Assembly: GCF_021021475.1 (NCBI RefSeq)
Contig: NZ_JAINWL010000002.1
Coordinates: 372,001 to 436,000 of the forward strand
Direction: 5' to 3'
Length of the DNA stretch: 64,000 bases
Origin: Citromicrobium bathyomarinum
GTDB lineage: Bacteria; Pseudomonadota; Alphaproteobacteria; Sphingomonadales; Sphingomonadaceae
How positions within the stretch are numbered: position 1 is the stretch's first letter; every line of letters begins with the position of its first letter. The translations under genes and the position numbers were made by a program. The notes under the pieces were generated by a model. It worked only from the letters and a program-made list of their open reading frames with translations, did no database searches and was not told the DNA's origin. Of the stretch, positions 1-64,000 are shown piece after piece.

Positions 1-471
1 ATGGAAATTTCGAAGCGCTCACGAAACAAGGTGGGCCGCCGTGCGTCGCAGTTCTTCGCCATCACTGCCGCGCTTACGGTGCTCTATGTCCTGGCTCATG
101 TGTTCGAGCTTGCCGGCCTCATCATGGGGGAGGCGAACGCGGAAACCTTGCTGTCGCGATTACCCGCTGTCTTTTACATCTACGCGCTTGTGTGCCTGTG
201 CCTGATCTTTCGCAGGCTGTCCAAAAAATCAGAATTTGATGTCACAATGGGCCGTCTGCTTACGAAGTTTGGCATATCCGTATCCATAGGCGGTATGTTG
301 ACGGTCATAGGAAATCCTATTGTTCATCGTATGGTTTTCAAAGAAGGGCCATTTTTGGACTTCGATCGATCGGCTATGCTTCTTATTGTGGCGGGATTCA
401 TTTTCACGATGCTTGGAAATCTCCTGAAGGACTATGGAGATATCAAGCGGGAACTTGGTGAATTCCTGTAG
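1..471 (+). CDS. Small multi-span membrane protein, DUF2975-like (5' end at window edge)
   Basis: 156 residues with about four hydrophobic segments (near residues 17-40, 52-70, 88-105 and 122-142) and a basic N-terminus, so an inner-membrane protein. The layout and its coupling to a small XRE regulator match the DUF2975/YozG-type pairs found in many bacteria, whose function is unknown. The ATG is the first base of the window, so the true start could lie upstream. Base composition is visibly more AT-rich than the neighbours, which may mean later acquisition. Family assignment is tentative. Confidence 0.6.
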   Translation: MEISKRSRNKVGRRASQFFAITAALTVLYVLAHVFELAGLIMGEANAETLLSRLPAVFYIYALVCLCLIFRRLSKKSEFDVTMGRLLTKFGISVSIGGMLTVIGNPIVHRMVFKEGPFLDFDRSAMLLIVAGFIFTMLGNLLKDYGDIKRELGEFL

Positions 472-710
472 TGCCGGTGATGATCGATCTGGACCGGGTT
501 CTGCGCGATCGCAAGATGACCGGCAAGGAGCTGGCGCGGCGGGTGGGCCTCAGCCAGACCCAGATGTCGCTCCTCAGATCGGGAAAGGTGCGTGGTTTCC
601 GTCTCGATACGCTTGCGCGGATCTGCGCGTCGCTGGCGTGCTCGCCGGGGGATATCCTGCGATACGAGTTCTCTCCGGACGACTTCTCCGCCGATGACGG
701 CGACGACTGA
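471..710 (+). CDS. XRE/Cro-type helix-turn-helix regulator (YozG-like)
   Basis: A 79-residue protein that is almost entirely one Cro/CI helix-turn-helix: a scaffold helix with RDRKMTGKELARRVGLS, a recognition helix around QTQMSLLRSGKVRGFRLDTL, and the family-typical end LARICASLACSPGDIL. The acidic tail DDFSADDGDD is unusual for a DNA-binding protein. The GTG start shares one base with the stop of the membrane protein gene, so the two are translationally coupled; an in-frame ATG at 480 is the alternative. It probably regulates its own operon. Targets cannot be read from the sequence. Confidence 0.8.
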   Translation: MPVMIDLDRVLRDRKMTGKELARRVGLSQTQMSLLRSGKVRGFRLDTLARICASLACSPGDILRYEFSPDDFSADDGDD

Positions 711-880
711 ACTGCGGGTGCGACCCAGAGAAAGATTTAACCTTGACTTAAATTATGTGGATGGCATCCTCGCCTGATCTGGAGTCGCTGATGGCTCTGG
801 ACGGGGCGGTTTCCAGGTAATCGCGATGCTGCAATGCGCCGATCCCGAAAGCCGACCTCACCTTGTCAGAGAGGTGAAGA

Positions 881-1258
881 ATGTCGTTGCAAAGCCCGTC
901 CGTCTCGTACGATCCATCATCCGATCGCGTCGCCATTGCGCAGCGCATTTATCGAGAGCGTCGCATTCGCGACTCGCTGTTTCAGACATTGGGTAACGAG
1001 CCTGGGTGGGACATCCTGCTCGACCTGTTCGTGGCGTTCGAGCAGGAGCGGTGTACGTCGTGCGGCAGCGCGGCGATCGCAAGCTGCGCCCCTCCAGCTA
1101 CGGCGGTGCGGTGGGTGAACCGGCTGCGGCGCGACGGCTTTCTGGTCTCCGAGCCCCATCCCGATGACGGGCGGATCATGTTGCTCTCCCTGTCGCGCGC
1201 GGGGCATCAGAAGATGTCTTTGCTGCTCGATCGGGTAGCACAGGCGCAGGCGCGGTGA
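881..1258 (+). CDS. Winged-helix transcriptional regulator (MarR-like, sphingomonad type)
   Basis: 125 residues. An N-terminal helix with the motif GNEPGWDILLDLFVA leads into a winged helix (ATAVRWVNRLRRDGFLV as recognition helix, HPDDGRIMLLSLSRAG as wing). This arrangement is typical of a group of small MarR-like regulators frequent in sphingomonads. Three cysteines in the linker (about residues 58, 61 and 69) could allow redox or metal sensing, but that is speculation. The stop overlaps the start of the esterase-like gene by 4 nt (GTGA), so the two form one operon and the regulator probably controls it. Confidence 0.7.
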   Translation: MSLQSPSVSYDPSSDRVAIAQRIYRERRIRDSLFQTLGNEPGWDILLDLFVAFEQERCTSCGSAAIASCAPPATAVRWVNRLRRDGFLVSEPHPDDGRIMLLSLSRAGHQKMSLLLDRVAQAQAR

Positions 1259-2697
1259 CGCAGCCAAGAGGCCTCCTCTATCGGATCGTCGCCGCGGGAG
1301 CGCTTCTGGCGCTGTCTGCCTCATTCGCACCCGCCGCGCTCGCTGCGCCTTGGTCGCAGGCTGCGCCCGTCGCGCAGTCGTGCGTATTCACTCCCGAAGA
1401 GCGGGCGGCCATCGCCCGCTGGCTCGATACCAACGCCGTTGCAATCTCGACCTCTCACGAGGCGGAGGCGGGCGGGGGCGGTAGCGGGGTAGGGGTCGCG
1501 GGTATCGCCCGGGCGATCGACCGGGCATCGATTGTCGGGCTGGGGGAGGCAACCCATGGCTCGCAGGAAGAGCAGGTCGTACGTTTCGAACTGGTGCGCG
1601 CGCTGGTTGCTGCTGGCAAGGTCTCCACCATCGCGCTTGAGGCCAACCGCCTGCCGCTCGAAGCTCTCAACCAGTACATCCAAGGTGGGCTTGGTGATCC
1701 AGTCCGCGCCATGTCTTCGCCTGCCTTTTTCGCCACGCTGCGGACGGATGAGTTTGTCGGCCTGCTGCAATGGCTGAGACAGTGGAACAGCGAGCATCCG
1801 GAGCGCGCGGTGACAATCGTCGGGGTCGACATTCAGGATCCGGCCAACGAACTTCGCGCTGCCTTGGCGCTGGTCGAAAACGGACTGCAAGGTGGGCGCG
1901 TGGCTCAGTTTCGCAAGGCGGCAGATCCCCTTCTTGCCGAGCGGGGGGCAAAGCTGGCGGACTGGCTTTCGGCAAGCTCCTACGACCAGCATCAGGCGCA
2001 GATCCGCAATGCGCGTGCCCTGCGCGATTTCATCGCAACCGACATGCCGGCACAGCGCCGTGCCCTGATGCTGGTCCAAAACGCCTTGGCCGGTCTGGAA
2101 GCGTTCGAATATTACCCCGCCGACGCGCGCAGCATGCCGATCCCGCCGGACTTCATCGGGCGCCGCGATCGCGCGATCGCCCGCAATGTCCAGGCTGCAA
2201 GCGACGGCGGACGGCTGATCTTCCTTGCCCACGATACGCATGTGATCGCGGCTCCGGCTTCCTATCGAAGCGTAACCGCTCCGTCCGTAGGCGGCTATCT
2301 CCGCGACGTGCTCGGCGCGAAATACGTGTCCGTCAATTTTGCCTGGGACGAAGGCGCGGTGAGCGCCATCGACCTCTCGGCATCGAACTCGCTCAGCCTC
2401 CCCGGAGCGACGACGCCCAGCAGAAGTGCGGTCAGCCTCCCGTCGGCGGAGCATGGCGATCTGGCGTTTCTGCTGAAGGCGGCGAAGGCGGGCAGCTTCT
2501 GGTTCAAGCCCGAATGGCTGCCGCCGGTCCCTTGGGGGAGCAAGCTTCGTACATGTCCGCTGGGACGTCGATGGGTGGGGGCCGCGATCGACCCAGGCAC
2601 CTGGAGAAATACCCAGGGTCTCCACGCTCTTGGCAGTGGAACCGACGTATTGATCTGGATAGGGAGTCTTTCCCCGGTGAAACAAATGGGGATTTAA
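1255..2697 (+). CDS. Secreted erythromycin esterase-like protein
   Basis: 480 residues with a Sec signal peptide (hydrophobic stretch about 10-31, cleavage near ALA-APW). Family hallmarks are present: GLGEATHGSQE (catalytic His and Glu region), IALEANRLPLEALNQYI, the GVDIQDP motif, RRDRAIARNV, and AHDTHVI with the second conserved His. The family includes EreA/EreB macrolide esterases and many members of unknown hydrolase function; the substrate cannot be inferred and resistance should not be assumed. The GTG start overlaps the upstream regulator stop. It lies directly upstream of the lanthipeptide operon, but a 129-bp AT-rich gap with its own dyads suggests separate transcription. Confidence 0.75.
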   Translation: MTQPRGLLYRIVAAGALLALSASFAPAALAAPWSQAAPVAQSCVFTPEERAAIARWLDTNAVAISTSHEAEAGGGGSGVGVAGIARAIDRASIVGLGEATHGSQEEQVVRFELVRALVAAGKVSTIALEANRLPLEALNQYIQGGLGDPVRAMSSPAFFATLRTDEFVGLLQWLRQWNSEHPERAVTIVGVDIQDPANELRAALALVENGLQGGRVAQFRKAADPLLAERGAKLADWLSASSYDQHQAQIRNARALRDFIATDMPAQRRALMLVQNALAGLEAFEYYPADARSMPIPPDFIGRRDRAIARNVQAASDGGRLIFLAHDTHVIAAPASYRSVTAPSVGGYLRDVLGAKYVSVNFAWDEGAVSAIDLSASNSLSLPGATTPSRSAVSLPSAEHGDLAFLLKAAKAGSFWFKPEWLPPVPWGSKLRTCPLGRRWVGAAIDPGTWRNTQGLHALGSGTDVLIWIGSLSPVKQMGI

Positions 2698-2719
2698 GAG
2701 GTAATCAATAATAAATCCG

Positions 2720-2798
2720 AGTAATACTATTACTGATCAATATGGAACTGAAAGTTATTGATCGAATCTTTTGCCAGGAGCATTCATATTTTTGGCAA
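2720..2798 (+). promoter_or_regulatory. AT-rich upstream region of the lanthipeptide operon with three inverted repeats
   Basis: The 129-bp gap before the precursor gene is much more AT-rich than its surroundings. It holds three dyads: AGTAAT/ATTACT at 2720-2725 and 2729-2734, GATCAATA/TATTGATC at 2735-2742 and 2756-2763, and TTGCCA/TGGCAA at 2771-2776 and 2793-2798. No clear -35/-10 pair is visible. Nested dyads directly before an operon suggest operator sites, but no bound regulator can be named. Confidence 0.45.
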
Positions 2799-2826
2799 TT
2801 CCGCCAAGATGTGAAGGGGTTATCTG

Positions 2827-3228
2827 ATGATCGATACACTCGAAAAACGTCCGGACGTGGCTGAAGATCAGGTTCGGCAGGAACTGCGGGACCTGATCCA
2901 GGTCGTTTCATGGACCGATGAACAGTTTGCCGAAGAAATGCGGACCGATCGTGCCGCCGCTATCACCGCGCTGGTCGATCGTGTCGGCATGGACATCGGC
3001 GATCTCGATCTGGACCTGATCGGCGACTTCGAAATCCCCGAGAGCCCGATGGGTGCCTCGCCCGCGGAGGTCTATGCTCTCGACACGCATGAGAAGCTGC
3101 CCGGGCCGGGCACCGTCAACAGCTACACCGCCGATTGCGGCTGCAGCGACACGACCACCGGTGGATGCTCCTGTGGCAGCATCTTCGGCACGCCGTGCCT
3201 CGCCTGTGCCACCGTCCTGCTGTGCTGA
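2827..3228 (+). CDS. Class II lanthipeptide precursor with long NHLP-like leader and 7-Cys core
   Basis: 133 residues, preceded by a Shine-Dalgarno AAGGGG about 9 nt before ATG. The acidic leader has the pattern W-x-D-E-x-F near residues 29-34 followed by an amphipathic helix and GMDIGDLDLDLIGD, resembling nitrile-hydratase-type (NHLP) leaders. After LPGPG at 91-95 comes a core of about 38 residues rich in Ser and Thr, with Cys at 104, 106, 114, 116, 124, 127 and 133, the last being the C-terminus. All seven cysteines lie in the final 30 residues. A lanM gene follows after 39 nt, so the role as LanM substrate is well supported. The exact cleavage site and ring pattern are not known; GPG is the best candidate boundary. 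Confidence 0.85.
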   Translation: MIDTLEKRPDVAEDQVRQELRDLIQVVSWTDEQFAEEMRTDRAAAITALVDRVGMDIGDLDLDLIGDFEIPESPMGASPAEVYALDTHEKLPGPGTVNSYTADCGCSDTTTGGCSCGSIFGTPCLACATVLLC

Positions 3229-3267
3229 ACGGTTCGATCGAGAACTGAAGGGAAATGGGAGGTGGAA

Positions 3268-6200
3268 ATGATTGCCATTCGAATGCTGGACATGGCCGAA
3301 CGCGCTCACGCCCTGTCCGACACTGGTCAGTCACCCACCCCCCATTTCTCTGGCACCAAGAAAACAGACTGGTTCACCAGGTCCTATTTCGAAGGCGACG
3401 ACGCCAACAGGGACCGTTTTCTGGAAGCCCTGGGGCTTTCGGATCCCTCAATCGTCGCGGGCCTGCTCGAACGCGACGATACCGTCGATGCCAGCTGCCT
3501 CGCAGGCAAGGCATGGCACGCCATGCTCGCCAACCTGAGCGACGATGATTACTGGCACCGCCTGGCCAGGGACGACGCGCGGCGCGAGGCGCTGGTCGAA
3601 TCCCTCGGGCCGAGCACCGCACTTGTCCCCATCCTGGGAGAGTTCACGCGCCGCCTCAATCGGCATCTCGCCACGCTCGACCTGACGCCGGGCGATCGCG
3701 AGTGCCTGCAATCCCAAGCGGTCGAATATCTCACCAGCCGATTGCAGCAGGCGAGCCTGCCGTCGCTACTGATGGCGCTCAACATCGCGCGGGTCGAGAG
3801 GAAGCTTGCGGGCGATCGCCCGGAAGATCGCGCCCGGGATTTCGCGTTTGGCATGCTCGACAGGCACCGCCGCCCCATTCTGCTCGCGCGGTTCCCGTCG
3901 CTGGATCGCCTGCTGGGCGAGCTCTCGTCGACGACGCTGGCCGCCGTCAGCGAATTTGCTGAGCGTTTCGCCGCCGATCGGCCCCTGCTCGACGCTCTGG
4001 CCGATCGCCAGCTGGGCGCGCTGAAGGATGTCAGCTTCGGTGAGGGGGATTCGCATCACGGCGGGCGCACGGTCAATATCTTGGAGTTCGAGCACGGCCG
4101 GATCGTCTACAAGCCCCGTTCGCTCGCTGGCGATGTCGCTTTCGCCAGTTTTCTCGACTGGCTCGCGCTGCGCGTCTCACCCGCTCCGGAGGGCGTGCCC
4201 GTGCGCGATCGTGGCGAATACGGCTGGGCTCGCTTCATCGAGCATTCGCAATGCACCAGTCGGGACGAGATTCGCCAGGCCTATCAGCGGCTCGGCGTGC
4301 TGTTGGCCGCACTCCACTGCATCGCGGCTAGCGATATCCATTTCGAGAACCTCATCTTCGACGGGGCCCATCCCTATGCCGTCGATCTCGAGACCCTGTT
4401 CACCGCTCTGCCGAAGCCGGTCGAAGGCGCGGACTACGCAGCGTCCTCCGGCAGGGCGCGCGTGGAAACGATGCTATGGGTCGGCTATCTTCCGACACCG
4501 ACCGTCATCAATGGAAAGCGTGTCGACCTGAGTGCGGCAGGGCTGTTCGAGGCGCAGCCGTCTCCGATCCAGGCTTTCAAGTGGACCGACATCGGACGCG
4601 ACGATGCGCGCCTGGAAGCGATCAAGGGCGAGCTGGATACGCGTGGGGCAAACCCGGTCCTCGGCTCCACGATCATGCCCGCGCACGATTACGTCGATGA
4701 GATAGTGCGCGGCTTTTCGGCTGCATATCGCGCAGTGGCCAAGGGCCGCAGTGAACTTTTTGCAGGCCCCTTCACCCGGTTCGAGGATATCAAGGTTCGC
4801 CACGTCGCGCGCGCGACGGTGGACTACGCCAAGCTGCTGCGAAGTTCCTACCACCCCACGGTCGCGCGGGATGCGGCGGAAAGGGCGATGTCCTTCGCCA
4901 GCCTGTGGTCGCAGCTCAAGCACGAACCCTACCTCGGTCGGCTTGTCGCAGCCGAATGCCGGGATCTGCAGCGGGGTGACGTGCCGCACTTCCATTATTG
5001 CGCAGGTGAAACCGATCTGCATGCGTCCGACGGCGAGACGATCCCGAACTTCTTCGAGCAGTCAGGCTACGATCGGTCCCGCGACCGGATCGGCGCGATG
5101 GGCGAAGACGATCTTGCGCGGCAATGCTCGATCATCCGCCAGGCTTTCCGCTCCAGCCGCCTCACCGGGGGCCCGGAGCAGCCGCATTACGCCGTGCGTG
5201 AGGACAGGCCCGACACTTCGGTCGACGCGCCCGCCTGGCGCGCCGCCGCCGCCCGCATCGGCGATGCGCTCGCGCGTGAGGCGTTTGTGTTTGACGGCAT
5301 GCCTTACTGGTTCGGCGCAACGAACCTGACCGCAGAGAGCTACGGCATCGGGGTCTCCGATTCCTCTATCTACGACGGGGTCGCCGGGATCGGCCTGTTT
5401 TTCTCCGAACTGTCACGCCAGACGCAAGCGCCAAGGGCTGCAGAGATGGCGGGGCGCTGCCTGGAGGCGGTTCGCCGTTCCAACCCTGAAAGCCTTGGCA
5501 ACCAGGTTGGCGGGTTCGAGGGGCACGCCGCCCTCGCTTACGCAGAAGAACGGATCAGTGCGGCCATCGCAGAACCGCGCAAGGAGGAGAGTGTAACAGG
5601 CCGGCTACGTGCGATCGCGAGGGCCGCACCCGAAGACCTCAAGATCGATGTGATCGGCGGAGTTGCAGGTGCGCTGCGTGTCGCAGTCCAACTGGTCGAT
5701 GCCTATCCTGCGGAGGCAGAGGCTGCGGCAAAGGCGTGTTTCGATCGGCTTTGCGATGCCGCCGAATACGCCGATGGTGCCGCCTTCTGGCCGACCGCCA
5801 TCCAGCCGGGCGGGCTGACCGGATTTTCACACGGAAGCACTGGCATTGCCGCTGCGCTCACTCATTACGGCATCGCTTCGTCCAACGAGCAAGCTCTTGA
5901 TCTCGCGCGGCGCGCTCTGCTGTTCGAGGATCGGACCTTTGCCAAGGAACAGCAGACATGGATCGATCAGCGAGAGGGCATCACGACCTCCACCACCTGG
6001 TGCCATGGCGCCCCGGGGATCGTCCTCGGTCGGCTTGTCGTCCGCGAATTGGCAGGCGAACTTACTGAAGGCCTGTCCGGGAGCATTGAGCGGGGGCTGG
6101 AGGAAATGGCGAGGCATGGCGCGGGGGGCAGCCACTGCCTGTGCCATGGCGCGATCGGCAATGCGCTGATCTTCCGCCGCGCGGGCGGCAGTTGGCGCGA

Positions 6201-6396
6201 GCATGCCCGGAATCTGGCCGCCAAGACCTTGCGCGAGCACGAGGCAGAGGGGGGCTATCGATGCGGTATAGCGGAATTTTCAGAGACGCCGGGGCTGATG
6301 GTTGGGCGCGCAGGTATTGGGCTCGGCCTACTGCAGCTGTCGGCTGACGACGCGGCGGATATTCTCTCTCTCGAACTGCAAGGGGGTGCTGCTTGA
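3268..6396 (+). CDS. lanM: Class II lanthipeptide synthetase LanM
   Basis: 1042 residues, normal for LanM. The N-terminal two-thirds is the dehydratase (GDSHHGGRTVNILEF, IVYKPRSLAGD, SDIHFENLIFD, MPAHDYVDEIVRGF), which phosphorylates and eliminates Ser/Thr. The C-terminal part is the LanC-like cyclase with GVAGIGLFFSEL, GFSHGSTGIAAAL and both zinc-ligand motifs, WCHGAPG and CLCHGAIGN, so thioether formation should be intact. The ATG at 3268 is preferred over the in-frame GTG at 3262 because GGGAGG lies 5 nt before it. It sits 39 nt after the precursor and overlaps the HlyD gene by 4 nt, so all are one operon. Confidence 0.93.
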   Translation: MIAIRMLDMAERAHALSDTGQSPTPHFSGTKKTDWFTRSYFEGDDANRDRFLEALGLSDPSIVAGLLERDDTVDASCLAGKAWHAMLANLSDDDYWHRLARDDARREALVESLGPSTALVPILGEFTRRLNRHLATLDLTPGDRECLQSQAVEYLTSRLQQASLPSLLMALNIARVERKLAGDRPEDRARDFAFGMLDRHRRPILLARFPSLDRLLGELSSTTLAAVSEFAERFAADRPLLDALADRQLGALKDVSFGEGDSHHGGRTVNILEFEHGRIVYKPRSLAGDVAFASFLDWLALRVSPAPEGVPVRDRGEYGWARFIEHSQCTSRDEIRQAYQRLGVLLAALHCIAASDIHFENLIFDGAHPYAVDLETLFTALPKPVEGADYAASSGRARVETMLWVGYLPTPTVINGKRVDLSAAGLFEAQPSPIQAFKWTDIGRDDARLEAIKGELDTRGANPVLGSTIMPAHDYVDEIVRGFSAAYRAVAKGRSELFAGPFTRFEDIKVRHVARATVDYAKLLRSSYHPTVARDAAERAMSFASLWSQLKHEPYLGRLVAAECRDLQRGDVPHFHYCAGETDLHASDGETIPNFFEQSGYDRSRDRIGAMGEDDLARQCSIIRQAFRSSRLTGGPEQPHYAVREDRPDTSVDAPAWRAAAARIGDALAREAFVFDGMPYWFGATNLTAESYGIGVSDSSIYDGVAGIGLFFSELSRQTQAPRAAEMAGRCLEAVRRSNPESLGNQVGGFEGHAALAYAEERISAAIAEPRKEESVTGRLRAIARAAPEDLKIDVIGGVAGALRVAVQLVDAYPAEAEAAAKACFDRLCDAAEYADGAAFWPTAIQPGGLTGFSHGSTGIAAALTHYGIASSNEQALDLARRALLFEDRTFAKEQQTWIDQREGITTSTTWCHGAPGIVLGRLVVRELAGELTEGLSGSIERGLEEMARHGAGGSHCLCHGAIGNALIFRRAGGSWREHARNLAAKTLREHEAEGGYRCGIAEFSETPGLMVGRAGIGLGLLQLSADDAADILSLELQGGAA

Positions 6397-7640
6397 ACTG
6401 GCGTCCGAAGTGGGGGGTGGACCATGGCGTGCCCTCCGCGCACCCCGACACGCAGATGCTGCGCATCAGTATGCCGAGGTACGGCTCGATCATCGGTCTT
6501 ATCGTCGCCTTGACCGTAGTCGCGGCACTCATCTTCGCTTCGCTTGCAAGCTACGCGCGCAAGGAAACCGCCATCGGCTGGCTGGTGCCGGAAAAGGGTC
6601 TCGTACGCGTCGTACCGCGAGCGGGTGGGGTTATCTCGTCGCTCGGAGTTGAGGAAGGCGAGTTTGTCGAGCGGGGTGAGATCATCGCAACGGTCCAGTC
6701 AGCGCAGTCCCTTTCCAGCGGAGACGTGACCACCGCAATCACCTCGCAGCTGACCCTGGAGGCCGATGCGGCGCGTAAAGCCGCCGGCGCATCTCGGCTC
6801 CAGGTGGAAAGTCGGCGTGCGGAACTGGGTGCGGAACGTGGTCGCCTTGCGGCTGCAAGCGAGAGTACCGCCAGCCGACTCGCATTGGCTGACAAAAAAC
6901 TCGGCCTCGTCGATCGTGAGCTTGAGCGGCGCAAACCGCTGCTGGAAAAGGGCTTCGTGTCGCTCGACGATATCGAGGCAATCGAGGTGCGGCGCACAGC
7001 CATTCTGGACGAGATGATCCAGCTGCGCGAGCAGAACGACCGTAACGCCAGCCAGATTCGGATGATCGATGCCCAGCTTTCAGGGCTTACTGCCGAGAAC
7101 CTTCGTACGCAGGCAGACAGTTCCGCCGCACTGGCCGCGATCGAGCAGCGCCGTATCCAGAACGATCTTGCGGAAGGTTTCGTTCTTCGCGCGCCGGTTT
7201 CGGGACGGATCGCGGGGCTGACGGCGAACCCCGGCGATACGGTGAGCGGTTCTTCGCTCTGCGCGATCCTGCCCAAAGATTCCGCGCTGTTCGCAGAGCT
7301 GTTCGTATCCTCGCGCGCGGTTGGCTTTATCCGGCCCGGCAATGCGGTTCGCCTGCAATACCAGGCCTTCCCGCACGAACGTTTCGGCGCACCGACGGGC
7401 ACTGTGATTTCGGTATCGCAGGCCGCCATACCGCCCGACGAGCTCAAGATCCCGGTCCCCAACGTGGGCGAGCCGGTGTTTCGTGTTCGCGTGCGCCTGC
7501 CCGACCAGTCGATCAGAGCCTACGGCAAACGCGTCCGGCTGCAGCCCTCCAGCCTGCTTACGGCCGAGGTGGTGACTGATCGCAGAACACTCGTCGAATG
7601 GCTGCTCGATCCCCTATTCGCGAGCGCCGGCACTTCATGA
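6393..7640 (+). CDS. HlyD-family periplasmic adaptor of the lanthipeptide exporter
   Basis: 415 residues: short cytoplasmic N-terminus, one transmembrane helix (about 30-55), a lipoyl-like half (GWLVPEKGLVRVVPRAGG), a long coiled-coil hairpin rich in Arg, Glu and Ala (about 120-245), the second lipoyl half (FVLRAPVSGRIAGL), then a beta-barrel domain. This is the type I secretion/microcin-export membrane-fusion architecture and would bridge the ABC exporter to an outer-membrane channel, which is not encoded here. The start is TTG at 6393 overlapping the lanM stop, with AAGGGGG at good distance; the stop overlaps the ABC gene by 4 nt (ATGA). Confidence 0.88.
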   Translation: MNWRPKWGVDHGVPSAHPDTQMLRISMPRYGSIIGLIVALTVVAALIFASLASYARKETAIGWLVPEKGLVRVVPRAGGVISSLGVEEGEFVERGEIIATVQSAQSLSSGDVTTAITSQLTLEADAARKAAGASRLQVESRRAELGAERGRLAAASESTASRLALADKKLGLVDRELERRKPLLEKGFVSLDDIEAIEVRRTAILDEMIQLREQNDRNASQIRMIDAQLSGLTAENLRTQADSSAALAAIEQRRIQNDLAEGFVLRAPVSGRIAGLTANPGDTVSGSSLCAILPKDSALFAELFVSSRAVGFIRPGNAVRLQYQAFPHERFGAPTGTVISVSQAAIPPDELKIPVPNVGEPVFRVRVRLPDQSIRAYGKRVRLQPSSLLTAEVVTDRRTLVEWLLDPLFASAGTS

Positions 7641-9721
7641 AAGGCGCCCCGCTATCGACGCGCGGTGAACTGACCGTAGCCGATGCGGCAAGCATTGCGG
7701 AGAGCGCGGTCCACTCGCTCTGGCTCGCCGCAAGACATCATGGTGCCGAAATCTCGCTGAACAGCCTGCGGGAACAGGCTGCTGCTCTGCGGGCCGAGAT
7801 CGGCCTGATCCAACTGGTCACCCTGGGTGAGCGGATCGGCCTATCCGGTCGGATCGTGACGATCGACGATCATGCCGACCTGACCTCGGCCTCTTTCATC
7901 GTACGGTTGCCCGATGGCCGGATCGGCTTCGGCGGTGCCGAGAATGCCGGGCTTCTGCGGCTCGACGTTGCCGGCAAGGCGCACAGCCTGAGCGTGCATC
8001 GCCCCAACCCGCTCAAGGGCATCGTGTTCGAGCCGATGCCGCGATCGTCGGAATCGCAAGAGGAGGAAGAACGTCCTGCCAGGCTGCGTGAACTGTGGCC
8101 GAGGATTGAGGGGTTTGCGAAATCGGCCGGTCAAATCCTGTTTATCTCGGTCGCGCTGCTCATCATCACCTTCGCGTTCCCCTTCTTCACCCAGCTGGTG
8201 ATCGACGAAGCTATCGGAAAGGGCGACACGTCGCTGCTGCTGATCCTGGCGATCGGGTTTGGCACGCTTGCGCTGCTGCGCTTCGCGCTCGATCTGACGC
8301 GCAGCTGGGCGCTTGCCGAAATCGGCCAGTCGATTGCCTATCAGACCATGGGGAGGCTGGTGGCGCGCCTGATCCGCATTCGCCAGGATTTCCTCAATCA
8401 GCAAAGCGTCGGCGATCTCCTCTCGCGCATGCAATCGGGCCGCAGCCTTCAGGAAATCCTGACGAAGACGATGGTCGAAAGCCTGCTCGACGGTGTGATG
8501 GCCATCTTCGCCATCATCCTGCTCTTCTTCTATTCGGCTCCGCTCACTCTGATCGTTCTGGTCGGGCTGGTCGTCGATGTCGCGATCGGCCTGGCGTTCC
8601 TCGCGCCGATGCGAAACTACACCCAGCGCGACCTTCTCAATCGTGGGGTCGAACAAAGCCACCTGATCGAAACCATGCGGGCGACGACCACGGTCAAGCT
8701 GCTTGGTGGGGAGATGATCCGTGAGGGGGAATGGCGGCAGCGCTACCTCCAGGTTGTCGGATCATCGCTCGGCCTTGCCAAATGCATGAGTCTGCTGGCC
8801 GCGCTGCAACGGCTGAGCGGCAGTGTCCAGATGATCGTTCTGGTCGCGGTTGGTGCCAACATCGCTATCGAAGGCGACGGATTGTCGATCGGGATGCTGG
8901 TCGCATTCCTGTCGTTCCGCTCGACCTTTAGCGAGCGGGCGCTGGCGCTCATCAATCAGGCGATGCAACTGCGCTTTCTCAGGGTGCACCTTCTGCGCCT
9001 CGCCCCGCTGGTGCACCAGCCAACCGAGCTGGGACCGGAAGCCCCCGTCGCGGTGGGGGAAGAGACCATCGAGCTGCACGACGTTTCCTTCACATACGAG
9101 GGTGGTGCCGCGCCGGTCCTGCAGGGGCTTAACCTGACAGTGCACTATGGCGAATACATCGCCATCACCGGCCGCTCGGGCGGAGGGAAATCGACCCTGT
9201 TGAAACTGCTTACCGGCCTCTACGAGCCGGCGGGGGGGAAGATCACGATCGGCGGCAAACCGGCGCTCCCGCCGTTGTGGCACAGCTGGCGTGGGCGTGC
9301 GGGTATCGTATTACAGGACGATCAGCTGTTTTCGGGCTCCATCGCCGAGAACATCGCCTTCTTCGATCCCGAAATGAGCGTTGAGAGGGTCGTTCAGGCG
9401 GCCAGATCGGCGAACGTCGCCACCGAGATCGAACAGATGGCGCAAGGGTTCTCGACGATGATCGGCGATATGGGGGCGGCACTGTCCGGAGGGCAGCGCC
9501 AGCGCATCCTTCTGGCCCGGGCGCTCTACCGCAACCCGAGCTACCTGATCCTCGACGAAGGCACGGCCAATCTCGACGAGGCTTCGGAACTGAAGATTGC
9601 CGAGCACCTGCGCAACCTGAACATTACACGGATTGTTATCGCCCATCGTCCCGCACTGTTGAGCGCAGCGGATCGCGTTTACGAGTTGAGCGATTGCGAA
9701 CTGCGCTTGAAGGAAGGGTGA
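7637..9721 (+). CDS. ABC exporter with degenerate C39-like domain (LanT-type, peptidase-dead)
   Basis: 694 residues in three parts: C39-like N-domain (about 1-140), six-helix transmembrane domain (about 165-440) and nucleotide-binding domain. The NBD looks active: Walker A GRSGGGKST, signature LSGGQRQR, Walker B YLILDEGTANLDE, H-loop IAHRP. The N-domain keeps the C39 frame (SLWLAARHHGAEISLNSLR), but the Cys position is Ser, the His motif is replaced around FIVRLPDGRIGFGG, and the Asp of the DPA-type motif is Arg (HRPNPLKG). It should bind but not cleave the leader, as in HlyB. The start at 7637 overlaps the HlyD stop (ATGA). The leader protease must be elsewhere. Confidence 0.9.
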   Translation: MKGAPLSTRGELTVADAASIAESAVHSLWLAARHHGAEISLNSLREQAAALRAEIGLIQLVTLGERIGLSGRIVTIDDHADLTSASFIVRLPDGRIGFGGAENAGLLRLDVAGKAHSLSVHRPNPLKGIVFEPMPRSSESQEEEERPARLRELWPRIEGFAKSAGQILFISVALLIITFAFPFFTQLVIDEAIGKGDTSLLLILAIGFGTLALLRFALDLTRSWALAEIGQSIAYQTMGRLVARLIRIRQDFLNQQSVGDLLSRMQSGRSLQEILTKTMVESLLDGVMAIFAIILLFFYSAPLTLIVLVGLVVDVAIGLAFLAPMRNYTQRDLLNRGVEQSHLIETMRATTTVKLLGGEMIREGEWRQRYLQVVGSSLGLAKCMSLLAALQRLSGSVQMIVLVAVGANIAIEGDGLSIGMLVAFLSFRSTFSERALALINQAMQLRFLRVHLLRLAPLVHQPTELGPEAPVAVGEETIELHDVSFTYEGGAAPVLQGLNLTVHYGEYIAITGRSGGGKSTLLKLLTGLYEPAGGKITIGGKPALPPLWHSWRGRAGIVLQDDQLFSGSIAENIAFFDPEMSVERVVQAARSANVATEIEQMAQGFSTMIGDMGAALSGGQRQRILLARALYRNPSYLILDEGTANLDEASELKIAEHLRNLNITRIVIAHRPALLSAADRVYELSDCELRLKEG

Positions 9722-9983
9722 GGGCGCCTGAGCGCGCTCAGCATCGGGCCGATCCGGACAACAGGTCCCGGGCCAACCACACAGCTCGGAATGTTGTAAT
9801 TGTGCAACGCAAAATGCTTGTGGCCCCGATTATGGTCCACAACGGTGGTTGCGGTTGTCCCGCCCCGTTACCCTTGGCTCTCCACCGCCGCGAGATCCAT
9901 TTTGCATGTGAGCATGCCGCCCGTCGACATCGCCGGGTGCGCTCACGCGTCTGGCGTGGCTTAAAATCTAACGGGGCTTATCA
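9722..9983. other. Intergenic region before the TonB-dependent receptor
   Basis: 262 bp without a convincing gene. It starts with a perfect 14-bp palindrome CTGAGCGCGCTCAG at 9728-9741 that could form a hairpin at the end of the lanthipeptide operon but is not followed by a T-run. Near 9792 there is the dyad GTTGTAATTGTGCAAC. No convincing promoter can be assigned, but the gap and palindrome suggest that the receptor gene is a separate transcription unit. Confidence 0.35.
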
Positions 9984-12698
9984 ATGAATCGACTTCTAAC
10001 CGGCATTTCGTCGGGCGCGCTTACGTTCGCGCTCGCCACGGGCGCGTCTGCACAGGATGCTGCGCCTGCCGAAACATCCACCGCCGCTGCCGCGCAGCAG
10101 AGCCAGTCCGGCCAAGCTGCGCAGCCCGGCGCCCGCCGCAAGCCTGCGCAAGGCGGGGTCAAAACCATCGTCGTCACCGCGCAGCGGCGCAGCGAAGACC
10201 TGCAGGATGTGCCGGTAGCGGTCGACGCGATCGGCGCCGAAGAGCTCGACCAGCTCAACATCAGCACCTTCGACGATTACCTGGAGCAGCTGCCTTCGAT
10301 CACTGCGGGCGGCTCCGGCCCGGGGCAGAGCACGATCTATATTCGCGGCCTCGCCTCGACCACGCCGAACCTGACCACCGCAGGCGTTGCGGGCCTTGCC
10401 CCCAACGTCTCGATGTATCTGGACGAGCAGCCGCTGGCGCAGCCCGGCCGCAACCTCGACGTCTATGCCGCGGACCTTGAGCGGATCGAAGTGCTCAAGG
10501 GTCCGCAGGGCACGCTGTTCGGCGCCAGCTCGCAGGCGGGCGTCGTCCGCCTGATCACCAACAAGCCGAGCCTCGCCGGGTTCGACGCCAGCTTCAAGGC
10601 CAGCACGTCCTTCACCAAGGGCGGCGAGGAAAGCTACAAGGCCGAAGGCATGATCAACGTGCCGGTGACCAGCAACCTCGCGCTGCGCGCGGTGGTGTAT
10701 CTGGACGATCAGGGCGGCTATATCGATAATGTCGCTGGCACCCGCGACCTCAGCGAAAGCGCGCGCTTCCGTGAGGCGGGCACCGTGCGCAGCAACGGCG
10801 TGCCCGTCGAGCCGCGCCGCCAGGGTATCCAGGCGGGCGCCGACCTGTCGGATGTCACCTTCCTCGAAGCCAACAACGCAGGATTGGTCGAAGAGAACTT
10901 CAACGACGCGCAGTATTCGGGCTTCCGCGCCTCCGCGCTGTATGAATTCTCGCCCGACTGGAAGCTGACCGTGTCGCACACGCGCCAGTCGCTGGAGACC
11001 GACGGCGTGTTCTTCGCCGATCCGGAGCTCGACCTCGATGAGCTGGAAATCCAGCGGTACGAGGACGATCGGCTGGAAGACAGCTTCTCCAACACTGCGT
11101 GGAGCGTCGAAGGTCGGCTGGGCATGCTGGATGTGATCTACAACGGTGCCTACACCGATCGCGAGGTCGACCAGAAGATCGACTACACCGATTACATGTT
11201 CGCCGGTCAGTACCTGCCGTACTACATCTGCGACGGTTCGGTCAGCTATCCGGGTGCGGGCAACGATCCCAGCGGCACGTGCCAGGCCCCGAATGCGTTC
11301 GTGACCTCGGATACCGAAACCACCGTGTTCACGCAGGAACTGCGCGTCAGCACGCCGGAAGAAAACCGCTTCCGGGTGACCGCAGGCGGGTTCTATTCGG
11401 ACCTGATCCTGAAGGAACGCAACGACTACAACTATCCGGGCAATATCGAGGCGGCACCCTTTGGCGGCTTTGCGCCGAACTTCCCGTTCCCGGGCGCCTA
11501 TAACAGCGATGCCGGTCCGCTGCCCGCGACCGCGATCTTCCGCAACGACGTGAAGCGCACCGACCGGCAGATCGGTATCTTCGGAGAAGCCAGCTTCGAT
11601 GTCGTGCCCGACCTGCTGACCGCCACCTTCGGCGCGCGCTACTACAACGTAGAGGTCGATTTCGAAGGCACCGCCAACAGCTCGTTCTGCAACGCAGGCG
11701 CTGCCGAAGATCAGAACGCGTTCGGCACCAACCTGTCGGATCTTTACGACGGCGATGGGCAGTACACCTTCATCGGATCGTGCGACGCCTCACTTCGCCA
11801 GACGTTCAATCTGGGCGACACCGTCGACGACATCATGGCGGCCGGGCTTTCGGAATCGCAGGCCAACCTGGTGTTCAACGCGCTGAGCGCCCCCGACGTG
11901 GCGAAGTCCGAAGGGGTGATCTTCAAGGGTACGGTTACCCTGACCCCTGCCGACGACATTCTGCTGTATGCGACCTATTCGGAAGGCTTCCGCCCCGGTC
12001 TTCTCAACCGGCCGGGTGGCGCGCAGGGGCCGGGCAACTTCACCGTTCCCTTCGAACTGCAGACCGATACGGTGGCCAATTACGAACTCGGTTGGAAGAC
12101 CCAGCTGTTCGACCGCCAGCTGAAGTTCAACGGCAGTGCCTTCTTCGTCGACATCAGCAACCTGCAGACGACGATCTTCGATCCGAGCATCGTCAACCTG
12201 TTCTTCTCTGACAATGCGGCGAATGCAGAGATCTGGGGCGTCGAGGCGGAGTTCACCTTCGCACCCTATGCCGTGCCGGGGCTGACGTTCTCGGGCGCGT
12301 TCTCGATCCTCGATACCGAGATCACCGAAGTGCTGACCCCGACCGACGACGTCGAGCTTGGCAGCGATCTCGCCTATGCGCCCAACTTCCAGGGCAACGC
12401 GCGGGTGCGGTATCAGTGGGCGCTCAGCAATGCGCTGGATGCCTATGTGATGCCGCAGGTGACGCACTCCTCGTCGAAGTACACCGACATCATCAAGATC
12501 AACCGCTGGCAGCTGGAAGGTTACACGACCTTCGGTCTGTCCGCGGGGATCGAGGCCGATCGCTGGAATGTCGAAATCTTCGGCGAGAACCTGTCCGACG
12601 AACGGGCGCAGATCGCAGGCGACTTCTACTATGATCGTCCGCGCATCGTGACCAACCGTCCGCTGACGATCGGCCTGCGGGTCGGCTACAACTACTGA
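9984..12698 (+). CDS. TonB-dependent outer-membrane receptor
   Basis: 904 residues: signal peptide (cleavage near ASA-QDA), a low-complexity Ala/Gln linker, TonB box KTIVVTAQRR (about 59-68), plug domain with DVPVAVDAIG, IYIRGL and RIEVLKGPQGTLFG, then a 22-strand barrel ending in an aromatic-terminal strand (VGYNY). It mediates energised uptake of a substrate across the outer membrane. The ligand is not evident. Position directly after a peptide exporter raises the possibility that it imports the lanthipeptide or a complex of it, but TonB receptor/TPR-sulfotransferase pairs also occur alone in sphingomonads, so the link is only positional. Confidence 0.92.
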   Translation: MNRLLTGISSGALTFALATGASAQDAAPAETSTAAAAQQSQSGQAAQPGARRKPAQGGVKTIVVTAQRRSEDLQDVPVAVDAIGAEELDQLNISTFDDYLEQLPSITAGGSGPGQSTIYIRGLASTTPNLTTAGVAGLAPNVSMYLDEQPLAQPGRNLDVYAADLERIEVLKGPQGTLFGASSQAGVVRLITNKPSLAGFDASFKASTSFTKGGEESYKAEGMINVPVTSNLALRAVVYLDDQGGYIDNVAGTRDLSESARFREAGTVRSNGVPVEPRRQGIQAGADLSDVTFLEANNAGLVEENFNDAQYSGFRASALYEFSPDWKLTVSHTRQSLETDGVFFADPELDLDELEIQRYEDDRLEDSFSNTAWSVEGRLGMLDVIYNGAYTDREVDQKIDYTDYMFAGQYLPYYICDGSVSYPGAGNDPSGTCQAPNAFVTSDTETTVFTQELRVSTPEENRFRVTAGGFYSDLILKERNDYNYPGNIEAAPFGGFAPNFPFPGAYNSDAGPLPATAIFRNDVKRTDRQIGIFGEASFDVVPDLLTATFGARYYNVEVDFEGTANSSFCNAGAAEDQNAFGTNLSDLYDGDGQYTFIGSCDASLRQTFNLGDTVDDIMAAGLSESQANLVFNALSAPDVAKSEGVIFKGTVTLTPADDILLYATYSEGFRPGLLNRPGGAQGPGNFTVPFELQTDTVANYELGWKTQLFDRQLKFNGSAFFVDISNLQTTIFDPSIVNLFFSDNAANAEIWGVEAEFTFAPYAVPGLTFSGAFSILDTEITEVLTPTDDVELGSDLAYAPNFQGNARVRYQWALSNALDAYVMPQVTHSSSKYTDIIKINRWQLEGYTTFGLSAGIEADRWNVEIFGENLSDERAQIAGDFYYDRPRIVTNRPLTIGLRVGYNY

Positions 12699-12721
12699 TC
12701 GACACGATTTCCGATCATCAT

Positions 12722-12760
12722 GCGGCGGCGGGCGGTTTGCGCTCGCCGCCGCTCTTCATT
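12722..12760 (+). terminator. Hairpin terminator candidate after the TonB receptor
   Basis: Arms GCGGCGGCG (12722-12730) and CGCCGCCGC (12744-12752) form a 9-bp perfect stem, followed by TCTTCATTT. It lies between the receptor stop and the next ATG, so it may act as an attenuator between the two genes. The T-run is imperfect. Confidence 0.5.
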
Positions 12761-12773
12761 TAAGGCCGCGCGC

Positions 12774-14732
12774 ATGGACCGACGCGACGAACAGCTACAG
12801 GCGGCGCGTAAGGCGTTGCAGGCAGGCGATCACGCGGGCGCGCTCGCGATTGCGGAAGATCTGCTGGCGGCAGATGCCGGCGATGGCGATGCGCTGTACG
12901 TCGCCGCTGTCGCTGCGCGCTACGCGGGCAAGGCTGGGGCAGCGGCCGATCATCTCGCCGCGCTCCACCGTGCGATGCCCGAATATGGGCGCGCGTGGCA
13001 GGAGGCGGGCCATCTGGCAGTGGCGCGTAATCGGCCGGCGGACGCGATCGCCGCTTTCTCACGGGCGGTCCGCTTCAATCCCGCGCTGGAGGCCAGCTGG
13101 CGGGAACTGGCAAGATTGCAGGCAGCCGCGGGCCTGACTGCCGAGGCGCGGGCGGCCAGCGCCCAGCGTGAGCGTATCGGGGCGCTGCCGCGCGAGTTGC
13201 TTGCAGTCACCAACCACCTCCACGAGGGCCGCCTGCTCCGTGCCGAGGAAATCTGCCGCCATTATCTGCGCGCGCGCCCGCAAGAGACGGAGGGGATGCG
13301 CCTGCTCGCACAGATCGGCATCCGGCTGGGCGTGCTCGATGACGCCGAATTCCTGCTGGAGAGCGCAGTCGCCTTCGCGCCCGAGGACATCCAGTTGCGG
13401 CTCGACTATATCGACGCACTGCGCCGCCGCCAGAAATTCGAGCGTTCGCGCGAAGAGGCCGAGGCGCTGTATGCGCGCGATCCCGACAACCCGCTGTTCC
13501 AGTCGCATCTCGCGATCGAGAGCCTGCAGACCGGCGATTACGATCGCGCGTTCGAACTGTTCGACCGGGTGCTGAAGGCGCTTCCGCACGATCCCGCGAC
13601 GCTGACCAGCCGGGGGCACGCGCTCAAGACAATGGGGCGTCAGGCCGACGCGGTCGAAAGTTATCGCGCTGCCTTCACCGCGAAGCCCGATCATGGCGAT
13701 GCCTTTTATGCGCTCGCCAATCTCAAGACCTACCGCTTCACCGACGAAGAAATGGCGGCGATGCGCGAACAGGCTGCCCGTCCGGAGCTTGCCTTCATGG
13801 ACCGGGTTCACATCGCCTTCGCGCTGGGCAAGGGGCATGAGGATCGCGGGGAATATGCCGAAAGCTTCGCGCATTACCGCGAAGGCAACGATCTCAAGCG
13901 CGCACAGACACGCTACAGCGCCGATGCCATGACCGCCGAGCTGGCTCGCCAGCGCGAGGCATGCACCGCCGACCTGTTCGCGCGACACGAGGGCGACGGG
14001 CACCGCGCGCCCGATCCGATCTTCATCCTCGGACTTCCGCGTGCGGGATCGACCCTGCTCGAACAGATCCTCGCCAGCCACAGCCAGATCGACGGGACGC
14101 TGGAACTGCCCAATATCCTCTCGCTCGCGCACCGGTTGCGCGGGCGCAAGGCGAGCGCTTCGCGCTATCCCGACATCCTGCACGATCTGACCGCCGAGCA
14201 GCTGGCGAAATTCGGCGAGCAATATATCGCTGATACGCGCATCCACCGGCAGGGCGCGCCGTTCTTCATCGACAAGATGCCGAACAATTTCCGGCATATC
14301 GGCCTGATTCATCTGATCCTGCCCAATGCCACCATCATCGACGCGCGGCGTGAGCCGATGGATTGCTGTTTCTCCGGCTTCAAGCAGCTGTTCGCCGAGG
14401 GGCAGGAGTTCACCTACGGGCTGGAAGAGATCGGTCGGTACTACGCCGATTATGTCGACCTGATGCAGCACTGGGATGAGGTGCTGCCGGGGCGGGTTCT
14501 GCGGGTGAGCCACGAGGATGTGCTGGACGATCTGGAGGGCCAGACCCGCCGCATGCTCGACCACATAGGCCTCCCCTTCGAGGAGCAATGCCTCGCTTTC
14601 CACGAAACCAAGCGCGCGGTCCGCACCGCCAGCAGCGAGCAGGTGCGTCAGCCGATCACGCGGGCGGGGCAGGGCGCGTGGCGGCCGTATGAGGAATGGC
14701 TCGATCCGCTCAAGGCAGCGCTGCAGTCTTAG
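12774..14732 (+). CDS. TPR-repeat sulfotransferase
   Basis: 652 residues from the ATG at 12774. An upstream in-frame ATG at 12720 would start inside the terminator-like hairpin, so it is disfavoured. The N-terminal 400 residues are alpha-helical tetratricopeptide repeats (for example DHAGALAIAEDLLAADAGD, YDRAFELFDRVLKALPHD). The C-terminal part is a sulfotransferase domain with the PAPS 5'-phosphosulfate loop FILGLPRAGSTLLEQIL and the downstream motif DKMPNNFRHIGLIHLI. It should transfer sulfate from PAPS to an unknown acceptor. No signal peptide is seen, so it is probably cytoplasmic. It lies 75 nt after the TonB receptor, an arrangement repeated in sphingomonad genomes. Confidence 0.85.
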   Translation: MDRRDEQLQAARKALQAGDHAGALAIAEDLLAADAGDGDALYVAAVAARYAGKAGAAADHLAALHRAMPEYGRAWQEAGHLAVARNRPADAIAAFSRAVRFNPALEASWRELARLQAAAGLTAEARAASAQRERIGALPRELLAVTNHLHEGRLLRAEEICRHYLRARPQETEGMRLLAQIGIRLGVLDDAEFLLESAVAFAPEDIQLRLDYIDALRRRQKFERSREEAEALYARDPDNPLFQSHLAIESLQTGDYDRAFELFDRVLKALPHDPATLTSRGHALKTMGRQADAVESYRAAFTAKPDHGDAFYALANLKTYRFTDEEMAAMREQAARPELAFMDRVHIAFALGKGHEDRGEYAESFAHYREGNDLKRAQTRYSADAMTAELARQREACTADLFARHEGDGHRAPDPIFILGLPRAGSTLLEQILASHSQIDGTLELPNILSLAHRLRGRKASASRYPDILHDLTAEQLAKFGEQYIADTRIHRQGAPFFIDKMPNNFRHIGLIHLILPNATIIDARREPMDCCFSGFKQLFAEGQEFTYGLEEIGRYYADYVDLMQHWDEVLPGRVLRVSHEDVLDDLEGQTRRMLDHIGLPFEEQCLAFHETKRAVRTASSEQVRQPITRAGQGAWRPYEEWLDPLKAALQS

Positions 14733-14875
14733 GTGCACGCGCCCTTACGGTGCCCATCCAGGCCGCCTGTTCCAGATTTGCCAAGCATTTCATAAGGTCG
14801 TCGCGGGCCTTCTTGCCCACGGGGCGCTGGCGACTTTTGCACCATGGCGTCATGGGTGCCAGTTGCCCCGGGCGT

Positions 14876-14882
14876 CTATAAT
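14876..14882 (+). promoter_or_regulatory. CTATAAT promoter element P1 (signalling operon)
   Basis: A perfect CTATAAT lies 120 nt before the receiver gene at 15002. No TTGACA-like -35 box lies at 16-18 bp. The expected leader of about 113 nt contains two small hairpins, AGGAAG/TTCCT near 14907-14919 and CCTCA/TGAGG near 14957-14977. It matches the motif found upstream of the motility operons of this window. Confidence 0.55.
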
Positions 14883-15001
14883 GGGTGAGAACCGCGAGGC
14901 GGAGAGGAAGTCTTCCTACCGAGCGTTCTGGAAACATTAACGGCTTGGTCGTACCCCTCATCTAATTGCTTTGAGGTTGTTAAGCGCGAGAACTGTCGAC
15001 G

Positions 15002-15373
15002 ATGATTTTGGTAGTCGAAGACGAGGCCGACGTCCGCGAGGAGTTGGTCGAAATGCTCGAATTGCGCCGTTTCGCTGTGAGCGGTGCGGACAGTGTTGCA
15101 TCAGGCATGGAGCAGATCAGGGCAGCTTCGAGCTCGCTCATTTTGCTCACCGACCTGCGTCTGGGCGACGGAAGCGGCCTCGACCTGATCCGGCAGATAA
15201 CGGCTGATCCCGCTTTGGAAGCTAAAATCTCGCGCTCGATCCTGATGACCGGTCACATCGACCTTACGGAGCAGATTCACCTCGAGATTGGCAAGCAGGA
15301 TATTCCCATCCTCTTTAAGCCGGTCGATTCCGGCTTGCTGTTGCCGCTGCTGACAGAAGACGCGCTGACCTGA
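15002..15373 (+). CDS. Single-domain response regulator (receiver only)
   Basis: 123 residues forming one CheY-like receiver: acidic pair EDE at 6-8, phosphoacceptor Asp51 in LLTDLRLGDGSG, a Thr in the SILMTGH strand, and Lys in ILFKPVDSG. There is no output domain, so it acts through protein contacts or as a phosphate sink. Its stop overlaps the start of the histidine kinase by one base, so the kinase is the likely partner. First gene of the set led by promoter P1. Confidence 0.85.
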   Translation: MILVVEDEADVREELVEMLELRRFAVSGADSVASGMEQIRAASSSLILLTDLRLGDGSGLDLIRQITADPALEAKISRSILMTGHIDLTEQIHLEIGKQDIPILFKPVDSGLLLPLLTEDALT

Positions 15374-17710
15374 TGGCTAGCCCCCTAGACGCCAACTACA
15401 GGTCATGGTTCGGACTGACGATGTGCCGCGGGATGACGCCCCGGGGATGGGTCGTCGCCGTGGCTCTCCTTGTGTTTGCGACCGCGGCGAGCTCTTTCAG
15501 GATCGTGCTCGCGCCGGGCTTCGAGCTGTATCTCGGGCCGTTCTTCTACCTGATGGCGTACCGCTTGGGCGGGCTCAAGCTGGCGATCCCTGTGGTATTG
15601 CTCACAATGGGTGCATCGGTATTCTGGTGGGGGCACCTTTTCACCATCGCGATGGCTCTGGGCCATGTAGTGTTCATCGATCGGGTCCGCTTTGCCGGGC
15701 GCTCCCTCGCGATAGCAACGCTCGTATTCTTCCTCACGTTCGGTTCCATCGGATCGTTCCTCTTCCTGTATTTCTACTACGGTGCGTCGGCGACGATCAT
15801 CGAGCTGGCGCTCATTCGCAAGGTCCTCAACGAAGTGCTGCTGGCCGCGCTGGTCGATCTGTGCGTAGCCATGCTGGCACTCAATCTTCGCACCGGGCGT
15901 CTGTTCAGGCGGCGAACGGTCAGCCTTGCGGAATTGCTGCCCGCTTCGATCACGCTCATCGTGCTGACATCCGCACTCGTTCTGTTCCTTGGCAGCGTGC
16001 GCAGCTTTCCCCAGGATTTCGCCAATTACCGGGCTGATACGGCGCTCCAGGTCGAATTGCGGATCGGCCGCGGGCTATACCGGCAGGAACCCTTTCTGGG
16101 CATGGCCAGTCTGCAAAATGCCGGGATAGAGAATCAGAAGGTGCTGATTTCGGACGAGGAGACCAGCCTGCGGTCGCGCTCTGCGATGGACCTGTTCGGT
16201 TGCCAGCGGATCGACGACGGGGCTCAGGTCAGCGGCCCGAACGATCGGAGCACATTTGCCTATTGGGTTTCGGCATGCCAGCTCGCCGATGTGCAGATCG
16301 CGGGCCGTCAATATTACTATCTCTATTCAACCCGGCCCCTCGCAGAAAAGGCATATCACGGGGTCTTGCTCCAGATGATCGGTCCGGCGCTGATCCTCGT
16401 CTTCGCAATTCTGCTGCAGGTGTTTTTGTCGCGCGCGCTCAAGCGATCGCTGCGCGCCTGGAAAGAAGTGACAGAAGGCTTCGGTCGTCCGGGGCTGTCC
16501 GCCCCACGCCAGCTCGCGATCACGGAATTCGAGCGACCGATCGCGGCGATCGTCGCGGCCAATAACAGTTTCGCCGGGCTGGTGGAGGAACGCAGGCGCA
16601 TCACGCGTGCGGTGACCGAACTTAAACAGGAGATGGATCTTAGCCTGGCCGCCAATATCCTCTTTGACCGGGAGGCCTGCGCCCTCAGTTTCCAGGACAT
16701 CAGCACTGATCGGCTGGCGCAACAGCGGTCGGTCGATGTACATCCCAACGATTGCATGGCGTTTTCCGAGGCGAGCAGGGCGGACGAGGCTTTCATCGAA
16801 TTCCGCTTGGGGGGGGGATGTTTCAAACGATTGGTATCTGCTCGTCGCGCGCGATCTGCTCGCCCCGGGGCATTGGCGTTCGGGCTGGATCGTACGCCTG
16901 CGCCAGTCGAAATTGGCCCAGAACCGGATGTTGCAACAGGCGCGGCTGGTTGAACTCGGCGGCATGGCATCCGCGCTGAGCCATGAGCTCAAACAACCGT
17001 TGTTCACCATTTCGCTGTGTGCGGAGAACGGACGGCTGCTGCTCGATCAGGGGGATGAAGAGGGTTCTGCACGTGCGCGCAGAAAACTGGATCGGATCAG
17101 CGATCAGGTGCACCGGGCACGGGACATCATCGGGCGGATTTCCCGCTATGCGCGGATCGAGGATAGCGATCCGGAACCGCTGGATCTGGGTGAGGTCATC
17201 GCCGCGACCCTGTCTTTCATCCGGCCCCTGCTGGTCCAGCACGATGTCGGCGTACAAGTCACCCTGCCGGAAGGTCCGCCGCCGCGCTTGCTCGCGCCGC
17301 GGGTCGGCCTCGAACAGGTGCTGGTCAATGCATTCCAGAACGCGGTCGATTCCATCGCGACGCGCCGCGAGAGCGACGAGGACGGGTTGACCGGAGTGAT
17401 CGAGCTTGGCGTGAACATGGCAGAGGACGGACTGCAGATCAGCATTGCCGATAATGGCGGTGGCTTGTCGCTCAGCCACCCGGAAGCTGCGTTCGATGCA
17501 TTCATGACGACCAAGGATTCAGATCGTGGGACCGGGCTGGGTCTTTATATCTCACGGCAAATCGTCATGGAGATCGGCGGCAAGATTGCGATCACCTCGC
17601 GCGAGGAACCCGAGCAAGGCGCGATCGTGACGATCGACTTCCCCGCATTTGTCGTGGTTCCGCCCGACGTGCCTTCCTCTACTGCGGGGGAGGTGTCGGC
17701 GAATGCCTAG
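15373..17710 (+). pseudogene. Membrane sensor histidine kinase split by a G9 tract frameshift
   Basis: The first frame (15373-16953) encodes a MASE1-like block of seven or eight membrane helices (about residues 25-190), a periplasmic loop, another helix and a HAMP-like segment up to EFRLGGG. The run of nine G at 16809-16817 then shifts the frame. The kinase core continues in the next frame: RMLQQARLVELGGMASALSH (HisKA, His in LSHELKQPLF), N-box NAFQNAVDSI, G1 DNGGGL, G2 GTGLGLYIS, ending at 17710. Removing one G restores a continuous protein of about 778 residues (LGGDVSNDWYLLVARDLL). It is either truly off, phase-variable, or a homopolymer sequencing error. The next gene overlaps its end, so the operon is otherwise intact. 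Confidence 0.8.
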
Positions 17711-18872
17711 GCCAAGTCTCCACATCATCGACGACGACGAGGAAGCTTGCGCCGAGATTTCCAGTGCGCTGCGGGCTTCGGGTTACGATTGCTCGTGGGC
17801 GACGTCGGCCGAACGGATGACGGGGCCGGGCGACCGGGATCCTGATATCCTGCTCCTCGACCTCAGCTTGCCGGGTATGGATGGATTTCAGGTCATCAAG
17901 CGGCTCGCAGGGGAGGGCCGCCGGTCCCACGTGATCGTGGCCAGCGGACATGAACACAGGATCATTCAAGCTGCCGTACGCTATGCCCGGGATGTCGGTT
18001 TGAGTGTCTTGGGTGCGCTGGAAAAACCCTACTCGATCCACTCGCTTCTGGCCCTTGCGGAGAAGGGTGCCTCGCCTGTGCGAAGCACTCCGGACGACCA
18101 GGCGGCGTTGATCGACAAACTCTTGGGTAGCGATGCGATCGGACAGCAGGCCCGGACTGTCTTCCAGTCGAAGCGCCGGTTGGCCGACGGATCAATAGTC
18201 GGATACGAGGCCCTGCTGCGCATTTCGGCAGATGGCGTTGCCATCAATCCCGAAGCAATCTTCGATGCGCGCGTCGAAGTGGCACACCAGCTCGCGCTGA
18301 CGCGCAAGGTGCTCGACGACGCCTTGCAGTTCGTATCGAGCCTGCGTGATGCGGGCACCCACACCACGGTTTCGGTGAATTGTACCCCAGCGATCCTGTG
18401 CGCCGCCGATCTTCCCGAGATCGTTTTCGAAGCGTTGGAGCGCTGGCAGATGCCTGCAGGCACGCTGATGATCGAGATCACCGAAAACGCGGCGATCGAA
18501 TCGTTTCATGAGGTTGCCAGCGCTGCGTGTCGCCTTGCGATGCGCGATTGCGGCATCTCGATCGACGATTTCGGGCGCGGGACAACCAGCCTGGAGCGGC
18601 TTTTCGACCTCCCGCTGACCGAGCTGAAAATCGACAAGGAGATTTTCTGGAAATGCTTCGATGGGCACGAACCTTCGGGTCTGCTCAAGGAGGTGGTCCA
18701 TTACTGCGAGGAACGCGGGATCACATCCACGGTTGAAGGCATCGAGACAGTCGCGCATTTCGATTTTGCCACCTCGCTGGGGGCGCAATGCGGACAGGGC
18801 TATCTCTGGGACTGGCCGAGCCCAGCAGTGCTCTTGTCGGGCCCGCGGGCAAACGTATCATTGGGCGGATAG
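17703..18872 (+). CDS. Receiver-EAL response regulator (c-di-GMP phosphodiesterase)
   Basis: 389 residues from ATG 17703, which overlaps the kinase stop by 8 nt. Receiver domain with acidic IIDDDEE and Asp53 in LLLDLSLPGMDG, then an EAL domain with GYEALLRIS, SVNCTP, MIEITENAAI, SIDDFGRGTTSL, ELKIDKEIF, STVEGIETVAH and GQGYLWDWP. All metal-binding and catalytic signatures seem present, so it probably hydrolyses c-di-GMP under control of the upstream kinase. This could lower c-di-GMP to favour motility; a PilZ protein is encoded at 36710. Confidence 0.88.
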   Translation: MPRPSLHIIDDDEEACAEISSALRASGYDCSWATSAERMTGPGDRDPDILLLDLSLPGMDGFQVIKRLAGEGRRSHVIVASGHEHRIIQAAVRYARDVGLSVLGALEKPYSIHSLLALAEKGASPVRSTPDDQAALIDKLLGSDAIGQQARTVFQSKRRLADGSIVGYEALLRISADGVAINPEAIFDARVEVAHQLALTRKVLDDALQFVSSLRDAGTHTTVSVNCTPAILCAADLPEIVFEALERWQMPAGTLMIEITENAAIESFHEVASAACRLAMRDCGISIDDFGRGTTSLERLFDLPLTELKIDKEIFWKCFDGHEPSGLLKEVVHYCEERGITSTVEGIETVAHFDFATSLGAQCGQGYLWDWPSPAVLLSGPRANVSLGG

Positions 18873-18917
18873 GGTACCATCCATTCCGACCCGTCATTTT
18901 GAGTTCGAGCGGATATT

Positions 18918-19526
18918 ATGCGCAGCATCTACATAGTCGATGACGATCAGTCGGTGCGCTCAGAGCTGTATTCCCTGCTGTCCGTCTATCCCAACACATT
19001 GCTGCGGTCCTTTGCGTCCGGCGACGATTTTCTGGCCGAGCTTGGTGACATTCAATCGGCTCTGATCCTGCTCGACATGAACATGCCGGGTGCCAGCGGC
19101 TTCGACGTGCTGGCGGCAATCCGCGATCGTAAGGATCTTTTGTCGATCGTGATCACCGGGCAGGGCGATACGCGGATGGCCGTCCAGGCGATGAAGGCGG
19201 GTGCCATCGACTTTCTCGAAAAGCCCTGCGATCCCAAGGCCCTGTTGCAGACGATCGACCAGGCGTTCGAAAATCTGGAAGAAACCGAACAGGTGATCGC
19301 GCGTACCGGAGAGGCGCGAGAGAAGGTGTCCCGCCTGTCCGCCCGCGAGCGGGACGTTCTGGAAGGTCTGATCGAGGGCAAGTCCAACAAGGTCATCGGT
19401 TACGAACTCGATATCAGCCCGCGCACGGTCGAGGTCTACCGTGGGAAGATGATGGACAAGCTGGAAGTGCAAAGCCTGCCCGAAGCTCTGCGCGTGGCCT
19501 TCGCCGCCGGTCTGGTCGAGGCCTAG
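18918..19526 (+). CDS. FixJ/NarL-type response regulator
   Basis: 202 residues: receiver with DDDQ and Asp53 in LLDMNMPGASG, VITGQGD, Lys in FLEKPCDP, then a short helical linker and a LuxR-type helix-turn-helix (RLSARERDVLEGLIEGKSNK, ISPRTVEVYRGKMMDKL). It is a DNA-binding output regulator of the FixJ class. It follows the receiver-EAL gene after 45 nt and is the likely transcriptional arm of the same kinase. Targets are unknown. Confidence 0.88.
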   Translation: MRSIYIVDDDQSVRSELYSLLSVYPNTLLRSFASGDDFLAELGDIQSALILLDMNMPGASGFDVLAAIRDRKDLLSIVITGQGDTRMAVQAMKAGAIDFLEKPCDPKALLQTIDQAFENLEETEQVIARTGEAREKVSRLSARERDVLEGLIEGKSNKVIGYELDISPRTVEVYRGKMMDKLEVQSLPEALRVAFAAGLVEA

Positions 19527-19583
19527 GCGAGAGGCCACGCGGCCAAGGGTAAGCCGCGCGGTGTTGAGCCCGACGGGCGATCG

Positions 19584-20954
19584 TCAGAAACTGAGCGTCA
19601 CATCCGACAGGATATAGCGGGTGTCGCCGGTATCGGGGGCATTGGCCGCCTGTTCGAGAAAGCGTCCCTTGCTGAGATAGGCTGCGCCGAGGCCAAAGCG
19701 TATCGACTTCGGCACGATCCAGTAGCCGAGCGAGGCTTCGTATTGGGTTCCGGCGAAGCGGCCCGCGCTGCCGAGTGGATCCGTCACGCTCGTTTTCGCG
19801 AAGGAGTCCGTCTCGCTCTGCAACCATGCGAGGCGGACCGAGAGCGATCCGTCGAGGCGCTTGCTGGGCTTTGCCGCGATGCGCAGGCCGGGCGAGATAA
19901 TGTTGGAAAAGGACAGCGGACCATAATTGGCGGTCGGTCCGAAGGTGCTGCTGCGCGCGCCGAACAGCGGATCGAAGCGGGTGTAGTCGCCACCCGCGCT
20001 TTCGCCTGACGCAGCGTCGAATAGTGCGGCGATACGCAAGCCAGCCGGGCCGCCTAGCGAGCGACCGATTTCGGCGTGCATCATCCATGCGGAGACGTCC
20101 TGTTCCGCAGCGTTGGCCGCCTTGCCGCTGCGGATCGTGCCGAGCTGGTAGGCGGCCTCGAAATCGAAATCGAACATCCCGTCCTTGGGCTTGCGCAGCA
20201 GGCGCAGGCCCGGGGTGAAAAGCTGCCGATTGCGCGTCGCATTGTCCGGGCGATCGTCTTCCAGCAGTCCATAGCCGTAGAGTTCGAGGCTTGCGCCGAG
20301 CGCGTCCAGCTTGGACTGGTAATTGGCGCCGAAGAGCTGGAGGTCCGCCCCCTCGCGGTCGAACTTGAAATCATTGTCGCGAATGGACGCGGCATCGCCA
20401 GGGCGCCGTTCTTGCGGCATGGTCCAGAACAGGCTGATCTGGTCACCACCTTCCGAAGAAAGGTCGACGCGTGCACCGGTGAAGGAGGTCGGAACGTTGG
20501 AAAAGCCGATGCGGCTGACGAGGCGACCCGATCCGTATTTCATGGTGAAGCGGCCCGCCTGCAGGCTCGTCTTCCAGCCATCGGCCACCTCGCCCAGATC
20601 GAACTGGGCATAGGCCTGAATGGGCTCCAGCACATTTACGGTGGAGGTGTTCACGGTAGAACCCGGATCGACCCCGTAGGCACGCGCGTCGAGCAGTTCG
20701 CCGACGAACCGCACGGGCCCGGTGGCATATTCGGCCTTCACCAGTGCGCGGGTCGACCAGATGGTCTCGTCGGGAAGCTTGCCCGGACGAAATTCGTCAT
20801 CGATCCGCTCGAACCGGCCACGCACGCTGCCTTCGATCGAGAAGCCGTCATCCTCTTGCGTGTCGTCGGCGGCCAGCACGGGGGCCGGCAGGGCCAACAG
20901 CACCGCAACCGCGGCCATAGAGGCGCGGCTGCCGGAACGTTCGCCAAAAATCAT
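19584..20954 (-). CDS. Alginate-export/AlgE-type outer-membrane porin
   Basis: 456 residues, signal peptide ending near VLA-ADD, then a beta-barrel of alternating hydrophobic strands ending in a terminal Phe (ILSDVTLSF). The start EDDGFSIEGSVRGRFERID, the domain pattern (SLQAGRFTMKYGSGRLVSR, SLFWTMPQERRPGD, GANYQSKLDALGASLELY) and the length match the alginate_export porin family, widely present in sphingomonads with varied or unknown substrates. The second ATG (20954) is chosen because GGAG lies 6 nt before it; the first (20966) lacks a ribosome binding site. It is convergent with the FixJ-type gene and divergent from the first chemoreceptor. Confidence 0.75.
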   Translation of the reverse strand: MIFGERSGSRASMAAVAVLLALPAPVLAADDTQEDDGFSIEGSVRGRFERIDDEFRPGKLPDETIWSTRALVKAEYATGPVRFVGELLDARAYGVDPGSTVNTSTVNVLEPIQAYAQFDLGEVADGWKTSLQAGRFTMKYGSGRLVSRIGFSNVPTSFTGARVDLSSEGGDQISLFWTMPQERRPGDAASIRDNDFKFDREGADLQLFGANYQSKLDALGASLELYGYGLLEDDRPDNATRNRQLFTPGLRLLRKPKDGMFDFDFEAAYQLGTIRSGKAANAAEQDVSAWMMHAEIGRSLGGPAGLRIAALFDAASGESAGGDYTRFDPLFGARSSTFGPTANYGPLSFSNIISPGLRIAAKPSKRLDGSLSVRLAWLQSETDSFAKTSVTDPLGSAGRFAGTQYEASLGYWIVPKSIRFGLGAAYLSKGRFLEQAANAPDTGDTRYILSDVTLSF

Positions 20955-21114
20955 AGTGCACTCCATCTGAAACCTGTGCTGGCTTTATAGCTGGAGCGAA
21001 GAGGGTTCCGGCGGACGGACGCGCTTTTTCGGTTTGCGATGGATGGTTTGGGCGATCGCGGGGGTGCGGTTCGAGATTTTCGCGCCGCCGCAGCCGGGCT
21101 GCACGGCCGACATT

Positions 21115-21121
21115 CTATAAT
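21115..21121 (+). promoter_or_regulatory. CTATAAT promoter element P2 (chemoreceptor 1)
   Basis: Perfect CTATAAT 49 nt upstream of the chemoreceptor ATG, giving an expected leader of about 42 nt. The -35 position reads GCCGGG, so there is no sigma-70 -35 match. Confidence 0.6.
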
Positions 21122-21169
21122 TGGGACATCTGTTCGGCTTTTTGCCCTCAATTATGGAGTGATTTCTGA

Positions 21170-23062
21170 ATGCTAAGTCGCCTCAACGACTGGCCCCTGT
21201 CGCGCAAGATGCTGCTCGCCTTTGGCGCGCTGTTCATCGCCTTCGCGGCCATGGCCACGGTTTCGTACGTCGCCGAGAAATCCGCGCTCGCCTATTCCGA
21301 ACAGGCCAATAAACGTGGCCTGGTAGCGACCTCTGCGCTTGCTCGGGTGCAGGACCAGGTCAAGCAGTACCGGATCCTGGTTTTTGCCCACGTCAACCGG
21401 ATCAGCGAAGAGGATCGCATCAATACCGAAGAGCGTATGGCCAAGGCTCAGACCGAGCTCCATGCCGCGATGGCCGACTATGCCGAAGCAGCCGAACTTT
21501 CGCAGCGCCAAGGTTCTCAGGTGGCCCGCGACTTCGCACTGCTAGAGAGCGCGGTCGATCGGCTGGAAGCGACGAACAAGCAACTTGTCTCGATCAGCAG
21601 CTCACAGCCGCGCGAAGTGGCGATCCAGTTCCTGCGCACCGACGCAAAGGAAGCCTCGCATGATGCCATCGAAGCAGTCGAAACCCTGGTAAAGGAAGTG
21701 GTCGACACGCGTCAGGCCGCCTTCGAAGAAGCGCGCGACTTCGGCAGCTTCATGGAAATGCTGTCGCTTCTCATCGCCCTATTCGGCATCGGCGCACTAG
21801 GGGCAATCTGGTTTGGCCTGAACAAGAGCGTCGCCCAGCCGCTCGCAGCGCTGGCCGATACGACGCAGCGTCTGGCTGGTGGTGCCGACCTTCCCGTGCC
21901 GTCGACCAATCGTGCGGACGAGGTCGGCCAGATCGCCAAGGCCGTGGACAGTTTCCGAGTGGCCGCCGCCAAACGTTCGGAAGACGCCATTCGTGAAGCA
22001 GAGGAACAGCGTGTGGTGACCACTGCGCTGAGCAATGGGCTTACCGCGCTCTCGGAAGGCGATCTGACCACGGAACTGAAGGCCGACTTCCCGCCTGCGT
22101 ACGGAGAGCTCAAGATCAATTTCAACGAGGCGATTGCCCGCTTGCGCGAAATGATCTCGGCCGTTGCCGACAGTGCCGAGGCGATCGGCACCGGCTCGCG
22201 CGAGATTGCTCAGGCATCGGAAGACCTTGCCCGCCGCACGGAAAGTAACGCCGCTAGCCTGGAAGAAACCTCGGCCTCGCTGACCCAGATCGACCAACGC
22301 CTCAAGGTGTCCGCAGATGCCGGTCAGCAGACCGTCGTACGCGCAGACAACGCGATCAAGGCGGTCAGTGGCGGGCGCTCGATCGCCGACGAGGCGGTTC
22401 AGGCGATGGGCCGCGTCAGCGAAAGTGCCAAGGGCATCGACGCGGTGATCGAAGGGCTCGACAAGATCGCCTTCCAGACCCGCGTTCTGGCGATGAACGC
22501 CGCCGTGGAAGCAGGCCGTGCCGGTGAGGCAGGGCGTGGCTTCGCGGTGGTTGCCGATCTGGTCAGTGCGCTGGCCATGCGCGCCGAGGAAGAGGCCAAG
22601 CTTGCCCGCGATCAGCTCACCGTGACCCAGGCCGATATCGGCACTGCGGTGAACGCGGTGGAGCGTGTCGACGGCGCACTTGCGGACATCACTGAGGGTG
22701 TCAGCGAAGTGCACAGCCTGCTGGGCACGATGGCTGCCGACAACCAGACGCAGTCTTCGTCCGTGACCGAGATCAGCTCGGCCATCTCCAGCATGGACCA
22801 GTCGACGCAGCAGAACGCAGCGATGGTAGAAGAAACTTCCGCTGCCGCGCGCAACCTGTTGAGCGAGGTCAGCTCGCTGTCGGAGCGTGCTTCCCTGTTC
22901 CGGACCGGCAAGGCCAAGGTGACGGTTACGGCGCCCGCGACCAAATCGCGTTCGCTTCCGGCCCCAGCGGCCAAGCCTTCCCCCGCCTACGTCTCTCCCG
23001 TCGCAGCCCTTCCTGCCAACGGGGCGGGTGCCGGCGGTGCGGACGACTGGAACGACTTCTAG
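21170..23062 (+). CDS. Methyl-accepting chemotaxis protein 1 (4HB sensor, HAMP)
   Basis: 630 residues. Transmembrane helix at about 12-32, a helical periplasmic four-helix-bundle sensor (about 35-190), second transmembrane helix (about 192-215), HAMP (LNKSVAQPLAALADTTQRLA), a second HAMP-like segment (GLTALSEGDLTTELKADF) and the MA signalling domain with hairpin tip GLDKIAFQTRVLAMNAAVEA. The C-terminus is a proline-rich linker plus DDWNDF, which fits the aromatic-x-x-aromatic pentapeptide that tethers CheR. The signalling half is almost identical to two downstream receptors. Confidence 0.93.
   Translation: MLSRLNDWPLSRKMLLAFGALFIAFAAMATVSYVAEKSALAYSEQANKRGLVATSALARVQDQVKQYRILVFAHVNRISEEDRINTEERMAKAQTELHAAMADYAEAAELSQRQGSQVARDFALLESAVDRLEATNKQLVSISSSQPREVAIQFLRTDAKEASHDAIEAVETLVKEVVDTRQAAFEEARDFGSFMEMLSLLIALFGIGALGAIWFGLNKSVAQPLAALADTTQRLAGGADLPVPSTNRADEVGQIAKAVDSFRVAAAKRSEDAIREAEEQRVVTTALSNGLTALSEGDLTTELKADFPPAYGELKINFNEAIARLREMISAVADSAEAIGTGSREIAQASEDLARRTESNAASLEETSASLTQIDQRLKVSADAGQQTVVRADNAIKAVSGGRSIADEAVQAMGRVSESAKGIDAVIEGLDKIAFQTRVLAMNAAVEAGRAGEAGRGFAVVADLVSALAMRAEEEAKLARDQLTVTQADIGTAVNAVERVDGALADITEGVSEVHSLLGTMAADNQTQSSSVTEISSAISSMDQSTQQNAAMVEETSAAARNLLSEVSSLSERASLFRTGKAKVTVTAPATKSRSLPAPAAKPSPAYVSPVAALPANGAGAGGADDWNDF
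22144..22880 (+). repeat. Long direct repeat shared by three chemoreceptor genes
   Basis: About 740 bp coding for the methyl-accepting signalling domain recur almost unchanged at about 23812-24555 and 25520-26260. Stretches such as GCGATGAACGCCGC or CCAGTCGACGCAGCAGAACGC are identical or nearly so, far beyond what protein conservation requires at third codon positions. The copies are direct and 1.7 kb apart, so recombination between them could delete or fuse receptors. Limits were judged by eye. Confidence 0.8.
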
Positions 23063-23080
23063 TCCTAGTTCCTCGCTCGA

Positions 23081-23119
23081 TGCCAGGCCGGCCACCTTCA
23101 GGGTGCGACCGGCCTGGCA
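23081..23119 (+). terminator. Strong hairpin after chemoreceptor 1
   Basis: Arms TGCCAGGCCGG (23081-23091) and CCGGCCTGGCA (23109-23119) form an 11-bp perfect stem, with inner pairing CACC/GGGTG. It is followed by ACCTTGTG rather than a T-run, so it is a transcript-end or stability hairpin more than a classical intrinsic terminator. Confidence 0.5.
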
Positions 23120-23246
23120 ACCTTGTGCTGTAGGTCCCTCACGGCTTGCTGAAAGACGTGCCTAAATAAGTTATTGTAAAAGCCTCCGATAAGTTACGTA
23201 ACCCTATATAATGTCAGTAGGAAAGCATCTCACCCATAATGCTCGG

Positions 23247-23253
23247 CTATAAT
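23247..23253 (+). promoter_or_regulatory. CTATAAT promoter element P3 (chemoreceptor 2)
   Basis: CTATAAT within the palindrome GCTATAATAGC (23246-23256), 63 nt before the receptor ATG. A second TATAAT at about 23206-23211 and a TCCGATAAG at 23185-23193, similar to the -10 of FliA (sigma-28) promoters, lie upstream in an AT-rich stretch. More than one promoter may serve this gene. Confidence 0.55.
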
Positions 23254-23316
23254 AGCTGGAAGCGTAATCGTGCGGACGCGCCTTAGAGTATCGCACAATG
23301 AGAGTGAGGTTTAACT

Positions 23317-24723
23317 ATGCACTGGTTCAGAACAGTTGCCCCGATCAGGTTGAAGCTGCTTGTAGCATTCGGCTCGCTCACGGCACTGACCGCGATGGTT
23401 GGTATCGTCGGCGTGATCATGGGTGACGTCATCACCATGGTTGCCGGAGCGGTAGCCACAATTATCGCGGCGCTGCTGGGTGTCGTCTATCGCACCAATA
23501 TCGCTGATCCCTACGTGACCACCGTGGTCCGTATGGAAGGTCTCGCCGCTGGGGACCTCGACTCCCCGATCGAGTTCGTCAATTATCAGGACTGCGTAGG
23601 CCGTATCGCGCGGGCCATGTTCACATTCCGCGATGCGGCCGTAGAGCAGAAGAAGCAGGCCGACGAGCAGGCCGAGGTCGTCCGCGTACTTGCCGCGCAC
23701 CTGGCCAAGCTTTCCGAAGGCGATCTGACTGCCGAAGTGAGCGCAGAATTCCCGCCCGCTTATGCCGAGCTCAAGATCAACTTCAACGAAGCGGTCGTGC
23801 GCCTGCGCGAGATGATCTCGGCCGTTGCCGACAGTGCCGAGGCGATCGGTACGGGCTCGCGCGAGATCGCACAGGCATCGGAGGATCTGGCTCGTCGCAC
23901 GGAAAGCAACGCCGCCAGCCTCGAAGAAACCTCCGCCTCGCTTGCGCAGATCGACGAGCGACTGCGGGCGACTGCAGGCTCGGGTCAGAAGACCGTCGAA
24001 CGCGCCGACTCCGCGATTGGCGTGGTCAATGGCGGGCGCTCGATCGCCAACGAAGCGGTTCAGGCGATGGGGCGCGTCAGCGAAAGCGCCAAGGGCATCG
24101 ACGCGGTCATCGAAGGGCTCGACAAGATCGCCTTCCAGACGCGCGTGCTCGCGATGAACGCCGCAGTCGAAGCAGGGCGTGCCGGTGAGGCGGGTCGTGG
24201 CTTCGCGGTGGTTGCCGATCTGGTCAGCGCGCTGGCCATGCGCGCCGAGGAAGAGGCCAAGCTTGCCCGCGATCAGCTGACCGTGACCCAGACCGATATC
24301 GGCACTGCGGTCAACGCGGTGGAGCGCGTCGACGGCGCGCTGGCCGAGATCACCGAGGGCGTCAGCGAAGTGCACAATCTGCTCGGCACGATGGCGGCAG
24401 ACAACCAGACGCAGTCTTCGTCGGTGACCGAGATCAGCTCGGCCATCTCCAGCATGGACCAGTCGACGCAGCAGAACGCGGCGATGGTGGAGGAGACCTC
24501 TGCCGCGGCCCGCAACCTGTTGAGTGAAGTCAGCTCGCTGTCGGAGCGTGCGGCCCTGTTCCAGACCGGCAAGGCCAAGGTTACGGTTACGGCGCCCGCC
24601 TCAAAGGCCCGCTCGCTTCCGGCCCCTGCGGCTAAGCCTGCCAAGGCCTACGTATCTCCGGTCGCGGCACTGCCCGCGAACGGCGCATCGCATAGCGGTG
24701 CGGACGACTGGAACGACTTTTAG
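23317..24723 (+). CDS. Methyl-accepting chemotaxis protein 2 (no periplasmic domain)
   Basis: 468 residues. Two closely spaced membrane helices (about 12-33 and 37-58) with only a few residues between them, so there is no external sensor. Then two HAMP-like units (MEGLAAGDLDSPIEF, LAAHLAKLSEGDLTAEV), the shared MA signalling domain and the C-terminal DDWNDF tether. Such receptors sense cytoplasmic or membrane-linked signals such as energy state; the signal here is unknown. It has its own promoter element 63 nt upstream. Confidence 0.92.
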   Translation: MHWFRTVAPIRLKLLVAFGSLTALTAMVGIVGVIMGDVITMVAGAVATIIAALLGVVYRTNIADPYVTTVVRMEGLAAGDLDSPIEFVNYQDCVGRIARAMFTFRDAAVEQKKQADEQAEVVRVLAAHLAKLSEGDLTAEVSAEFPPAYAELKINFNEAVVRLREMISAVADSAEAIGTGSREIAQASEDLARRTESNAASLEETSASLAQIDERLRATAGSGQKTVERADSAIGVVNGGRSIANEAVQAMGRVSESAKGIDAVIEGLDKIAFQTRVLAMNAAVEAGRAGEAGRGFAVVADLVSALAMRAEEEAKLARDQLTVTQTDIGTAVNAVERVDGALAEITEGVSEVHNLLGTMAADNQTQSSSVTEISSAISSMDQSTQQNAAMVEETSAAARNLLSEVSSLSERAALFQTGKAKVTVTAPASKARSLPAPAAKPAKAYVSPVAALPANGASHSGADDWNDF

Positions 24724-24747
24724 GGAGGTCCAGCCGTCAAACGAAAT

Positions 24748-24848
24748 CGGGCCGGCGCCTCCCAAAGGCTGTCGGCCCGGTAACCACCATGCCGAGTACG
24801 GTGATGTTCCGCTCCGTAGGTAAAGGACACGGGCGGTCGGGCCGACAG
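24748..24848 (+). promoter_or_regulatory. Structured leader with mutually exclusive stems before the globin chemoreceptor
   Basis: In the 164-nt gap, CTGTCGGCCCG (24769-24779) is exactly complementary to CGGGCCGACAG (24838-24848), an 11-bp stem. It would enclose two hairpins: CACC/GGTG near 24785-24803, and CCGC-T-CCGT/ACGG-GCGG near 24809-24836. The same left arm can instead pair with CGGGCCG (24748-24754) through CGGCCCG, with inner GCCT/AGGC. Two exclusive folds are the layout of a switch, but GC-rich DNA folds easily and no known riboswitch consensus is recognised. Confidence 0.4.
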
Positions 24849-24887
24849 GATGGTCTCCCGCACCTTAACAACGAGAGATTACCCAAG

Positions 24888-26426
24888 ATGCCTAAGCAAG
24901 AAATGCAGTCGCGGCTCGAATTCGCCGCGTTCGACGCCAAGCAGCAATCGCTGCTGTCCAAGTCCAAGTCGCGCATCGACCGGGTTCTCCCGAAGGCTCT
25001 CGACCGGTTCTACGACGTCGTCCGCAAGACGCCGGAGACGGCACGCTTCTTCAAGGACGAGAAGCACATGACCGGTGCCAAGGCTGCCCAGTCGCGCCAC
25101 TGGAACAATATCGCGACCGCGAATTTCGACGAGGGCTATTACGAGAGCGTCCGGCGTATCGGCGAACGCCATGCCATCATCGGACTCGAACCGCGTTGGT
25201 ATATCGGCGCCTACGCCGTGCTGCTCGAGGAGATGTTCCGCGGGCTGGCAGGCGGCTCGGGTGTCAAGCGGCTCCTTCCTGGCAACGACATTGAGCTGAT
25301 CATTTCGGTGCTCAAGGCCGCGCTGATGGACATGGAGCTGTCGGTCTCGATTTATTTCGAGCGCACCAAGGCTTCGCAGGTCACAGTGGTCGAGGCGCTC
25401 GAGCGCGAACTTGGCCGCCTGTCGCAGGGCGATCTTACTGCCAGTATCGACGAAGATCTCGCGCCGGAATATGCGACGGTGAAGACCAACTTCAACGACG
25501 CGGTGGCGAACCTGCGCGAGATAATTTCGGCTGTTGCCGACAGTGCCGAGGCAATCGGCACGGGCTCGCGCGAGATTGCGCAGGCATCGGAAGATCTCGC
25601 CCGCCGCACCGAAAGCAACGCCGCCAGCCTGGAAGAAACCTCCGCCTCGCTGACCCAGATCGACCAGCGTCTCAGGGCGTCTGCGGATGCGGGCCAGAAG
25701 ACCGTCGAGCGCGCCGATTCCGCAATCAAGGCGGTCAATGGCGGGCGCTCGATCGCGGATGAGGCGGTTCAGGCGATGGGCCGTGTCAGCGAGAGTGCCA
25801 AGGGTATCGACGCGGTGATCGAAGGGCTCGACAAGATCGCCTTCCAGACACGCGTGCTCGCCATGAACGCCGCCGTGGAAGCAGGTCGTGCCGGCGAGGC
25901 AGGCCGTGGCTTCGCGGTGGTCGCCGATCTGGTCAGCGCGCTGGCCATGCGCGCCGAGGAAGAGGCCAAGCTTGCCCGCGATCAGCTGACCGTGACGCAG
26001 ACCGACATCGGGACTGCGGTTGGTGCGGTCGAGCGTGTCGACGGCGCACTTGCGGACATCACCGAAGGGGTGAGCGAAGTGCACACCCTTCTGGGCACCA
26101 TGGCGGCCGACAACCAGACGCAGTCGTCTTCGGTCACAGAGATCAGCTCGGCCATCTCCAGCATGGACCAGTCGACGCAGCAGAACGCGGCGATGGTGGA
26201 GGAGACCTCTGCCGCGGCCCGCAACCTGCTGAGCGAGGTCGGTTCCCTGTCGGAGCGTGCGGCTATGTTCCAGACCGGCGGCGATTCATCCCGCGTCAGG
26301 GTGACGGCACCGGCTTCGAACGTCCGGTCGCCCCAGACCCCTGCCCACACTGCTGCGAAGAGCCAGGGATCATCCGCCACGAAGAACGCCGGCCGTTCGG
26401 GAGCGGACGACTGGAACAGCTTCTAG
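24888..26426 (+). CDS. Globin-coupled methyl-accepting chemotaxis protein (HemAT-like)
   Basis: 512 residues, no membrane segment. Residues 1-180 form a sensor globin; the motif IGERHAIIGLEPRWYIGAYA places the proximal haem His at 95, as in HemAT. A HAMP-like unit (ELGRLSQGDLTASIDEDL) and the shared MA signalling domain follow, with C-terminal DDWNSF as likely CheR tether. It should be a soluble oxygen or redox receptor for aerotaxis. ATG 24888 is preferred; the in-frame ATG at 24789 would add 33 residues with no globin similarity, inside the structured leader. Confidence 0.92.
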   Translation: MPKQEMQSRLEFAAFDAKQQSLLSKSKSRIDRVLPKALDRFYDVVRKTPETARFFKDEKHMTGAKAAQSRHWNNIATANFDEGYYESVRRIGERHAIIGLEPRWYIGAYAVLLEEMFRGLAGGSGVKRLLPGNDIELIISVLKAALMDMELSVSIYFERTKASQVTVVEALERELGRLSQGDLTASIDEDLAPEYATVKTNFNDAVANLREIISAVADSAEAIGTGSREIAQASEDLARRTESNAASLEETSASLTQIDQRLRASADAGQKTVERADSAIKAVNGGRSIADEAVQAMGRVSESAKGIDAVIEGLDKIAFQTRVLAMNAAVEAGRAGEAGRGFAVVADLVSALAMRAEEEAKLARDQLTVTQTDIGTAVGAVERVDGALADITEGVSEVHTLLGTMAADNQTQSSSVTEISSAISSMDQSTQQNAAMVEETSAAARNLLSEVGSLSERAAMFQTGGDSSRVRVTAPASNVRSPQTPAHTAAKSQGSSATKNAGRSGADDWNSF

Positions 26427-26455
26427 GACGATCGGATATTCCATCCGGTTCAGAC

Positions 26456-26490
26456 GGGCCGCCGCTTCTTTAGAAGCGGCGGCCCTTTTT
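26456..26490 (+). terminator. Intrinsic terminator of the chemoreceptor cluster
   Basis: GGGCCGCCGCTTCT (26456-26469) pairs with AGAAGCGGCGGCCC (26472-26485) and is followed by TTTTT. This is a textbook intrinsic terminator 30 nt after the globin-receptor stop. Confidence 0.92.
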
Positions 26491-26568
26491 GTATCGCCGC
26501 TGCCGGCGGTGTAAGCGGGGCGTGCGTACAACTTGCTTGTCTTGAGTGGCTGCAGCGGACGCCAGGCA

Positions 26569-26601
26569 CAAAAAAAGGAGCGACAGGCCCGCTGTCGCTC
26601 C
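26569..26601 (-). terminator. Intrinsic terminator of flaF (works in both directions)
   Basis: GGAGCGACAG (26577-26586) pairs with CTGTCGCTCC (26592-26601). On the minus strand the stem is followed by a run of T (26569-26576 as A on plus), 22 nt after the flaF stop. On the plus strand it is followed by TCTTTTCTT. Confidence 0.88.
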
Positions 26602-26622
26602 TCTTTTCTTGATGCGTTGTTG

Positions 26623-26985
26623 TCAGGCCTTGGCCAGGCGCTGCGCTGCAAGCCCTTCCATGACGCTGCGGTTGACCTCGATCAGGTCATTGATGCTCTC
26701 GCGCCCGGCGATGACCTCGCTCGAGAAGCGATTGACCCAGAGCGCGAGGGAGATGATCGAAGCGCGCAGTTCACGGGGAAGTTCGTTGCCGGGTGAAGTG
26801 CAGTCGGCGGAGAAGATGTTCCACATCTCGCGATTGCGATGCAGCGGCTCGGCCAGTTCGGCCCCTTGCCTTTGCGCATCGCGGGCGACGATCATCTCTC
26901 CGGTGATCTGCCCCATCAAGCGATGCTCTGTATCGCGGGGCGCTTCGGAGAGCCGGCGAACACTCTGGTAAGCGGCAAGCGACAT
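26623..26985 (-). CDS. flaF: Flagellar biosynthesis regulator FlaF
   Basis: 120 residues with the family pattern: SLAAYQSVRRLSEAPRDTEH at the start, EMWNIFSADC in the middle, and LPRELRASIISLALWVNRFS, then INDLIEVNRSVMEGLA. In Caulobacter FlaF is needed for flagellin secretion and acts opposite FlbT on flagellin mRNA translation. The ATG at 26985 follows AAAGGAG at 8 nt; a TTG one codon upstream is less likely. FlbT, usually its neighbour, is not in the window. It is transcribed alone, divergent from the methyltransferase-like gene. Confidence 0.92.
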   Translation of the reverse strand: MSLAAYQSVRRLSEAPRDTEHRLMGQITGEMIVARDAQRQGAELAEPLHRNREMWNIFSADCTSPGNELPRELRASIISLALWVNRFSSEVIAGRESINDLIEVNRSVMEGLAAQRLAKA

Positions 26986-27014
26986 CAAAAAAACTCCTTT
27001 GACGGTGTTTTTCT

Positions 27015-27021
27015 ATTTTAG
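27015..27021 (-). promoter_or_regulatory. CTAAAAT promoter element (flaF)
   Basis: The minus strand reads CTAAAATAG, one base different from CTATAATAG, about 30 nt before the flaF ATG. It resembles the plus-strand flagellar promoter elements. No -35 match. Confidence 0.4.
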
Positions 27022-27095
27022 ACAGTTCGCGGACATTCCAGCGGCCTGAAGGACCATTTTACTGGCGCTTGCCGCCGTGGCCTCCTGAAATCCTC

Positions 27096-27102
27096 CTATA
27101 AT
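27096..27102 (+). promoter_or_regulatory. CTATAAT promoter element P4 (methyltransferase-like gene)
   Basis: Perfect CTATAAT 42 nt before the ATG at 27144, giving a leader of about 35 nt. The -35 position reads GCCGTG. Its presence places the downstream unknown gene in the motility regulon. Confidence 0.6.
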
Positions 27103-27143
27103 CAAAAAGCGCGTGCCGTTCGTGCGATTACGAGGACTTCTCC

Positions 27144-27860
27144 ATGGATCTGCCAACTCATCCTCTTGCCGGGATGCGCCTTGCGATCAAGGAGACGCTC
27201 GACACGGCCGGCGTCGATCGAGTGTGCGTGATCGGACGCGCCGATCCGCTGACCTCAGACATTCTCGCGCAGTTTGAAAGGTCGGGCGGCGCGCTCGACA
27301 TACTGGACTGCGCCTGCGGTGCCTCTACCTTTCCGATGAATTCGGGCGCGTGCGCCTGGATCATCCCGGGCGTCGCAAACTACTACCACGCCTATCGATT
27401 GCTGCACGTCATCCGCGCGATGACGGTGAGGCAGCAGACGCCGTTTCTGGTCCTGCGCCCGCAGCTCGAAACCACCATCGCCCGCCGGGACTATTATGTC
27501 GGCGTTCCAAGCGTGCCCGCTCCATGGCGGCATTGCTCCGAAACCTGCCTCGTCCGCGGCGAGACGATCGAGCGCGCGACGATCAAGGGCGGCCTTCGCA
27601 ATGGTGTTCTGACCGCGATCGAGGACTTCACCCAGGAGGTCTGGGACGAAGGCACCGCGCTTGCCTACACCTGTCTTCCCACGATCGGCGGCTTTTGCGC
27701 CCTGTTCGATGTGGAGGCCGATTGGGCCCCCGAACTCGCCTACCGCCTGTCCAGGTTTCACGACAGCGCAGCCGTCGCTGCGATGAGCGAAAAGGAACTG
27801 CTGGATTACCTGGACATCATCGGGCGACCACGCGGTGATGGGGGCAAGGCCGAAGAATAA
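27144..27860 (+). CDS. Methyltransferase-like protein of unknown function
   Basis: 238 residues, no signal peptide. The second half carries RRDYYVGVPSVPAPWRH and GGLRNGVLTAIEDF, which resemble the substrate-side motifs of a class I SAM-methyltransferase family (Methyltransf_24/TylF-like) where RRDLYY and GGPRNGV are usual. The N-terminal half (LDTAGVDRVCVIGRADPLTS, GALDILDCACGA) has a Rossmann-like strand pattern but lacks the glycine-rich E/DxGxGxG SAM loop. It is either a divergent enzyme or a non-catalytic homologue. It lies between flaF and motA under its own CTATAAT element, so modification of a flagellar component is a reasonable guess only. Confidence 0.55.
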   Translation: MDLPTHPLAGMRLAIKETLDTAGVDRVCVIGRADPLTSDILAQFERSGGALDILDCACGASTFPMNSGACAWIIPGVANYYHAYRLLHVIRAMTVRQQTPFLVLRPQLETTIARRDYYVGVPSVPAPWRHCSETCLVRGETIERATIKGGLRNGVLTAIEDFTQEVWDEGTALAYTCLPTIGGFCALFDVEADWAPELAYRLSRFHDSAAVAAMSEKELLDYLDIIGRPRGDGGKAEE

Positions 27861-27896
27861 ACCGCACCAACACCATCCGAACCGCACGTCACCAGC

Positions 27897-27903
27897 CTAT
27901 AAT
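27897..27903 (+). promoter_or_regulatory. CTATAAT promoter element P5 (motA-chemotaxis operon)
   Basis: Perfect CTATAAT 41 nt before the motA ATG, with an expected leader of about 34 nt. It probably drives the following thirteen tightly packed genes. The -35 position reads ATCCGA. Confidence 0.62.
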
Positions 27904-27943
27904 TCAACACAGACCCGTCCTTTAGGAAAGCAACTGAGAAACC

Positions 27944-28828
27944 ATGGTCAACGGCATCGGCCTTATTCTGATCCTGGCTTGCGTGTTCGGCAGTTTTATT
28001 CTGGCCGGCGGCAAGATGGACATCATTTCTCATGCGCTGCCGCATGAGATGATGGCTATCGGCGGCGCAGCTATCGGCGCCTTCCTCGTCGCCAACTCCA
28101 TGTCGGTGGTGAAGAAGGCGGGCAAGGGCATTGTCCGCTCCTTCAAAGGCCCGCGCTGGAAAGAAAGCGACTACCGCGATCTTCTGACCATGCTGTTCAC
28201 CTTGCTGACCACCTTTCGCAAGGGCGGGGCGACTGCCATCGAGCCACATCTCGACGCACCGGAAGAGAGTACGCTGTTTAGCCGTTATCCGCGGATCCTC
28301 GCCGATCATCACCTGGTCGAGTTCATCTGCGATTACCTGCGGATGATGACGGTCAATTTCGAAGACCCGCACCAGATGACCGAAGCGATGGAAAACGACA
28401 TCGAGCGGCATCATCATGAAGAGCTGGAGCCGCAGCACGCGCTTCAGGTGATGGCCGACGGCCTGCCTGCCATCGGCATCGTCGCCGCCGTGCTGGGGGT
28501 GATCAAGACCATGGGTTCTATCGATCAGCCGACCGAAATTCTGGGCGGAATGATCGGTGGCGCGCTGGTCGGGACCTTCCTTGGCGTCCTGCTCTCGTAC
28601 TGCCTCGTCGGCCCGCTTGCAGCCAAGTTGCTCGAAACGATCGAGTCCGATTCCAAGCCGTTCATCATCGCGAAGACCGCGATCATCGGACACGCCCAGG
28701 GGCTGCCCACGCAGGTGGCCATCGAAATTGCGCGGCGCATGACACCTTCGGGTTTCGCGCCCTCCTTCCAACAGCTCGAGACCGCACTTGAGGAGGCGAA
28801 CAGTGAACTCAACGCCCAACCCGCCTGA
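27944..28828 (+). CDS. motA: Flagellar stator protein MotA
   Basis: 294 residues. Four membrane helices (about 1-20, 30-48, 167-190 and 200-222), a cytoplasmic loop with the charged torque-generating segment, and the conserved region DGLPAIGIVAAVLGVIKTMG and GGMIGGALVGTFLGVLLSYC of the MotA/TolQ/ExbB family. Forms the proton-driven stator with MotB (35397). First gene of the long chemotaxis operon; its end overlaps the STAS gene. Confidence 0.95.
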   Translation: MVNGIGLILILACVFGSFILAGGKMDIISHALPHEMMAIGGAAIGAFLVANSMSVVKKAGKGIVRSFKGPRWKESDYRDLLTMLFTLLTTFRKGGATAIEPHLDAPEESTLFSRYPRILADHHLVEFICDYLRMMTVNFEDPHQMTEAMENDIERHHHEELEPQHALQVMADGLPAIGIVAAVLGVIKTMGSIDQPTEILGGMIGGALVGTFLGVLLSYCLVGPLAAKLLETIESDSKPFIIAKTAIIGHAQGLPTQVAIEIARRMTPSGFAPSFQQLETALEEANSELNAQPA

Positions 28829-29153
28829 AGACAATACGCCCCCGGGCGACAGCAAGGGCAAGCCGCAGGACTCCGTCACGCTTCCGGCGAACGGCACCAC
28901 TGCCACCGCGGAGGAACTGCGGGTCCGGCTGGTGCTGGCACTCGACGGCCAGGCCCCGGCGGAAATCGACGCCAGCGAAGTGGAGAACGCCGGTCAGGCG
29001 GTTCTGCAGCTGCTGGTGGCCGCGCAGGCCGAGGCGCGCAGCGCGGGCCGCCCGCTAACTTTTACCAATCCCAGCGCGGCTTTTCGCGACCGCGTCAAAC
29101 GTTGCCGACTGACCGACCAGATCGGCCTGGATCCTGAAGGAGTTGCCGCGTGA
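28803..29153 (+). CDS. STAS-domain protein of the chemotaxis operon
   Basis: 116 residues: a disordered Pro-rich N-terminus, then a STAS-like fold with VRLVLALDGQAPAEIDASEV and AGQAVLQLLVAAQAEARSAG. STAS proteins are known from anti-sigma antagonists and occur in many chemotaxis operons with unclear roles. The usual phosphorylated Ser/Thr of the DxSxxxxxDTAG loop is replaced around ENAGQAV, so regulation by phosphorylation is doubtful. The GTG start at 28803 is set by GAGGAGG six nt upstream and overlaps motA; the stop overlaps cheY. Confidence 0.75.
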   Translation: MNSTPNPPEDNTPPGDSKGKPQDSVTLPANGTTATAEELRVRLVLALDGQAPAEIDASEVENAGQAVLQLLVAAQAEARSAGRPLTFTNPSAAFRDRVKRCRLTDQIGLDPEGVAA

Positions 29154-29515
29154 CCAAGCGCATTCTGACCGTCGATGACTCGGCGAGCATGCGGATGCTT
29201 CTGAAGGCATCGCTGACCAAGCAGGGTTTCGCCATCGAAACCGCCGATGATGGCGAGCACGGCCTTTCGCGCATGTGCGAGCTCAATCCGGACCTGCTGA
29301 TCACCGACATCAACATGCCCAAGATGGACGGCTTCGAACTGATCGAGGCGGTCCGCGGCATGCCCGAGTTTCGCGGAACCCCGATCCTGGTCCTGTCGAC
29401 GGAATTTTCCGACGACAAGAAGGCGCGGGCGCGCAGCGCGGGTGCAACCGGCTGGATTACCAAGCCTTTCGATCCTGACAAACTGGGGGCGGCAATCCGC
29501 AAGGTGTGCCCATGA
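29150..29515 (+). CDS. cheY: Chemotaxis response regulator CheY (first copy)
   Basis: 121 residues, one receiver domain: VDDS at 8-11, phosphoacceptor Asp53 in LLITDINMPKMDG, Ser/Thr in LVLSTEF and Lys in GWITKPFDPDKL. Phosphorylated by CheA, then binds FliM or serves as phosphate sink. GTG start overlaps the STAS stop (GTGA), and the stop overlaps cheA (ATGA). A second CheY lies at 34155; which one binds the motor cannot be told from sequence. Confidence 0.93.
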   Translation: MTKRILTVDDSASMRMLLKASLTKQGFAIETADDGEHGLSRMCELNPDLLITDINMPKMDGFELIEAVRGMPEFRGTPILVLSTEFSDDKKARARSAGATGWITKPFDPDKLGAAIRKVCP

Positions 29516-31698
29516 GCGACGATCTCGACGATATCCAGGCGATCTTCTTCGAAGAGTGCAACGAAGGTCTTGCGGTCGCCGAAGAAGGTCTCAGCACGAT
29601 GGCCGACGGGGATACCTCGGCTGATGTGATCGCTGGCGTGTTCCGCGCGGTCCACTCGATCAAGGGTGGCGCGGGTGCCTTCGGGCACGAAAGGCTGCAG
29701 AGCTTCTCACACATCTTCGAAAACCTGCTGGACGAAGTGCGCGCTGGCCGCATCGAGCCGACCGCCCACATCTGCAAGAACATGCTGCTCGCCTTCGACG
29801 TGCTCTCCGATCACGTGCAGGCGGCGCAGGGGCATGCCGAGGTGCCGGATGATGCCGCGATGCTGGCCACGCTAGAAGCGCTGCTGGTTGAGGGGGCAGG
29901 CGATGCGCCGGCCGCAGACACGGCCTCCGAAGCGAGCGCACCTACAGCCGAAGGCGAAGCGGACGAGTTCGGCTTCATGCCGGTCGTGGTGGACATCGAA
30001 GATCTCGACGGGGAATCTGATCCGTTCATGGACCTTGGCGATGGTGACGCAGAAGAGAGCACCGCCGCTGCTGGCTGGTCGATCCGTTTCGCCCCCTCGC
30101 GGGATGCGATGGCCAATGGCAGCGAACCCCTACTGGTCCTGCGCGAGCTGGAGCGGATGGGCGGCGAAGTTGTCGCTGTGGAAACCGCTTCTCTCCCTCC
30201 GTTGCGCGAGCTCGATCCCGAAGGTGCCTATTTCGCCTGGTCCATTACCATGCCGGCGAGCGTGACGCGTTCGGACATCGAGGAAGCTTTCGATTTTGTC
30301 GCGCCCGATTCAGTGGTCGACATCGTCGAAGGCGAGACGATGCCGTCGCACGATAGTGAGCCTGCAGAGCGGCCCGGAGCCGAGCCCGAAGCGGACGATC
30401 AGCCCGTCTCGGCCGACCCCAGCCCGAGCGTGGCGGCAGCCGAGAGCGAGCCGTCTGCGCCGCCGGTGAAGGCGGTGCCCGCCGCTTCGCCGGCGGAGGC
30501 CAAGGCGCTCGAGGCACCGCAGAATATCCGTGTCGATGTGTCTAAGCTCGACATGCTGCTCAACCTTGTTGGCGAGCTTGTCATTCGCAACTCGATCCTG
30601 GCGGACCGTCTCTCGTCGGCGGACCAGCAACGGGTCGAACTGCCTGAACTGGCGCGCTTGACGCGTGAAATTCAGGACAATGTCATGGCGCTGCGTGCGC
30701 AGCCCATTCGCCAGGCCTTCTCCCGCGTGCCACGGATGCTGCGCGAGCTGTGCTCGGCCACCAACAAGGATGTCGCGCTCGAAGTATCGGGTGAGGCGAC
30801 CGAGGTCGACAAGAGCGTGATCGAGAAGATCGGCGAGCCGCTGACCCACATGATCCGCAATGCGGTCGATCACGGCATCGAGAGTTCGGAGGAACGCGTT
30901 GCGAAGGGCAAACCCGCCCAGGGCAATCTGAAGCTGTCTGCCGAGCAGAGGGGCGCGCGTATTTTCCTGCGCGTTGCCGATGATGGACGCGGCATTGATC
31001 GCGAACGCGTGCTTGCGAAGGCGGTCGAGAAGGGCATTGTCGCCGCGGACGCTACCCTGAGCGACGAAGAGATCGACAACCTGATCTGCGCCCCCGGCTT
31101 CTCCACCGCCGAAACGATCTCGTCCATTTCCGGGCGCGGCGTGGGCATGGATGTGGTGCGCAGCAATGTCGAGGCGCTCGGCGGCCGGATCGAGATCACC
31201 TCGGCTCCCGGCAAGGGCACCACCTTCACCATGATCCTGCCGCTGACGCTGGCGATCCTGGATGGGATGGTCGTGCGGCTGTGTGGCCAGCGCTACGTGC
31301 TGCCACTGTCCAACGTGGTCGAAACCGTCCAGCCCGAGCCCGGGCAGATGCGCCCGGTCGCCAACAGTTCGGAAGTGATCGACATGCGCGGCACCTACGT
31401 GCCCGTGAAGCGCCTGTCCGAGCTGTTCCAGCTGCCTCCCGCCGATCGGGAAGACGAGGACAGCGTCGTGATCATCGTCGAAACCGACGCAGGCAATGTC
31501 GGCCTGATGGTCGATACCATCGAAGACCGCCGCGAAGTGGTGATCAAGAGCCTCGACCAGAACCTCTACCCGATCCGCGGGCTGGGTGGCGCGACCATCC
31601 TTGGCGACGGCTCGATCGCACTCATTCTCGATATCGAGGCGCTGGTGGCCTCGGCAAATTCTCCCAACAAATTCGTCCTGAAAGGAATGGCAGCATGA
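29512..31698 (+). CDS. cheA: Chemotaxis histidine kinase CheA
   Basis: 728 residues with P1 (His48 in VHSIKGGAGAFG), a low-complexity Ala/Pro/Glu region holding the P2-like part (about 130-320), P3 dimerisation (VDVSKLDMLLNLVGELVI), P4 ATPase (MIRNAVDHGIE, DDGRGID, GRGVGMDVV, GKGTTFTMILP) and P5 CheW-like regulatory domain (MVVRLCGQRYVLPLSNVVET). It autophosphorylates in receptor arrays and feeds CheY and CheB. The start at 29512 overlaps cheY (ATGA); its stop overlaps cheW. Confidence 0.96.
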   Translation: MSDDLDDIQAIFFEECNEGLAVAEEGLSTMADGDTSADVIAGVFRAVHSIKGGAGAFGHERLQSFSHIFENLLDEVRAGRIEPTAHICKNMLLAFDVLSDHVQAAQGHAEVPDDAAMLATLEALLVEGAGDAPAADTASEASAPTAEGEADEFGFMPVVVDIEDLDGESDPFMDLGDGDAEESTAAAGWSIRFAPSRDAMANGSEPLLVLRELERMGGEVVAVETASLPPLRELDPEGAYFAWSITMPASVTRSDIEEAFDFVAPDSVVDIVEGETMPSHDSEPAERPGAEPEADDQPVSADPSPSVAAAESEPSAPPVKAVPAASPAEAKALEAPQNIRVDVSKLDMLLNLVGELVIRNSILADRLSSADQQRVELPELARLTREIQDNVMALRAQPIRQAFSRVPRMLRELCSATNKDVALEVSGEATEVDKSVIEKIGEPLTHMIRNAVDHGIESSEERVAKGKPAQGNLKLSAEQRGARIFLRVADDGRGIDRERVLAKAVEKGIVAADATLSDEEIDNLICAPGFSTAETISSISGRGVGMDVVRSNVEALGGRIEITSAPGKGTTFTMILPLTLAILDGMVVRLCGQRYVLPLSNVVETVQPEPGQMRPVANSSEVIDMRGTYVPVKRLSELFQLPPADREDEDSVVIIVETDAGNVGLMVDTIEDRREVVIKSLDQNLYPIRGLGGATILGDGSIALILDIEALVASANSPNKFVLKGMAA

Positions 31699-32240
31699 AC
31701 GCGACCGATACCGCCGATCTCAACACCATGACCGCTGCGTCTGTGCAAGCGACCGAAACGGTCGACGATGCAGAGCGCAAGATCGTGACCTTCCTGCTCG
31801 GCAAGCAGACCTTCGGCATCGACATGTCCGCGCTGATCGAAATCCGCGAGTGGGAAGATCCCACTCCGCTGCCCAGCGTGCCCGCCTACATCAAGGGTGT
31901 CACCAATCTGCGCGGCCATGTCGTGCCGGTGGTCGGTCTGGCCGAACGGCTCGGCTGGGAGCCGAGCGTGCTGCACGCGCGCTCGTGCATTCTGGTGGTC
32001 AACATCGAAGGCAAGCACGCCGGCTTCCTGGTCGACGAAGTGGCCGACATCGTGTCGGTCGCGGACAGCGCGATCCAGCCGGCCCCGGAAGTCGAAGTGA
32101 CCGAAACCAGCGTGATCCGCGGGCTCGTCGAAATCGGCCAGCGCAGCAAGGAAAGCGCGGACCAGAAGGACCAGACCATGGTCTCGCTTCTCGATCTGGA
32201 CAAGCTCAGCCCGACCCGCAATCTCGACCTGGCTGCATAA
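31695..32240 (+). CDS. cheW: Chemotaxis coupling protein CheW
   Basis: 181 residues: a short flexible N-terminus, then the CheW fold (KIVTFLLGKQTFGIDMSALI, PAYIKGVTNLRGHVVPVV, GFLVDEVADIVSVADSAI, VIRGLVEIGQRS). It links chemoreceptors to CheA. ATG overlaps the cheA stop by 4 nt, and its own stop overlaps cheR by one base. A Gln/Asp/Lys-rich stretch near residue 160 is a small insertion compared with typical CheW. Confidence 0.95.
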   Translation: MNATDTADLNTMTAASVQATETVDDAERKIVTFLLGKQTFGIDMSALIEIREWEDPTPLPSVPAYIKGVTNLRGHVVPVVGLAERLGWEPSVLHARSCILVVNIEGKHAGFLVDEVADIVSVADSAIQPAPEVEVTETSVIRGLVEIGQRSKESADQKDQTMVSLLDLDKLSPTRNLDLAA

Positions 32241-33121
32241 TGATGCAGACGGTCTCCGCTCTCGGCCAGTCCGCCGGCCTCGCACCAGCGGAAGCGCGGC
32301 TCGACCAGCGCGATTTCGCGCGGGTTGCCGCCATCGTGGGGCGTGAAGCGCGCATTGCGCTTCAGCCCACGAAGGCAACGCTCGTATTCTCGCGCCTGAG
32401 CCGCCGCCTGCGCGAGCACGGTCTGGAATCTTTCGGCCAGTATCTCTCGCTGGTGGAATCCGACGCTGTCGAACGCGCGGCGATGGTCGAGGCGTTGACC
32501 ACGAACCACACACATTTCTTCCGCGAGGACCATCACTTCGACCACTTCAAGGCCGCCGTTCTTGGCGAATTGCAGGACCGGGCTCGCGCAGGGCACCCTG
32601 TCAGGCTGTGGTCGGCCGGATGCTCGAGCGGCGAGGAAGTGTACTCGCTGGTGATGTGCATGCTTGGAACGTCGCGTTCGGAAGCGCGCTGGGCGACTGA
32701 CGGCGACGTCAAGTTGCTGGCCACCGATCTGTCTGCGCGCGTCGTCGCTGCGGCGCGCAAGGCGGTCTATTCCGAAGCCACCGTCAAGCCGATACCGGAA
32801 GCGTACCGGCGCCAGTGGCTGCGCGAAGAGGGCAATGATTTCGCCGTTGTCGACGACGCGCGCCGTTTCGTCACCGCGCGCGAACTGAACCTGTTCGGCG
32901 AGTGGCCGATGCGCCAGCAATATGACGTCATCTTCTGCCGCAACGTCATGATCTATTTCGACGACACCGCGACCTCCGAGCTTATCGCCCGGTTTTCGCG
33001 CCTGCTGCGGCCTGGCGGATACCTCTACATCGGCCATTCGGAACGTCTGATCGGCCCTGGTGCCGACGTGCTGAAAAATTGCGGCCAGACGATCTATCGC
33101 AAGGAAGGTAGCGGCCAATGA
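32240..33121 (+). CDS. cheR: Chemoreceptor methyltransferase CheR
   Basis: 293 residues. N-terminal helical domain, then the SAM-binding domain with RLWSAGCSSGEEVYSLVM, LATDLSARVVAAARKAVYSE, DVIFCRNVMIYFD and LRPGGYLYIGHSERL. It methylates glutamates of the receptors using SAM. The three receptors of this window end in DWNDF or DWNSF, matching the CheR-tethering pentapeptide. Two adjacent ATGs (32240, 32243) are possible; stop overlaps cheB. Confidence 0.95.
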   Translation: MMQTVSALGQSAGLAPAEARLDQRDFARVAAIVGREARIALQPTKATLVFSRLSRRLREHGLESFGQYLSLVESDAVERAAMVEALTTNHTHFFREDHHFDHFKAAVLGELQDRARAGHPVRLWSAGCSSGEEVYSLVMCMLGTSRSEARWATDGDVKLLATDLSARVVAAARKAVYSEATVKPIPEAYRRQWLREEGNDFAVVDDARRFVTARELNLFGEWPMRQQYDVIFCRNVMIYFDDTATSELIARFSRLLRPGGYLYIGHSERLIGPGADVLKNCGQTIYRKEGSGQ

Positions 33122-34143
33122 CGTCCCCGGTCCGGACACTGGTGGTGGACGACAGCGCGACGATGCGCACGATGCTGTGCGCCGCACTCGATGCCGATCC
33201 CGGCATCAAGGTGGTGGGGTCCGCCCCCGAGCCACATGCGGCGCGGCAGTTGATGCGCGAGCTCGATCCCGATGTGGTCACGCTGGATGTCGAGATGCCC
33301 GGCATGGACGGGCTCTCCTTCCTCGAGAAGATCATGCGCCTGCGGCCTACGCCGGTGGTGATGTGCTCGTCGCTCACCACGCACGCGGCCGAGGTCACCA
33401 TCGAGGCGCTGCGCCTCGGGGCGGTGGACTTTGTCGCCAAGCCGACCGGCGCGGGTGGTGATATGGCGCGTGCAGCCGCCGAGCTGTGCGAAAAGGTCAA
33501 GGCCGCGGCGCGCTCTCAGGTGCGGCAATCGCCGAACGTCGCAACGCCCGCTCCCGTCGATTCCGGCGGCGGCGTTTTCCTCGACGATCGTCTGATCGTC
33601 ATCGGATCGTCCACTGGCGGCGTCGATGCGCTGTTCGCGATTCTGCCGAGCCTGCCCAAGGATGCGCCGCCGGTGCTGGTGGTCCAGCACATGCCGCCCG
33701 CCTTCACGGGCAGCCTTGCCCGGCGCCTGGACGGCGTCTGCGCAGTGAAAGTGATGGAAGCGCACGACCGCGCCCCGCTGGAGCGTGGAACCGTCTATAT
33801 TGCTCCTGGGGGGGATCGCCACATGATCCTCTCTGGCAAGACCGTTCGCCTGATCGATGGAGATCGCGTGTCCGGCCATCGCCCGTCCGTCGACATGCTG
33901 TTCCAGTCGGTTGCGCCGCTCGGTCGAAAGGCCGTGGGCGCGATCCTGACGGGGATGGGCGAGGACGGCGCAGCCGGCCTGCTGGCCATGCGTCAGGCTG
34001 GTGCCCGCACCTTCGGCCAGGATGCACAGTCCTGCGTCGTCTACGGAATGCCGCGTGCGGCCGCAGCCATGGGCGCGGTCGAAAGAGAATTGAGTCTGTC
34101 TGCGCTGCCGATGGCGATCATCGGCGCCTGCCGCAGCAAGTAA
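33118..34143 (+). CDS. cheB: Chemotaxis methylesterase/deamidase CheB
   Basis: 341 residues. Receiver (VVDDSATMRTML, Asp57 in VVTLDVEMPGMDG, Lys in FVAKPTGA) and C-terminal methylesterase with the catalytic triad motifs VIGSSTGGVDAL (Ser), VVQHMPPAFTGSLARRL (His) and ILTGMGEDGAAGLLAMR (Asp). Removes receptor methyl groups as the counterpart of CheR. Start overlaps cheR (ATGA). Confidence 0.95.
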   Translation: MTSPVRTLVVDDSATMRTMLCAALDADPGIKVVGSAPEPHAARQLMRELDPDVVTLDVEMPGMDGLSFLEKIMRLRPTPVVMCSSLTTHAAEVTIEALRLGAVDFVAKPTGAGGDMARAAAELCEKVKAAARSQVRQSPNVATPAPVDSGGGVFLDDRLIVIGSSTGGVDALFAILPSLPKDAPPVLVVQHMPPAFTGSLARRLDGVCAVKVMEAHDRAPLERGTVYIAPGGDRHMILSGKTVRLIDGDRVSGHRPSVDMLFQSVAPLGRKAVGAILTGMGEDGAAGLLAMRQAGARTFGQDAQSCVVYGMPRAAAAMGAVERELSLSALPMAIIGACRSK

Positions 34144-34154
34144 GGGGATCGGTT

Positions 34155-34544
34155 ATGCCGGCAGCGTCTGCAATCAAGGTAATGGTGGTCGACGATCAGA
34201 CCAGCATGCGCGCGATGATCCGCCGCACGCTTCAGGATCTGGGTTTTCGTGACGTGCGCGACAAGGCGAGCGCGACAGAAGCGCTCGACGATGTGCGGTC
34301 CAATCGCGTCCACCTGATCATTTCGGATTACAACATGCCCGAGATGGACGGGCTGCAGTTCCTCCAGGAAGTGCGCAAGGATTCGGTGATCGGCAAGACG
34401 GTTTTCATCATGCTGACAGCGTCGGCGGAGAAGGAGATCGTCCAGAAGGCCGCCGAGATGGGCGTCAACAACTACGTGGTGAAGCCCTTCACTCCCGCAG
34501 CTCTCAAAGAGAAGATCGAGCGCGTCTTCGGGGCGCTGTCCTGA
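34155..34544 (+). CDS. cheY: Chemotaxis response regulator CheY (second copy)
   Basis: 129 residues: VVDDQTSMRAMIRRTLQDLG, phosphoacceptor Asp58 in LIISDYNMPEMDGL, Thr in IMLTASAEKEIV, Lys in NNYVVKPFTPAAL. This one is closer to the motor-binding CheY pattern (FRDV near residue 31, TASAEKE loop, aromatic at NNYVVK) than the first copy, so it is the better candidate for FliM binding. Twelve nt after cheB. Confidence 0.93.
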   Translation: MPAASAIKVMVVDDQTSMRAMIRRTLQDLGFRDVRDKASATEALDDVRSNRVHLIISDYNMPEMDGLQFLQEVRKDSVIGKTVFIMLTASAEKEIVQKAAEMGVNNYVVKPFTPAALKEKIERVFGALS

Positions 34545-34549
34545 ACGCC

Positions 34550-35062
34550 ATGCGCCGCGTCTCCATCATCCAGGGCGAACATCGCGTCATTGCCGAACCG
34601 GAGGTCATGCTGACCACGGTGCTGGGATCGTGCGTTGCAGTGTGCCTCCACGATTCCGTGGCTCGCCTTGGCGGGATGAACCACTTCCTGCTCGGCGAAC
34701 CGACCGCCGGGCACGATCTCAGGCCCGAGGAAATGCAGCGCTACGGGGTGCACGCGATGGAACTGCTCATCAACGCGATGATGCAGGCCGGTGCCAAGCG
34801 CGAACGGCTCTGCGGCCATCTGTACGGCGGCGCCAATATCGTCGCCGGGCTGGGGGCGATCGGCAGCAGCAATGCCGAGTTTGCCCGCCGGTTCATGCAG
34901 ACGGAAGGTCTGGAGGTGCGCCATTGCGACCTGGGTGGGACCAGCGCGCGCAAGGTCGAATTCCTGCCGTTCGACGGCAAGGTGCGCTCGATCAAGGTCA
35001 CCGACGCACCGCTCGAGCAGCGCCCGCAGCGGATCGCCACCAATGATGTCGAGCTGTTCTGA
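34550..35062 (+). CDS. cheD: Chemoreceptor glutamine deamidase CheD
   Basis: 170 residues with the CheD signature VLGSCVAVCLHD (catalytic Cys28), GGMNHFLLGEP (His45) and HLYGGANIV. It deamidates receptor glutamines to prepare methylation sites and often interacts with CheC or CheX phosphatases, neither of which is seen here. Five nt after cheY. Confidence 0.94.
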   Translation: MRRVSIIQGEHRVIAEPEVMLTTVLGSCVAVCLHDSVARLGGMNHFLLGEPTAGHDLRPEEMQRYGVHAMELLINAMMQAGAKRERLCGHLYGGANIVAGLGAIGSSNAEFARRFMQTEGLEVRHCDLGGTSARKVEFLPFDGKVRSIKVTDAPLEQRPQRIATNDVELF

Positions 35063-35103
35063 TGTGTTTGTCGGAACGTCTTCTTGTTTGCCTGGGATGA
35101 GCC

Positions 35104-35394
35104 ATGGATATTCTCGAAAACCAAACTGCCGAACTGTGCCGGGCCATTGCTGACGAAATCCGTCAGGTAAGCCTTCTGGTGGAGGAACTGGCCCACGTCC
35201 TCGTCGCCGACGAGGACATCGCCCTCAGGCATCTGCATCGCCTGCAGGCGTTCGATCTCGTCATCCAGCGCGTGGGTGAGAGCGCCCGGGTGCTCGACCG
35301 GCTGGCGTCGGGCGTGCATTCGCACCAGGCCATTGATGCGGTGTGCCTCGAAGCGCTGCAGGATCGCCTGCGGGCGGCGACCCGCGCGAACTGA
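35104..35394 (+). CDS. Small helical protein with a CheZ-like D-x-x-x-Q motif
   Basis: 96 residues, predicted all-helical (two long amphipathic helices, about 8-35 and 38-68). The second helix holds LQAFDLVIQRVGE: an Asp and a Gln spaced four apart, as in the CheY-P phosphatase site of CheZ (DLTGQ, Asp143 and Gln147 in E. coli). No canonical cheZ, cheC, cheX or fliY is visible in the operon. It is therefore a candidate minimal CheY-P phosphatase between cheD and motB; the motif is short and the identity remains inference. The start ATG has no strong Shine-Dalgarno. Confidence 0.5.
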   Translation: MDILENQTAELCRAIADEIRQVSLLVEELAHVLVADEDIALRHLHRLQAFDLVIQRVGESARVLDRLASGVHSHQAIDAVCLEALQDRLRAATRAN

Positions 35395-35396
35395 AC

Positions 35397-36242
35397 ATGG
35401 CTACTCAAGCCTCCGATCGTCCCATAGTCATCCGCCGGGTCAAGAAGGTCACCGGCGGGGGGCATCACGGTGGCGCGTGGAAGGTCGCCTATGCCGACTT
35501 CGTGACCGCGATGATGGCGTTCTTCATGCTGCTGTGGCTGACGGCCAACCCCGACAAGGAGATGCTCAAGGGGCTGGCCGAGTATTTCACGCCTGCCGAT
35601 CCCGGCGCTGTCGGACCGGGCAGCAGTGGTTCGTCTGCGGGCGCGGGCAATAGCCGGGCGGCGCAATCGAGCGAGCAGAAGCCACAGGGCACCCCGGCGA
35701 TGGAAGCCGCGACCGCAGGTGCGGCCCGGGGGGGCACCGCGAACGTGCCGGATGCGTCGATGCGTGTGCTCGCACAGGAGCTGCGCCTCGTCATCGATAG
35801 TACCGCCGACGACCGCGTTTCCGACAATGCGAAAATGAAGGAGGACGGCAACACGCTGACCATCAGCCTGATGGACACGGCCAAGCGACCGATGTTCAAG
35901 GACGGATCGGGCGAGCCCAACAGCTACGCCACCAACCTGCTGATGCGGATCGCGCGCGAGGTTGCCGGAACCGGGGTGAGCGTGGCGCTGGAAGGGCACA
36001 CCGACGCCGAAGGCGGGCTTAGCGAAGCGAACTGGAAGCTCTCGGGCGACCGTGCCCAGGCGGCGCGCAGGATCATGCAGTCGGCGGGGCTGTCTTACGA
36101 CCGGATCAGCCAGGTTTCCGCGATGGCGAGCACGCGCCCCGTCTATCCCGATCAGCCCATGCGGCCAGAAAACCGCCGGATCGCGATCATCATCAAGGCG
36201 GAAGGCTCCGCCTTGCCGCCCGACACAAGTTTCGAATTCTAG
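35397..36242 (+). CDS. motB: Flagellar stator protein MotB
   Basis: 281 residues. N-terminal cytoplasmic segment, one membrane helix containing the proton-carrying Asp (YADFVTAMMAFFMLLWLTA), plug region, Ser/Gly/Ala-rich linker (about 65-115) and an OmpA-like peptidoglycan-binding domain (VSVALEGHTDAEGG, LSGDRAQAARRIM, RPENRRIAIII). Anchors the MotA/B stator to the cell wall. ATG lies 2 nt after the stop of the small helical protein. Confidence 0.95.
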   Translation: MATQASDRPIVIRRVKKVTGGGHHGGAWKVAYADFVTAMMAFFMLLWLTANPDKEMLKGLAEYFTPADPGAVGPGSSGSSAGAGNSRAAQSSEQKPQGTPAMEAATAGAARGGTANVPDASMRVLAQELRLVIDSTADDRVSDNAKMKEDGNTLTISLMDTAKRPMFKDGSGEPNSYATNLLMRIAREVAGTGVSVALEGHTDAEGGLSEANWKLSGDRAQAARRIMQSAGLSYDRISQVSAMASTRPVYPDQPMRPENRRIAIIIKAEGSALPPDTSFEF

Positions 36243-36255
36243 CGAGTAAGCAGCC

Positions 36256-36708
36256 ATGCCGGGTATCAAGACAATGATCATGCCGATCGTGCTGCTGGCG
36301 GGCGGTGTCGGGATCGGGAGCGGCGCGGCCTACGGCACCACGATGCTGCTCGGCCCTGCCGAGGCTGATGGCGCGAGCAGCGCCGAGGAAAAGCCCACCA
36401 CGCTGGTCGAGGTAGACGATGTGATGGCGCCGCTGGTGCTGCCCGACGGGCAGCGTCTCGCCGGCTATGTCTCGTTCCAGATCGCGCTTCAGGTGCCCGA
36501 AGATCAATCCGAAGACGTGACTGCGCGCCTCCCGCTGCTGCGCCACGAGATCAACATGCGTACCTATCGCAAGCCGATGGCGAGCGGACCTGATGGAACC
36601 CTGCCGACGCTCGAGATCTTCCGCCAGATCGTTCAGGAAGCGGCCGATGTCGCCTTCGAAAAAGGCACGGTCAGCGCGGTCGCCATCGCCAGCGCGAGGC
36701 CAGTCTGA
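36256..36708 (+). CDS. FliL-like single-span membrane protein
   Basis: 150 residues: one N-terminal membrane helix (about 8-30), an acidic linker, then a domain ordered like FliL (YVSFQIALQV, VTARLPLLRHEINMRTYRK, LEIFRQIVQEAADVAFEKG, VSAVAIASA). FliL proteins surround and support the stator. A better-matching fliL is at 62022, so this is a second, divergent member tied to motB by position. Function beyond that is not known. Confidence 0.65.
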   Translation: MPGIKTMIMPIVLLAGGVGIGSGAAYGTTMLLGPAEADGASSAEEKPTTLVEVDDVMAPLVLPDGQRLAGYVSFQIALQVPEDQSEDVTARLPLLRHEINMRTYRKPMASGPDGTLPTLEIFRQIVQEAADVAFEKGTVSAVAIASARPV

Positions 36709-36709
36709 G

Positions 36710-37360
36710 ATGGGGCGCGAAGCATTCATCGGTTCCGGATCGTCGCGCGTTACGCATTCTGCGGGCGGCGGGCACAAGATCCCCCGGCTGGAGCGCACCG
36801 TCACCTTGCTCATGCTCGGGCGGTTGCGGCACCGCGGTAGCGATACGATCTGCCGCATCCGTAACGTGTCCGAAGGCGGCATGCGCATCGACACCGGTTC
36901 GCCACTCGAAAAGGGCGATCGGGTCGCGATCGAAGCGCGCAGCGGCGTGTGCATAGACGGGCAGGTTGCATGGACCAACCAGCTGGCGGCGGGCATCGCC
37001 TTCACCCACAACGTCGATCATCAGGAGATGCTCTCTCCGCCGGTGGGGCCCTCGGGGAAGAGGCTGGCTGCGCGTAGTCCGCGCTTTCACGCAACCGCGC
37101 GCGCGCGATTGCAGACCGCCGGAGAGGCTTTGACGCTGCGGCTGGTCGATATATCGCTTGGCGGTTGCCGGGTCGAAAGTGACGCGGGCTTTCCGCTCGG
37201 GGCGGATGGGTCCCTCACCATCCCCGGTCTGCCGCCGCTGGCGTGTACCAGCCGCTGGGCGACCGGCAATCGCGCCGGGCTGATCTTCCACGTCAGGCCC
37301 GACTTCGGGTCCTTCGCCCGCTGGTTGGAGGCACCGGACCTGCGTTTTGCCGCTCCTTAG
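36710..37360 (+). CDS. Tandem PilZ-domain protein (c-di-GMP effector)
   Basis: 216 residues. The first PilZ-like unit has RLRHR and NVSEGGMRI, with the usual Asp changed to Asn; the second has RSPRF and the full DISLGGCRVE motif, so at least one unit should bind c-di-GMP. It ends the motA-led operon. A flagellar brake role like YcgR is plausible, and the receiver-EAL protein at 17703 could counteract it; both are inference. Confidence 0.8.
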   Translation: MGREAFIGSGSSRVTHSAGGGHKIPRLERTVTLLMLGRLRHRGSDTICRIRNVSEGGMRIDTGSPLEKGDRVAIEARSGVCIDGQVAWTNQLAAGIAFTHNVDHQEMLSPPVGPSGKRLAARSPRFHATARARLQTAGEALTLRLVDISLGGCRVESDAGFPLGADGSLTIPGLPPLACTSRWATGNRAGLIFHVRPDFGSFARWLEAPDLRFAAP

Positions 37361-37414
37361 GCTGCAAAGGCGGATGGCCCGGTGCTGTCCCGCAGGTTGG
37401 CGGGGGGCTGTTAT

Positions 37415-38155
37415 TCAGCCGCCCCCGAAGCTTTTGACCAGCGACCCCGCGACCAGCGCCCAGCCATCGACCAGCACGAAGAACACGATCTTCATCGGTA
37501 GCGATATGGTGGGTGGTGGCAGCATCATCATACCCATCGCCATCAGCACGGCGGACACCGCAAGGTCGATGATGAGGAACGGCAGCAGCAACAGGAACCC
37601 GATCTCGAACCCGCGCCGCAGCTCGGAAATCATGAAGGCCGGGACCAGCGTCGACATGGCAAGCTCGCTGCGGCTGGGCGCAGGCTTACCCGAAAGCTCG
37701 ACGAACAGTTCCAGATCGCTTTCGTTGACCTGACTGAGCATGAACTGGCGGAAGGGGGCAGAGGTCCGCGCGAACGCTTCTTCCTCACCGATCTCACCCT
37801 GCGTGTAGGGGGTTACACCGTCTTCCCACGCCTTCTCGAAAGTCGGCGCCATGACGAAGAACGACAGGAACAGGGCGAGGCTGATGATCACCGGGTTGGG
37901 CGGCACGCCGGGCGCGCCGATCCCGGTACGCAGCAGCGACAGGGCCACCACGATACGGGTGAAAGAGGTGACCGTCATCAGGATGCCGGGGGCAAGGCTC
38001 AGCACGGTCAGCATCAGGACCAGCTGAATTACGCTGCCCGACATCGAGCCTCCGCCGCCCAGATCGAACGTGGCGGATTGCGCCAGCGCGTGTCCCGGGA
38101 TCAGCAGCAGGGCAGCAGCACCGGTTACGGTACGCAGGAATTGGCGGAAGATCAT
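37415..38155 (-). CDS. fliP: Flagellar export-gate protein FliP
   Basis: 246 residues: signal peptide (about 1-25), then helices with MTVLSLAPGILMTVTSFTRI, VVALSLLRTGIGAPGVPPN, LVPAFMISELRRGFEIGFLL and MGMMMLPPPTISLPMKIVFF, all typical of FliP. Part of the type III export gate with FliQ and FliR. Last gene of the minus-strand fliN-like-fliO-fliP operon, convergent with the PilZ gene. Confidence 0.96.
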   Translation of the reverse strand: MIFRQFLRTVTGAAALLLIPGHALAQSATFDLGGGGSMSGSVIQLVLMLTVLSLAPGILMTVTSFTRIVVALSLLRTGIGAPGVPPNPVIISLALFLSFFVMAPTFEKAWEDGVTPYTQGEIGEEEAFARTSAPFRQFMLSQVNESDLELFVELSGKPAPSRSELAMSTLVPAFMISELRRGFEIGFLLLLPFLIIDLAVSAVLMAMGMMMLPPPTISLPMKIVFFVLVDGWALVAGSLVKSFGGG

Positions 38156-38156
38156 G

Positions 38157-38564
38157 TCAGTTCTTTCGCTTGGAACCGGGCTTCGCGCGGTGTGACGAGG
38201 TGCTCCCCGGCATTGCCAGCTTGTGGTTGAGCAATGCGGTGAACGATTCCGGAAGTGGTCGTGCGGCGCGTTCCGGCTGAGGCGGGGGGGCCTTGGTCGG
38301 CCGCGCTTCGAGCGTTTCGACCAGCAATTGGCCCTCCGGGGAGATGATCAGCAGATGCTCGCGATCGTCGCGCCGGATCAGCACTGCCGAGCGGCGCTGG
38401 TCGAGCCCCAGCCGCTCGACCAGTTCGAGGCGCCGATCCGGCTGGCGGGTGACCGCACCGGGCAGGCGGATATCGAACCGTCGCACCGCCCACAGCGCGC
38501 CCGAGAGAAGGCCAAGCAGGAGAGTGAGTGCGCCAAAGGTGCGAAACAGGACCAGCGTGTCCAT
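38157..38564 (-). CDS. fliO: Flagellar biosynthesis protein FliO
   Basis: 135 residues: one N-terminal membrane helix (about 8-27), then the FliO pattern RRLELVERLGLDQRRSAVLIRRDDREHLLII, and a basic unstructured tail. FliO helps assemble FliP. One nt separates its stop from the fliP start, and the upstream fliN-like gene is equally close. Confidence 0.85.
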   Translation of the reverse strand: MDTLVLFRTFGALTLLLGLLSGALWAVRRFDIRLPGAVTRQPDRRLELVERLGLDQRRSAVLIRRDDREHLLIISPEGQLLVETLEARPTKAPPPQPERAARPLPESFTALLNHKLAMPGSTSSHRAKPGSKRKN

Positions 38565-38565
38565 C

Positions 38566-38799
38566 CTAGCGCCCCCGCTTTACGAGGGTGCTGATCTCCA
38601 GCAGCATCTTGTCGCCTTCGACAAGAATCTGCCCCTTCGCGATCAGCTGGCCATTTATATAGATCAGCGTGGGATCGTCCTCGTTGCAGTCGAGCGGAAT
38701 GGTCGCGCCGCGCGACAGCTTGAGAATCTGCTTGATCGGCAGGGTCGTCGAACCCAGCGCGATGGTGCAGTCGACCGGGACATCATTGAGTACGGACAT
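38566..38799 (-). CDS. fliN: Short FliN-like C-ring protein (SpoA domain)
   Basis: 77 residues, just a SpoA domain: VPVDCTIALGSTTLPIKQIL, LSRGATIPLDC and INGQLIAKGQILVEGDKMLL. It matches the FliN core without an N-terminal extension. A second, longer FliN-type gene lies at 51046, so this genome carries two. Either could be the C-ring subunit. AAGGAG precedes the start. The minus-strand CTAGAAT at 38821-38827 is a weak promoter candidate that would start too close to the ribosome binding site. Confidence 0.85.
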   Translation of the reverse strand: MSVLNDVPVDCTIALGSTTLPIKQILKLSRGATIPLDCNEDDPTLIYINGQLIAKGQILVEGDKMLLEISTLVKRGR

Positions 38800-38921
38800 G
38801 GCAACAAACTCCTTGCCCGCATTCTAGGAAGAAAAGTCCTGCCCCCCGCCCCGGGGTAGGCAATATTTTCCTATCAGTAGTGAGTCAGCGCCGCTCGGCG
38901 CATCACAACCGGGGCCACACA

Positions 38922-39329
38922 ATGTCTCTTGATAGTTCGATCGGCGTTTCCGCAGCAGGGCTTCGCGCCCAGACCCTCCGCATGCGTGTGATCGCCGAGA
39001 ATCTGGCGAATGCCAATTCCGTTGCCGACACGCCCGGGGGCGATCCCTATCGGCGCAAGGTGCCGACTTTCCGTGCTGCACTGGACCGCACCAGCGGCGC
39101 CACCACGGTCGAAATCACCGGCATCCAGGCCGACCAGTCGGACTTCACCCGGGTTCACCAGCCCGGCAATCCGGCGGCGGATGCCGATGGCTATGTGAAG
39201 ATGCCCAACGTCAATTCGCTGATCGAAAGTGCGGACATGAAGTCCGCCCAGCGATCCTACGAAGCCAATCTCAACGCCATCGAAGCGGCACGCAGCCTGA
39301 CGATGCGCACGATCGACCTCCTCAAGTAA
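38922..39329 (+). CDS. flgC: Flagellar proximal rod protein FlgC
   Basis: 135 residues: N-terminal rod motif SSIGVSAAGLRAQTLRMRVI, AENLANANSVADTPGGDPYR and C-terminal NSLIESADMKSAQRSYEANL, AARSLTMRTIDLL, all typical of FlgC. Its partner flgB is 5 kb away on the other strand, unlike the usual flgBC pair. Upstream at 38859-38871 lies GGCAATATTTTCC and then CTATCAG, a weak relative of the flagellar promoter element. Confidence 0.95.
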   Translation: MSLDSSIGVSAAGLRAQTLRMRVIAENLANANSVADTPGGDPYRRKVPTFRAALDRTSGATTVEITGIQADQSDFTRVHQPGNPAADADGYVKMPNVNSLIESADMKSAQRSYEANLNAIEAARSLTMRTIDLLK

Positions 39330-39341
39330 GGAACGCCCCCG

Positions 39342-39671
39342 ATGTCCATTAATGCATATGACGCAGCGACCGCTTATGGCGGAGGTCTTGCCGGAATTCC
39401 CGTTTCCAAGCCCGGCGGCCTTGCCGGCAAGGCTGCCCCCGGCGGTGAAGACGGCGGCAGCTTCGGCGATCTGGTCTCCGGCCTTGTCGCCGACACCTCG
39501 GGCAAGCTGCACGCTGCCGAGCAGGCGAGCATTCGCCAGGTCGCCGGCAAGGGCGACCTGATCGACGTGGTCACCGCCATTGGTGCCGCCGAAACCGCCC
39601 TCGACACGGTGGTTGCCGTGCGCGATCGCGTGGTCAGCGCCTATGGCGAGATCATGCGGATGCAGATCTAG
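39342..39671 (+). CDS. fliE: Flagellar hook-basal body complex protein FliE
   Basis: 109 residues with the FliE ending: FGDLVSGLVADTSGKLHAAE, LIDVVTAIGAAETALDTVV and RDRVVSAYGEIMRMQI. Joins MS ring and rod. Twelve nt after flgC, same operon. Confidence 0.93.
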   Translation: MSINAYDAATAYGGGLAGIPVSKPGGLAGKAAPGGEDGGSFGDLVSGLVADTSGKLHAAEQASIRQVAGKGDLIDVVTAIGAAETALDTVVAVRDRVVSAYGEIMRMQI

Positions 39672-39690
39672 TCGCGATCGGGCAGCGAAC

Positions 39691-39954
39691 ATGACCTCTA
39701 CTGACGCCATCCAGATTGCCCATGCGGCGCTTATCGTGATCCTCACGATTAGCGGCCCCATGCTGTTCACCTCGCTGGTGATCGGTGTGGCGATCGGCCT
39801 GTTGCAGGCGCTCACCCAGATTCAGGAGATGACGCTTACTTTCGTGCCAAAGCTGTTCGTGATGGGCTTCGTCCTGCTGCTGTGCCTGCCGATGATCGGC
39901 GATGCGATGGGCAATTTCATGGCCCAGGTCTCCGACCGGATCGTGGCCGGCTGA
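39691..39954 (+). CDS. fliQ: Flagellar export-gate protein FliQ
   Basis: 87 residues with two membrane helices and the signature ISGPMLFTSLVIGVAIGLLQ, then ALTQIQEMTLTFVPKLF. Standard FliQ length. Between fliE and fliR. Confidence 0.94.
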   Translation: MTSTDAIQIAHAALIVILTISGPMLFTSLVIGVAIGLLQALTQIQEMTLTFVPKLFVMGFVLLLCLPMIGDAMGNFMAQVSDRIVAG

Positions 39955-39958
39955 GGCT

Positions 39959-40708
39959 ATGGGAGACTTGCCCGTACAGGTGGAGGGCTTCCTGGTGGTA
40001 TTCGCCCGTTTGGGGGCGATGCTGATGGTTTTGCCCGCGTTCTCCGACGATGCAGTACCCGGCCGCATCCGTTTGCTGGTTGCGCTGGGCATTTCGCTCG
40101 GCCTGTTCGGCATGCTCGGGCCGCAGGTGCCCCCCACGGGCAACGCCGTGAGCCTGGCGGCAACTGCCTTTGCAGAGCTGCTGACGGGGCTGGCGCTGGG
40201 CGCGATCGTGCGGATCATGTTTCTCGCGATCACCATCGCAGGGTCGATCATCAGCCTGCAGACGGGCCTGACCTCTGCGGTGATGCCCGATGCGGCGCTG
40301 GGCGGGCAATTGCCGGTGATCGCCAAGCTGGTCAGCGTGGCCGCGGTTATCGTGTGCTTCTCGCTCGGCGTGCATCACCTGTGGATCGCCGCGATGGTCA
40401 ACAGCTACCTCGTCTTCCCGGTCGGCGGCTTGCCGCCCGCCGCCGATTTCGCGCAGCTGGCGATCGCCACCACCACCCGATCGATGGAGCTGGGCTTTTC
40501 GCTCGCCGCGCCGCTGGTGGTCTACGGCATCGTGTTCAACGTCGCGCTCGGCCTTGCCGCGCGGCTTGCGCCCACCATCCAGGTGTTCTTCATCGCCCAG
40601 CCGCTCAACATCCTGCTCGGCCTTGCGCTTTTCGGCGCAACGCTGGGCGCGGTGCTGATGGGCTTTGCGATGGCGATGGCCGAATGGGTTCAGCAGGGCT
40701 GGGTCTGA
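39959..40708 (+). CDS. fliR: Flagellar export-gate protein FliR
   Basis: 249 residues, six or so membrane helices: FLVVFARLGAMLMVLPAFSD, VPGRIRLLVALGISLGL, AELLTGLALGAIVRIMFLAI, AAPLVVYGIVFNVALGLAAR and FFIAQPLNILLGLALFG. Typical FliR. Four nt after fliQ and 3 nt before flhB. Confidence 0.95.
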   Translation: MGDLPVQVEGFLVVFARLGAMLMVLPAFSDDAVPGRIRLLVALGISLGLFGMLGPQVPPTGNAVSLAATAFAELLTGLALGAIVRIMFLAITIAGSIISLQTGLTSAVMPDAALGGQLPVIAKLVSVAAVIVCFSLGVHHLWIAAMVNSYLVFPVGGLPPAADFAQLAIATTTRSMELGFSLAAPLVVYGIVFNVALGLAARLAPTIQVFFIAQPLNILLGLALFGATLGAVLMGFAMAMAEWVQQGWV

Positions 40709-40711
40709 TCA

Positions 40712-41776
40712 ATGTCGCAATCCGATTCCGGCGAGAAGACGCACGACCCAACCGACAAGAAGCTCGACGATGCGCGCAAGAAGGGCGACGTCGCCAGCGC
40801 ACCGGAGATGCGCCACGCGAGCATGTTCGTTGCCGCGATCGTGGTGATGGGCGGGATGGGCGCGTGGGCGGTCTCGCGCATGCTGACGGTCTTCGTGAGC
40901 CTGTGGGGCGGGGCGGACGAGCTGGATGTTCGCGGTAGCGGACAGACCTTTGCCGCCCTGCTGATGGGCCAAGTCGGGCTCGCGCTGGGCCCGCTGCTCG
41001 GCATGCTGATGTTCTTCGCGCTGCTCACGCTGTTCCTGCAAGGTCGGCCGACGCTGGCCCTGTCGCGCCTCAAGATCAAGTGGAGCAAGGTTAACCCCGG
41101 GTCGGGTTTGAAACGCATGTTCGGCAAGCAGGGTCTCGTCGAATTCGCCAAGACGCTCGCGAAGTTCGGGCTCGTCGCCGGGGTCGCGCTGATCGTGGTG
41201 TGGCCGCACGCACGCGGGATCGAAACGCTGGTCGGCGCGCCCGCGCACGCGGTCGGCAAGGTCGCGGCGGATCTGGTGTTCCAGATGGTCAAGGCCGCGA
41301 CGATCATGGTCGCCGCGCTCGCTGCCGCCGATTTCATCTATCAGCGGCGCGCCTTCCTGAAGAAGATGCGGATGTCGCTGCAGGAGATCAAGGACGAGCA
41401 CAAGGACGCCGAGGGCGACCCGCTGATCAAGGCCAAGGTGCGCGCGATCGGCATGGAACGCGCCAAGCGGCGAATGATGACCAAGGTCCCGCAGGCGAGC
41501 GTGGTTATCGTTAACCCGACCCACTATGCGGTCGCGCTGCAATATGATCACGGCGCGATGGCGGCTCCGGTCGTGGTCGCCAAGGGCGTCGACGCGGTCG
41601 CGCTCAAGATCCGCGAGATTGCGAAAGACAACGACATTCCGATTATCGAGAAACCGCCGCTCGCGCGTGCCCTGCACGCCAGCGCCAAGCTCGATCAGCC
41701 GATCCCGGCAGAGCATTACCTCGCCGTGGCCGAAATCATCTCCTACGTGATGAAGCTCGCGCAAGGACGGCGGTAG
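40712..41776 (+). CDS. flhB: Flagellar export switch protein FlhB
   Basis: 354 residues: four membrane helices in the first 215 residues, cytoplasmic domain with EIKDEHKDAEGDPLIKAKVR and the autocleavage motif NPTH in VIVNPTHYAVAL, then AKGVDAVALKIREIAKDNDI. The cleaved switch controls the change from rod/hook to filament export with FliK. Last gene of the flgC-led operon, convergent with fliX. Confidence 0.96.
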   Translation: MSQSDSGEKTHDPTDKKLDDARKKGDVASAPEMRHASMFVAAIVVMGGMGAWAVSRMLTVFVSLWGGADELDVRGSGQTFAALLMGQVGLALGPLLGMLMFFALLTLFLQGRPTLALSRLKIKWSKVNPGSGLKRMFGKQGLVEFAKTLAKFGLVAGVALIVVWPHARGIETLVGAPAHAVGKVAADLVFQMVKAATIMVAALAAADFIYQRRAFLKKMRMSLQEIKDEHKDAEGDPLIKAKVRAIGMERAKRRMMTKVPQASVVIVNPTHYAVALQYDHGAMAAPVVVAKGVDAVALKIREIAKDNDIPIIEKPPLARALHASAKLDQPIPAEHYLAVAEIISYVMKLAQGRR

Positions 41777-41814
41777 CAACCGCGCCTTTGCGCCTCGCCG
41801 CCGATGCGGAGAGT

Positions 41815-42231
41815 CTAGACCTCGATATCGAATTTAGCCAGTTCGACGCGCACGCGCAGTTCGATATCGGCGATGATTTCGGCAAGCACAGGATCGGCGG
41901 GCTGCTCGACCTGAGCGACCCATTCGGCCAACTGCTCCAGCCGTTCGGGCGTCACTTCGCCGGTGGCCAGTTCCACCTGCAGCGCTTCGAGTTCGTCGAG
42001 CCCGTCCAAACCCTGTTCGGCCATCTGTCGGCGGCGTTCGCGGTCTGGATCATAGGCGGCAAGAGTCACCAGCATCTGCACCGAACCCAGCGGCTGGCCG
42101 GGCTGGACGGCAGGCTGTTGCGGCACCTGCGCGGTGGGCACGTCCGGCTCTTCCCCGAGGTTGAACGTCGGGGTCTTGCGGGCGAACCCCGCAAGCAAAG
42201 CCGGGGCAGGCAACAGCGCGCTGATCTGCAC
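41815..42231 (-). CDS. fliX: Flagellar assembly regulator FliX
   Basis: 138 residues matching FliX in length and ending: VQMLVTLAAYDPDRERRRQM, GLDGLDELEALQVELATGEV and VLAEIIADIELRVRVELAKF. In Caulobacter FliX is a trans-acting partner of FlbD that couples early basal-body assembly to later gene expression. GTG start with GGAG at 6 nt. Divergent from flgI; the two share a short promoter region. Confidence 0.88.
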   Translation of the reverse strand: MQISALLPAPALLAGFARKTPTFNLGEEPDVPTAQVPQQPAVQPGQPLGSVQMLVTLAAYDPDRERRRQMAEQGLDGLDELEALQVELATGEVTPERLEQLAEWVAQVEQPADPVLAEIIADIELRVRVELAKFDIEV

Positions 42232-42272
42232 GATAAACTCCTACCGAAGTGCGATTCTTGTCCTCCTCTATT

Positions 42273-42279
42273 CTATAAG
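42273..42279 (+). promoter_or_regulatory. CTATAAG promoter element P6 (flgI operon), with TAGAAT on the other strand
   Basis: CTATAAG, one base from the motif, 42 nt before the flgI ATG. The sequence CTATTCTATAAG also gives TAGAAT on the minus strand toward fliX, so both divergent genes could use the same spot. Confidence 0.5.
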
Positions 42280-42314
42280 AAAAGGAAGCCATTTTGGTAA
42301 ACAGGAGCGAGAAT

Positions 42315-43421
42315 ATGCGCATCGTGACAATGGTCGTCACAGCTTTGGCCCTGCTTCTCGCAGCGCCCGCGCAGGCCCAGTCAGGTTCGCGGATCAAGGA
42401 CATCGTCGATGTCGAGAACGTGCGTACGAACCAGTTGGTCGGCTACGGCCTCGTGGTCGGTCTGGCCGGGACCGGAGACCGTACCCGCAACGTCCCGTTT
42501 ACCGAGGAATCGCTGCAATCAATGCTCGAACGCATGGGCGTGAGCGTGCGCGACATGCAGCTGCGGACCAAGAACGTCGCCGCCGTCACCGTCACCGCGA
42601 CCCTGCCGCCCTTCGCGCGTGCCGGTTCGCGGATCGACGTGCAGGTCTCTGCGATGGGCGATGCGACCAGTCTGCAGGGCGGCACGCTGCTCATCTCCCC
42701 CCTGCGCGCCCTGAACGGAGAGATCTTCGCGGTCGCCCAGGGTCCGCTTGCGGTCTCGGGCTTCAAGGCTCAGGGCGCAGGTGCCAGCATCAGCCGCGGG
42801 GTTTCGACCTCCGCCCGGATCGCCGGTGGTGCGATCGTCGAGCGTGAGGTTCCCTATGTGCTGGGCAGCGCGGACAGCCTCAAGCTGGCGCTCAAGAACC
42901 CCGATTTCACCACCGCCGATCGTATTGTAAGGGCGATCAACCAGCGTTTCCCCGGTGCGGCACGCATGCTCGATCCGGCGACGGTCGAGCTGGGTGGAGC
43001 GGGCGGCTATGGCGGCTCGCTTCTCCAGCTCCTGCCCGAGATCGAGAACCTCCCGGTCGATGTCGACCAGCCTGCGCGGATCGTCGTGAACGAGGCGGCG
43101 GGCACGGTGGTGATGACCGCCGACGTCAGGATCAGCCCGGTGGCGATCGCACAGGGCGGGCTGACGATCAGCGTCGCCGAAAGCCCGATCGTATCGCAGC
43201 CCGGCCCGTTCTCCGGCGGAGAGACCACGGTGGTGCCGCGCACCCGGCTGGAGGTAGATGACGGCGGCGGGGCCTCGCTTGCGATGCTGGAACAGGGCAC
43301 CTCGCTCCAGTCGCTGGTCAACGGCCTCAACCGGCTGGGCGTGTCGCCGCGCGACCTGATCACGATCCTTCACGCACTCAAGGGCGCGGGCGCTCTGCAG
43401 GCGGAGATCACGATCCAATGA
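42315..43421 (+). CDS. flgI: Flagellar P-ring protein FlgI
   Basis: 368 residues, signal peptide ending APAQAQ-S, then GSRIKDIVDVENVRTNQLVG, YGLVVGLAGTGDRT, VAAVTVTATLPPFARAGSRI, DVQVSAMGDATSLQGGTLL and the C-terminal LGVSPRDLITILHALKGAGAL. Forms the periplasmic P-ring. AGGAG precedes the ATG. Its stop overlaps flgJ (ATGA). Confidence 0.96.
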   Translation: MRIVTMVVTALALLLAAPAQAQSGSRIKDIVDVENVRTNQLVGYGLVVGLAGTGDRTRNVPFTEESLQSMLERMGVSVRDMQLRTKNVAAVTVTATLPPFARAGSRIDVQVSAMGDATSLQGGTLLISPLRALNGEIFAVAQGPLAVSGFKAQGAGASISRGVSTSARIAGGAIVEREVPYVLGSADSLKLALKNPDFTTADRIVRAINQRFPGAARMLDPATVELGGAGGYGGSLLQLLPEIENLPVDVDQPARIVVNEAAGTVVMTADVRISPVAIAQGGLTISVAESPIVSQPGPFSGGETTVVPRTRLEVDDGGGASLAMLEQGTSLQSLVNGLNRLGVSPRDLITILHALKGAGALQAEITIQ

Positions 43422-43732
43422 CGAGCGCAGCTTCAGCAACGCCCTTTCAGGGGCTGCCGGCGGCGGTGCCGAGCGGCGCATCGCCCGGCGCATCGCGCGC
43501 CGAGATCGCCAAGACGGCCGAGGAATTCGAAGCGGTTTTCTTGGGCGAGATGTCCAAGCTCATGCTCGAAAGCGTCGAAATGGGGGATGAGTTCTCCGGC
43601 GGCCATGCCGAGCAGATATTTCGCGGAGTCCTGGCTGAAAAGCTGGGTGCGGAAATCGCCAGACGGGGCGGCGTAGGCCTGGCCCCGTCGGTGATGGAAC
43701 AGATGATCAAAATGCAGGAGGGTTCTCAATGA
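43418..43732 (+). CDS. flgJ: Rod-binding protein FlgJ, N-terminal domain type
   Basis: 104 residues with the rod-cap motif TAEEFEAVFLGEMSKLML and GGHAEQIFRGVLAEKLGAEI. It lacks the C-terminal muramidase found in gammaproteobacterial FlgJ, as is usual in alphaproteobacteria. Overlaps flgI and the next gene by 4 nt on each side. Confidence 0.9.
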   Translation: MTSAASATPFQGLPAAVPSGASPGASRAEIAKTAEEFEAVFLGEMSKLMLESVEMGDEFSGGHAEQIFRGVLAEKLGAEIARRGGVGLAPSVMEQMIKMQEGSQ

Positions 43733-44151
43733 TCGACACTATTCTCGATGCTGCCCGCTCGATTGCCTCGCTGATGGATGAGGAAACCGAAGCACTCGGC
43801 CAGCGTGGGCGCCTTGCCGACCACGCAGAGCTGGTCGCCGCCAAGCGCCGCCTGGTGGCGCAGATGGAGGCCGAGATCGTCCGTCTCAACCGCGAAACGC
43901 CCAACTGGCTGCGCGATCTGGACGCAGAGCAGGACGCCGCGCTGACCGAGGCGATGGGCACGCTGCAGGCCGCGGCCATGTCCAACGCGACCGTGGTCAG
44001 GCGGCAGCGTGACCTTTCCAACGATCTGATCGACGCGGTCGCGGCCGAAGCGAAGCGGCTGACCGGGAATTCCAGTTGCAGCTACCGCGACACCGGTTCG
44101 GTGACGTGGCGGCAGGATTCCAGCCCGATCTCGGTCAACACCAGCCTCTAA
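43729..44151 (+). CDS. FlgN-like export chaperone
   Basis: 140 residues, long helical coiled structure (IASLMDEETEALGQRGRLAD, VAAKRRLVAQMEAEIVRLNR, LTEAMGTLQAAAMSNATVVR) and an unstructured Ser/Thr tail. The order after flgI-flgJ and the helical pattern fit FlgN, chaperone of the hook-filament junction proteins FlgK and FlgL. Those clients are not in the window. Confidence 0.65.
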   Translation: MIDTILDAARSIASLMDEETEALGQRGRLADHAELVAAKRRLVAQMEAEIVRLNRETPNWLRDLDAEQDAALTEAMGTLQAAAMSNATVVRRQRDLSNDLIDAVAAEAKRLTGNSSCSYRDTGSVTWRQDSSPISVNTSL

Positions 44152-44158
44152 CACGACG

Positions 44159-44188
44159 ATCCCGGCCAGCCTGGGGGCTGGCCGGGAT
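44159..44188 (+). terminator. Hairpin after the flgI-flgJ-flgN operon
   Basis: ATCCCGGCCAGCC (44159-44171) and GGCTGGCCGGGAT (44176-44188) form a perfect 13-bp stem with loop TGGG, right after the stop. No clean T-run; the real terminator may be the next hairpin. Confidence 0.6.
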
Positions 44189-44243
44189 TGCCTGATTTCT
44201 CCGACCACTAACGGGTCGGGCCCCGAACCACATTCCAACACAT

Positions 44244-44293
44244 ACAAAGCGACCCCGGCTGGCACCAACGCCAGCCGGGGTCGCTTTGTTTTT
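44244..44293 (+). terminator. Intrinsic terminator with a 20-bp stem
   Basis: The arms at 44244-44263 and 44270-44289 are perfectly complementary over 20 bp (core GACCCCGGCTGGC), with loop ACCAAC, followed by TTTTT. Strong plus-strand terminator between the flgI operon and the convergent flgB. Confidence 0.92.
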
Positions 44294-44301
44294 AGATCGG
44301 C

Positions 44302-44721
44302 TTATCCGTTGCCGCGACCGGTCGCAGTTTTGAGCAGTTGCATCTGCTTGCGATAGAGGTTGGTCAGCGCGGTGAATTCGGATTGCACTGCGCCCAGCTT
44401 CAGCACCTGTTCTTCCAGCGTGACATTATTGCCGTCCGGCTTCGTCTCGACGATATTCTCGTCCAGGATGATCGCGCTCGATGATTGCTGGCGTGCACCA
44501 AGCGCGCGCATTTCGGAACTGATCTGGACGGTGGGCCGCGCAACGCGCCCCGCGCCGCTTGCATCCACCATTCCCGCAAAGCTGGGCGCTTCGACTTCGC
44601 GCGCCTTGTAGCCCGGGGTATCGCCATTGGCGATATTCTGCGCGATCACCTGCTGGCGATCCGAAAGATGCCGCATGGCGACACCAATGCCCCGCAGGAG
44701 GGCTGGACTCGTTTCACTCAT
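44302..44721 (-). CDS. flgB: Flagellar proximal rod protein FlgB
   Basis: 139 residues: MRHLSDRQQVIAQNIANGDT, PGYKAREVEAPSFAG and C-terminal LEEQVLKLGAVQSEFTALTN, LYRKQMQLLKTATGR, as in FlgB. AGGGAG 7 nt before ATG. Second gene of the minus-strand FlaEY-like/flgB unit, separated from flgC, its normal neighbour. Confidence 0.93.
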   Translation of the reverse strand: MSETSPALLRGIGVAMRHLSDRQQVIAQNIANGDTPGYKAREVEAPSFAGMVDASGAGRVARPTVQISSEMRALGARQQSSSAIILDENIVETKPDGNNVTLEEQVLKLGAVQSEFTALTNLYRKQMQLLKTATGRGNG

Positions 44722-44744
44722 GCCATGCTCCCTGGTCTGAGTTG

Positions 44745-47507
44745 TTAGAACAAGCCGCCGGAGTTGAGCCCGGCGGTAAGGCTGCTGATGCGGGCGAGCG
44801 CATCCTGATAGTTTGCGATCTGCGCCAGCTGGCGCGGGGATGCGCCGCCGGTAGAACCGGCGCCGCCATTCACGATCGCGGCCTTCCCATCGTCCCAGTA
44901 GAGCGAGCGATAGGCGGTCTGCGTCATCGAGATCGCGCTCTTGATGCGTTTCGTGGCAAGCGCCGCGCCTTCGCGGGTCGAAATGTCGAACGCATGGGTC
45001 AGGTCGAGGCCGTAGCTGCCGCCTGGCACAACCTTGGGTGCGCGTTTGTCGTAGGCTGGCGGCGCGACCAGCTTCGCTTCGGGCAGGCCCAGCTTGGCAA
45101 GCGCATCGCGCCCTTCACCGCCACTGACCAGCTCGATCGCCTGGCCTGCCTTCGCCGTAATGCTCAGAGTTCGGCCATCATCGCCCGATGGCGTGGTGAC
45201 GGTCGCCTTGGTGCCGGTGATCCGGCTAATCTTCTGCGACAAGGTCGCCATGGTTTCGTCCGCGGCGATGGTGATCTGCCGTGCGATTCCGTCGTTGACC
45301 TTGATCGAGAACTGGTCCCCTGCGCGCAGGCTGGTCTGCGCGGTCAGCAGGGGGGAATCGGTGCTGTCGAGCCGCCCGCGCTTCAGACCGAGCGCGCCCA
45401 GCACGGTCGACCCGCTGGTGGCCGCAGCGATGCGGACCGGCTCGGTCGTGCGGGTGGCGAGGCCGAATTGCTGGATATCGGCGATCGCGCCGGTTCCTGC
45501 ATCGAGCCGGGCGACGAACCCGTCGCTGGTGCCGCGGCGTGCGCCGTCGAGGTCGCCCGTGGTTCGTCCGCCCGCGTAGAGATTGCCGCCCATGAAGGCG
45601 ATGCTGTCTACCCGCTCGTCCGCTCCGGTGGCGATATAGCTGACATCGCTGCTGGCCAGATCGGCGCTGACTCGCGCGACGAACCCGTCACGCCCGCCCT
45701 GCATGGCGTTGAGCTGGTTGCCGGTCACCGCGCTGGAGGCCGAGCCGCCGATCCCGATGGTGCCGTCGGCGGCGACCGCGAGCACGCGGGCATCGACCCG
45801 ACCGAGATCCATCGAGCCGAGATCGTTGACCAGAGAGGTGCTGTCGATCCGTCGCAGCGTGCCGACGCCGCCTTCGCTGGTGAGCGCGAGCAGCTCGCCG
45901 TTGCTTCCGATCGCCAGCGCATTGACCGTGTCGCTGCCGCCGCTGTCGATCCGGCGGCGCTCGCGCAGCTGACCGTCCGCGTCGAGCCGGGCGATGAACG
46001 CATCGCCGCCGCCCGTCGCGCCGCGCCCGCCGACGAAGATCGAACCGTCTGCGGCAACCGCGAGCGCGCTTGCGCTGTCACTGCCAACCGCACGAATGAC
46101 GGTGGAGGACAGCTCTGCGCCGTTCGCGTCGAAGCGCGCGACCATCATGTCGCCGTCGGTGTTGGCCCCGTCGAAGCTGCCGGTCACCGTGCCGGCCACC
46201 ACGATCTGGCCATCCGGGCCGAGGGCGACCGCCGCACCGCTGGCAGAGCCGCTGGCACCGAGCGCGCGTTGCCAGACAACGGCGCCCTCGCTGTCCAGCT
46301 TGGTCAGAAACAGGTCTTGCGAACCGGCGACCCGGTTGGAATCGAGATCGCCCGAAGTCGTGCCGACGACGAAACTGGTGCCGTCGGCAGCAGTGACGAC
46401 CGATTGCGCAGTGGTGGCGGCAAATCGCTCTGTCGAAGGCGGTTCAACGCCCTCGATCGGCGCATATTTCGGTGCATTCAGTTCCGCACGCTCAGTCGCC
46501 AGCCGGTCGAGCCCGGCGATCTGGGACAGGGTCGATCGTTGGGCTGTGCCGGCCGGATCGGATATCCGCATCACCTGCGTCGATGCGGGGGTATCGGGAT
46601 CGGTCTGGCCGGTGACCACCATCAGCGCATCGGGCGCATCGATCTGGTCGATGGAAACCTCTTCCAGGCCCGGGTTTTCGATCTTGAAGCCCCAGCTTCC
46701 GGTGCTCTTGTCCGGCACGAAGCGGACCAGCCAGCGGGGCACCGGGTTGCCGTCTGCGTCGAGGTTGACGCTGCCGTCGGGTGCACGCATCGGCACGGCG
46801 GCGATCGCATCGTTGATCGAGCCCGAAATCGAATCGAGCGTGGGCGGCTGCGGTCCTCCGGCCAGGTCGACATTGATCACGTCGCTCGCATCGCCGCGAC
46901 GGATGGTGATGGCGAAGCGTTCCGTACCCGTAAGCGCGCTGAGCGGCGCATCGCGCGCTTCGGCCACGCCCTTGCCCGCGACCGTGCCGACGGGGGCATC
47001 CGCGGCGACCGCGACAGAGCGGACGCTGGTGCTGGGCTCGTCAAACGCGAGAGTCAGCTTTTCGCGGGGTGCGGAGGCGACGAAGGCCTCAAGATCCTGC
47101 AACCCCTTTGCGAACACGCCCTGCAGCGTCTCGCGCACGGAGTCCGTGGGCCCAGCGGTTGCGGCTTCTGCGAGCATGCGGAGCCGGTCTAGCGCGCGGT
47201 AGGTGGTGAAGGCGGTGGCCACATCGCTCGGCAGCTTGCGGGCGCCGGTGGGCCCTGCATCGATTATCGACGACATGCGCCGGATTGCGGAAACCTGCGA
47301 TGACAGCGACGTTCTGGGCTGGGCCTCCTTCCACGGCGGCGTGGTTTCGGGCGTCGAGAAGTTCGCTTTTGCTCGCCGAACGGCGAGCGTTTCGAACCCT
47401 CCCGATCCGGGTGAGAACATCGCGAAACTGTTGGTTCCGCTGAGCAGGCTGAGGCCTGCGAGGCTGCTGTTGAGGTTTGTCGGCACCTTCTTGCTACGTC
47501 CGTCCAA
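44745..47507 (-). CDS. Large FlaEY-like flagellar protein with beta-propeller repeats
   Basis: 920 residues, no signal peptide. The N-terminal third is helical then flagellin/hook-like (LTLAFDEPSTSVRSV, DVINVDLAGG). The middle (about 370-700) holds SBBP-type propeller repeats, with recurring units such as DLFLTKLDSEGAVVWQRAL, DMMVARFDANGAEL, DAFIARLDADGQL and DGFVARLDAGTGAI, each preceded by AADGSI.VGG-like strands. The C-terminus (RIKSAISMTQTAYRSLYWDD, YQDALARISSLTAGL) resembles flagellar axial proteins. The size and neighbourhood recall the FlaEY proteins of Caulobacter relatives. Start is TTG 47507 or, better placed relative to the promoter, GTG 47486. Exact role unknown. Confidence 0.65.
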   Translation of the reverse strand: MDGRSKKVPTNLNSSLAGLSLLSGTNSFAMFSPGSGGFETLAVRRAKANFSTPETTPPWKEAQPRTSLSSQVSAIRRMSSIIDAGPTGARKLPSDVATAFTTYRALDRLRMLAEAATAGPTDSVRETLQGVFAKGLQDLEAFVASAPREKLTLAFDEPSTSVRSVAVAADAPVGTVAGKGVAEARDAPLSALTGTERFAITIRRGDASDVINVDLAGGPQPPTLDSISGSINDAIAAVPMRAPDGSVNLDADGNPVPRWLVRFVPDKSTGSWGFKIENPGLEEVSIDQIDAPDALMVVTGQTDPDTPASTQVMRISDPAGTAQRSTLSQIAGLDRLATERAELNAPKYAPIEGVEPPSTERFAATTAQSVVTAADGTSFVVGTTSGDLDSNRVAGSQDLFLTKLDSEGAVVWQRALGASGSASGAAVALGPDGQIVVAGTVTGSFDGANTDGDMMVARFDANGAELSSTVIRAVGSDSASALAVAADGSIFVGGRGATGGGDAFIARLDADGQLRERRRIDSGGSDTVNALAIGSNGELLALTSEGGVGTLRRIDSTSLVNDLGSMDLGRVDARVLAVAADGTIGIGGSASSAVTGNQLNAMQGGRDGFVARVSADLASSDVSYIATGADERVDSIAFMGGNLYAGGRTTGDLDGARRGTSDGFVARLDAGTGAIADIQQFGLATRTTEPVRIAAATSGSTVLGALGLKRGRLDSTDSPLLTAQTSLRAGDQFSIKVNDGIARQITIAADETMATLSQKISRITGTKATVTTPSGDDGRTLSITAKAGQAIELVSGGEGRDALAKLGLPEAKLVAPPAYDKRAPKVVPGGSYGLDLTHAFDISTREGAALATKRIKSAISMTQTAYRSLYWDDGKAAIVNGGAGSTGGASPRQLAQIANYQDALARISSLTAGLNSGGLF

Positions 47508-47523
47508 TCGGCTGTTCGTTCCT

Positions 47524-47532
47524 CTATAATAG
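47524..47532. promoter_or_regulatory. CTATAATAG promoter element P7, palindromic, between fliG and the FlaEY-like gene
   Basis: Plus strand CTATAAT 60 nt before the fliG ATG. The minus strand of the same nine bases reads CTATTATAG, giving TATTAT toward the FlaEY-like gene. Symmetric -10 elements are known to support divergent transcription. No -35 consensus on either side. Confidence 0.6.
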
Positions 47533-47590
47533 GACGAGCGCTCCCATCATGCGGGATGGGCGCTGGGATTTCTTTCTCTGGGGAACTGAC

Positions 47591-48625
47591 ATGACCATGG
47601 CCGCCAATCTCGTGGAGCCTGCCGAGCTCAAGAAATATTCGGGGCCGCAGCGTGCTGCTGCGCTGATGCTCGCGCTTGGCCAGGAACACGGGGCACCGAT
47701 CTGGGAGCAGCTGAACAACGACGAGATCAAGGAACTGTCCGCCGGGATCGCCCAGCTGGGCCGGTTGCCGGCCGTGGCGGTGGAGCACTTGCTGGTCCAG
47801 TTCAGCAGCGAAGTCTCCAGCATGTCGTCGCTGCACGGATCGTACGAGACGACAGAGCGACTGCTCTCCGGCATCCTCGGCGAAGACAAGGTCAAGGAGA
47901 TCATGGAGGACATCCGTGGTCCCTCGGGCCGCACCATGTGGGACAAGCTGTCCAATGTGAACGAGGCGGTTCTCGCCGCCTATCTCCGCAACGAATACCC
48001 ACAGACCGTGTCGGTGATCCTTAGCAAGCTGCGGGCCGAGCATGCAGCGCGCGTGCTTTCCGAACTGCCCAGCGACTTCGCGACCGACGTCATCCAGCGA
48101 ATGCTGCGGATGGAGCCGGTCCAGAAGGAAATCGTCGCCGAGATCGAGCAGACGCTCAAGAGCGAGTTCATGACCAATCTGGCGCGCTCCCAGAAGCGCG
48201 ACCCGCACGAGATGATGGCCGAGGTGTTCAACGCGCTCGACCGGTCCGCCGAGGAGCGGATGCTCAGCGCGCTCGAAGAGTGCAATGCGGAATCGGCGGA
48301 GCGCATCCGCGCGCTGATGTTCACCTTCGAGGACCTGGGCAATCTCCTGACCGCATCGATCGCCACGATCGTGAAGAACGCCGATAAGCGCGAAATGGCG
48401 CTGGCGCTGAAGGGCGCGCCGGAAGAAATACGCACGCTGTTCCTGGGTGCGATGACCGAGCGCGCGGCCAAGATGCTGCGCGAAGACATGAGCGCGATGG
48501 GCCCGGTGCGCGCACGCGAATGCGACGAGGCGCAAGCCGCGCTTGTCCGCCTGGCCAAATCCCTTGCCGATCGGGGAGAGATCGTTCTGGTCGATCCGAA
48601 GTCCGATGAATCGATGATCTACTGA
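47591..48625 (+). CDS. fliG: Flagellar motor switch protein FliG
   Basis: 344 residues: N-terminal domain (KYSGPQRAAALMLALGQEHG, LNNDEIKELSAGIAQLG), middle domain (WDKLSNVNEAVLAAYLRNEY, PQTVSVILSKL, EHAARVLSELP) and C-terminal torque domain (FTFEDLGNLLTASIATIVKN, EIRTLFLGAMTERAAKMLRE). Links the MS ring to FliM and contacts MotA. Four nt before fliH. Confidence 0.96.
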   Translation: MTMAANLVEPAELKKYSGPQRAAALMLALGQEHGAPIWEQLNNDEIKELSAGIAQLGRLPAVAVEHLLVQFSSEVSSMSSLHGSYETTERLLSGILGEDKVKEIMEDIRGPSGRTMWDKLSNVNEAVLAAYLRNEYPQTVSVILSKLRAEHAARVLSELPSDFATDVIQRMLRMEPVQKEIVAEIEQTLKSEFMTNLARSQKRDPHEMMAEVFNALDRSAEERMLSALEECNAESAERIRALMFTFEDLGNLLTASIATIVKNADKREMALALKGAPEEIRTLFLGAMTERAAKMLREDMSAMGPVRARECDEAQAALVRLAKSLADRGEIVLVDPKSDESMIY

Positions 48626-48629
48626 TCGC

Positions 48630-49319
48630 ATGACGATGCACGATCATAACCTTCATGTCCGGCCGTTCGGCTTCGACCGCACGTTTGCGATGCCGGTTCG
48701 CGAACCGGCACGGCAATATCGACGCAAGACCGACGCGGCCGAGTTGGCGCACGACGTAGATACCCTGCGCAGGCAGATCGCCCGGATCGAAGAGAGCCAT
48801 GCGGAAGAACTGGCCCGGACAAGAACCGAAGCGTTCGAGGCCGGGTGCAGCCATGTGCGCGCAGAACGAGATGCGGCGATCCTTTCTGCGCTGGATGCGG
48901 TTCAGGCATCGCTGGACGAGCTTTCCGAGCAGTCCGGTGAATTGCAGGCCCAGGCCGAGGCCGATGCGATCGAGGTCGCCTTTGCGGCGGCCGAAGCGCT
49001 GGCCGGACAGGCTGTTGCGCAGCAGCCCGGTGGCGCGGTCGACGAAGCGATCGGGCGCGCGCTCGCGCAGGTCGCGCGAGGGCAGGAGATCGATGTAAAA
49101 GTCCACCCGGATCTGGTCGAGGATATCGAGGCGCGGATCGCCGAGCGGCAGAGTCGCGACCGCCGTCGTCTGGCGCTGGTCGTATCCGGCGACGCATCGC
49201 TCGCCCCCGGCGATGCGGTGCTGCGCTGGGATCGTGGCGGGGTGATCGTCGATGCGCAGAGCCGCCGCCAAGCGGTGCTGGACGAGCTTGCTCCGATCAT
49301 GGATCACTCCCCCGAGTGA
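48630..49319 (+). CDS. fliH: Flagellar assembly protein FliH
   Basis: 229 residues: N-terminal disordered region, long coiled coil (DTLRRQIARIEESHAEELAR, TRTEAFEAGCSHVRAERDAA) and a C-terminal domain with VKVHPDLVEDIEARIAER and DAVLRWDRGGVIVDAQ. Regulates the FliI ATPase; fliI is not in the window. Same operon as fliG. Confidence 0.85.
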   Translation: MTMHDHNLHVRPFGFDRTFAMPVREPARQYRRKTDAAELAHDVDTLRRQIARIEESHAEELARTRTEAFEAGCSHVRAERDAAILSALDAVQASLDELSEQSGELQAQAEADAIEVAFAAAEALAGQAVAQQPGGAVDEAIGRALAQVARGQEIDVKVHPDLVEDIEARIAERQSRDRRRLALVVSGDASLAPGDAVLRWDRGGVIVDAQSRRQAVLDELAPIMDHSPE

Positions 49320-49363
49320 CCTGTCGCGCCGGGCTTTTGTGCACCCGGCAAAAATTTCCCACC

Positions 49364-49397
49364 GGCAAAAAATGCCGCCCCGCAGCCTTTCTATAAT
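49364..49397 (+). promoter_or_regulatory. CTATAAT promoter element P8 with upstream GGCA dyad (fliF operon)
   Basis: CTATAAT at 49391-49397. Upstream GGCAAAAAATGCC (49364-49376) is a GGCA/TGCC dyad centred about 22 nt before TATAAT, and a related GGCAAAAATTTCCC lies at 49347-49360. A similar dyad is found before fliL. The sites are placed where a class II activator would replace a -35 box. Confidence 0.55.
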
Positions 49398-49444
49398 GAT
49401 CCCGAGAGCCGGCGATTTTGTCGGCGCAATCCTACGGGGTCACC

Positions 49445-51034
49445 TTGGAAGCACTGCGCAACTTTGCCGGACAACTCGGGCCACGCCGGGTGCTGATGAT
49501 GGGCGGCGTGGCGTTCGCGCTGCTCGCTGCACTGGCGGCGGTCGCGATGAGCGGTGGCTCGTCCGACGAGATGGGCTATCTTTACACCGATCTCGACCCC
49601 ACGGCGGCGCAGGCGATCACCGAGAAGCTGCGCGCGCAGAACGTGCCGTACTCGCTTTCGGGCGACGGCACTGCGGTGCTGGCCCCGGAAAATCGCCTTC
49701 CCGAACTGCGTATGAGTATGGCGGGCGAACAGCTGGGCGGTACGATCGGTTACGAGGTGCTCGACACCCAGCAGGCCTTCGGGGTCTCTTCCTCCCGTGA
49801 AAAGATGAATGAGACCCGCGCGATCGAGGGCGAGCTTGGGCGTTCGATCGCGACCTTGCAGTCGATCGTCAACGCTCGGGTCCATCTGGTCATGCCCGAA
49901 CGCGCGCTGTTCGCGCCCGAAGCGCGCAAGGCCAGCGCATCCGTGACCGTGAAGACCCGCGGCAAGCTGTCGTCCGGCAATGTCGAGGCGATCCGCTATC
50001 TGGTCGCCGCCGCCGTGCCCGAATTGTCGCCCGAATCCATTTCCATCGTCGATCAGACGGGGGCGCTGCTGGCGCGCGCCGGGGAGGCTGGCGAGGCTGG
50101 CGCGAGCCAGGCCGACGAACGCCAAGTCGCCACCGAAGCCCGCATCCGCACCCAGATCGAGGCCCTGCTCGAACCGATTGTCGGCGTGGGCAAGGTCCGC
50201 GCGGAAGTGTCGGCAAACATCGACCGCGATCAGACCCGTGAAGAGGCGGAGGTGTTCGATCCGGATACGCAGGTGATTGCACGCCAGATCTCTGTCGAAT
50301 CGGGCGATCAGAATCGTGAGAACGCAGGGGCCACGCCAGGGGTCACCGTTGGCGCGCAGCTCCCTGAGGGTGGCGATGTCATGGGCGGCGGCGGCGACAC
50401 CCGCGAAAGCGCCCGCAACGAAACATCCGAAGACATTACCTTCCAGAACAGCAGCCGTCGGACGCTGACCACCCGCATGCCGGGCAAGGTTTCTCGCCTG
50501 ACCGTGGCCGTGATGGTCGATGGCGGCGAACAGGGCCTGCCTGCGCCGCAGGTGCAGCGCCTGACCCGGTTGGTCGAGAACGCGGTCGGCTATGATGCAG
50601 AGCGTGGCGACAGCGTGATCGTGGAGAGCATGCCCTTCGCGCAGCCCGACGAAATTGCCGATGCCGAAGGAGACTTTTGGTCCGACCTTCCGCTTGGCCA
50701 GCTGTTCGATCTGGGTAAGCTGCTGGTCATCGCGGTGGTCGGCCTGTTCGTCCTGCGTATGCTCCGGCCCAAGTCCGAACCCGCCCTCGCCGCCGGCCAG
50801 CTGCCGCCTCCCGGGCAGGGCGTGATCGATCTCACGCCCGATGGGCGGGGTGGCGACGAACAACTCGAAAACGACGGCCCCCCCGCGCTGAGCGGGCCCG
50901 AACTGGATGACGAAATCGCGCTCGCTCAAGTCGAAGGCAAGCTCAAGGCTTCCGCACTCAAGAAAATCGGTGACGCGGTTGCCGCCAGCCCGGCCGAATC
51001 CGCCGCCGTCGTTCGCCAATGGCTCAGCGCCTGA
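49445..51034 (+). CDS. fliF: Flagellar MS-ring protein FliF
   Basis: 529 residues: two membrane helices (about 15-35 and 420-440) flanking the ring-building domain with YTDLDPTAAQAITEKLRAQN, PYSLSGDGTAVLAPENRLPE, VHLVMPERALFAPEARKASA, VAAAVPELSPESISIVDQTG and the FliG-binding C-terminus. No ATG is available. TTG 49445 is preferred over the in-frame TTG 49418 because GGGGT lies just upstream and it gives a leader of about 41 nt from P8, in line with the other operons. Heads fliF-fliN-flbD-flhA. Confidence 0.93.
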   Translation: MEALRNFAGQLGPRRVLMMGGVAFALLAALAAVAMSGGSSDEMGYLYTDLDPTAAQAITEKLRAQNVPYSLSGDGTAVLAPENRLPELRMSMAGEQLGGTIGYEVLDTQQAFGVSSSREKMNETRAIEGELGRSIATLQSIVNARVHLVMPERALFAPEARKASASVTVKTRGKLSSGNVEAIRYLVAAAVPELSPESISIVDQTGALLARAGEAGEAGASQADERQVATEARIRTQIEALLEPIVGVGKVRAEVSANIDRDQTREEAEVFDPDTQVIARQISVESGDQNRENAGATPGVTVGAQLPEGGDVMGGGGDTRESARNETSEDITFQNSSRRTLTTRMPGKVSRLTVAVMVDGGEQGLPAPQVQRLTRLVENAVGYDAERGDSVIVESMPFAQPDEIADAEGDFWSDLPLGQLFDLGKLLVIAVVGLFVLRMLRPKSEPALAAGQLPPPGQGVIDLTPDGRGGDEQLENDGPPALSGPELDDEIALAQVEGKLKASALKKIGDAVAASPAESAAVVRQWLSA

Positions 51035-51045
51035 AGGATACTCTC

Positions 51046-51426
51046 ATGACCGAAATGGACAATGACATCGCCGCCGCTCCGATCGAGCAGAACTCGGAAG
51101 CCTTCGTTGACCTGCCGTCTCTTGGAGAGACCGCTGCGCCCGAACCGCTGGAGGATCTTGCCGTGTACGAGGGTGACGGTGGCGCGCTTGGGCTCGACGC
51201 GGTCCACGAAGTGCCGGTCAAGATGCAGGCCGTGCTGGGCCGCGCCCGTATGACCGTCTCCGAACTGATGAGTATCGCTCCGGGACGCGTGGTCGAACTG
51301 GATCGCAAGGTTGGCGAACCGGTCGACATCTTCGTCAGCAACCGCCTGATCGCCCGTGGCGAGGTGGTTCTGATCGACAAAGCGCTGGGCGTGACCCTGA
51401 CCGAGATCGTGCACGAAGACGACTGA
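51046..51426 (+). CDS. fliN: Flagellar motor switch protein FliN
   Basis: 126 residues: acidic N-terminus (about 1-45), then a SpoA domain with VHEVPVKMQAVLGRARMTVS, ELMSIAPGRVVELDRKVGEP, VDIFVSNRLIARGEVVLID and VTLTEIV. ATG 51046 has AAGGA at 7 nt; an upstream ATG at 51019 overlaps fliF and is less likely. This is the second FliN-type protein besides 38566 and has the standard genomic place between fliF and flbD. The stop overlaps flbD (ATGA). Confidence 0.93.
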   Translation: MTEMDNDIAAAPIEQNSEAFVDLPSLGETAAPEPLEDLAVYEGDGGALGLDAVHEVPVKMQAVLGRARMTVSELMSIAPGRVVELDRKVGEPVDIFVSNRLIARGEVVLIDKALGVTLTEIVHEDD

Positions 51427-52760
51427 TGAACGGATCTCTCTCAACTCCGGTGCGCATGACGCTGGTCGGCGCGCAGCACTCGATCTTCCGGCAAGCGGCG
51501 CATATGGCGCGCGAGACGGGTGCTCTTGTCACCATGGCGGATGACGAGCGCTCGGCAATGGACCTGCTGCGTCGTGCTGGCGGGGATCTGGTGATGATCG
51601 ACGTGGCGCTGGACGTGCCCGGCTTCATTGCCGCGCTGCATGCCGAACGCATCGCTGTTCCCACGATCGCATGCGGCATCGATGCCAGTGCCCAGAGGGC
51701 TGTGGCCGCCGTGCGCGGCGGCGCGCGCGATTATCTGCCACTGCCGCCCGACCGTGACCTGATTGCTGCGGCTATCATGTCCGTCGCGCGCCCCTCTCGC
51801 CAGATGATCGGCGCGTGCGAGGCGATGCGGCAGGCGATGGAGTTTGCAACGTCCATGGCCGCCACCGCGGCACCGATTCTGATCCGGGGGGAGCCGGGGA
51901 CCGGCAAGGAAGTCATGGCCCGGCTGGTTCATGCCAGCTCTGGCAGAGCTGGCCATTTCGTGACCGTCGAGTGCCATGGCGTGTCGCCCGAAATGCTCGA
52001 ATCGGAGCTGTTCGGTCACGAGCCGGGCGCCTTCCCTGGCGCGATCGCGCGCCGGGTGGGCCGTGTGGACGAGGCGGAAGGCGGCACGATTTTCGTGCGC
52101 GGCGTCGAAGCCCTCTGCCCGACCTTGCAGGCGCGGCTACTCGACGTGCTGCAGACGAGGCAAACCGGCACGCCGGGAAGCACCCGCCAAGGCGCGCGCC
52201 TGATCACCAGTTCAACCGTCGATCTCGGCTCGCTGGTTGAGCAGGGCCGGTTCCGCGCGGACCTGCACGCCCGGCTTGGCTTAGCGGAGATCGGGATGCC
52301 GCCGCTGCGCGCCCGGGGGCAGGACATCATAGAACTCGCTCGGCATTTCGCTGCGCAGTTCGCCGACGTTTACGCGACGCCGGTGCCCGGCTTCGATGAC
52401 ACGGCAGCTCGCGTGCTTGCAGGCTATACCTGGCCCGGCAATGTCAGCGAGCTTGAGACGACCATTCATCGCGCCATCCTGCTCGCGCGATCGGGCACCA
52501 TCGGTGCCGAGGCGCTGGTGCACGCCGATGGTTCGCCGATCGAGCCTGACCGTCCGGTCGGCGAAGACGGTCTCCATGTCGAACAGCTGGTCGGCCATAC
52601 GGTCGCCGAGGTCGAACGCGAGCTGATCCTCCACACGCTGGAGCGGTGCGGCGGCAATCGGACGTCTGCCTCGTCGATCCTGGGCATTTCGGTGCGCACG
52701 ATGCGCAACAAGATCAACAGCTTCGTTCAGGCGGGCATCAGCGTCGCCCCGTCCAAGTAA
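51426..52760 (+). CDS. flbD: FlbD-type flagellar regulator with degenerate sigma-54 activation domain
   Basis: 444 residues, co-linear with Caulobacter FlbD: pseudo-receiver (VMIDVALDVPGFIAALHAER, ARDYLPLPPD), AAA+ domain and Fis-type helix-turn-helix (CGGNRTSASSILGISVRTMR). Walker A GEPGTGKE (155-162) is kept. The sigma-54 contact loop reads GAFPGA (201-206) instead of GAFTGA, the Walker B Asp-Glu are Arg225-Gly226 in GGTIFVRGVEAL, and the sensor II Arg of WPGNVREL is Ser341. Finger arginines (FRADLHARL) remain. It should bind DNA but hardly hydrolyse ATP or remodel sigma-54, so it may act as a classical activator or repressor. FliX, its known partner, is at 41815. Confidence 0.88.
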   Translation: MNGSLSTPVRMTLVGAQHSIFRQAAHMARETGALVTMADDERSAMDLLRRAGGDLVMIDVALDVPGFIAALHAERIAVPTIACGIDASAQRAVAAVRGGARDYLPLPPDRDLIAAAIMSVARPSRQMIGACEAMRQAMEFATSMAATAAPILIRGEPGTGKEVMARLVHASSGRAGHFVTVECHGVSPEMLESELFGHEPGAFPGAIARRVGRVDEAEGGTIFVRGVEALCPTLQARLLDVLQTRQTGTPGSTRQGARLITSSTVDLGSLVEQGRFRADLHARLGLAEIGMPPLRARGQDIIELARHFAAQFADVYATPVPGFDDTAARVLAGYTWPGNVSELETTIHRAILLARSGTIGAEALVHADGSPIEPDRPVGEDGLHVEQLVGHTVAEVERELILHTLERCGGNRTSASSILGISVRTMRNKINSFVQAGISVAPSK

Positions 52761-52786
52761 TACCCTCGTAACAGGTCGCCCGTGCC

Positions 52787-54892
52787 ATGCCCCAGAATCT
52801 GACCAGCTTCCTCGAACGCATCGGTGCCAACCGCGATCTCGCGCTGGCGATCGGTGTGATCGGCATCATTGCGATGCTGATCCTGCCGATGCCGGCGTGG
52901 TTGCTCGATTTCGGGCTCGCGATCTCGATCACGCTGTCGGTGATGATCCTGATGACCTCGCTGTTCATCGAGAAGCCGCTGCAGCTTTCGGCATTTCCGA
53001 CGATCCTGCTGATCGCGACCATGCTGCGCCTGGGCCTGAACCTCGCCTCGACCCGGCTGATCCTGGGCCACGGGCACGAAGGGCCACAGGCCGCAGGCGG
53101 CGTGATCGGCGCTTTCGGGCAGTTCCTGATCGGCGGCGAGACCGTCATCGGCCTCACCATCTTCATCATCCTGGTGGTGATCAACTTCGTCGTCATCACC
53201 AAGGGCGCCGGGCGCATCGCGGAGGTCGCCGCGCGTTTCAGCCTCGATGCGATGCCGGGCAAGCAGATGGCGATCGATGCCGATCTTGGCGCGGGGATGA
53301 TCAACGAGGAACAGGCGCGTGCGCGGCGTCAGGAGCTGGAGGCGGAAAGCGGCTTCTTCGGCGCGATGGACGGTGCCTCAAAGTTCGTGAAGGGCGATGC
53401 CATCGCCGGGCTGCTGATCACCGCGATCAACGTGATCGTCGGGCTGATCGTCGGCGTGGCGATCCACGGCGTCGAGTTCGGCGAAGCCTTCACCACTTAT
53501 ACTCTGCTGACGGTCGGTGACGGACTGGTCAGCCAGATTCCGGCGCTGATCGTCTCGACCGCTGCGGGCCTGCTCGTCTCGAAGGGCGGTATGTCGGGCA
53601 AGACCGGCAATGCTCTGGGCGAACAGCTGGGCCGTTATCCCAAGGCGTTCGCCATGGTGTCCGTGCTGATGGGGGCGTTCGCGCTGCTGCCCGGTTTCCC
53701 CTTTCTGCCCTTCGCCTTCGTGTCCGCCGCCAGCGGCTATTACGGCTGGTGGGCCAGCCGCAAGCACAAGCAGCAGCTTGCGCACGAACAGGCCGAGAAG
53801 GCCCAGGCCGAGATCGCTTCGGCCGAATCCGAGGAACCCATCGCCAATACTATCGCAATCGACGCGGTGCGGGTTGAGCTGGGCTATGGCCTGCTGCCGA
53901 TCATCAAGGGTTCGGCCGCCGAGCCGCGGCTCGACGATCAGGTGCGCGCGCTGCGCCGCCAGATGGCGACCGATTACGGCTTCGTGCTGCCTGCGGTGCG
54001 GATCATCGACAATATGGGGCTGGGCGCGCACGACTACCGCGTCTTCATCCGCGAGACCGAGGTCGCGGCGGGCGAGCTGCGGCTCGACAAGCTGATGGTG
54101 ATTAACCCGGGCGGCGGCGATGTCGGCCTGCCGGGCGACCCTGCGCAGGAGCCGGTGTTCGGCCTGCCCGCGCTGTGGATCGATCGCGAACTGCGGGACG
54201 AGGCGGGCCTGCGCAATCTGACCGTGGTCGACTGCGGCACCATCGTCACCACCCATCTGGCGGAACTGGTGAAGGACAATATCGCCGAGCTTCTGTCGTA
54301 CACCGAAACGCAGAAACTGCTGAACGAGGTGCATACCGACGCGGAGAAACTGGTCGCCGACCTGGTGCCTGCGAAGATCAGCATCTCGGGCATCCAGCGG
54401 ATCCTGCAGAACCTGCTCGCCGAAGGGGTCTCCGTGCGCGACATGGCGACCATTCTGGAAGCGATCGCGGAGACCGCTCCGCTGACCCAGAACCTGACCC
54501 AGATCACCGAGCACGTCCGCGCCCGGCTGGCCCGGCAGATTTCCGCCCAGCAGACCCGCGACGGCTACATCCCGATCCTGACCCTGTCGCCCGACTGGGA
54601 CCAGCAATTTGCCGAGAGCATCATCGGGGAAGGGGACGAACGTCACCTCGCGATGGCTCCATCCAACCTGCAGCGCTTCATCACCCAGGTGCGTGAACTC
54701 TACGACACGCTGGCCGCGAGGAACGAGATTCCGTGTCTTCTCGTCAGCCCGTCGATCCGCCCGTTCGTGCGCTCGATCATCGAACGCGTGCGCCCTGCGA
54801 CCGTGGTTCTCTCGCAAAACGAGATCCATCCGCGCACCCGCGTTCGTTCGGTTGGCAGCATCGGTCAACAAAATGTGCTCGAAGCGCCCTGA
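52787..54892 (+). CDS. flhA: Flagellar export-gate protein FlhA
   Basis: 701 residues: eight membrane helices in the first 330 residues (LDFGLAISITLSVMILMTSL, FPTILLIATMLRLGLNLAST), the FHIPEP-type signature region (RIAEVAARFSLDAMPGKQMA, IDADLGAGMINEEQARARR) and the four-part cytoplasmic domain (FVLPAVRIIDNMGLGAHDY, TVVDCGTIVTTHLAELVKDN, ISGIQRILQNLLAEGVSVRD). The ring that docks export chaperones. 26 nt after flbD. Confidence 0.96.
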   Translation: MPQNLTSFLERIGANRDLALAIGVIGIIAMLILPMPAWLLDFGLAISITLSVMILMTSLFIEKPLQLSAFPTILLIATMLRLGLNLASTRLILGHGHEGPQAAGGVIGAFGQFLIGGETVIGLTIFIILVVINFVVITKGAGRIAEVAARFSLDAMPGKQMAIDADLGAGMINEEQARARRQELEAESGFFGAMDGASKFVKGDAIAGLLITAINVIVGLIVGVAIHGVEFGEAFTTYTLLTVGDGLVSQIPALIVSTAAGLLVSKGGMSGKTGNALGEQLGRYPKAFAMVSVLMGAFALLPGFPFLPFAFVSAASGYYGWWASRKHKQQLAHEQAEKAQAEIASAESEEPIANTIAIDAVRVELGYGLLPIIKGSAAEPRLDDQVRALRRQMATDYGFVLPAVRIIDNMGLGAHDYRVFIRETEVAAGELRLDKLMVINPGGGDVGLPGDPAQEPVFGLPALWIDRELRDEAGLRNLTVVDCGTIVTTHLAELVKDNIAELLSYTETQKLLNEVHTDAEKLVADLVPAKISISGIQRILQNLLAEGVSVRDMATILEAIAETAPLTQNLTQITEHVRARLARQISAQQTRDGYIPILTLSPDWDQQFAESIIGEGDERHLAMAPSNLQRFITQVRELYDTLAARNEIPCLLVSPSIRPFVRSIIERVRPATVVLSQNEIHPRTRVRSVGSIGQQNVLEAP

Positions 54893-54906
54893 TCGCTTTC
54901 ATCATC

Positions 54907-54913
54907 CTATAAT
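54907..54913 (+). promoter_or_regulatory. CTATAAT promoter element P9 (fliK-flgD)
   Basis: Perfect CTATAAT 33 nt before the fliK ATG, giving a leader of about 26 nt with AAAGGA near its end. The -35 position reads CGCCCT. Confidence 0.6.
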
Positions 54914-54945
54914 GCTCTTAGGCGCCCCCCGGGCGAAAGGACCGC

Positions 54946-56487
54946 ATGACCCAACTCCTCTCGCTTGTTCCCGGCAACAGCTCCCCTTCTGGATTGTCTG
55001 GGGGCGCCACCCCATTCCCTTCGCAAGGCCCCTCCTTCGCGGCATTGCTGACTGCGCCTTCGTCGCAGCAGGCGACGCAACTGAGCGGGTTTGCAGGCCT
55101 GCGCAATATGCCGGGCATGATCCTCGACGGTAGCCAGCAGCTTGCGCGCCCTGGTGTGATCCCGGGCCAGCTCGCCGCTGCGTCCGGCATGGCGGGCCAG
55201 ACATTGATGCCCGATCCCGCAATGCCGCCGGTGGCGACCCTTGTCGCGGCCGACGTGTCTGCCCAGCCGGTCGATGCGCCGCCCGCCGATAATCCCGGGC
55301 AGAGCGCCATCCAACTCGCCGATCTCCAGCCTTCGCCGGATGGCGAGCGCTTGCCGACGTCGCTGGGCGTCCAGGCCGAGGGGGACAGCCCCGCGATTGC
55401 GCCGGATGAACAGGTGCGCGATGCGGAGCCCGTCTCGCAGCCCAACCCTGCCCGCCCAGATCCGATCTCGCAGCCGATTGCGCAATCGGTTGCGCAACCG
55501 ATTGTGCGGGCAACGCCCGAGCAGGCTCTCGAACAGCCCGCCCCGCCTGTCGGTGAAAACACCGACACCGCGATCGAACAGGTGCCCGTTCACACGGATG
55601 CTGAGCCTGTGCCGGTCGATCAGCCCGAGAGCGATCCCGACGTCGTCCCGAGCGCGGATGATATGCCGGAGACGGCGGATGGGGTCGTTGTGGCGATGCC
55701 CGCAGATGCTGTGGCCGAGGCGGTCCCTGCGTCCCCTGCGCGGCAGCCTTCTGTGGTTTCGGATGAACCCACGGCGGACGATATTGCTCAGGACGACAGC
55801 AACATTCCGGTGTCCGCTCGTGACGCTCGCCAGGCGCCCGATGCCGCTGCGCCCCGCTCCACGGCGGCCCAGGCACCTGAAAACGGTAACACCGGCGATT
55901 TTGCCCAGCTCGTGAAAGAGAATGGCGCAGATGCCGCCGCCCCTGCAAGTGAAGGCGGGGAGGGCACGGCTGACATGCTGGCCCAGACCCGGCTTGATCC
56001 TGCCAAGCCGGCTCTAGACACCGTCAGGCCCGCCGCCTCGGTTCCCGGAACCGTCTCCGCCCGGCCGGGCGAGATCGGGCATCAGCTTGGCGTCGAGATC
56101 GCCCGGCGCAGCCTCGATGGCAAGGATAGCCTGACCATTCGCCTCGATCCTGCGGAAATGGGCGAGATTCATATCCGCCTGCAGTTCGACGACAAGGGCA
56201 CGATGCGGGCGCATGTGACCGCAGAGAGCGCCGCGGCGCTGGATATGCTGCGGCGCGATAGTGGCGATCTGGTCCGTGCGCTGGGCGATGCTGGCGTGCG
56301 TACCGATGGCCAATCCTTCCAGTTCGAGGCGCGCAGCCAGGGCCGCGGCGACCAGCAGGGCCAGCAGAACCGCCCCGAAACTCCTTCCGGTGCGAACACC
56401 GCACAATCCGAAACCGAGGGCGATGACGGCGCGCAGCCAGCCCGCGCGAAGCGCCTCGGTAGCGGAAGCCTAGATCTCTTCGCTTGA
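54946..56487 (+). CDS. fliK: Flagellar hook-length control protein FliK
   Basis: 513 residues. A long low-complexity, Ala/Pro/Asp-rich N-terminal ruler part (about 1-370) and the conserved C-terminal domain IARRSLDGKDSLTIRLDPAE, MGEIHIRLQFDDKGTMRAHV, LDMLRRDSGDLVRALGDAGV. It measures hook length and triggers the FlhB switch. The N-terminal half contains internal repeats such as PIAQSVAQPI. Eleven nt before flgD. Confidence 0.88.
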   Translation: MTQLLSLVPGNSSPSGLSGGATPFPSQGPSFAALLTAPSSQQATQLSGFAGLRNMPGMILDGSQQLARPGVIPGQLAAASGMAGQTLMPDPAMPPVATLVAADVSAQPVDAPPADNPGQSAIQLADLQPSPDGERLPTSLGVQAEGDSPAIAPDEQVRDAEPVSQPNPARPDPISQPIAQSVAQPIVRATPEQALEQPAPPVGENTDTAIEQVPVHTDAEPVPVDQPESDPDVVPSADDMPETADGVVVAMPADAVAEAVPASPARQPSVVSDEPTADDIAQDDSNIPVSARDARQAPDAAAPRSTAAQAPENGNTGDFAQLVKENGADAAAPASEGGEGTADMLAQTRLDPAKPALDTVRPAASVPGTVSARPGEIGHQLGVEIARRSLDGKDSLTIRLDPAEMGEIHIRLQFDDKGTMRAHVTAESAAALDMLRRDSGDLVRALGDAGVRTDGQSFQFEARSQGRGDQQGQQNRPETPSGANTAQSETEGDDGAQPARAKRLGSGSLDLFA

Positions 56488-56497
56488 GGACCAAGAC

Positions 56498-57163
56498 ATG
56501 ACAGTAATTTCCTCGATGACGTCCGGCGTGCAGGGCAATGGCGCCGGCGGTGCGGCGGGAGCCGAACTGAACGCCAATTTCGACATGTTCCTGAAACTGC
56601 TGACCACGCAGATGCAGAACCAGGATCCGCTCGATCCGATGGAAACCTCCGAATATACCCAGCAGTTGACGCAGTATTCGCAGGTCGAGCAGTCGATCCA
56701 GCAGACCGCCGCGCTAAAGGATATTCTCTCTGCGCTTTCGACACAGGATATCGCCCAGTCGGCGAACTTCCTGGGCCAGCGCGCGGAACTCGACAGCAGC
56801 ACCGCCGGCCTCTCTGGGGAAACGCCCGCGCAGTGGGCCTGGTCTGCCGATCGCCCGATCCAGAGCCTGACCGCGACCATTACCGATGCGCGCGGAAGCG
56901 TGGTCGAAACGCGCGAACTCGATCCGGCGACCGCTGGCAATTTTGTGTGGGATGGTTCGCTTACCGGCGGTGGCTCGGCCTCGGAGGGGGCCTATACGCT
57001 CTCGCTCAGTGCGGTCGACGGCGCAGGGCAGGACGTGCCGGTGGGCGTTCGCAGCACCGGTGTCATCGACGAGGTGGTGACGCGCAATGGCGCGGTGTTG
57101 CTGGGCATCAACGGCCTGAACTTCCCTGCCTCCGTGCTGGCTCGGGTGGTCGCAGGTCAATAA
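56498..57163 (+). CDS. flgD: Flagellar hook cap protein FlgD
   Basis: 221 residues: NFDMFLKLLTTQMQNQDPLD, PMETSEYTQQLTQYSQVEQS and a C-terminal FlgD Ig-like/Tudor region (DPATAGNFVWDGSLTGGG, GAYTLSLSAVDGAGQDVP). Scaffold for hook polymerisation; flgE, usually next, is not found here. Last protein gene of the P9 operon. Confidence 0.95.
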   Translation: MTVISSMTSGVQGNGAGGAAGAELNANFDMFLKLLTTQMQNQDPLDPMETSEYTQQLTQYSQVEQSIQQTAALKDILSALSTQDIAQSANFLGQRAELDSSTAGLSGETPAQWAWSADRPIQSLTATITDARGSVVETRELDPATAGNFVWDGSLTGGGSASEGAYTLSLSAVDGAGQDVPVGVRSTGVIDEVVTRNGAVLLGINGLNFPASVLARVVAGQ

Positions 57164-57200
57164 AGATTGTGCGAGCGCGTCCCTGCGCCCGCGCAATCCT

Positions 57201-57207
57201 CTATAAT
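57201..57207 (+). promoter_or_regulatory. CTATAAT promoter element P10 (orphan; leads to a small RNA)
   Basis: Perfect CTATAAT 37 nt after the flgD stop with no plus-strand protein gene behind it. It precedes a structured stretch ending in an intrinsic terminator. The -35 position reads GTCCCT. Confidence 0.6.
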
Positions 57208-57213
57208 GTAACA

Positions 57214-57331
57214 AGGTCGGCAGTTTCCCAGTCTCCCTCTGCCAGGCCTGACTTCCGGGGCACTCTCCACCTCCCTCTTGCGGCGTAGAGATGCGGTTCC
57301 GTCTCTCGCCCGCCCCGGAGGTCAATTTTTT
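57214..57331 (+). ncRNA. Candidate flagellar small RNA with intrinsic terminator
   Basis: About 118 nt from the expected start 7 nt after P10. Stem 1: GGCAG (57219-57223) with CTGCC (57239-57243), loop rich in C and T. Stem 2: TGACTTCCGGGGC (57249-57261) with GCCCCGGAGGTCA (57312-57324), 13 bp with one G-T pair, enclosing AGAGA/TCTCT (57287-57291, 57302-57306). It ends A then TTTTTT (57326-57331), a good terminator. The single-stranded part between the arms includes CTCCACCTCCCTCTTG, an anti-Shine-Dalgarno motif, as known in CcsR/cuckoo-type alphaproteobacterial sRNAs. TCCCTCTTG (57272-57280) can pair with 8 of 9 bases at the flagellin ribosome binding site. No coding potential is apparent. 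Confidence 0.62.
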
Positions 57332-57504
57332 CATTCTTTTGCAGACAATGCCACCGGATTGCCGGGCGATGACCGCGTGCAATTTTGCGCCGCTCGTTCG
57401 CCCGTGCCCGTGGCCGCGCTGACCCTGTGCAAGTCTGAGATCTGGGCCCCGGATCGACCTTGTTCGACAGCAACCTGGGCTGCCCCGCGACAGACGCCTC
57501 GCAG
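57332..57504. other. Non-coding remainder between the sRNA candidate and the next gene
   Basis: The gap between flgD and the next gene is 341 bp. The first part holds P10 and the sRNA candidate. In the remaining 173 bp I see no ribosome binding site, conserved reading frame, dyad with T-run or promoter element. Confidence 0.5.
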
Positions 57505-57918
57505 TCAGTGAAGGTAGGACTGCCGCCTCCGGCCCAGCTCGCGCGCATGCGCGCAGACTATGCACAGCTCGGCGTATACGCGATCCCACAATGCCAGGAC
57601 GATCCTGAGCGGTTCATCAGCATTGAGCTGGTCGATGATCACCGCTGCCTCAGGCTCGGGCTCCAGCTGGAAGCGGGTCGGAAAGGCGCCCCCGATCTCT
57701 TCTTCGGGCATGGTGCCCGGCACGGCAAGGCGGGCCGACATGATGTAGCCGAGCAGGATATCCGCGCCGTAGGCATCGAGCATGACCTGGCCCGACTGCG
57801 GGGCATTGGGTCGATCTATCAGAATCAAGGCCCCACCGGGATGGGGCTCTACGCTGATCCGCACGACTTCCCCGTAGGGATCGGCAATTTCGCGAATGCG
57901 GGGAAAGTTCGTCGCCAA
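57505..57918 (-). CDS. Unrecognised protein downstream of flagellin
   Basis: 137 residues, TTG start with a weak ribosome binding site. Beta-rich first half (PYGEVVRISVEPHPGGALIL, SGQVMLDAYGADILLGYIMS), then FPTRFQLEPEPEAAVIID and a helical end (PLRIVLALWDRVYAELCIVC, AHARELGRRR). No signal peptide or membrane helix. Base usage is like neighbouring genes and the frame is clean, so it is probably real. It starts 80 nt after the flagellin terminator on the same strand. I do not recognise the family; a role in flagellin or filament biology is suggested only by place. Confidence 0.55.
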   Translation of the reverse strand: MATNFPRIREIADPYGEVVRISVEPHPGGALILIDRPNAPQSGQVMLDAYGADILLGYIMSARLAVPGTMPEEEIGGAFPTRFQLEPEPEAAVIIDQLNADEPLRIVLALWDRVYAELCIVCAHARELGRRRQSYLH

Positions 57919-57997
57919 GGGTACTGATACCTGCCTGATGTTCTTGCTGCCGCATTCGGCAGCGTCGGCGGCGCTTCATGCATCGCGCGACGGGAAA

Positions 57998-58027
57998 ACA
58001 AAAGGGGCCGGACTTGCGCCCGGCCCC
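57998..58027 (-). terminator. Intrinsic terminator of the flagellin gene
   Basis: On the minus strand GGGGCCGG (58027-58020) pairs with CCGGCCCC (58011-58004), followed by TTTTGTTTT. It lies 43 nt after the flagellin stop. Confidence 0.85.
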
Positions 58028-58069
58028 AGGTGGCCTTCCCCCCGGAAGGGGAAAGACTTCGTCGACCGA

Positions 58070-58897
58070 TTAACGGAAGAGCGAAGTGATCGTCTGCGGC
58101 GCCTGGTTGGCGATCGACAGAGCCTGGACACCCAGCTGCTGCTTGACCTGCAGGGCCTGCAGCTTGGCCGATTCCTTGGCCAGATCGGCATCGACGAGGT
58201 TGCCGATACCGCTCTCGATCACGTCGGACAGCTTGCTGTTGAACGACAGCTGCCCTTCGATCTTGCGCGAAGCCGAACCCAGAGTGCTCAGCGTCGACGT
58301 CACCGTGGCGGTCACGGTGGCGATTTCGGTCAGTGCAGTATCGGCATCGGCTTTGGTGCCGAGGCCGGTACCAAGGGCGGTGGTGACGTTGGTATCGAAG
58401 GCCTGGTTGGCCACGCCGATCGTGCTCGTCGTATCGAGCGACTGCAGCGCGGAAACCTTGCCGGTCGAGGTCGCGTCATCCTTCAGAACGTTCGTGCCGT
58501 TGAACTCCGACGAAGCGATGATCGTGGTGATCTGCTCCTTCAGAGCCGTGTAGTCGGCGTTGATCGCGGTACGGCTTTCAGCATCCAGGCCGTCATCTGC
58601 CGCCTGAATAGCCTTGGCCTTCATCTGATTGAGGACGTCGGAGATCTGCTCCGCACCCGCAATCGCCACATCGACGGTGCTCTTACCCCGGTTGAGCGAG
58701 GAATTGACCGCCGAGAGACCACCCACGTCGCCGCGGAGAGACTGTGCAATCGTGAACGATGCCGAATCGTCCTTGGTCGATGCGACGTTCAGGCCGGTGT
58801 TGATACGGCTCTGAACCTGCGACAGACCCTTGTTGGTCTGGTTCAGGCTCTGCAGAGCAGCCATCGCGCCGGTGTTGGTATTGACTGAGAACGCCAT
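58070..58897 (-). CDS. fliC: Flagellin
   Basis: 275 residues, short as in Caulobacter flagellins: N-terminal D0/D1 (FSVNTNTGAMAALQSLNQTN, VQSRINTGLNVASTKDDSAS), a small Thr/Ala-rich variable core and C-terminal D1/D0 (LVDADLAKESAKLQALQVKQ, LGVQALSIANQAPQTITSLF). Only flagellin gene in the window. AAGGAA precedes the ATG. Its upstream region lacks a perfect CTATAAT; CAGAAT near 58995 on the minus strand and GGCAAAAATATCTGCC near 59030-59045 are the nearest relatives, so its control may differ. FlaF and the sRNA candidate are likely regulators. Confidence 0.95.
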   Translation of the reverse strand: MAFSVNTNTGAMAALQSLNQTNKGLSQVQSRINTGLNVASTKDDSASFTIAQSLRGDVGGLSAVNSSLNRGKSTVDVAIAGAEQISDVLNQMKAKAIQAADDGLDAESRTAINADYTALKEQITTIIASSEFNGTNVLKDDATSTGKVSALQSLDTTSTIGVANQAFDTNVTTALGTGLGTKADADTALTEIATVTATVTSTLSTLGSASRKIEGQLSFNSKLSDVIESGIGNLVDADLAKESAKLQALQVKQQLGVQALSIANQAPQTITSLFR

Positions 58898-59060
58898 TTT
58901 TCATTTCCTTCTTGGATAGGCGAACCGCATTCTGCGGTCCCGGCCAGAAGCGCTGGCCACGACGCACAACAAAAACTGCGGTGCGCCTTTCATTCTGGAA
59001 AGAAATGGCACCCCATCCCAAGCGGATCGGCAGATATTTTTGCCGTTCCGCGCCGCCGTC

Positions 59061-59822
59061 TCAGAACGGGAACAGCGCTTCGTAGATCTGCTGGCCCCAG
59101 CGCGCCTGCTGCACATCGGTTAGCTGGCCGCGTCCGCCATAGCTGATCCGCGCCTCGGCGATCTTGCCGTGCTGGATGGTGTTGCCCTTGGCGATGTCCT
59201 GCGGTCGCACGATGCCGGTCACGATCAGTTCGCGCAGCTCGAAATTGACGCGCATCTCCTGCCGTCCGCGGATCACCAGATTGCCGTTGGGCAGCACGTC
59301 GGTGACGATCGCCGCCATCGTCATGTTGATCGTCTCGCTGCGGGTGGTGCTCCCCTGACCGCCCGAGGCCGAGTTCGACGTTGCATCGACCGCCTGTGCA
59401 GGATTGCCGGGGAGGAGGTCCTGCAGGCCGAGCAGGGCGCCGATACCCATGCTTTCCGAGCCACTGCGAGAGCGCGAGGTCGAATTGCCGAACTCGGCCT
59501 TGTCGGCGATGTTGATCTCGACCGTCAGGATGTCGCCCACGCGCGAGGCGCGCTGATCCTGAAACAGTTCGCCAGCGCCGGCGCGAAACAGCGAGGCGTT
59601 GGGGGCCTGAGCTTGGGCAGGAGCTTGCGGAGCGGGCGCGGTCGGCACGGTTCCACGCATCCGGACTGGGTCCGTGCTTGCGATGGACGGCTCGTAAGCA
59701 GGGGTGGTGTAGGCCTCTACCGGCGACATGGACGGTGCCTTGCCGACATTCTTGAGGCGATCGATCGTGCCGCAACCCGACAGCAGCGACGCCGTAACGG
59801 CGATCGTAACGACTTTTTTCAT
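59061..59822 (-). CDS. flgH: Flagellar L-ring lipoprotein FlgH
   Basis: 253 residues from the ATG with AAGGAA upstream. Lipoprotein signal KKVVTIAVTASLLSGC (lipobox LLSGC), then SLFRAGAGELFQDQRASRVG, DILTVEINIADKAEFGNSTS and the C-terminal LIVTGIVRPQDIAKGNTIQH, GKIAEARISYGGRGQL. Outer-membrane L-ring. Last gene of flgF-flgG-flgA-flgH. Confidence 0.95.
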   Translation of the reverse strand: MKKVVTIAVTASLLSGCGTIDRLKNVGKAPSMSPVEAYTTPAYEPSIASTDPVRMRGTVPTAPAPQAPAQAQAPNASLFRAGAGELFQDQRASRVGDILTVEINIADKAEFGNSTSRSRSGSESMGIGALLGLQDLLPGNPAQAVDATSNSASGGQGSTTRSETINMTMAAIVTDVLPNGNLVIRGRQEMRVNFELRELIVTGIVRPQDIAKGNTIQHGKIAEARISYGGRGQLTDVQQARWGQQIYEALFPF

Positions 59823-59844
59823 CTGAGTTTCCTTGGCTTGTGGC

Positions 59845-60315
59845 TCAGGGGGCGAGCACACGAACGGTGCCGGCGCCTTCGACGACACCCTGAAGCGTCT
59901 GGTTGGTGGCTTCGCTGAAGACGCGCACCTGCTCGCCCAGCGCGGCATCGGCCAGCGCGCGGCCCATGGCGGTGATCGTCAACGCGCCTTCGCGCACGCT
60001 GATCTTGACCGTCTCGCCCCGCTTGACGAGCCGCGGTTCGGCGAGGTCGCTCGCGCGCACCGGCATTCCCGCGCGCAGCGTGCGCCGCGCCTCCATGCCT
60101 GCCGCCTGCTGCGCGGCGAGGCTTCCCCGCGCCTGCGCGGCGGTGACTTCCTCGGGCGCGAAGTCGCGCTCCGACAGCAGGTCGCCGCGCTGGATCGGGC
60201 GGGTGAGAACGTCTGCCACCACGCCATCGCCCGTGCTCTGTGCATGGAGCGCGCCGCATGGCAGCAGCGCCAGCCCGGCGAGCAGCGGGGCGGTGAGAAA
60301 GAAACGCCGGGCCAT
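59845..60315 (-). CDS. flgA: P-ring assembly chaperone FlgA
   Basis: 156 residues: signal peptide ending LHA-QST, SAF-like domain (PIQRGDLLSERDFAPEEVTA, LRAGMPVRASDLAEPRLVKR, GETVKISVREGALTITAMG, ATNQTLQGVVEGAGTVRV). Periplasmic chaperone for FlgI. Start overlaps the flgG stop by one base. Confidence 0.93.
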   Translation of the reverse strand: MARRFFLTAPLLAGLALLPCGALHAQSTGDGVVADVLTRPIQRGDLLSERDFAPEEVTAAQARGSLAAQQAAGMEARRTLRAGMPVRASDLAEPRLVKRGETVKISVREGALTITAMGRALADAALGEQVRVFSEATNQTLQGVVEGAGTVRVLAP

Positions 60316-61100
60316 CAGCGCAGCTGGCTCGTCGTGCCGAGCATTTCGTCGGCGGTCTTCACCACCCGGCTGTTCATCTCATAGGCGCGCTGTGCGGTGA
60401 TGAGTGCGGTGATTTCCGCGACCGGATTGACGTTGGAGGCTTCGACGAAACCCTGCGCCACGCTGCCGAAGCCGGGCTCGCCCGGCGCGGCGATGGTCGG
60501 CTCGCCCGAGGCTGCGGTGGCGAGGAACAGGTTGTCGCCCTTGGCTTCCAGCCCGGCTTCGTTGACGAAGGTGGCGAGTTCGATCTGGCCGACGGTCTGC
60601 ATCTCGGTCTCGCCGGCGATCTTGATCTGGACCTCGCCCGTGCGCGACACCGCGACATCGACCGCGCCCTGGGGAATGGTGATTCCCGGCTCCACGACGA
60701 GGCCCTGCGAGGTGACCAGCTCGCCCTGGTCGGACAGCTGGAAGGTGCCGTCGCGGGTATAGCCGATCTCGCCGGTCGGCATCTGGACCTGGAAATAGCC
60801 AAGGCCCTGAATCGCCAGGTCGAAGCGGTTGTCGGTCTGGACCAGCGCGCCCTGTTCGGCGATGCGATAGACGCCGCCGGTGCGCACGCCTGCGCCAATC
60901 TGGATGCCCGTGGGTGCCCGCGCCTCGGGTCCGGCGGAAGAGGCACCGGGGCGCGAGACCTGCTGATAGAGCAGATCCTGGAACTGGGCGCGCTGACGCT
61001 TGAACCCGGTGGTGTTCATATTGGCGATGTTGTTGGAGATGACGTCGACATTGGTCTGCTGAGCAAGCATGCCGGTGCCGGCGATCGAGAGCGAACGCAT
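60315..61100 (-). CDS. flgG: Flagellar distal rod protein FlgG
   Basis: 261 residues: RSLSIAGTGMLAQQTNVDVI, SNNIANMNTTGFKRQRAQF, FDLAIQGLGYFQVQMPTGEI, GYTRDGTFQLSDQGELVTSQ and C-terminal VEASNVNPVAEITALITAQR, AYEMNSRVVKTADEM. AAGGA before ATG. Between flgF and flgA. Confidence 0.96.
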   Translation of the reverse strand: MRSLSIAGTGMLAQQTNVDVISNNIANMNTTGFKRQRAQFQDLLYQQVSRPGASSAGPEARAPTGIQIGAGVRTGGVYRIAEQGALVQTDNRFDLAIQGLGYFQVQMPTGEIGYTRDGTFQLSDQGELVTSQGLVVEPGITIPQGAVDVAVSRTGEVQIKIAGETEMQTVGQIELATFVNEAGLEAKGDNLFLATAASGEPTIAAPGEPGFGSVAQGFVEASNVNPVAEITALITAQRAYEMNSRVVKTADEMLGTTSQLR

Positions 61101-61140
61101 GATTTTCTGTCCTTCTTCGATATTGTCTGGGTGAGGGCGA

Positions 61141-61887
61141 TCAGCCGACGCGGCCGAGCCGGTCGAGCGCGCGCTTGCGCATGTCGTTGAGGCTTTCGGC
61201 CATGCGCACGCTGCTCTGGTATTTGCGCAGGATGTCGATCATGGCGGTCGTTTCCACGATCGGCTGGACGTTCGACCCCTCGACCCCGCCGCTGCGCAAC
61301 TTGGTTTCCTCGGCGGGGAGCACGCGGCCCTGCGCGCCGGAATAGAGTCCGTCGCCCGTGGGGACGAGGCCGCTCTCGTCGTCGAATACGGTGACTGCCA
61401 GTCGGCCGAGCGGCCCACCGGCGCCCATCACGCTGCCATCGGCGGCGATCGAGACGCGGCCGGCCTCTTCCGGGGGCACCACGATCGGCTGCCCGCCTTC
61501 GTCGAGCAGACGCTGCCCGCCTGCGGTGGCAAGTTCGCCGGTTTCCAGAATACTGACGAAGCCCGCCCGCGTATAGGCCGTGCCTGCCCCATCGGGCAGT
61601 TCGACCGCGAGATAGCCCGGCCCCTCGATCATCACGTCGAGCGGATTGCCGGTCGGCTGGAACGCGCCGGGCGTCATGTCGTGGATCGCGCGGAAGTCGA
61701 GCACGAAAGAGGTCGGCTTCGCATCGTCGATGATCGCCTCGTCCGCGCGCTCCACATATTCGCGGAACATCGGCTGTTCGCGGCGAAAGCCGACGGTCGA
61801 GGTGTTGGCCAGATTATTGGCGACGATGTCCATCCGTCGCCTCAGCGCCTGTTCCTGGCTGAGCAGAACGTATGAGGAAATATCCAT
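61141..61887 (-). CDS. flgF: Flagellar proximal rod protein FlgF
   Basis: 248 residues: SSYVLLSQEQALRRRMDIVA, NNLANTSTVGFRREQPMFRE, GNPLDVMIEGPGYLAVELPD, YTRAGFVSILETGEL and C-terminal GVEGSNVQPIVETTAMIDIL. First gene of the minus-strand flgFGAH operon, divergent from fliL. Confidence 0.94.
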   Translation of the reverse strand: MDISSYVLLSQEQALRRRMDIVANNLANTSTVGFRREQPMFREYVERADEAIIDDAKPTSFVLDFRAIHDMTPGAFQPTGNPLDVMIEGPGYLAVELPDGAGTAYTRAGFVSILETGELATAGGQRLLDEGGQPIVVPPEEAGRVSIAADGSVMGAGGPLGRLAVTVFDDESGLVPTGDGLYSGAQGRVLPAEETKLRSGGVEGSNVQPIVETTAMIDILRKYQSSVRMAESLNDMRKRALDRLGRVG

Positions 61888-61929
61888 CGGCTTGCCGCTC
61901 CGAAAAAACTGCTTCGAAAATCGCCACTG

Positions 61930-61962
61930 GGCAAATCTTGCCGGGTGACGATCCTATAATAG
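61930..61962. promoter_or_regulatory. CTATAATAG promoter element P11 with GGCAA/TTGCC dyad, between flgF and fliL
   Basis: CTATAAT (61954-61960) lies 62 nt before fliL. The nine bases CTATAATAG read CTATTATAG toward flgF, allowing divergent use. GGCAAATCTTGCC (61930-61942) is a perfect GGCAA/TTGCC dyad centred about 19 nt before TATAAT, a candidate operator similar to that before fliF. Confidence 0.6.
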
Positions 61963-62021
61963 GAGAAAATCACCGCCGACGTTTCGACCGCCGGCTTTTG
62001 GTAAAGAAAGGCATTCGAGCC

Positions 62022-62573
62022 ATGACCACCGAGACGCAGGACGAGGCCAAGCCTGAAGAGGGCGCAAAGCCGCCGCGCTTTTCCAAGAAGAAAAAGATCA
62101 TTGCCGCGGCGGGCGCTGTGCTGCTGGTCGGCGGTGGTGCCGGGGCCTTTCTTATGGGCGGCGGCGGCGATGCCGAGGCCAAGGAGTCCGGCGATCATTC
62201 GGGCAAGGAAGCCAAGAAGGATGCGGGCCACGGCGAAAAATCGGGTGGTGGCCACGGCGAAGAGGGCGGGAGCGGGCTGGTCGAAGTCGCCCCGCTCATG
62301 GTCAACCTGCGCACCAATGATGGCCAGGCCCGGTTCCTGAAGCTGCGTATCATGCTGGCACCGGGCTCGCCCGAGGATGCTACGACGATCGAAGAGAACC
62401 TGCCGATGATCATCGATCGCTACCAGCCGTTCCTGCGCGAACTGCGCCCGGAAGATCTGGCCGGATCGGCGGCGGTCTACCGGCTCAAGGAAGAACTCAT
62501 TTTGCGCGCAGCGGACACGGTGGGCGAGGGCGTGGTCGCCGACGTTCTTATTCAGGACATGGTCCAGCAGTGA
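62022..62573 (+). CDS. fliL: Flagellar basal body-associated protein FliL
   Basis: 183 residues: basic cytoplasmic end, one membrane helix (about 25-46), Gly/His/Lys-rich linker (about 48-82), then the FliL domain LVEVAPLMVNLRTNDGQARF, LKLRIMLAPGSPEDATTIEE, LPMIIDRYQPFLRELRPEDL, VVADVLIQDMVQ. Supports stator function. Its stop overlaps the fliM start by one base. Confidence 0.93.
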   Translation: MTTETQDEAKPEEGAKPPRFSKKKKIIAAAGAVLLVGGGAGAFLMGGGGDAEAKESGDHSGKEAKKDAGHGEKSGGGHGEEGGSGLVEVAPLMVNLRTNDGQARFLKLRIMLAPGSPEDATTIEENLPMIIDRYQPFLRELRPEDLAGSAAVYRLKEELILRAADTVGEGVVADVLIQDMVQQ

Positions 62574-63592
62574 TGACCGACGACGATTTCGAAGAGTTCG
62601 ACCTTCCCGATCCCCCGGCAATGGACATGCCGGAGGGGGCGACGTTCGACCAGGCCAGCATCGATGCGCTGTTCGGCGATTCCAGCTCGGACCTGCCACA
62701 AAAGAGCGGCCTGCGCGCAGTGATCGAATCCCGCGTCGTCAGCCATGCCCGGCTGCCGATGCTGGAGGTGGTGTGCGAACGCATGGTCCGTTCCTTCGCC
62801 ACCAGCATGCGCAACCTTACTTCGGACGCGATCGAGGTCTCGCTCGACGATATTGCCTCGGTCCGCTTCGGCGACTTCATGAACCGCGTTCCGCTGCCTT
62901 GCATGATCGCCGTATTCAAGGTGCCTGCGTGGCAGGACTACGGTCTGGTCACGATCGAGGCGAACCTGATCTATGCCGTGGTCGATGCGCTGCTGGGCGG
63001 ACGCAAGGGCGCTGCCCCGCGCAAGATCGAGGGGCGCGCCTTCACCACGATCGAGACGACGCTGGTATCGAAGATGATCGAGCTGGTGCTGCGCGAATTC
63101 AGCACCGCATTCGAACCGATCGCGCCGATTACGATGGAGCTCGAACGGATCGAGACCAGCCCGCGTTTTGCGGCGATCGCAGGCCCCACCAACGTCGCAT
63201 CGGCCGCAACCTTCGCCGTCGATATGGACGGGCGGGGCGGCAACTTCACCATTCTGCTCCCCTTCGCCACGCTGGAGCCGGTGCGCGGCAAGCTGTCGCA
63301 GCGCTTCATGGGTGAAAAGCTTGGCGGCGATAACACCTGGCGCGATCACATGCGCAACGAGATTCTCCGGACCGAGGTCGAAATCTACACCGTCCTTGGC
63401 GAACGGGAGATGCGGCTCGCCGACGTTCACTCGCTGGAAATCGGCCAGACGATCCCCTTCGACGTGACGCCGGACGACCCGTTCGAGGTCTGCTGCGGGG
63501 GCGTGCCGCTGGCACGGGCGCAGATCGGTCGCCAGCGCAATCACGTCGCCATCGGCATCGTCGACACCATCAAACAGGGTCAATCGCAATGA
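62573..63592 (+). CDS. fliM: Flagellar motor switch protein FliM
   Basis: 339 residues: an acidic N-terminus (DDDFEEFDLPDPPA) in place of the usual CheY-P-binding segment, middle domain (LPMLEVVCERMVRSFATSMR, VPLPCMIAVFKVPAWQDYGL, YAVVDALLGGRKGAAPRKIE, FTTIETTLVSKMIELVLREF) and C-terminal SpoA domain (NEILRTEVEIYTVLGEREMR, LEIGQTIPFDVT). ATG 62573 preferred over the adjacent GTG. Stop overlaps the next gene (ATGA). Confidence 0.94.
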   Translation: MTDDDFEEFDLPDPPAMDMPEGATFDQASIDALFGDSSSDLPQKSGLRAVIESRVVSHARLPMLEVVCERMVRSFATSMRNLTSDAIEVSLDDIASVRFGDFMNRVPLPCMIAVFKVPAWQDYGLVTIEANLIYAVVDALLGGRKGAAPRKIEGRAFTTIETTLVSKMIELVLREFSTAFEPIAPITMELERIETSPRFAAIAGPTNVASAATFAVDMDGRGGNFTILLPFATLEPVRGKLSQRFMGEKLGGDNTWRDHMRNEILRTEVEIYTVLGEREMRLADVHSLEIGQTIPFDVTPDDPFEVCCGGVPLARAQIGRQRNHVAIGIVDTIKQGQSQ

Positions 63593-64000
63593 GCTTCACC
63601 GTCTTCACCAATGTCATCACGGTCCTCTTCTGCATCGCGGTGCTCATCCAGAGCGTACGGATGATGCGCAGCCTCAAGCAGGTTCGCGAGGGCCAGCTCG
63701 ATCGTACCGTTGGCGCTCTCGATACGGCCACGGCGAAGGCGCAGGGCGTGCTTTCGGAGCTGAAGCAGACACTGTCGATCGAAGGGACGGCCCATGCGCG
63801 CGCGCTGGGCGATGCGCGCGAGGTGCGCGAAGAGCTCCATCTCATGATCGGCATTGCCAATGCGATGGCGGAGCGCCTGATCGAGGCCGCCTCCGTTGGC
63901 TCGGCTCAGGAAACCAAAGCGGCCAAGGTGGCCAAGGCGACCCGTCCGGCGCGCACGCGCAGCACCAAGCCGACGCAGTCCAAGGCCGATACGCCCAAGG
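63589..64000 (+). CDS. DUF6468-like membrane-anchored flagellar-cluster protein (3' end beyond window)
   Basis: 137 residues visible, frame open at the window edge. One N-terminal membrane helix (TVFTNVITVLFCIAVLIQSV), a helical region (MMRSLKQVREGQLDRTVGAL, ATAKAQGVLSELKQTL, DAREVREELHLMIGIANAMA) and a basic Ala/Lys/Thr-rich tail. It matches proteins found just after fliM in alphaproteobacterial flagellar clusters, often followed by a MotE-like gene. Its function is not known. ATGA overlap with fliM. Confidence 0.7.
   Translation, partial: MSFTVFTNVITVLFCIAVLIQSVRMMRSLKQVREGQLDRTVGALDTATAKAQGVLSELKQTLSIEGTAHARALGDAREVREELHLMIGIANAMAERLIEAASVGSAQETKAAKVAKATRPARTRSTKPTQSKADTPK

Follow-up and report, generated by a model that had tools for sequence, protein, structure and literature searches.

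A conserved structured RNA gene behind flgD in sphingomonads, a candidate small RNA of the flagellar regulon

An RNA gene and its promoter box

A CTATAAT box lies behind flgD in the flagellar cluster of this genome, and on the plus strand no gene is present directly 3' of it, as an earlier note on this DNA had observed. What, then, does this box serve? The 129 nt after the box are predicted to fold at -53.2 kcal/mol with a z-score of -4.75, which none of 200 shuffles equalled, and the folded part by itself (57208-57323) reaches a z-score of -4.08. The fold contains the two stems and the unpaired, exposed C/U-rich stretches that had been described from the letters alone (Table 1). A 5' end of the putative small RNA at 57213 would follow from the spacing to the box, and a 3' end at 57331 from the T6 tract. 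The description of its end as a textbook terminator holds as far as the T6 is concerned but is too strong, because the 12-pair outer stem encloses a bulge and an inner hairpin, the bases AA stand between this stem and the T6, and a terminator scan with a loop limit of 8 did not include hairpin 2 and the T6 among its calls.

Table 1 Coordinates of the features at the RNA locus, in positions of the window.
Feature	Position	Strand	Remarks
flgD	56498-57163	+	upstream neighbour; Pfam FlgD, 1.6e-18
A/T-rich upstream element	57161-57165	+	-40 to -36 from the C of CTATAAT
CTATAAT promoter box	57201-57207	+	37 bases 3' of flgD
Proposed small RNA	57213-57331	+	~118 nt; predicted from sequence
Hairpin 1	57214-57249	+	fold and genus alignment
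Hairpin 1 loop	57224-57238	+	pyrimidine-rich; AGTCTC core conserved
Hairpin 2	57250-57323	+	fold and genus alignment
Hairpin 2 outer stem	57250-57261 with 57312-57323	+	12 pairs
Hairpin 2 C-rich bulge	57262-57279	+	18 nt; enclosed by outer stem
Hairpin 2 inner hairpin	57280-57311	+	enclosed by outer stem
T6, possible terminator tail	57326-57331	+	species-specific within the genus
P0003	57505-57918	-	conserved unnamed 137-aa gene, convergent, between RNA and fliC
Flagellin gene	58070-58897	-	second gene past the RNA; Pfam Flagellin_N, 7.1e-27, and Flagellin_C
CTATAAT sites of the window	14876, 21115, 23247, 27096, 27897, 47524, 49391, 54907, 57201, 61954	+	

A search of the own genome for a second copy returned a single match, the locus itself. 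Rfam 15, searched over 54000-61000 with E up to 5, gave two weak matches, neither at the RNA, and 17 other loci searched at the gathering cut-offs gave none. A small-protein gene was considered and rejected, as a conserved start codon was not seen by eye in the aligned RNAs. Judged from its sequence, the assignment of 57201-57331 as a conserved, structured RNA gene appears well supported.

To which promoter class does the box belong? In the window (i.e., the whole 64-kb stretch of DNA analysed), CTATAAT occurs ten times, always on the plus strand, against a shuffled mean of 0.51; none of 100 shuffles reached ten. Two chemoreceptor genes, motA, fliG, fliF, fliK and fliL lie 3' of these boxes, and the remaining ones precede a gene for a response regulator, one for a 238-aa protein of no family, and the RNA. 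Genome-wide the motif shows no excess (47 sites vs 57 of the reversed motif as control); 73 sphingomonad flgD loci together contain 121 copies, where 3.6 would be expected. At -40 to -36, an offset picked after the profile was seen, cluster sites (n=32, from four genomes) have an A/T fraction of 0.80 vs 0.44 at other sites of the own genome (n=20, two of them within the cluster); for the own 10 cluster sites against 18 outside, the A/T difference has a p of 1.5e-4 over eight positions. The RNA's own box carries this element, and thereby has both parts in common with the five named fli and mot genes and the two chemoreceptor genes, which bears out the earlier claim of a flagellar-type promoter. 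We consider it well supported that CTATAAT marks the flagellar promoter class of this cluster, as far as sequence can tell.

The flagellar and chemotaxis motif can be described as bipartite, with an A/T-rich element, ~30 bases and CTATAAT; a -35 box was not seen. A scan of 54800-60400 for sigma-70 promoters with a -35 box found none. The sigma-28 consensus promoter reads TAAA, 15 bases, GCCGATAA; compared with it by eye, the box of the RNA is CTATAAT.

Conservation in the genus and behind flgD of other sphingomonads

Is the RNA kept in relatives? BLASTN detected copies in four of eight other genomes of the genus, and a model (R1) detected a further copy in G207, a genome of the same species. 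Among ten genomes of the genus, the RNA is present in all six that have the same FlgD and in none of the four that lack it. Sequence, two-hairpin shape, CTATAAT and the place behind flgD all recur in these six genomes, and the parts kept are the box, both hairpins, the AGTCTC loop core and the C-rich bulge. The box is identical throughout the six and reads CTATAAG in G176. Compared pairwise among the six genomes, the RNA plus box is more similar than the remaining intergenic sequence in all 15 pairs, with values from 1.00 vs 0.97 (same species) down to 0.67 vs 0.22. Furthermore, the order flgD > RNA > P0003 < fliC was found in each of the eight genomes examined, including two from other genera (G176 and G202). 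One genome without the main FlgD, G006, has a weak FlgD-like match in a frame of 136 aa (E 6.9e-6). Some genomes of the genus have a second frame, of ~135 aa and distantly FlgD-like, at G001:C2:743420, G005:C1:624669, G008:C1:1045079 and G006:C27:26379. Elsewhere, R1 matched G205 (E 0.018) and contig C1 of G145 (E 0.057), a different contig from that of the G145 flgD.

Covariation among five sequences of the genus scored 0.206 against 0.149 in shuffles (4 of 500 as high), the outer stem being nearly invariant and hence uninformative. The T-tract is T6 here and T8 in G207, and is found in none of the four other aligned congeners. The earlier note had named loss of the stems and terminator in close relatives as grounds for dropping the RNA: the stems are kept, while the T-tailed terminator is not kept within the genus.

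A genome scan yielded 303 matched stretches, 234 of them FlgD relatives, from which the best 80 loci were kept; the sample is therefore biased to FlgD similarity. A related RNA was called in 39 of these best 80 loci, mostly from Sphingomonas, as the union of a rule, a second model (R2) and R1 at L071, L072 and L074. By rule and model it is absent from the other 41, which we count against the proposal. The rule asks for a TATA-like box, a hairpin of at least 11 pairs and a C-rich loop at most 450 nt behind flgD. It selected 31 of 80 loci, with controls of 1/80 on the reverse strand, 0/80 inside flgD and 7/400 in shuffles, and is a relaxed version written after the outcome of a stricter hairpin rule had been seen (19/80 loci; 0/80 reverse, 3/800 shuffles). 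R2 matched 26 of 80 loci at E < 1e-6, all behind flgD and on the same strand, and 20 of the 26 are the sequences from which it was built. These 20 rows were chosen by a pattern demanding a RATCCCCTC-like loop, so that the constancy of the loop among them is partly by construction; L104, L105 and L110, matched by R2 and missed by the pattern owing to their box, have such a loop too.

The stems played no part in this selection. In the Sphingomonas form, 89.1% of the stem cells pair (slid controls 37.6-48.7%), and 60 cells are changed on both sides compared to 21.1 in shuffles (0 of 500 as high); the counts of covarying pairs and of pair types are not above shuffles (121 and 404 of 500). The stems thus co-vary, by the both-side changes, around a kept RATCCCCTC loop. 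Thirteen members fold with z-scores of -3.3 to -10.1, and for each of them none of 200 shuffles was as good. Three hairpins are present in many Sphingomonas forms, where the loops after the first are often, not always, C-rich; several forms end in a T-tailed hairpin.

Neither R1 nor R2 finds the members of the other at E < 0.01, and the R1 scores fall stepwise over G176, G202, L073 and L126. We join the genus form and the Sphingomonas form into one family on account of their place, box, shape and neighbour gene. Across 397 genomes of the family, with 8 of thousands of candidates scored per genome and low recall, R2 gave six weak matches (E 0.0008-0.0042), which we take as chance; that no syntenic member appeared in this low-recall scan is likewise counted against. 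By eye, 14 of 20 flgD loci viewed have no such RNA.

The neighbour gene P0003 has relatives of 38-86% identity, all convergent, in 43 of the best 80 flgD loci. The RNA is called in 35 of these 43 loci and in 4 of the 37 others (Fisher p 1e-10). This association may be the mark of one orthologous locus or may reflect a partnership. Sequence searches with P0003 against Pfam, NCBIfam and PDB gave nothing over cut-off; the predicted structure of the protein is confident (pLDDT 89.6), and a sub-threshold match to RRM_occluded reaches 18.4 bits (cut-off 30; E 0.002). Eight loci have P0003 and no RNA by rule or model. In six of them (L073, L076, L083, L088, L097 and L129) a TATA-type box and C-rich stretches can be seen by eye, and their predicted folds over 90 nt do not beat those of shuffles (z -0.2 to -1.7); in L078 and L108 neither box nor C-rich stretch was seen by eye.

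Proposed function, targets and rival explanations

Similar RNA genes at the same spot in many relatives suggest that the RNA is probably an overlooked regulator of swimming. We favour, with moderate confidence, a small RNA that belongs to the flagellar regulon and acts in trans by base pairing. It would be made from the CTATAAT flagellar promoter while the flagellar and chemotaxis genes are on, and would fold into two stable hairpins here and into three in many Sphingomonas forms. C-rich unpaired loops would thereby be exposed, which resemble the anti-Shine-Dalgarno end of 16S rRNA and whose most likely partners would be G-rich ribosome-binding regions in selected mRNAs; translation of these mRNAs would thus be tuned during flagellum building. 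What sequence supplies to this proposal is an RNA that is structured and conserved, the class of its promoter, its synteny and its absence where the same FlgD is absent. From these we infer a discrete transcript, its pairing with mRNAs, which mRNAs these would be and the sign of the effect. The loop GATCCCCTC is one base off GATCACCTC of the 16S 3' end, as confirmed in the source genome, whose RNA has a different loop. The same 16S 12-mer was found in the three Sphingomonas genomes searched, with four places that are not 16S by Rfam.

Which mRNA might be met? The earlier proposal had the RNA regulating flagellin translation in an antisense fashion and sharing or taking over the role of FlbT, which had not been seen beside flaF. 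The coordinates given for the pairing are right: TCCCTCTTG stands at 57272-57280 in the RNA and TCCTTCTTG at 58906-58914, and in the source species 8 of 9 bases match between the RNA segment and the antisense of the flagellin ribosome site. As evidence this match is weak, since by our estimate (118 x ~25 positions) ~0.3 one-mismatch matches are expected by chance and TCCCTCTTG is confined to the source species, missing from four congeners with an unchanged flagellin ribosome site; that site, AGAAGGAAA, is kept in eight aligned genomes. In a pairing scan of 56 ORFs across the cluster, for which a simple rule fixed the start codons and each ORF was represented by 1 to 7 genomes, flagellin ranked 20th, the fliR ORF first and flhB ninth, none of them convincingly. 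This 56-gene scan was not discriminating and gave no convincing target. The pattern GAGGGGAT..ATG, searched in ten genomes, has many scattered and unspecific sites, and its control, the reversed pattern, is of a different composition.

FlbT itself is encoded ~8 kb past the end of the window at G000:C6:444015-444386 (E 4e-37; Pfam 1.2e-37), with a CTATAAT of its own at 443978, just upstream, and was found in four of four tested genomes with the RNA and none of four without. A replacement of FlbT was therefore rejected; so was a flagellin-specific pairing, which is not conserved. The flagellin leader is strongly conserved and flagellin is only the second gene on, but with FlbT present in the genome, a match that is not conserved and flagellin ranking as it does, we regard the earlier proposal as very improbable.

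The flagellin leader (58898-59060, minus strand) is strongly conserved over eight genomes and holds a GGCCAGCG..TGGCC repeat and a GCAGAATGC stretch ahead of the ribosome site; from sequence, it is a plausible control site for FlbT or an RNA. Behind the flagellin gene, a hairpin at 57990-58058 (minus strand) has sub-threshold Rfam matches to mmgR/suhB (26.9 bits, cut-off 41) and BjrC68 (17.3 bits, cut-off 39). It is perhaps only the flagellin terminator, and the terminator scan includes it.

Loops that stay C-rich while the stems drift would suit either pairing with G-rich ribosome sites or binding by a protein; we favour pairing, for which GsrN of Caulobacter offers a precedent (PMC5869019). 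If the loops instead titrated or recruited a regulator, possibly P0003, with no mRNA pairing, the persistence of the loops while the stems drift, the association with P0003 and its sub-threshold RRM_occluded match would all be accommodated. This association, however, may merely mark one orthologous flagellar locus, and P0003 is without a family match over cut-off, so that we hold a purely protein-binding RNA to be unlikely. A bolder combination would see a riboregulatory unit dedicated to the sphingomonad (Sphingomonadaceae) flagellum, in which a 16S-tail-like small RNA, with P0003 as its RNA partner, acts on the translation of late flagellar mRNAs alongside FlbT; the stems would then drift freely with the 16S-like loop kept. 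We mention it as a decidedly speculative idea.

Alternatively, the locus might regulate nothing and form the 3' end region or termination zone that separates flgD from the convergent genes on the fliC side; its hairpins would then only halt transcription or shield the flgD mRNA. Its position after flgD and opposite convergent genes would suit such a role, as would the T-tailed end hairpin of several Sphingomonas forms and the plain terminator-like hairpin that stands at this place in several flgD loci without the RNA. Such a zone does not account for a conserved promoter box of its own nor for a first hairpin whose loop is kept, and the T-tract is missing in four congeners; a conserved stem-loop with a directly following T-tract was found neither across the genus nor by the terminator scan. 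We therefore judge this explanation to be quite unlikely and retain the base-pairing small RNA as the preferred reading.

Relation to known small RNAs

Sphingomonads form a large group with environmental, plant-associated and pollutant-degrading members. If the RNA is transcribed, it would offer a direct handle on the post-transcriptional control of their motility, and a 16S-tail-like loop combined with stem turnover would make a natural test case for the target specificity of anti-Shine-Dalgarno small RNAs. Searches of the open-licence literature showed no flagella-tuning small RNA for sphingomonads, and the parts of two Zymomonas papers on small RNAs and promoters that were consulted (PMC7064620, PMC7566282) hold nothing matching the RNA.

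As described in the portion of PMC11187230 used here, FlmE (CJnc230) of Campylobacter jejuni is a small RNA behind flgE with its own RpoD promoter, which RNases also release from the flgE mRNA and which targets flgM and Cj1387c. In both flagellar loci the small RNA gene, a putative one here, lies downstream of a hook gene; the likeness is one of description, Campylobacter being unrelated and FlmE lying behind flgE with known targets. The E. coli small RNAs UhpU, MotR, FliX and FlgO depend on sigma-28 and tune flagella, according to the sections of PMC10578931 that we drew on. Control by a flagellar promoter is common to them and the RNA described here, but on the same partial source they are UTR-derived, whereas our RNA follows a CTATAAT-type promoter. 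GsrN of Caulobacter pairs through a conserved C-rich loop with a G-rich mRNA leader, belongs to the general stress response and lies near ecfG genes; its BLASTN matches are limited to Caulobacteraceae, and Erythrobacter is given as without a gsrN-like gene, as stated in the excerpted text of PMC5869019. The RNA shares the C-rich loop with GsrN but differs in its locus, a flagellar cluster not near ecfG, nepR or phyR, and in its box, the CTATAAT of the cluster and not a sigma-EcfG promoter. The suhB/mmgR family (RF00519) has a C-rich anti-SD motif and, like the RNA, is an alphaproteobacterial small RNA, but the RNA has no match to RF00519, the sub-threshold match sitting at the flagellin 3' end. 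Taken together, this kind of small RNA is already known, and the RNA family appears to be new.
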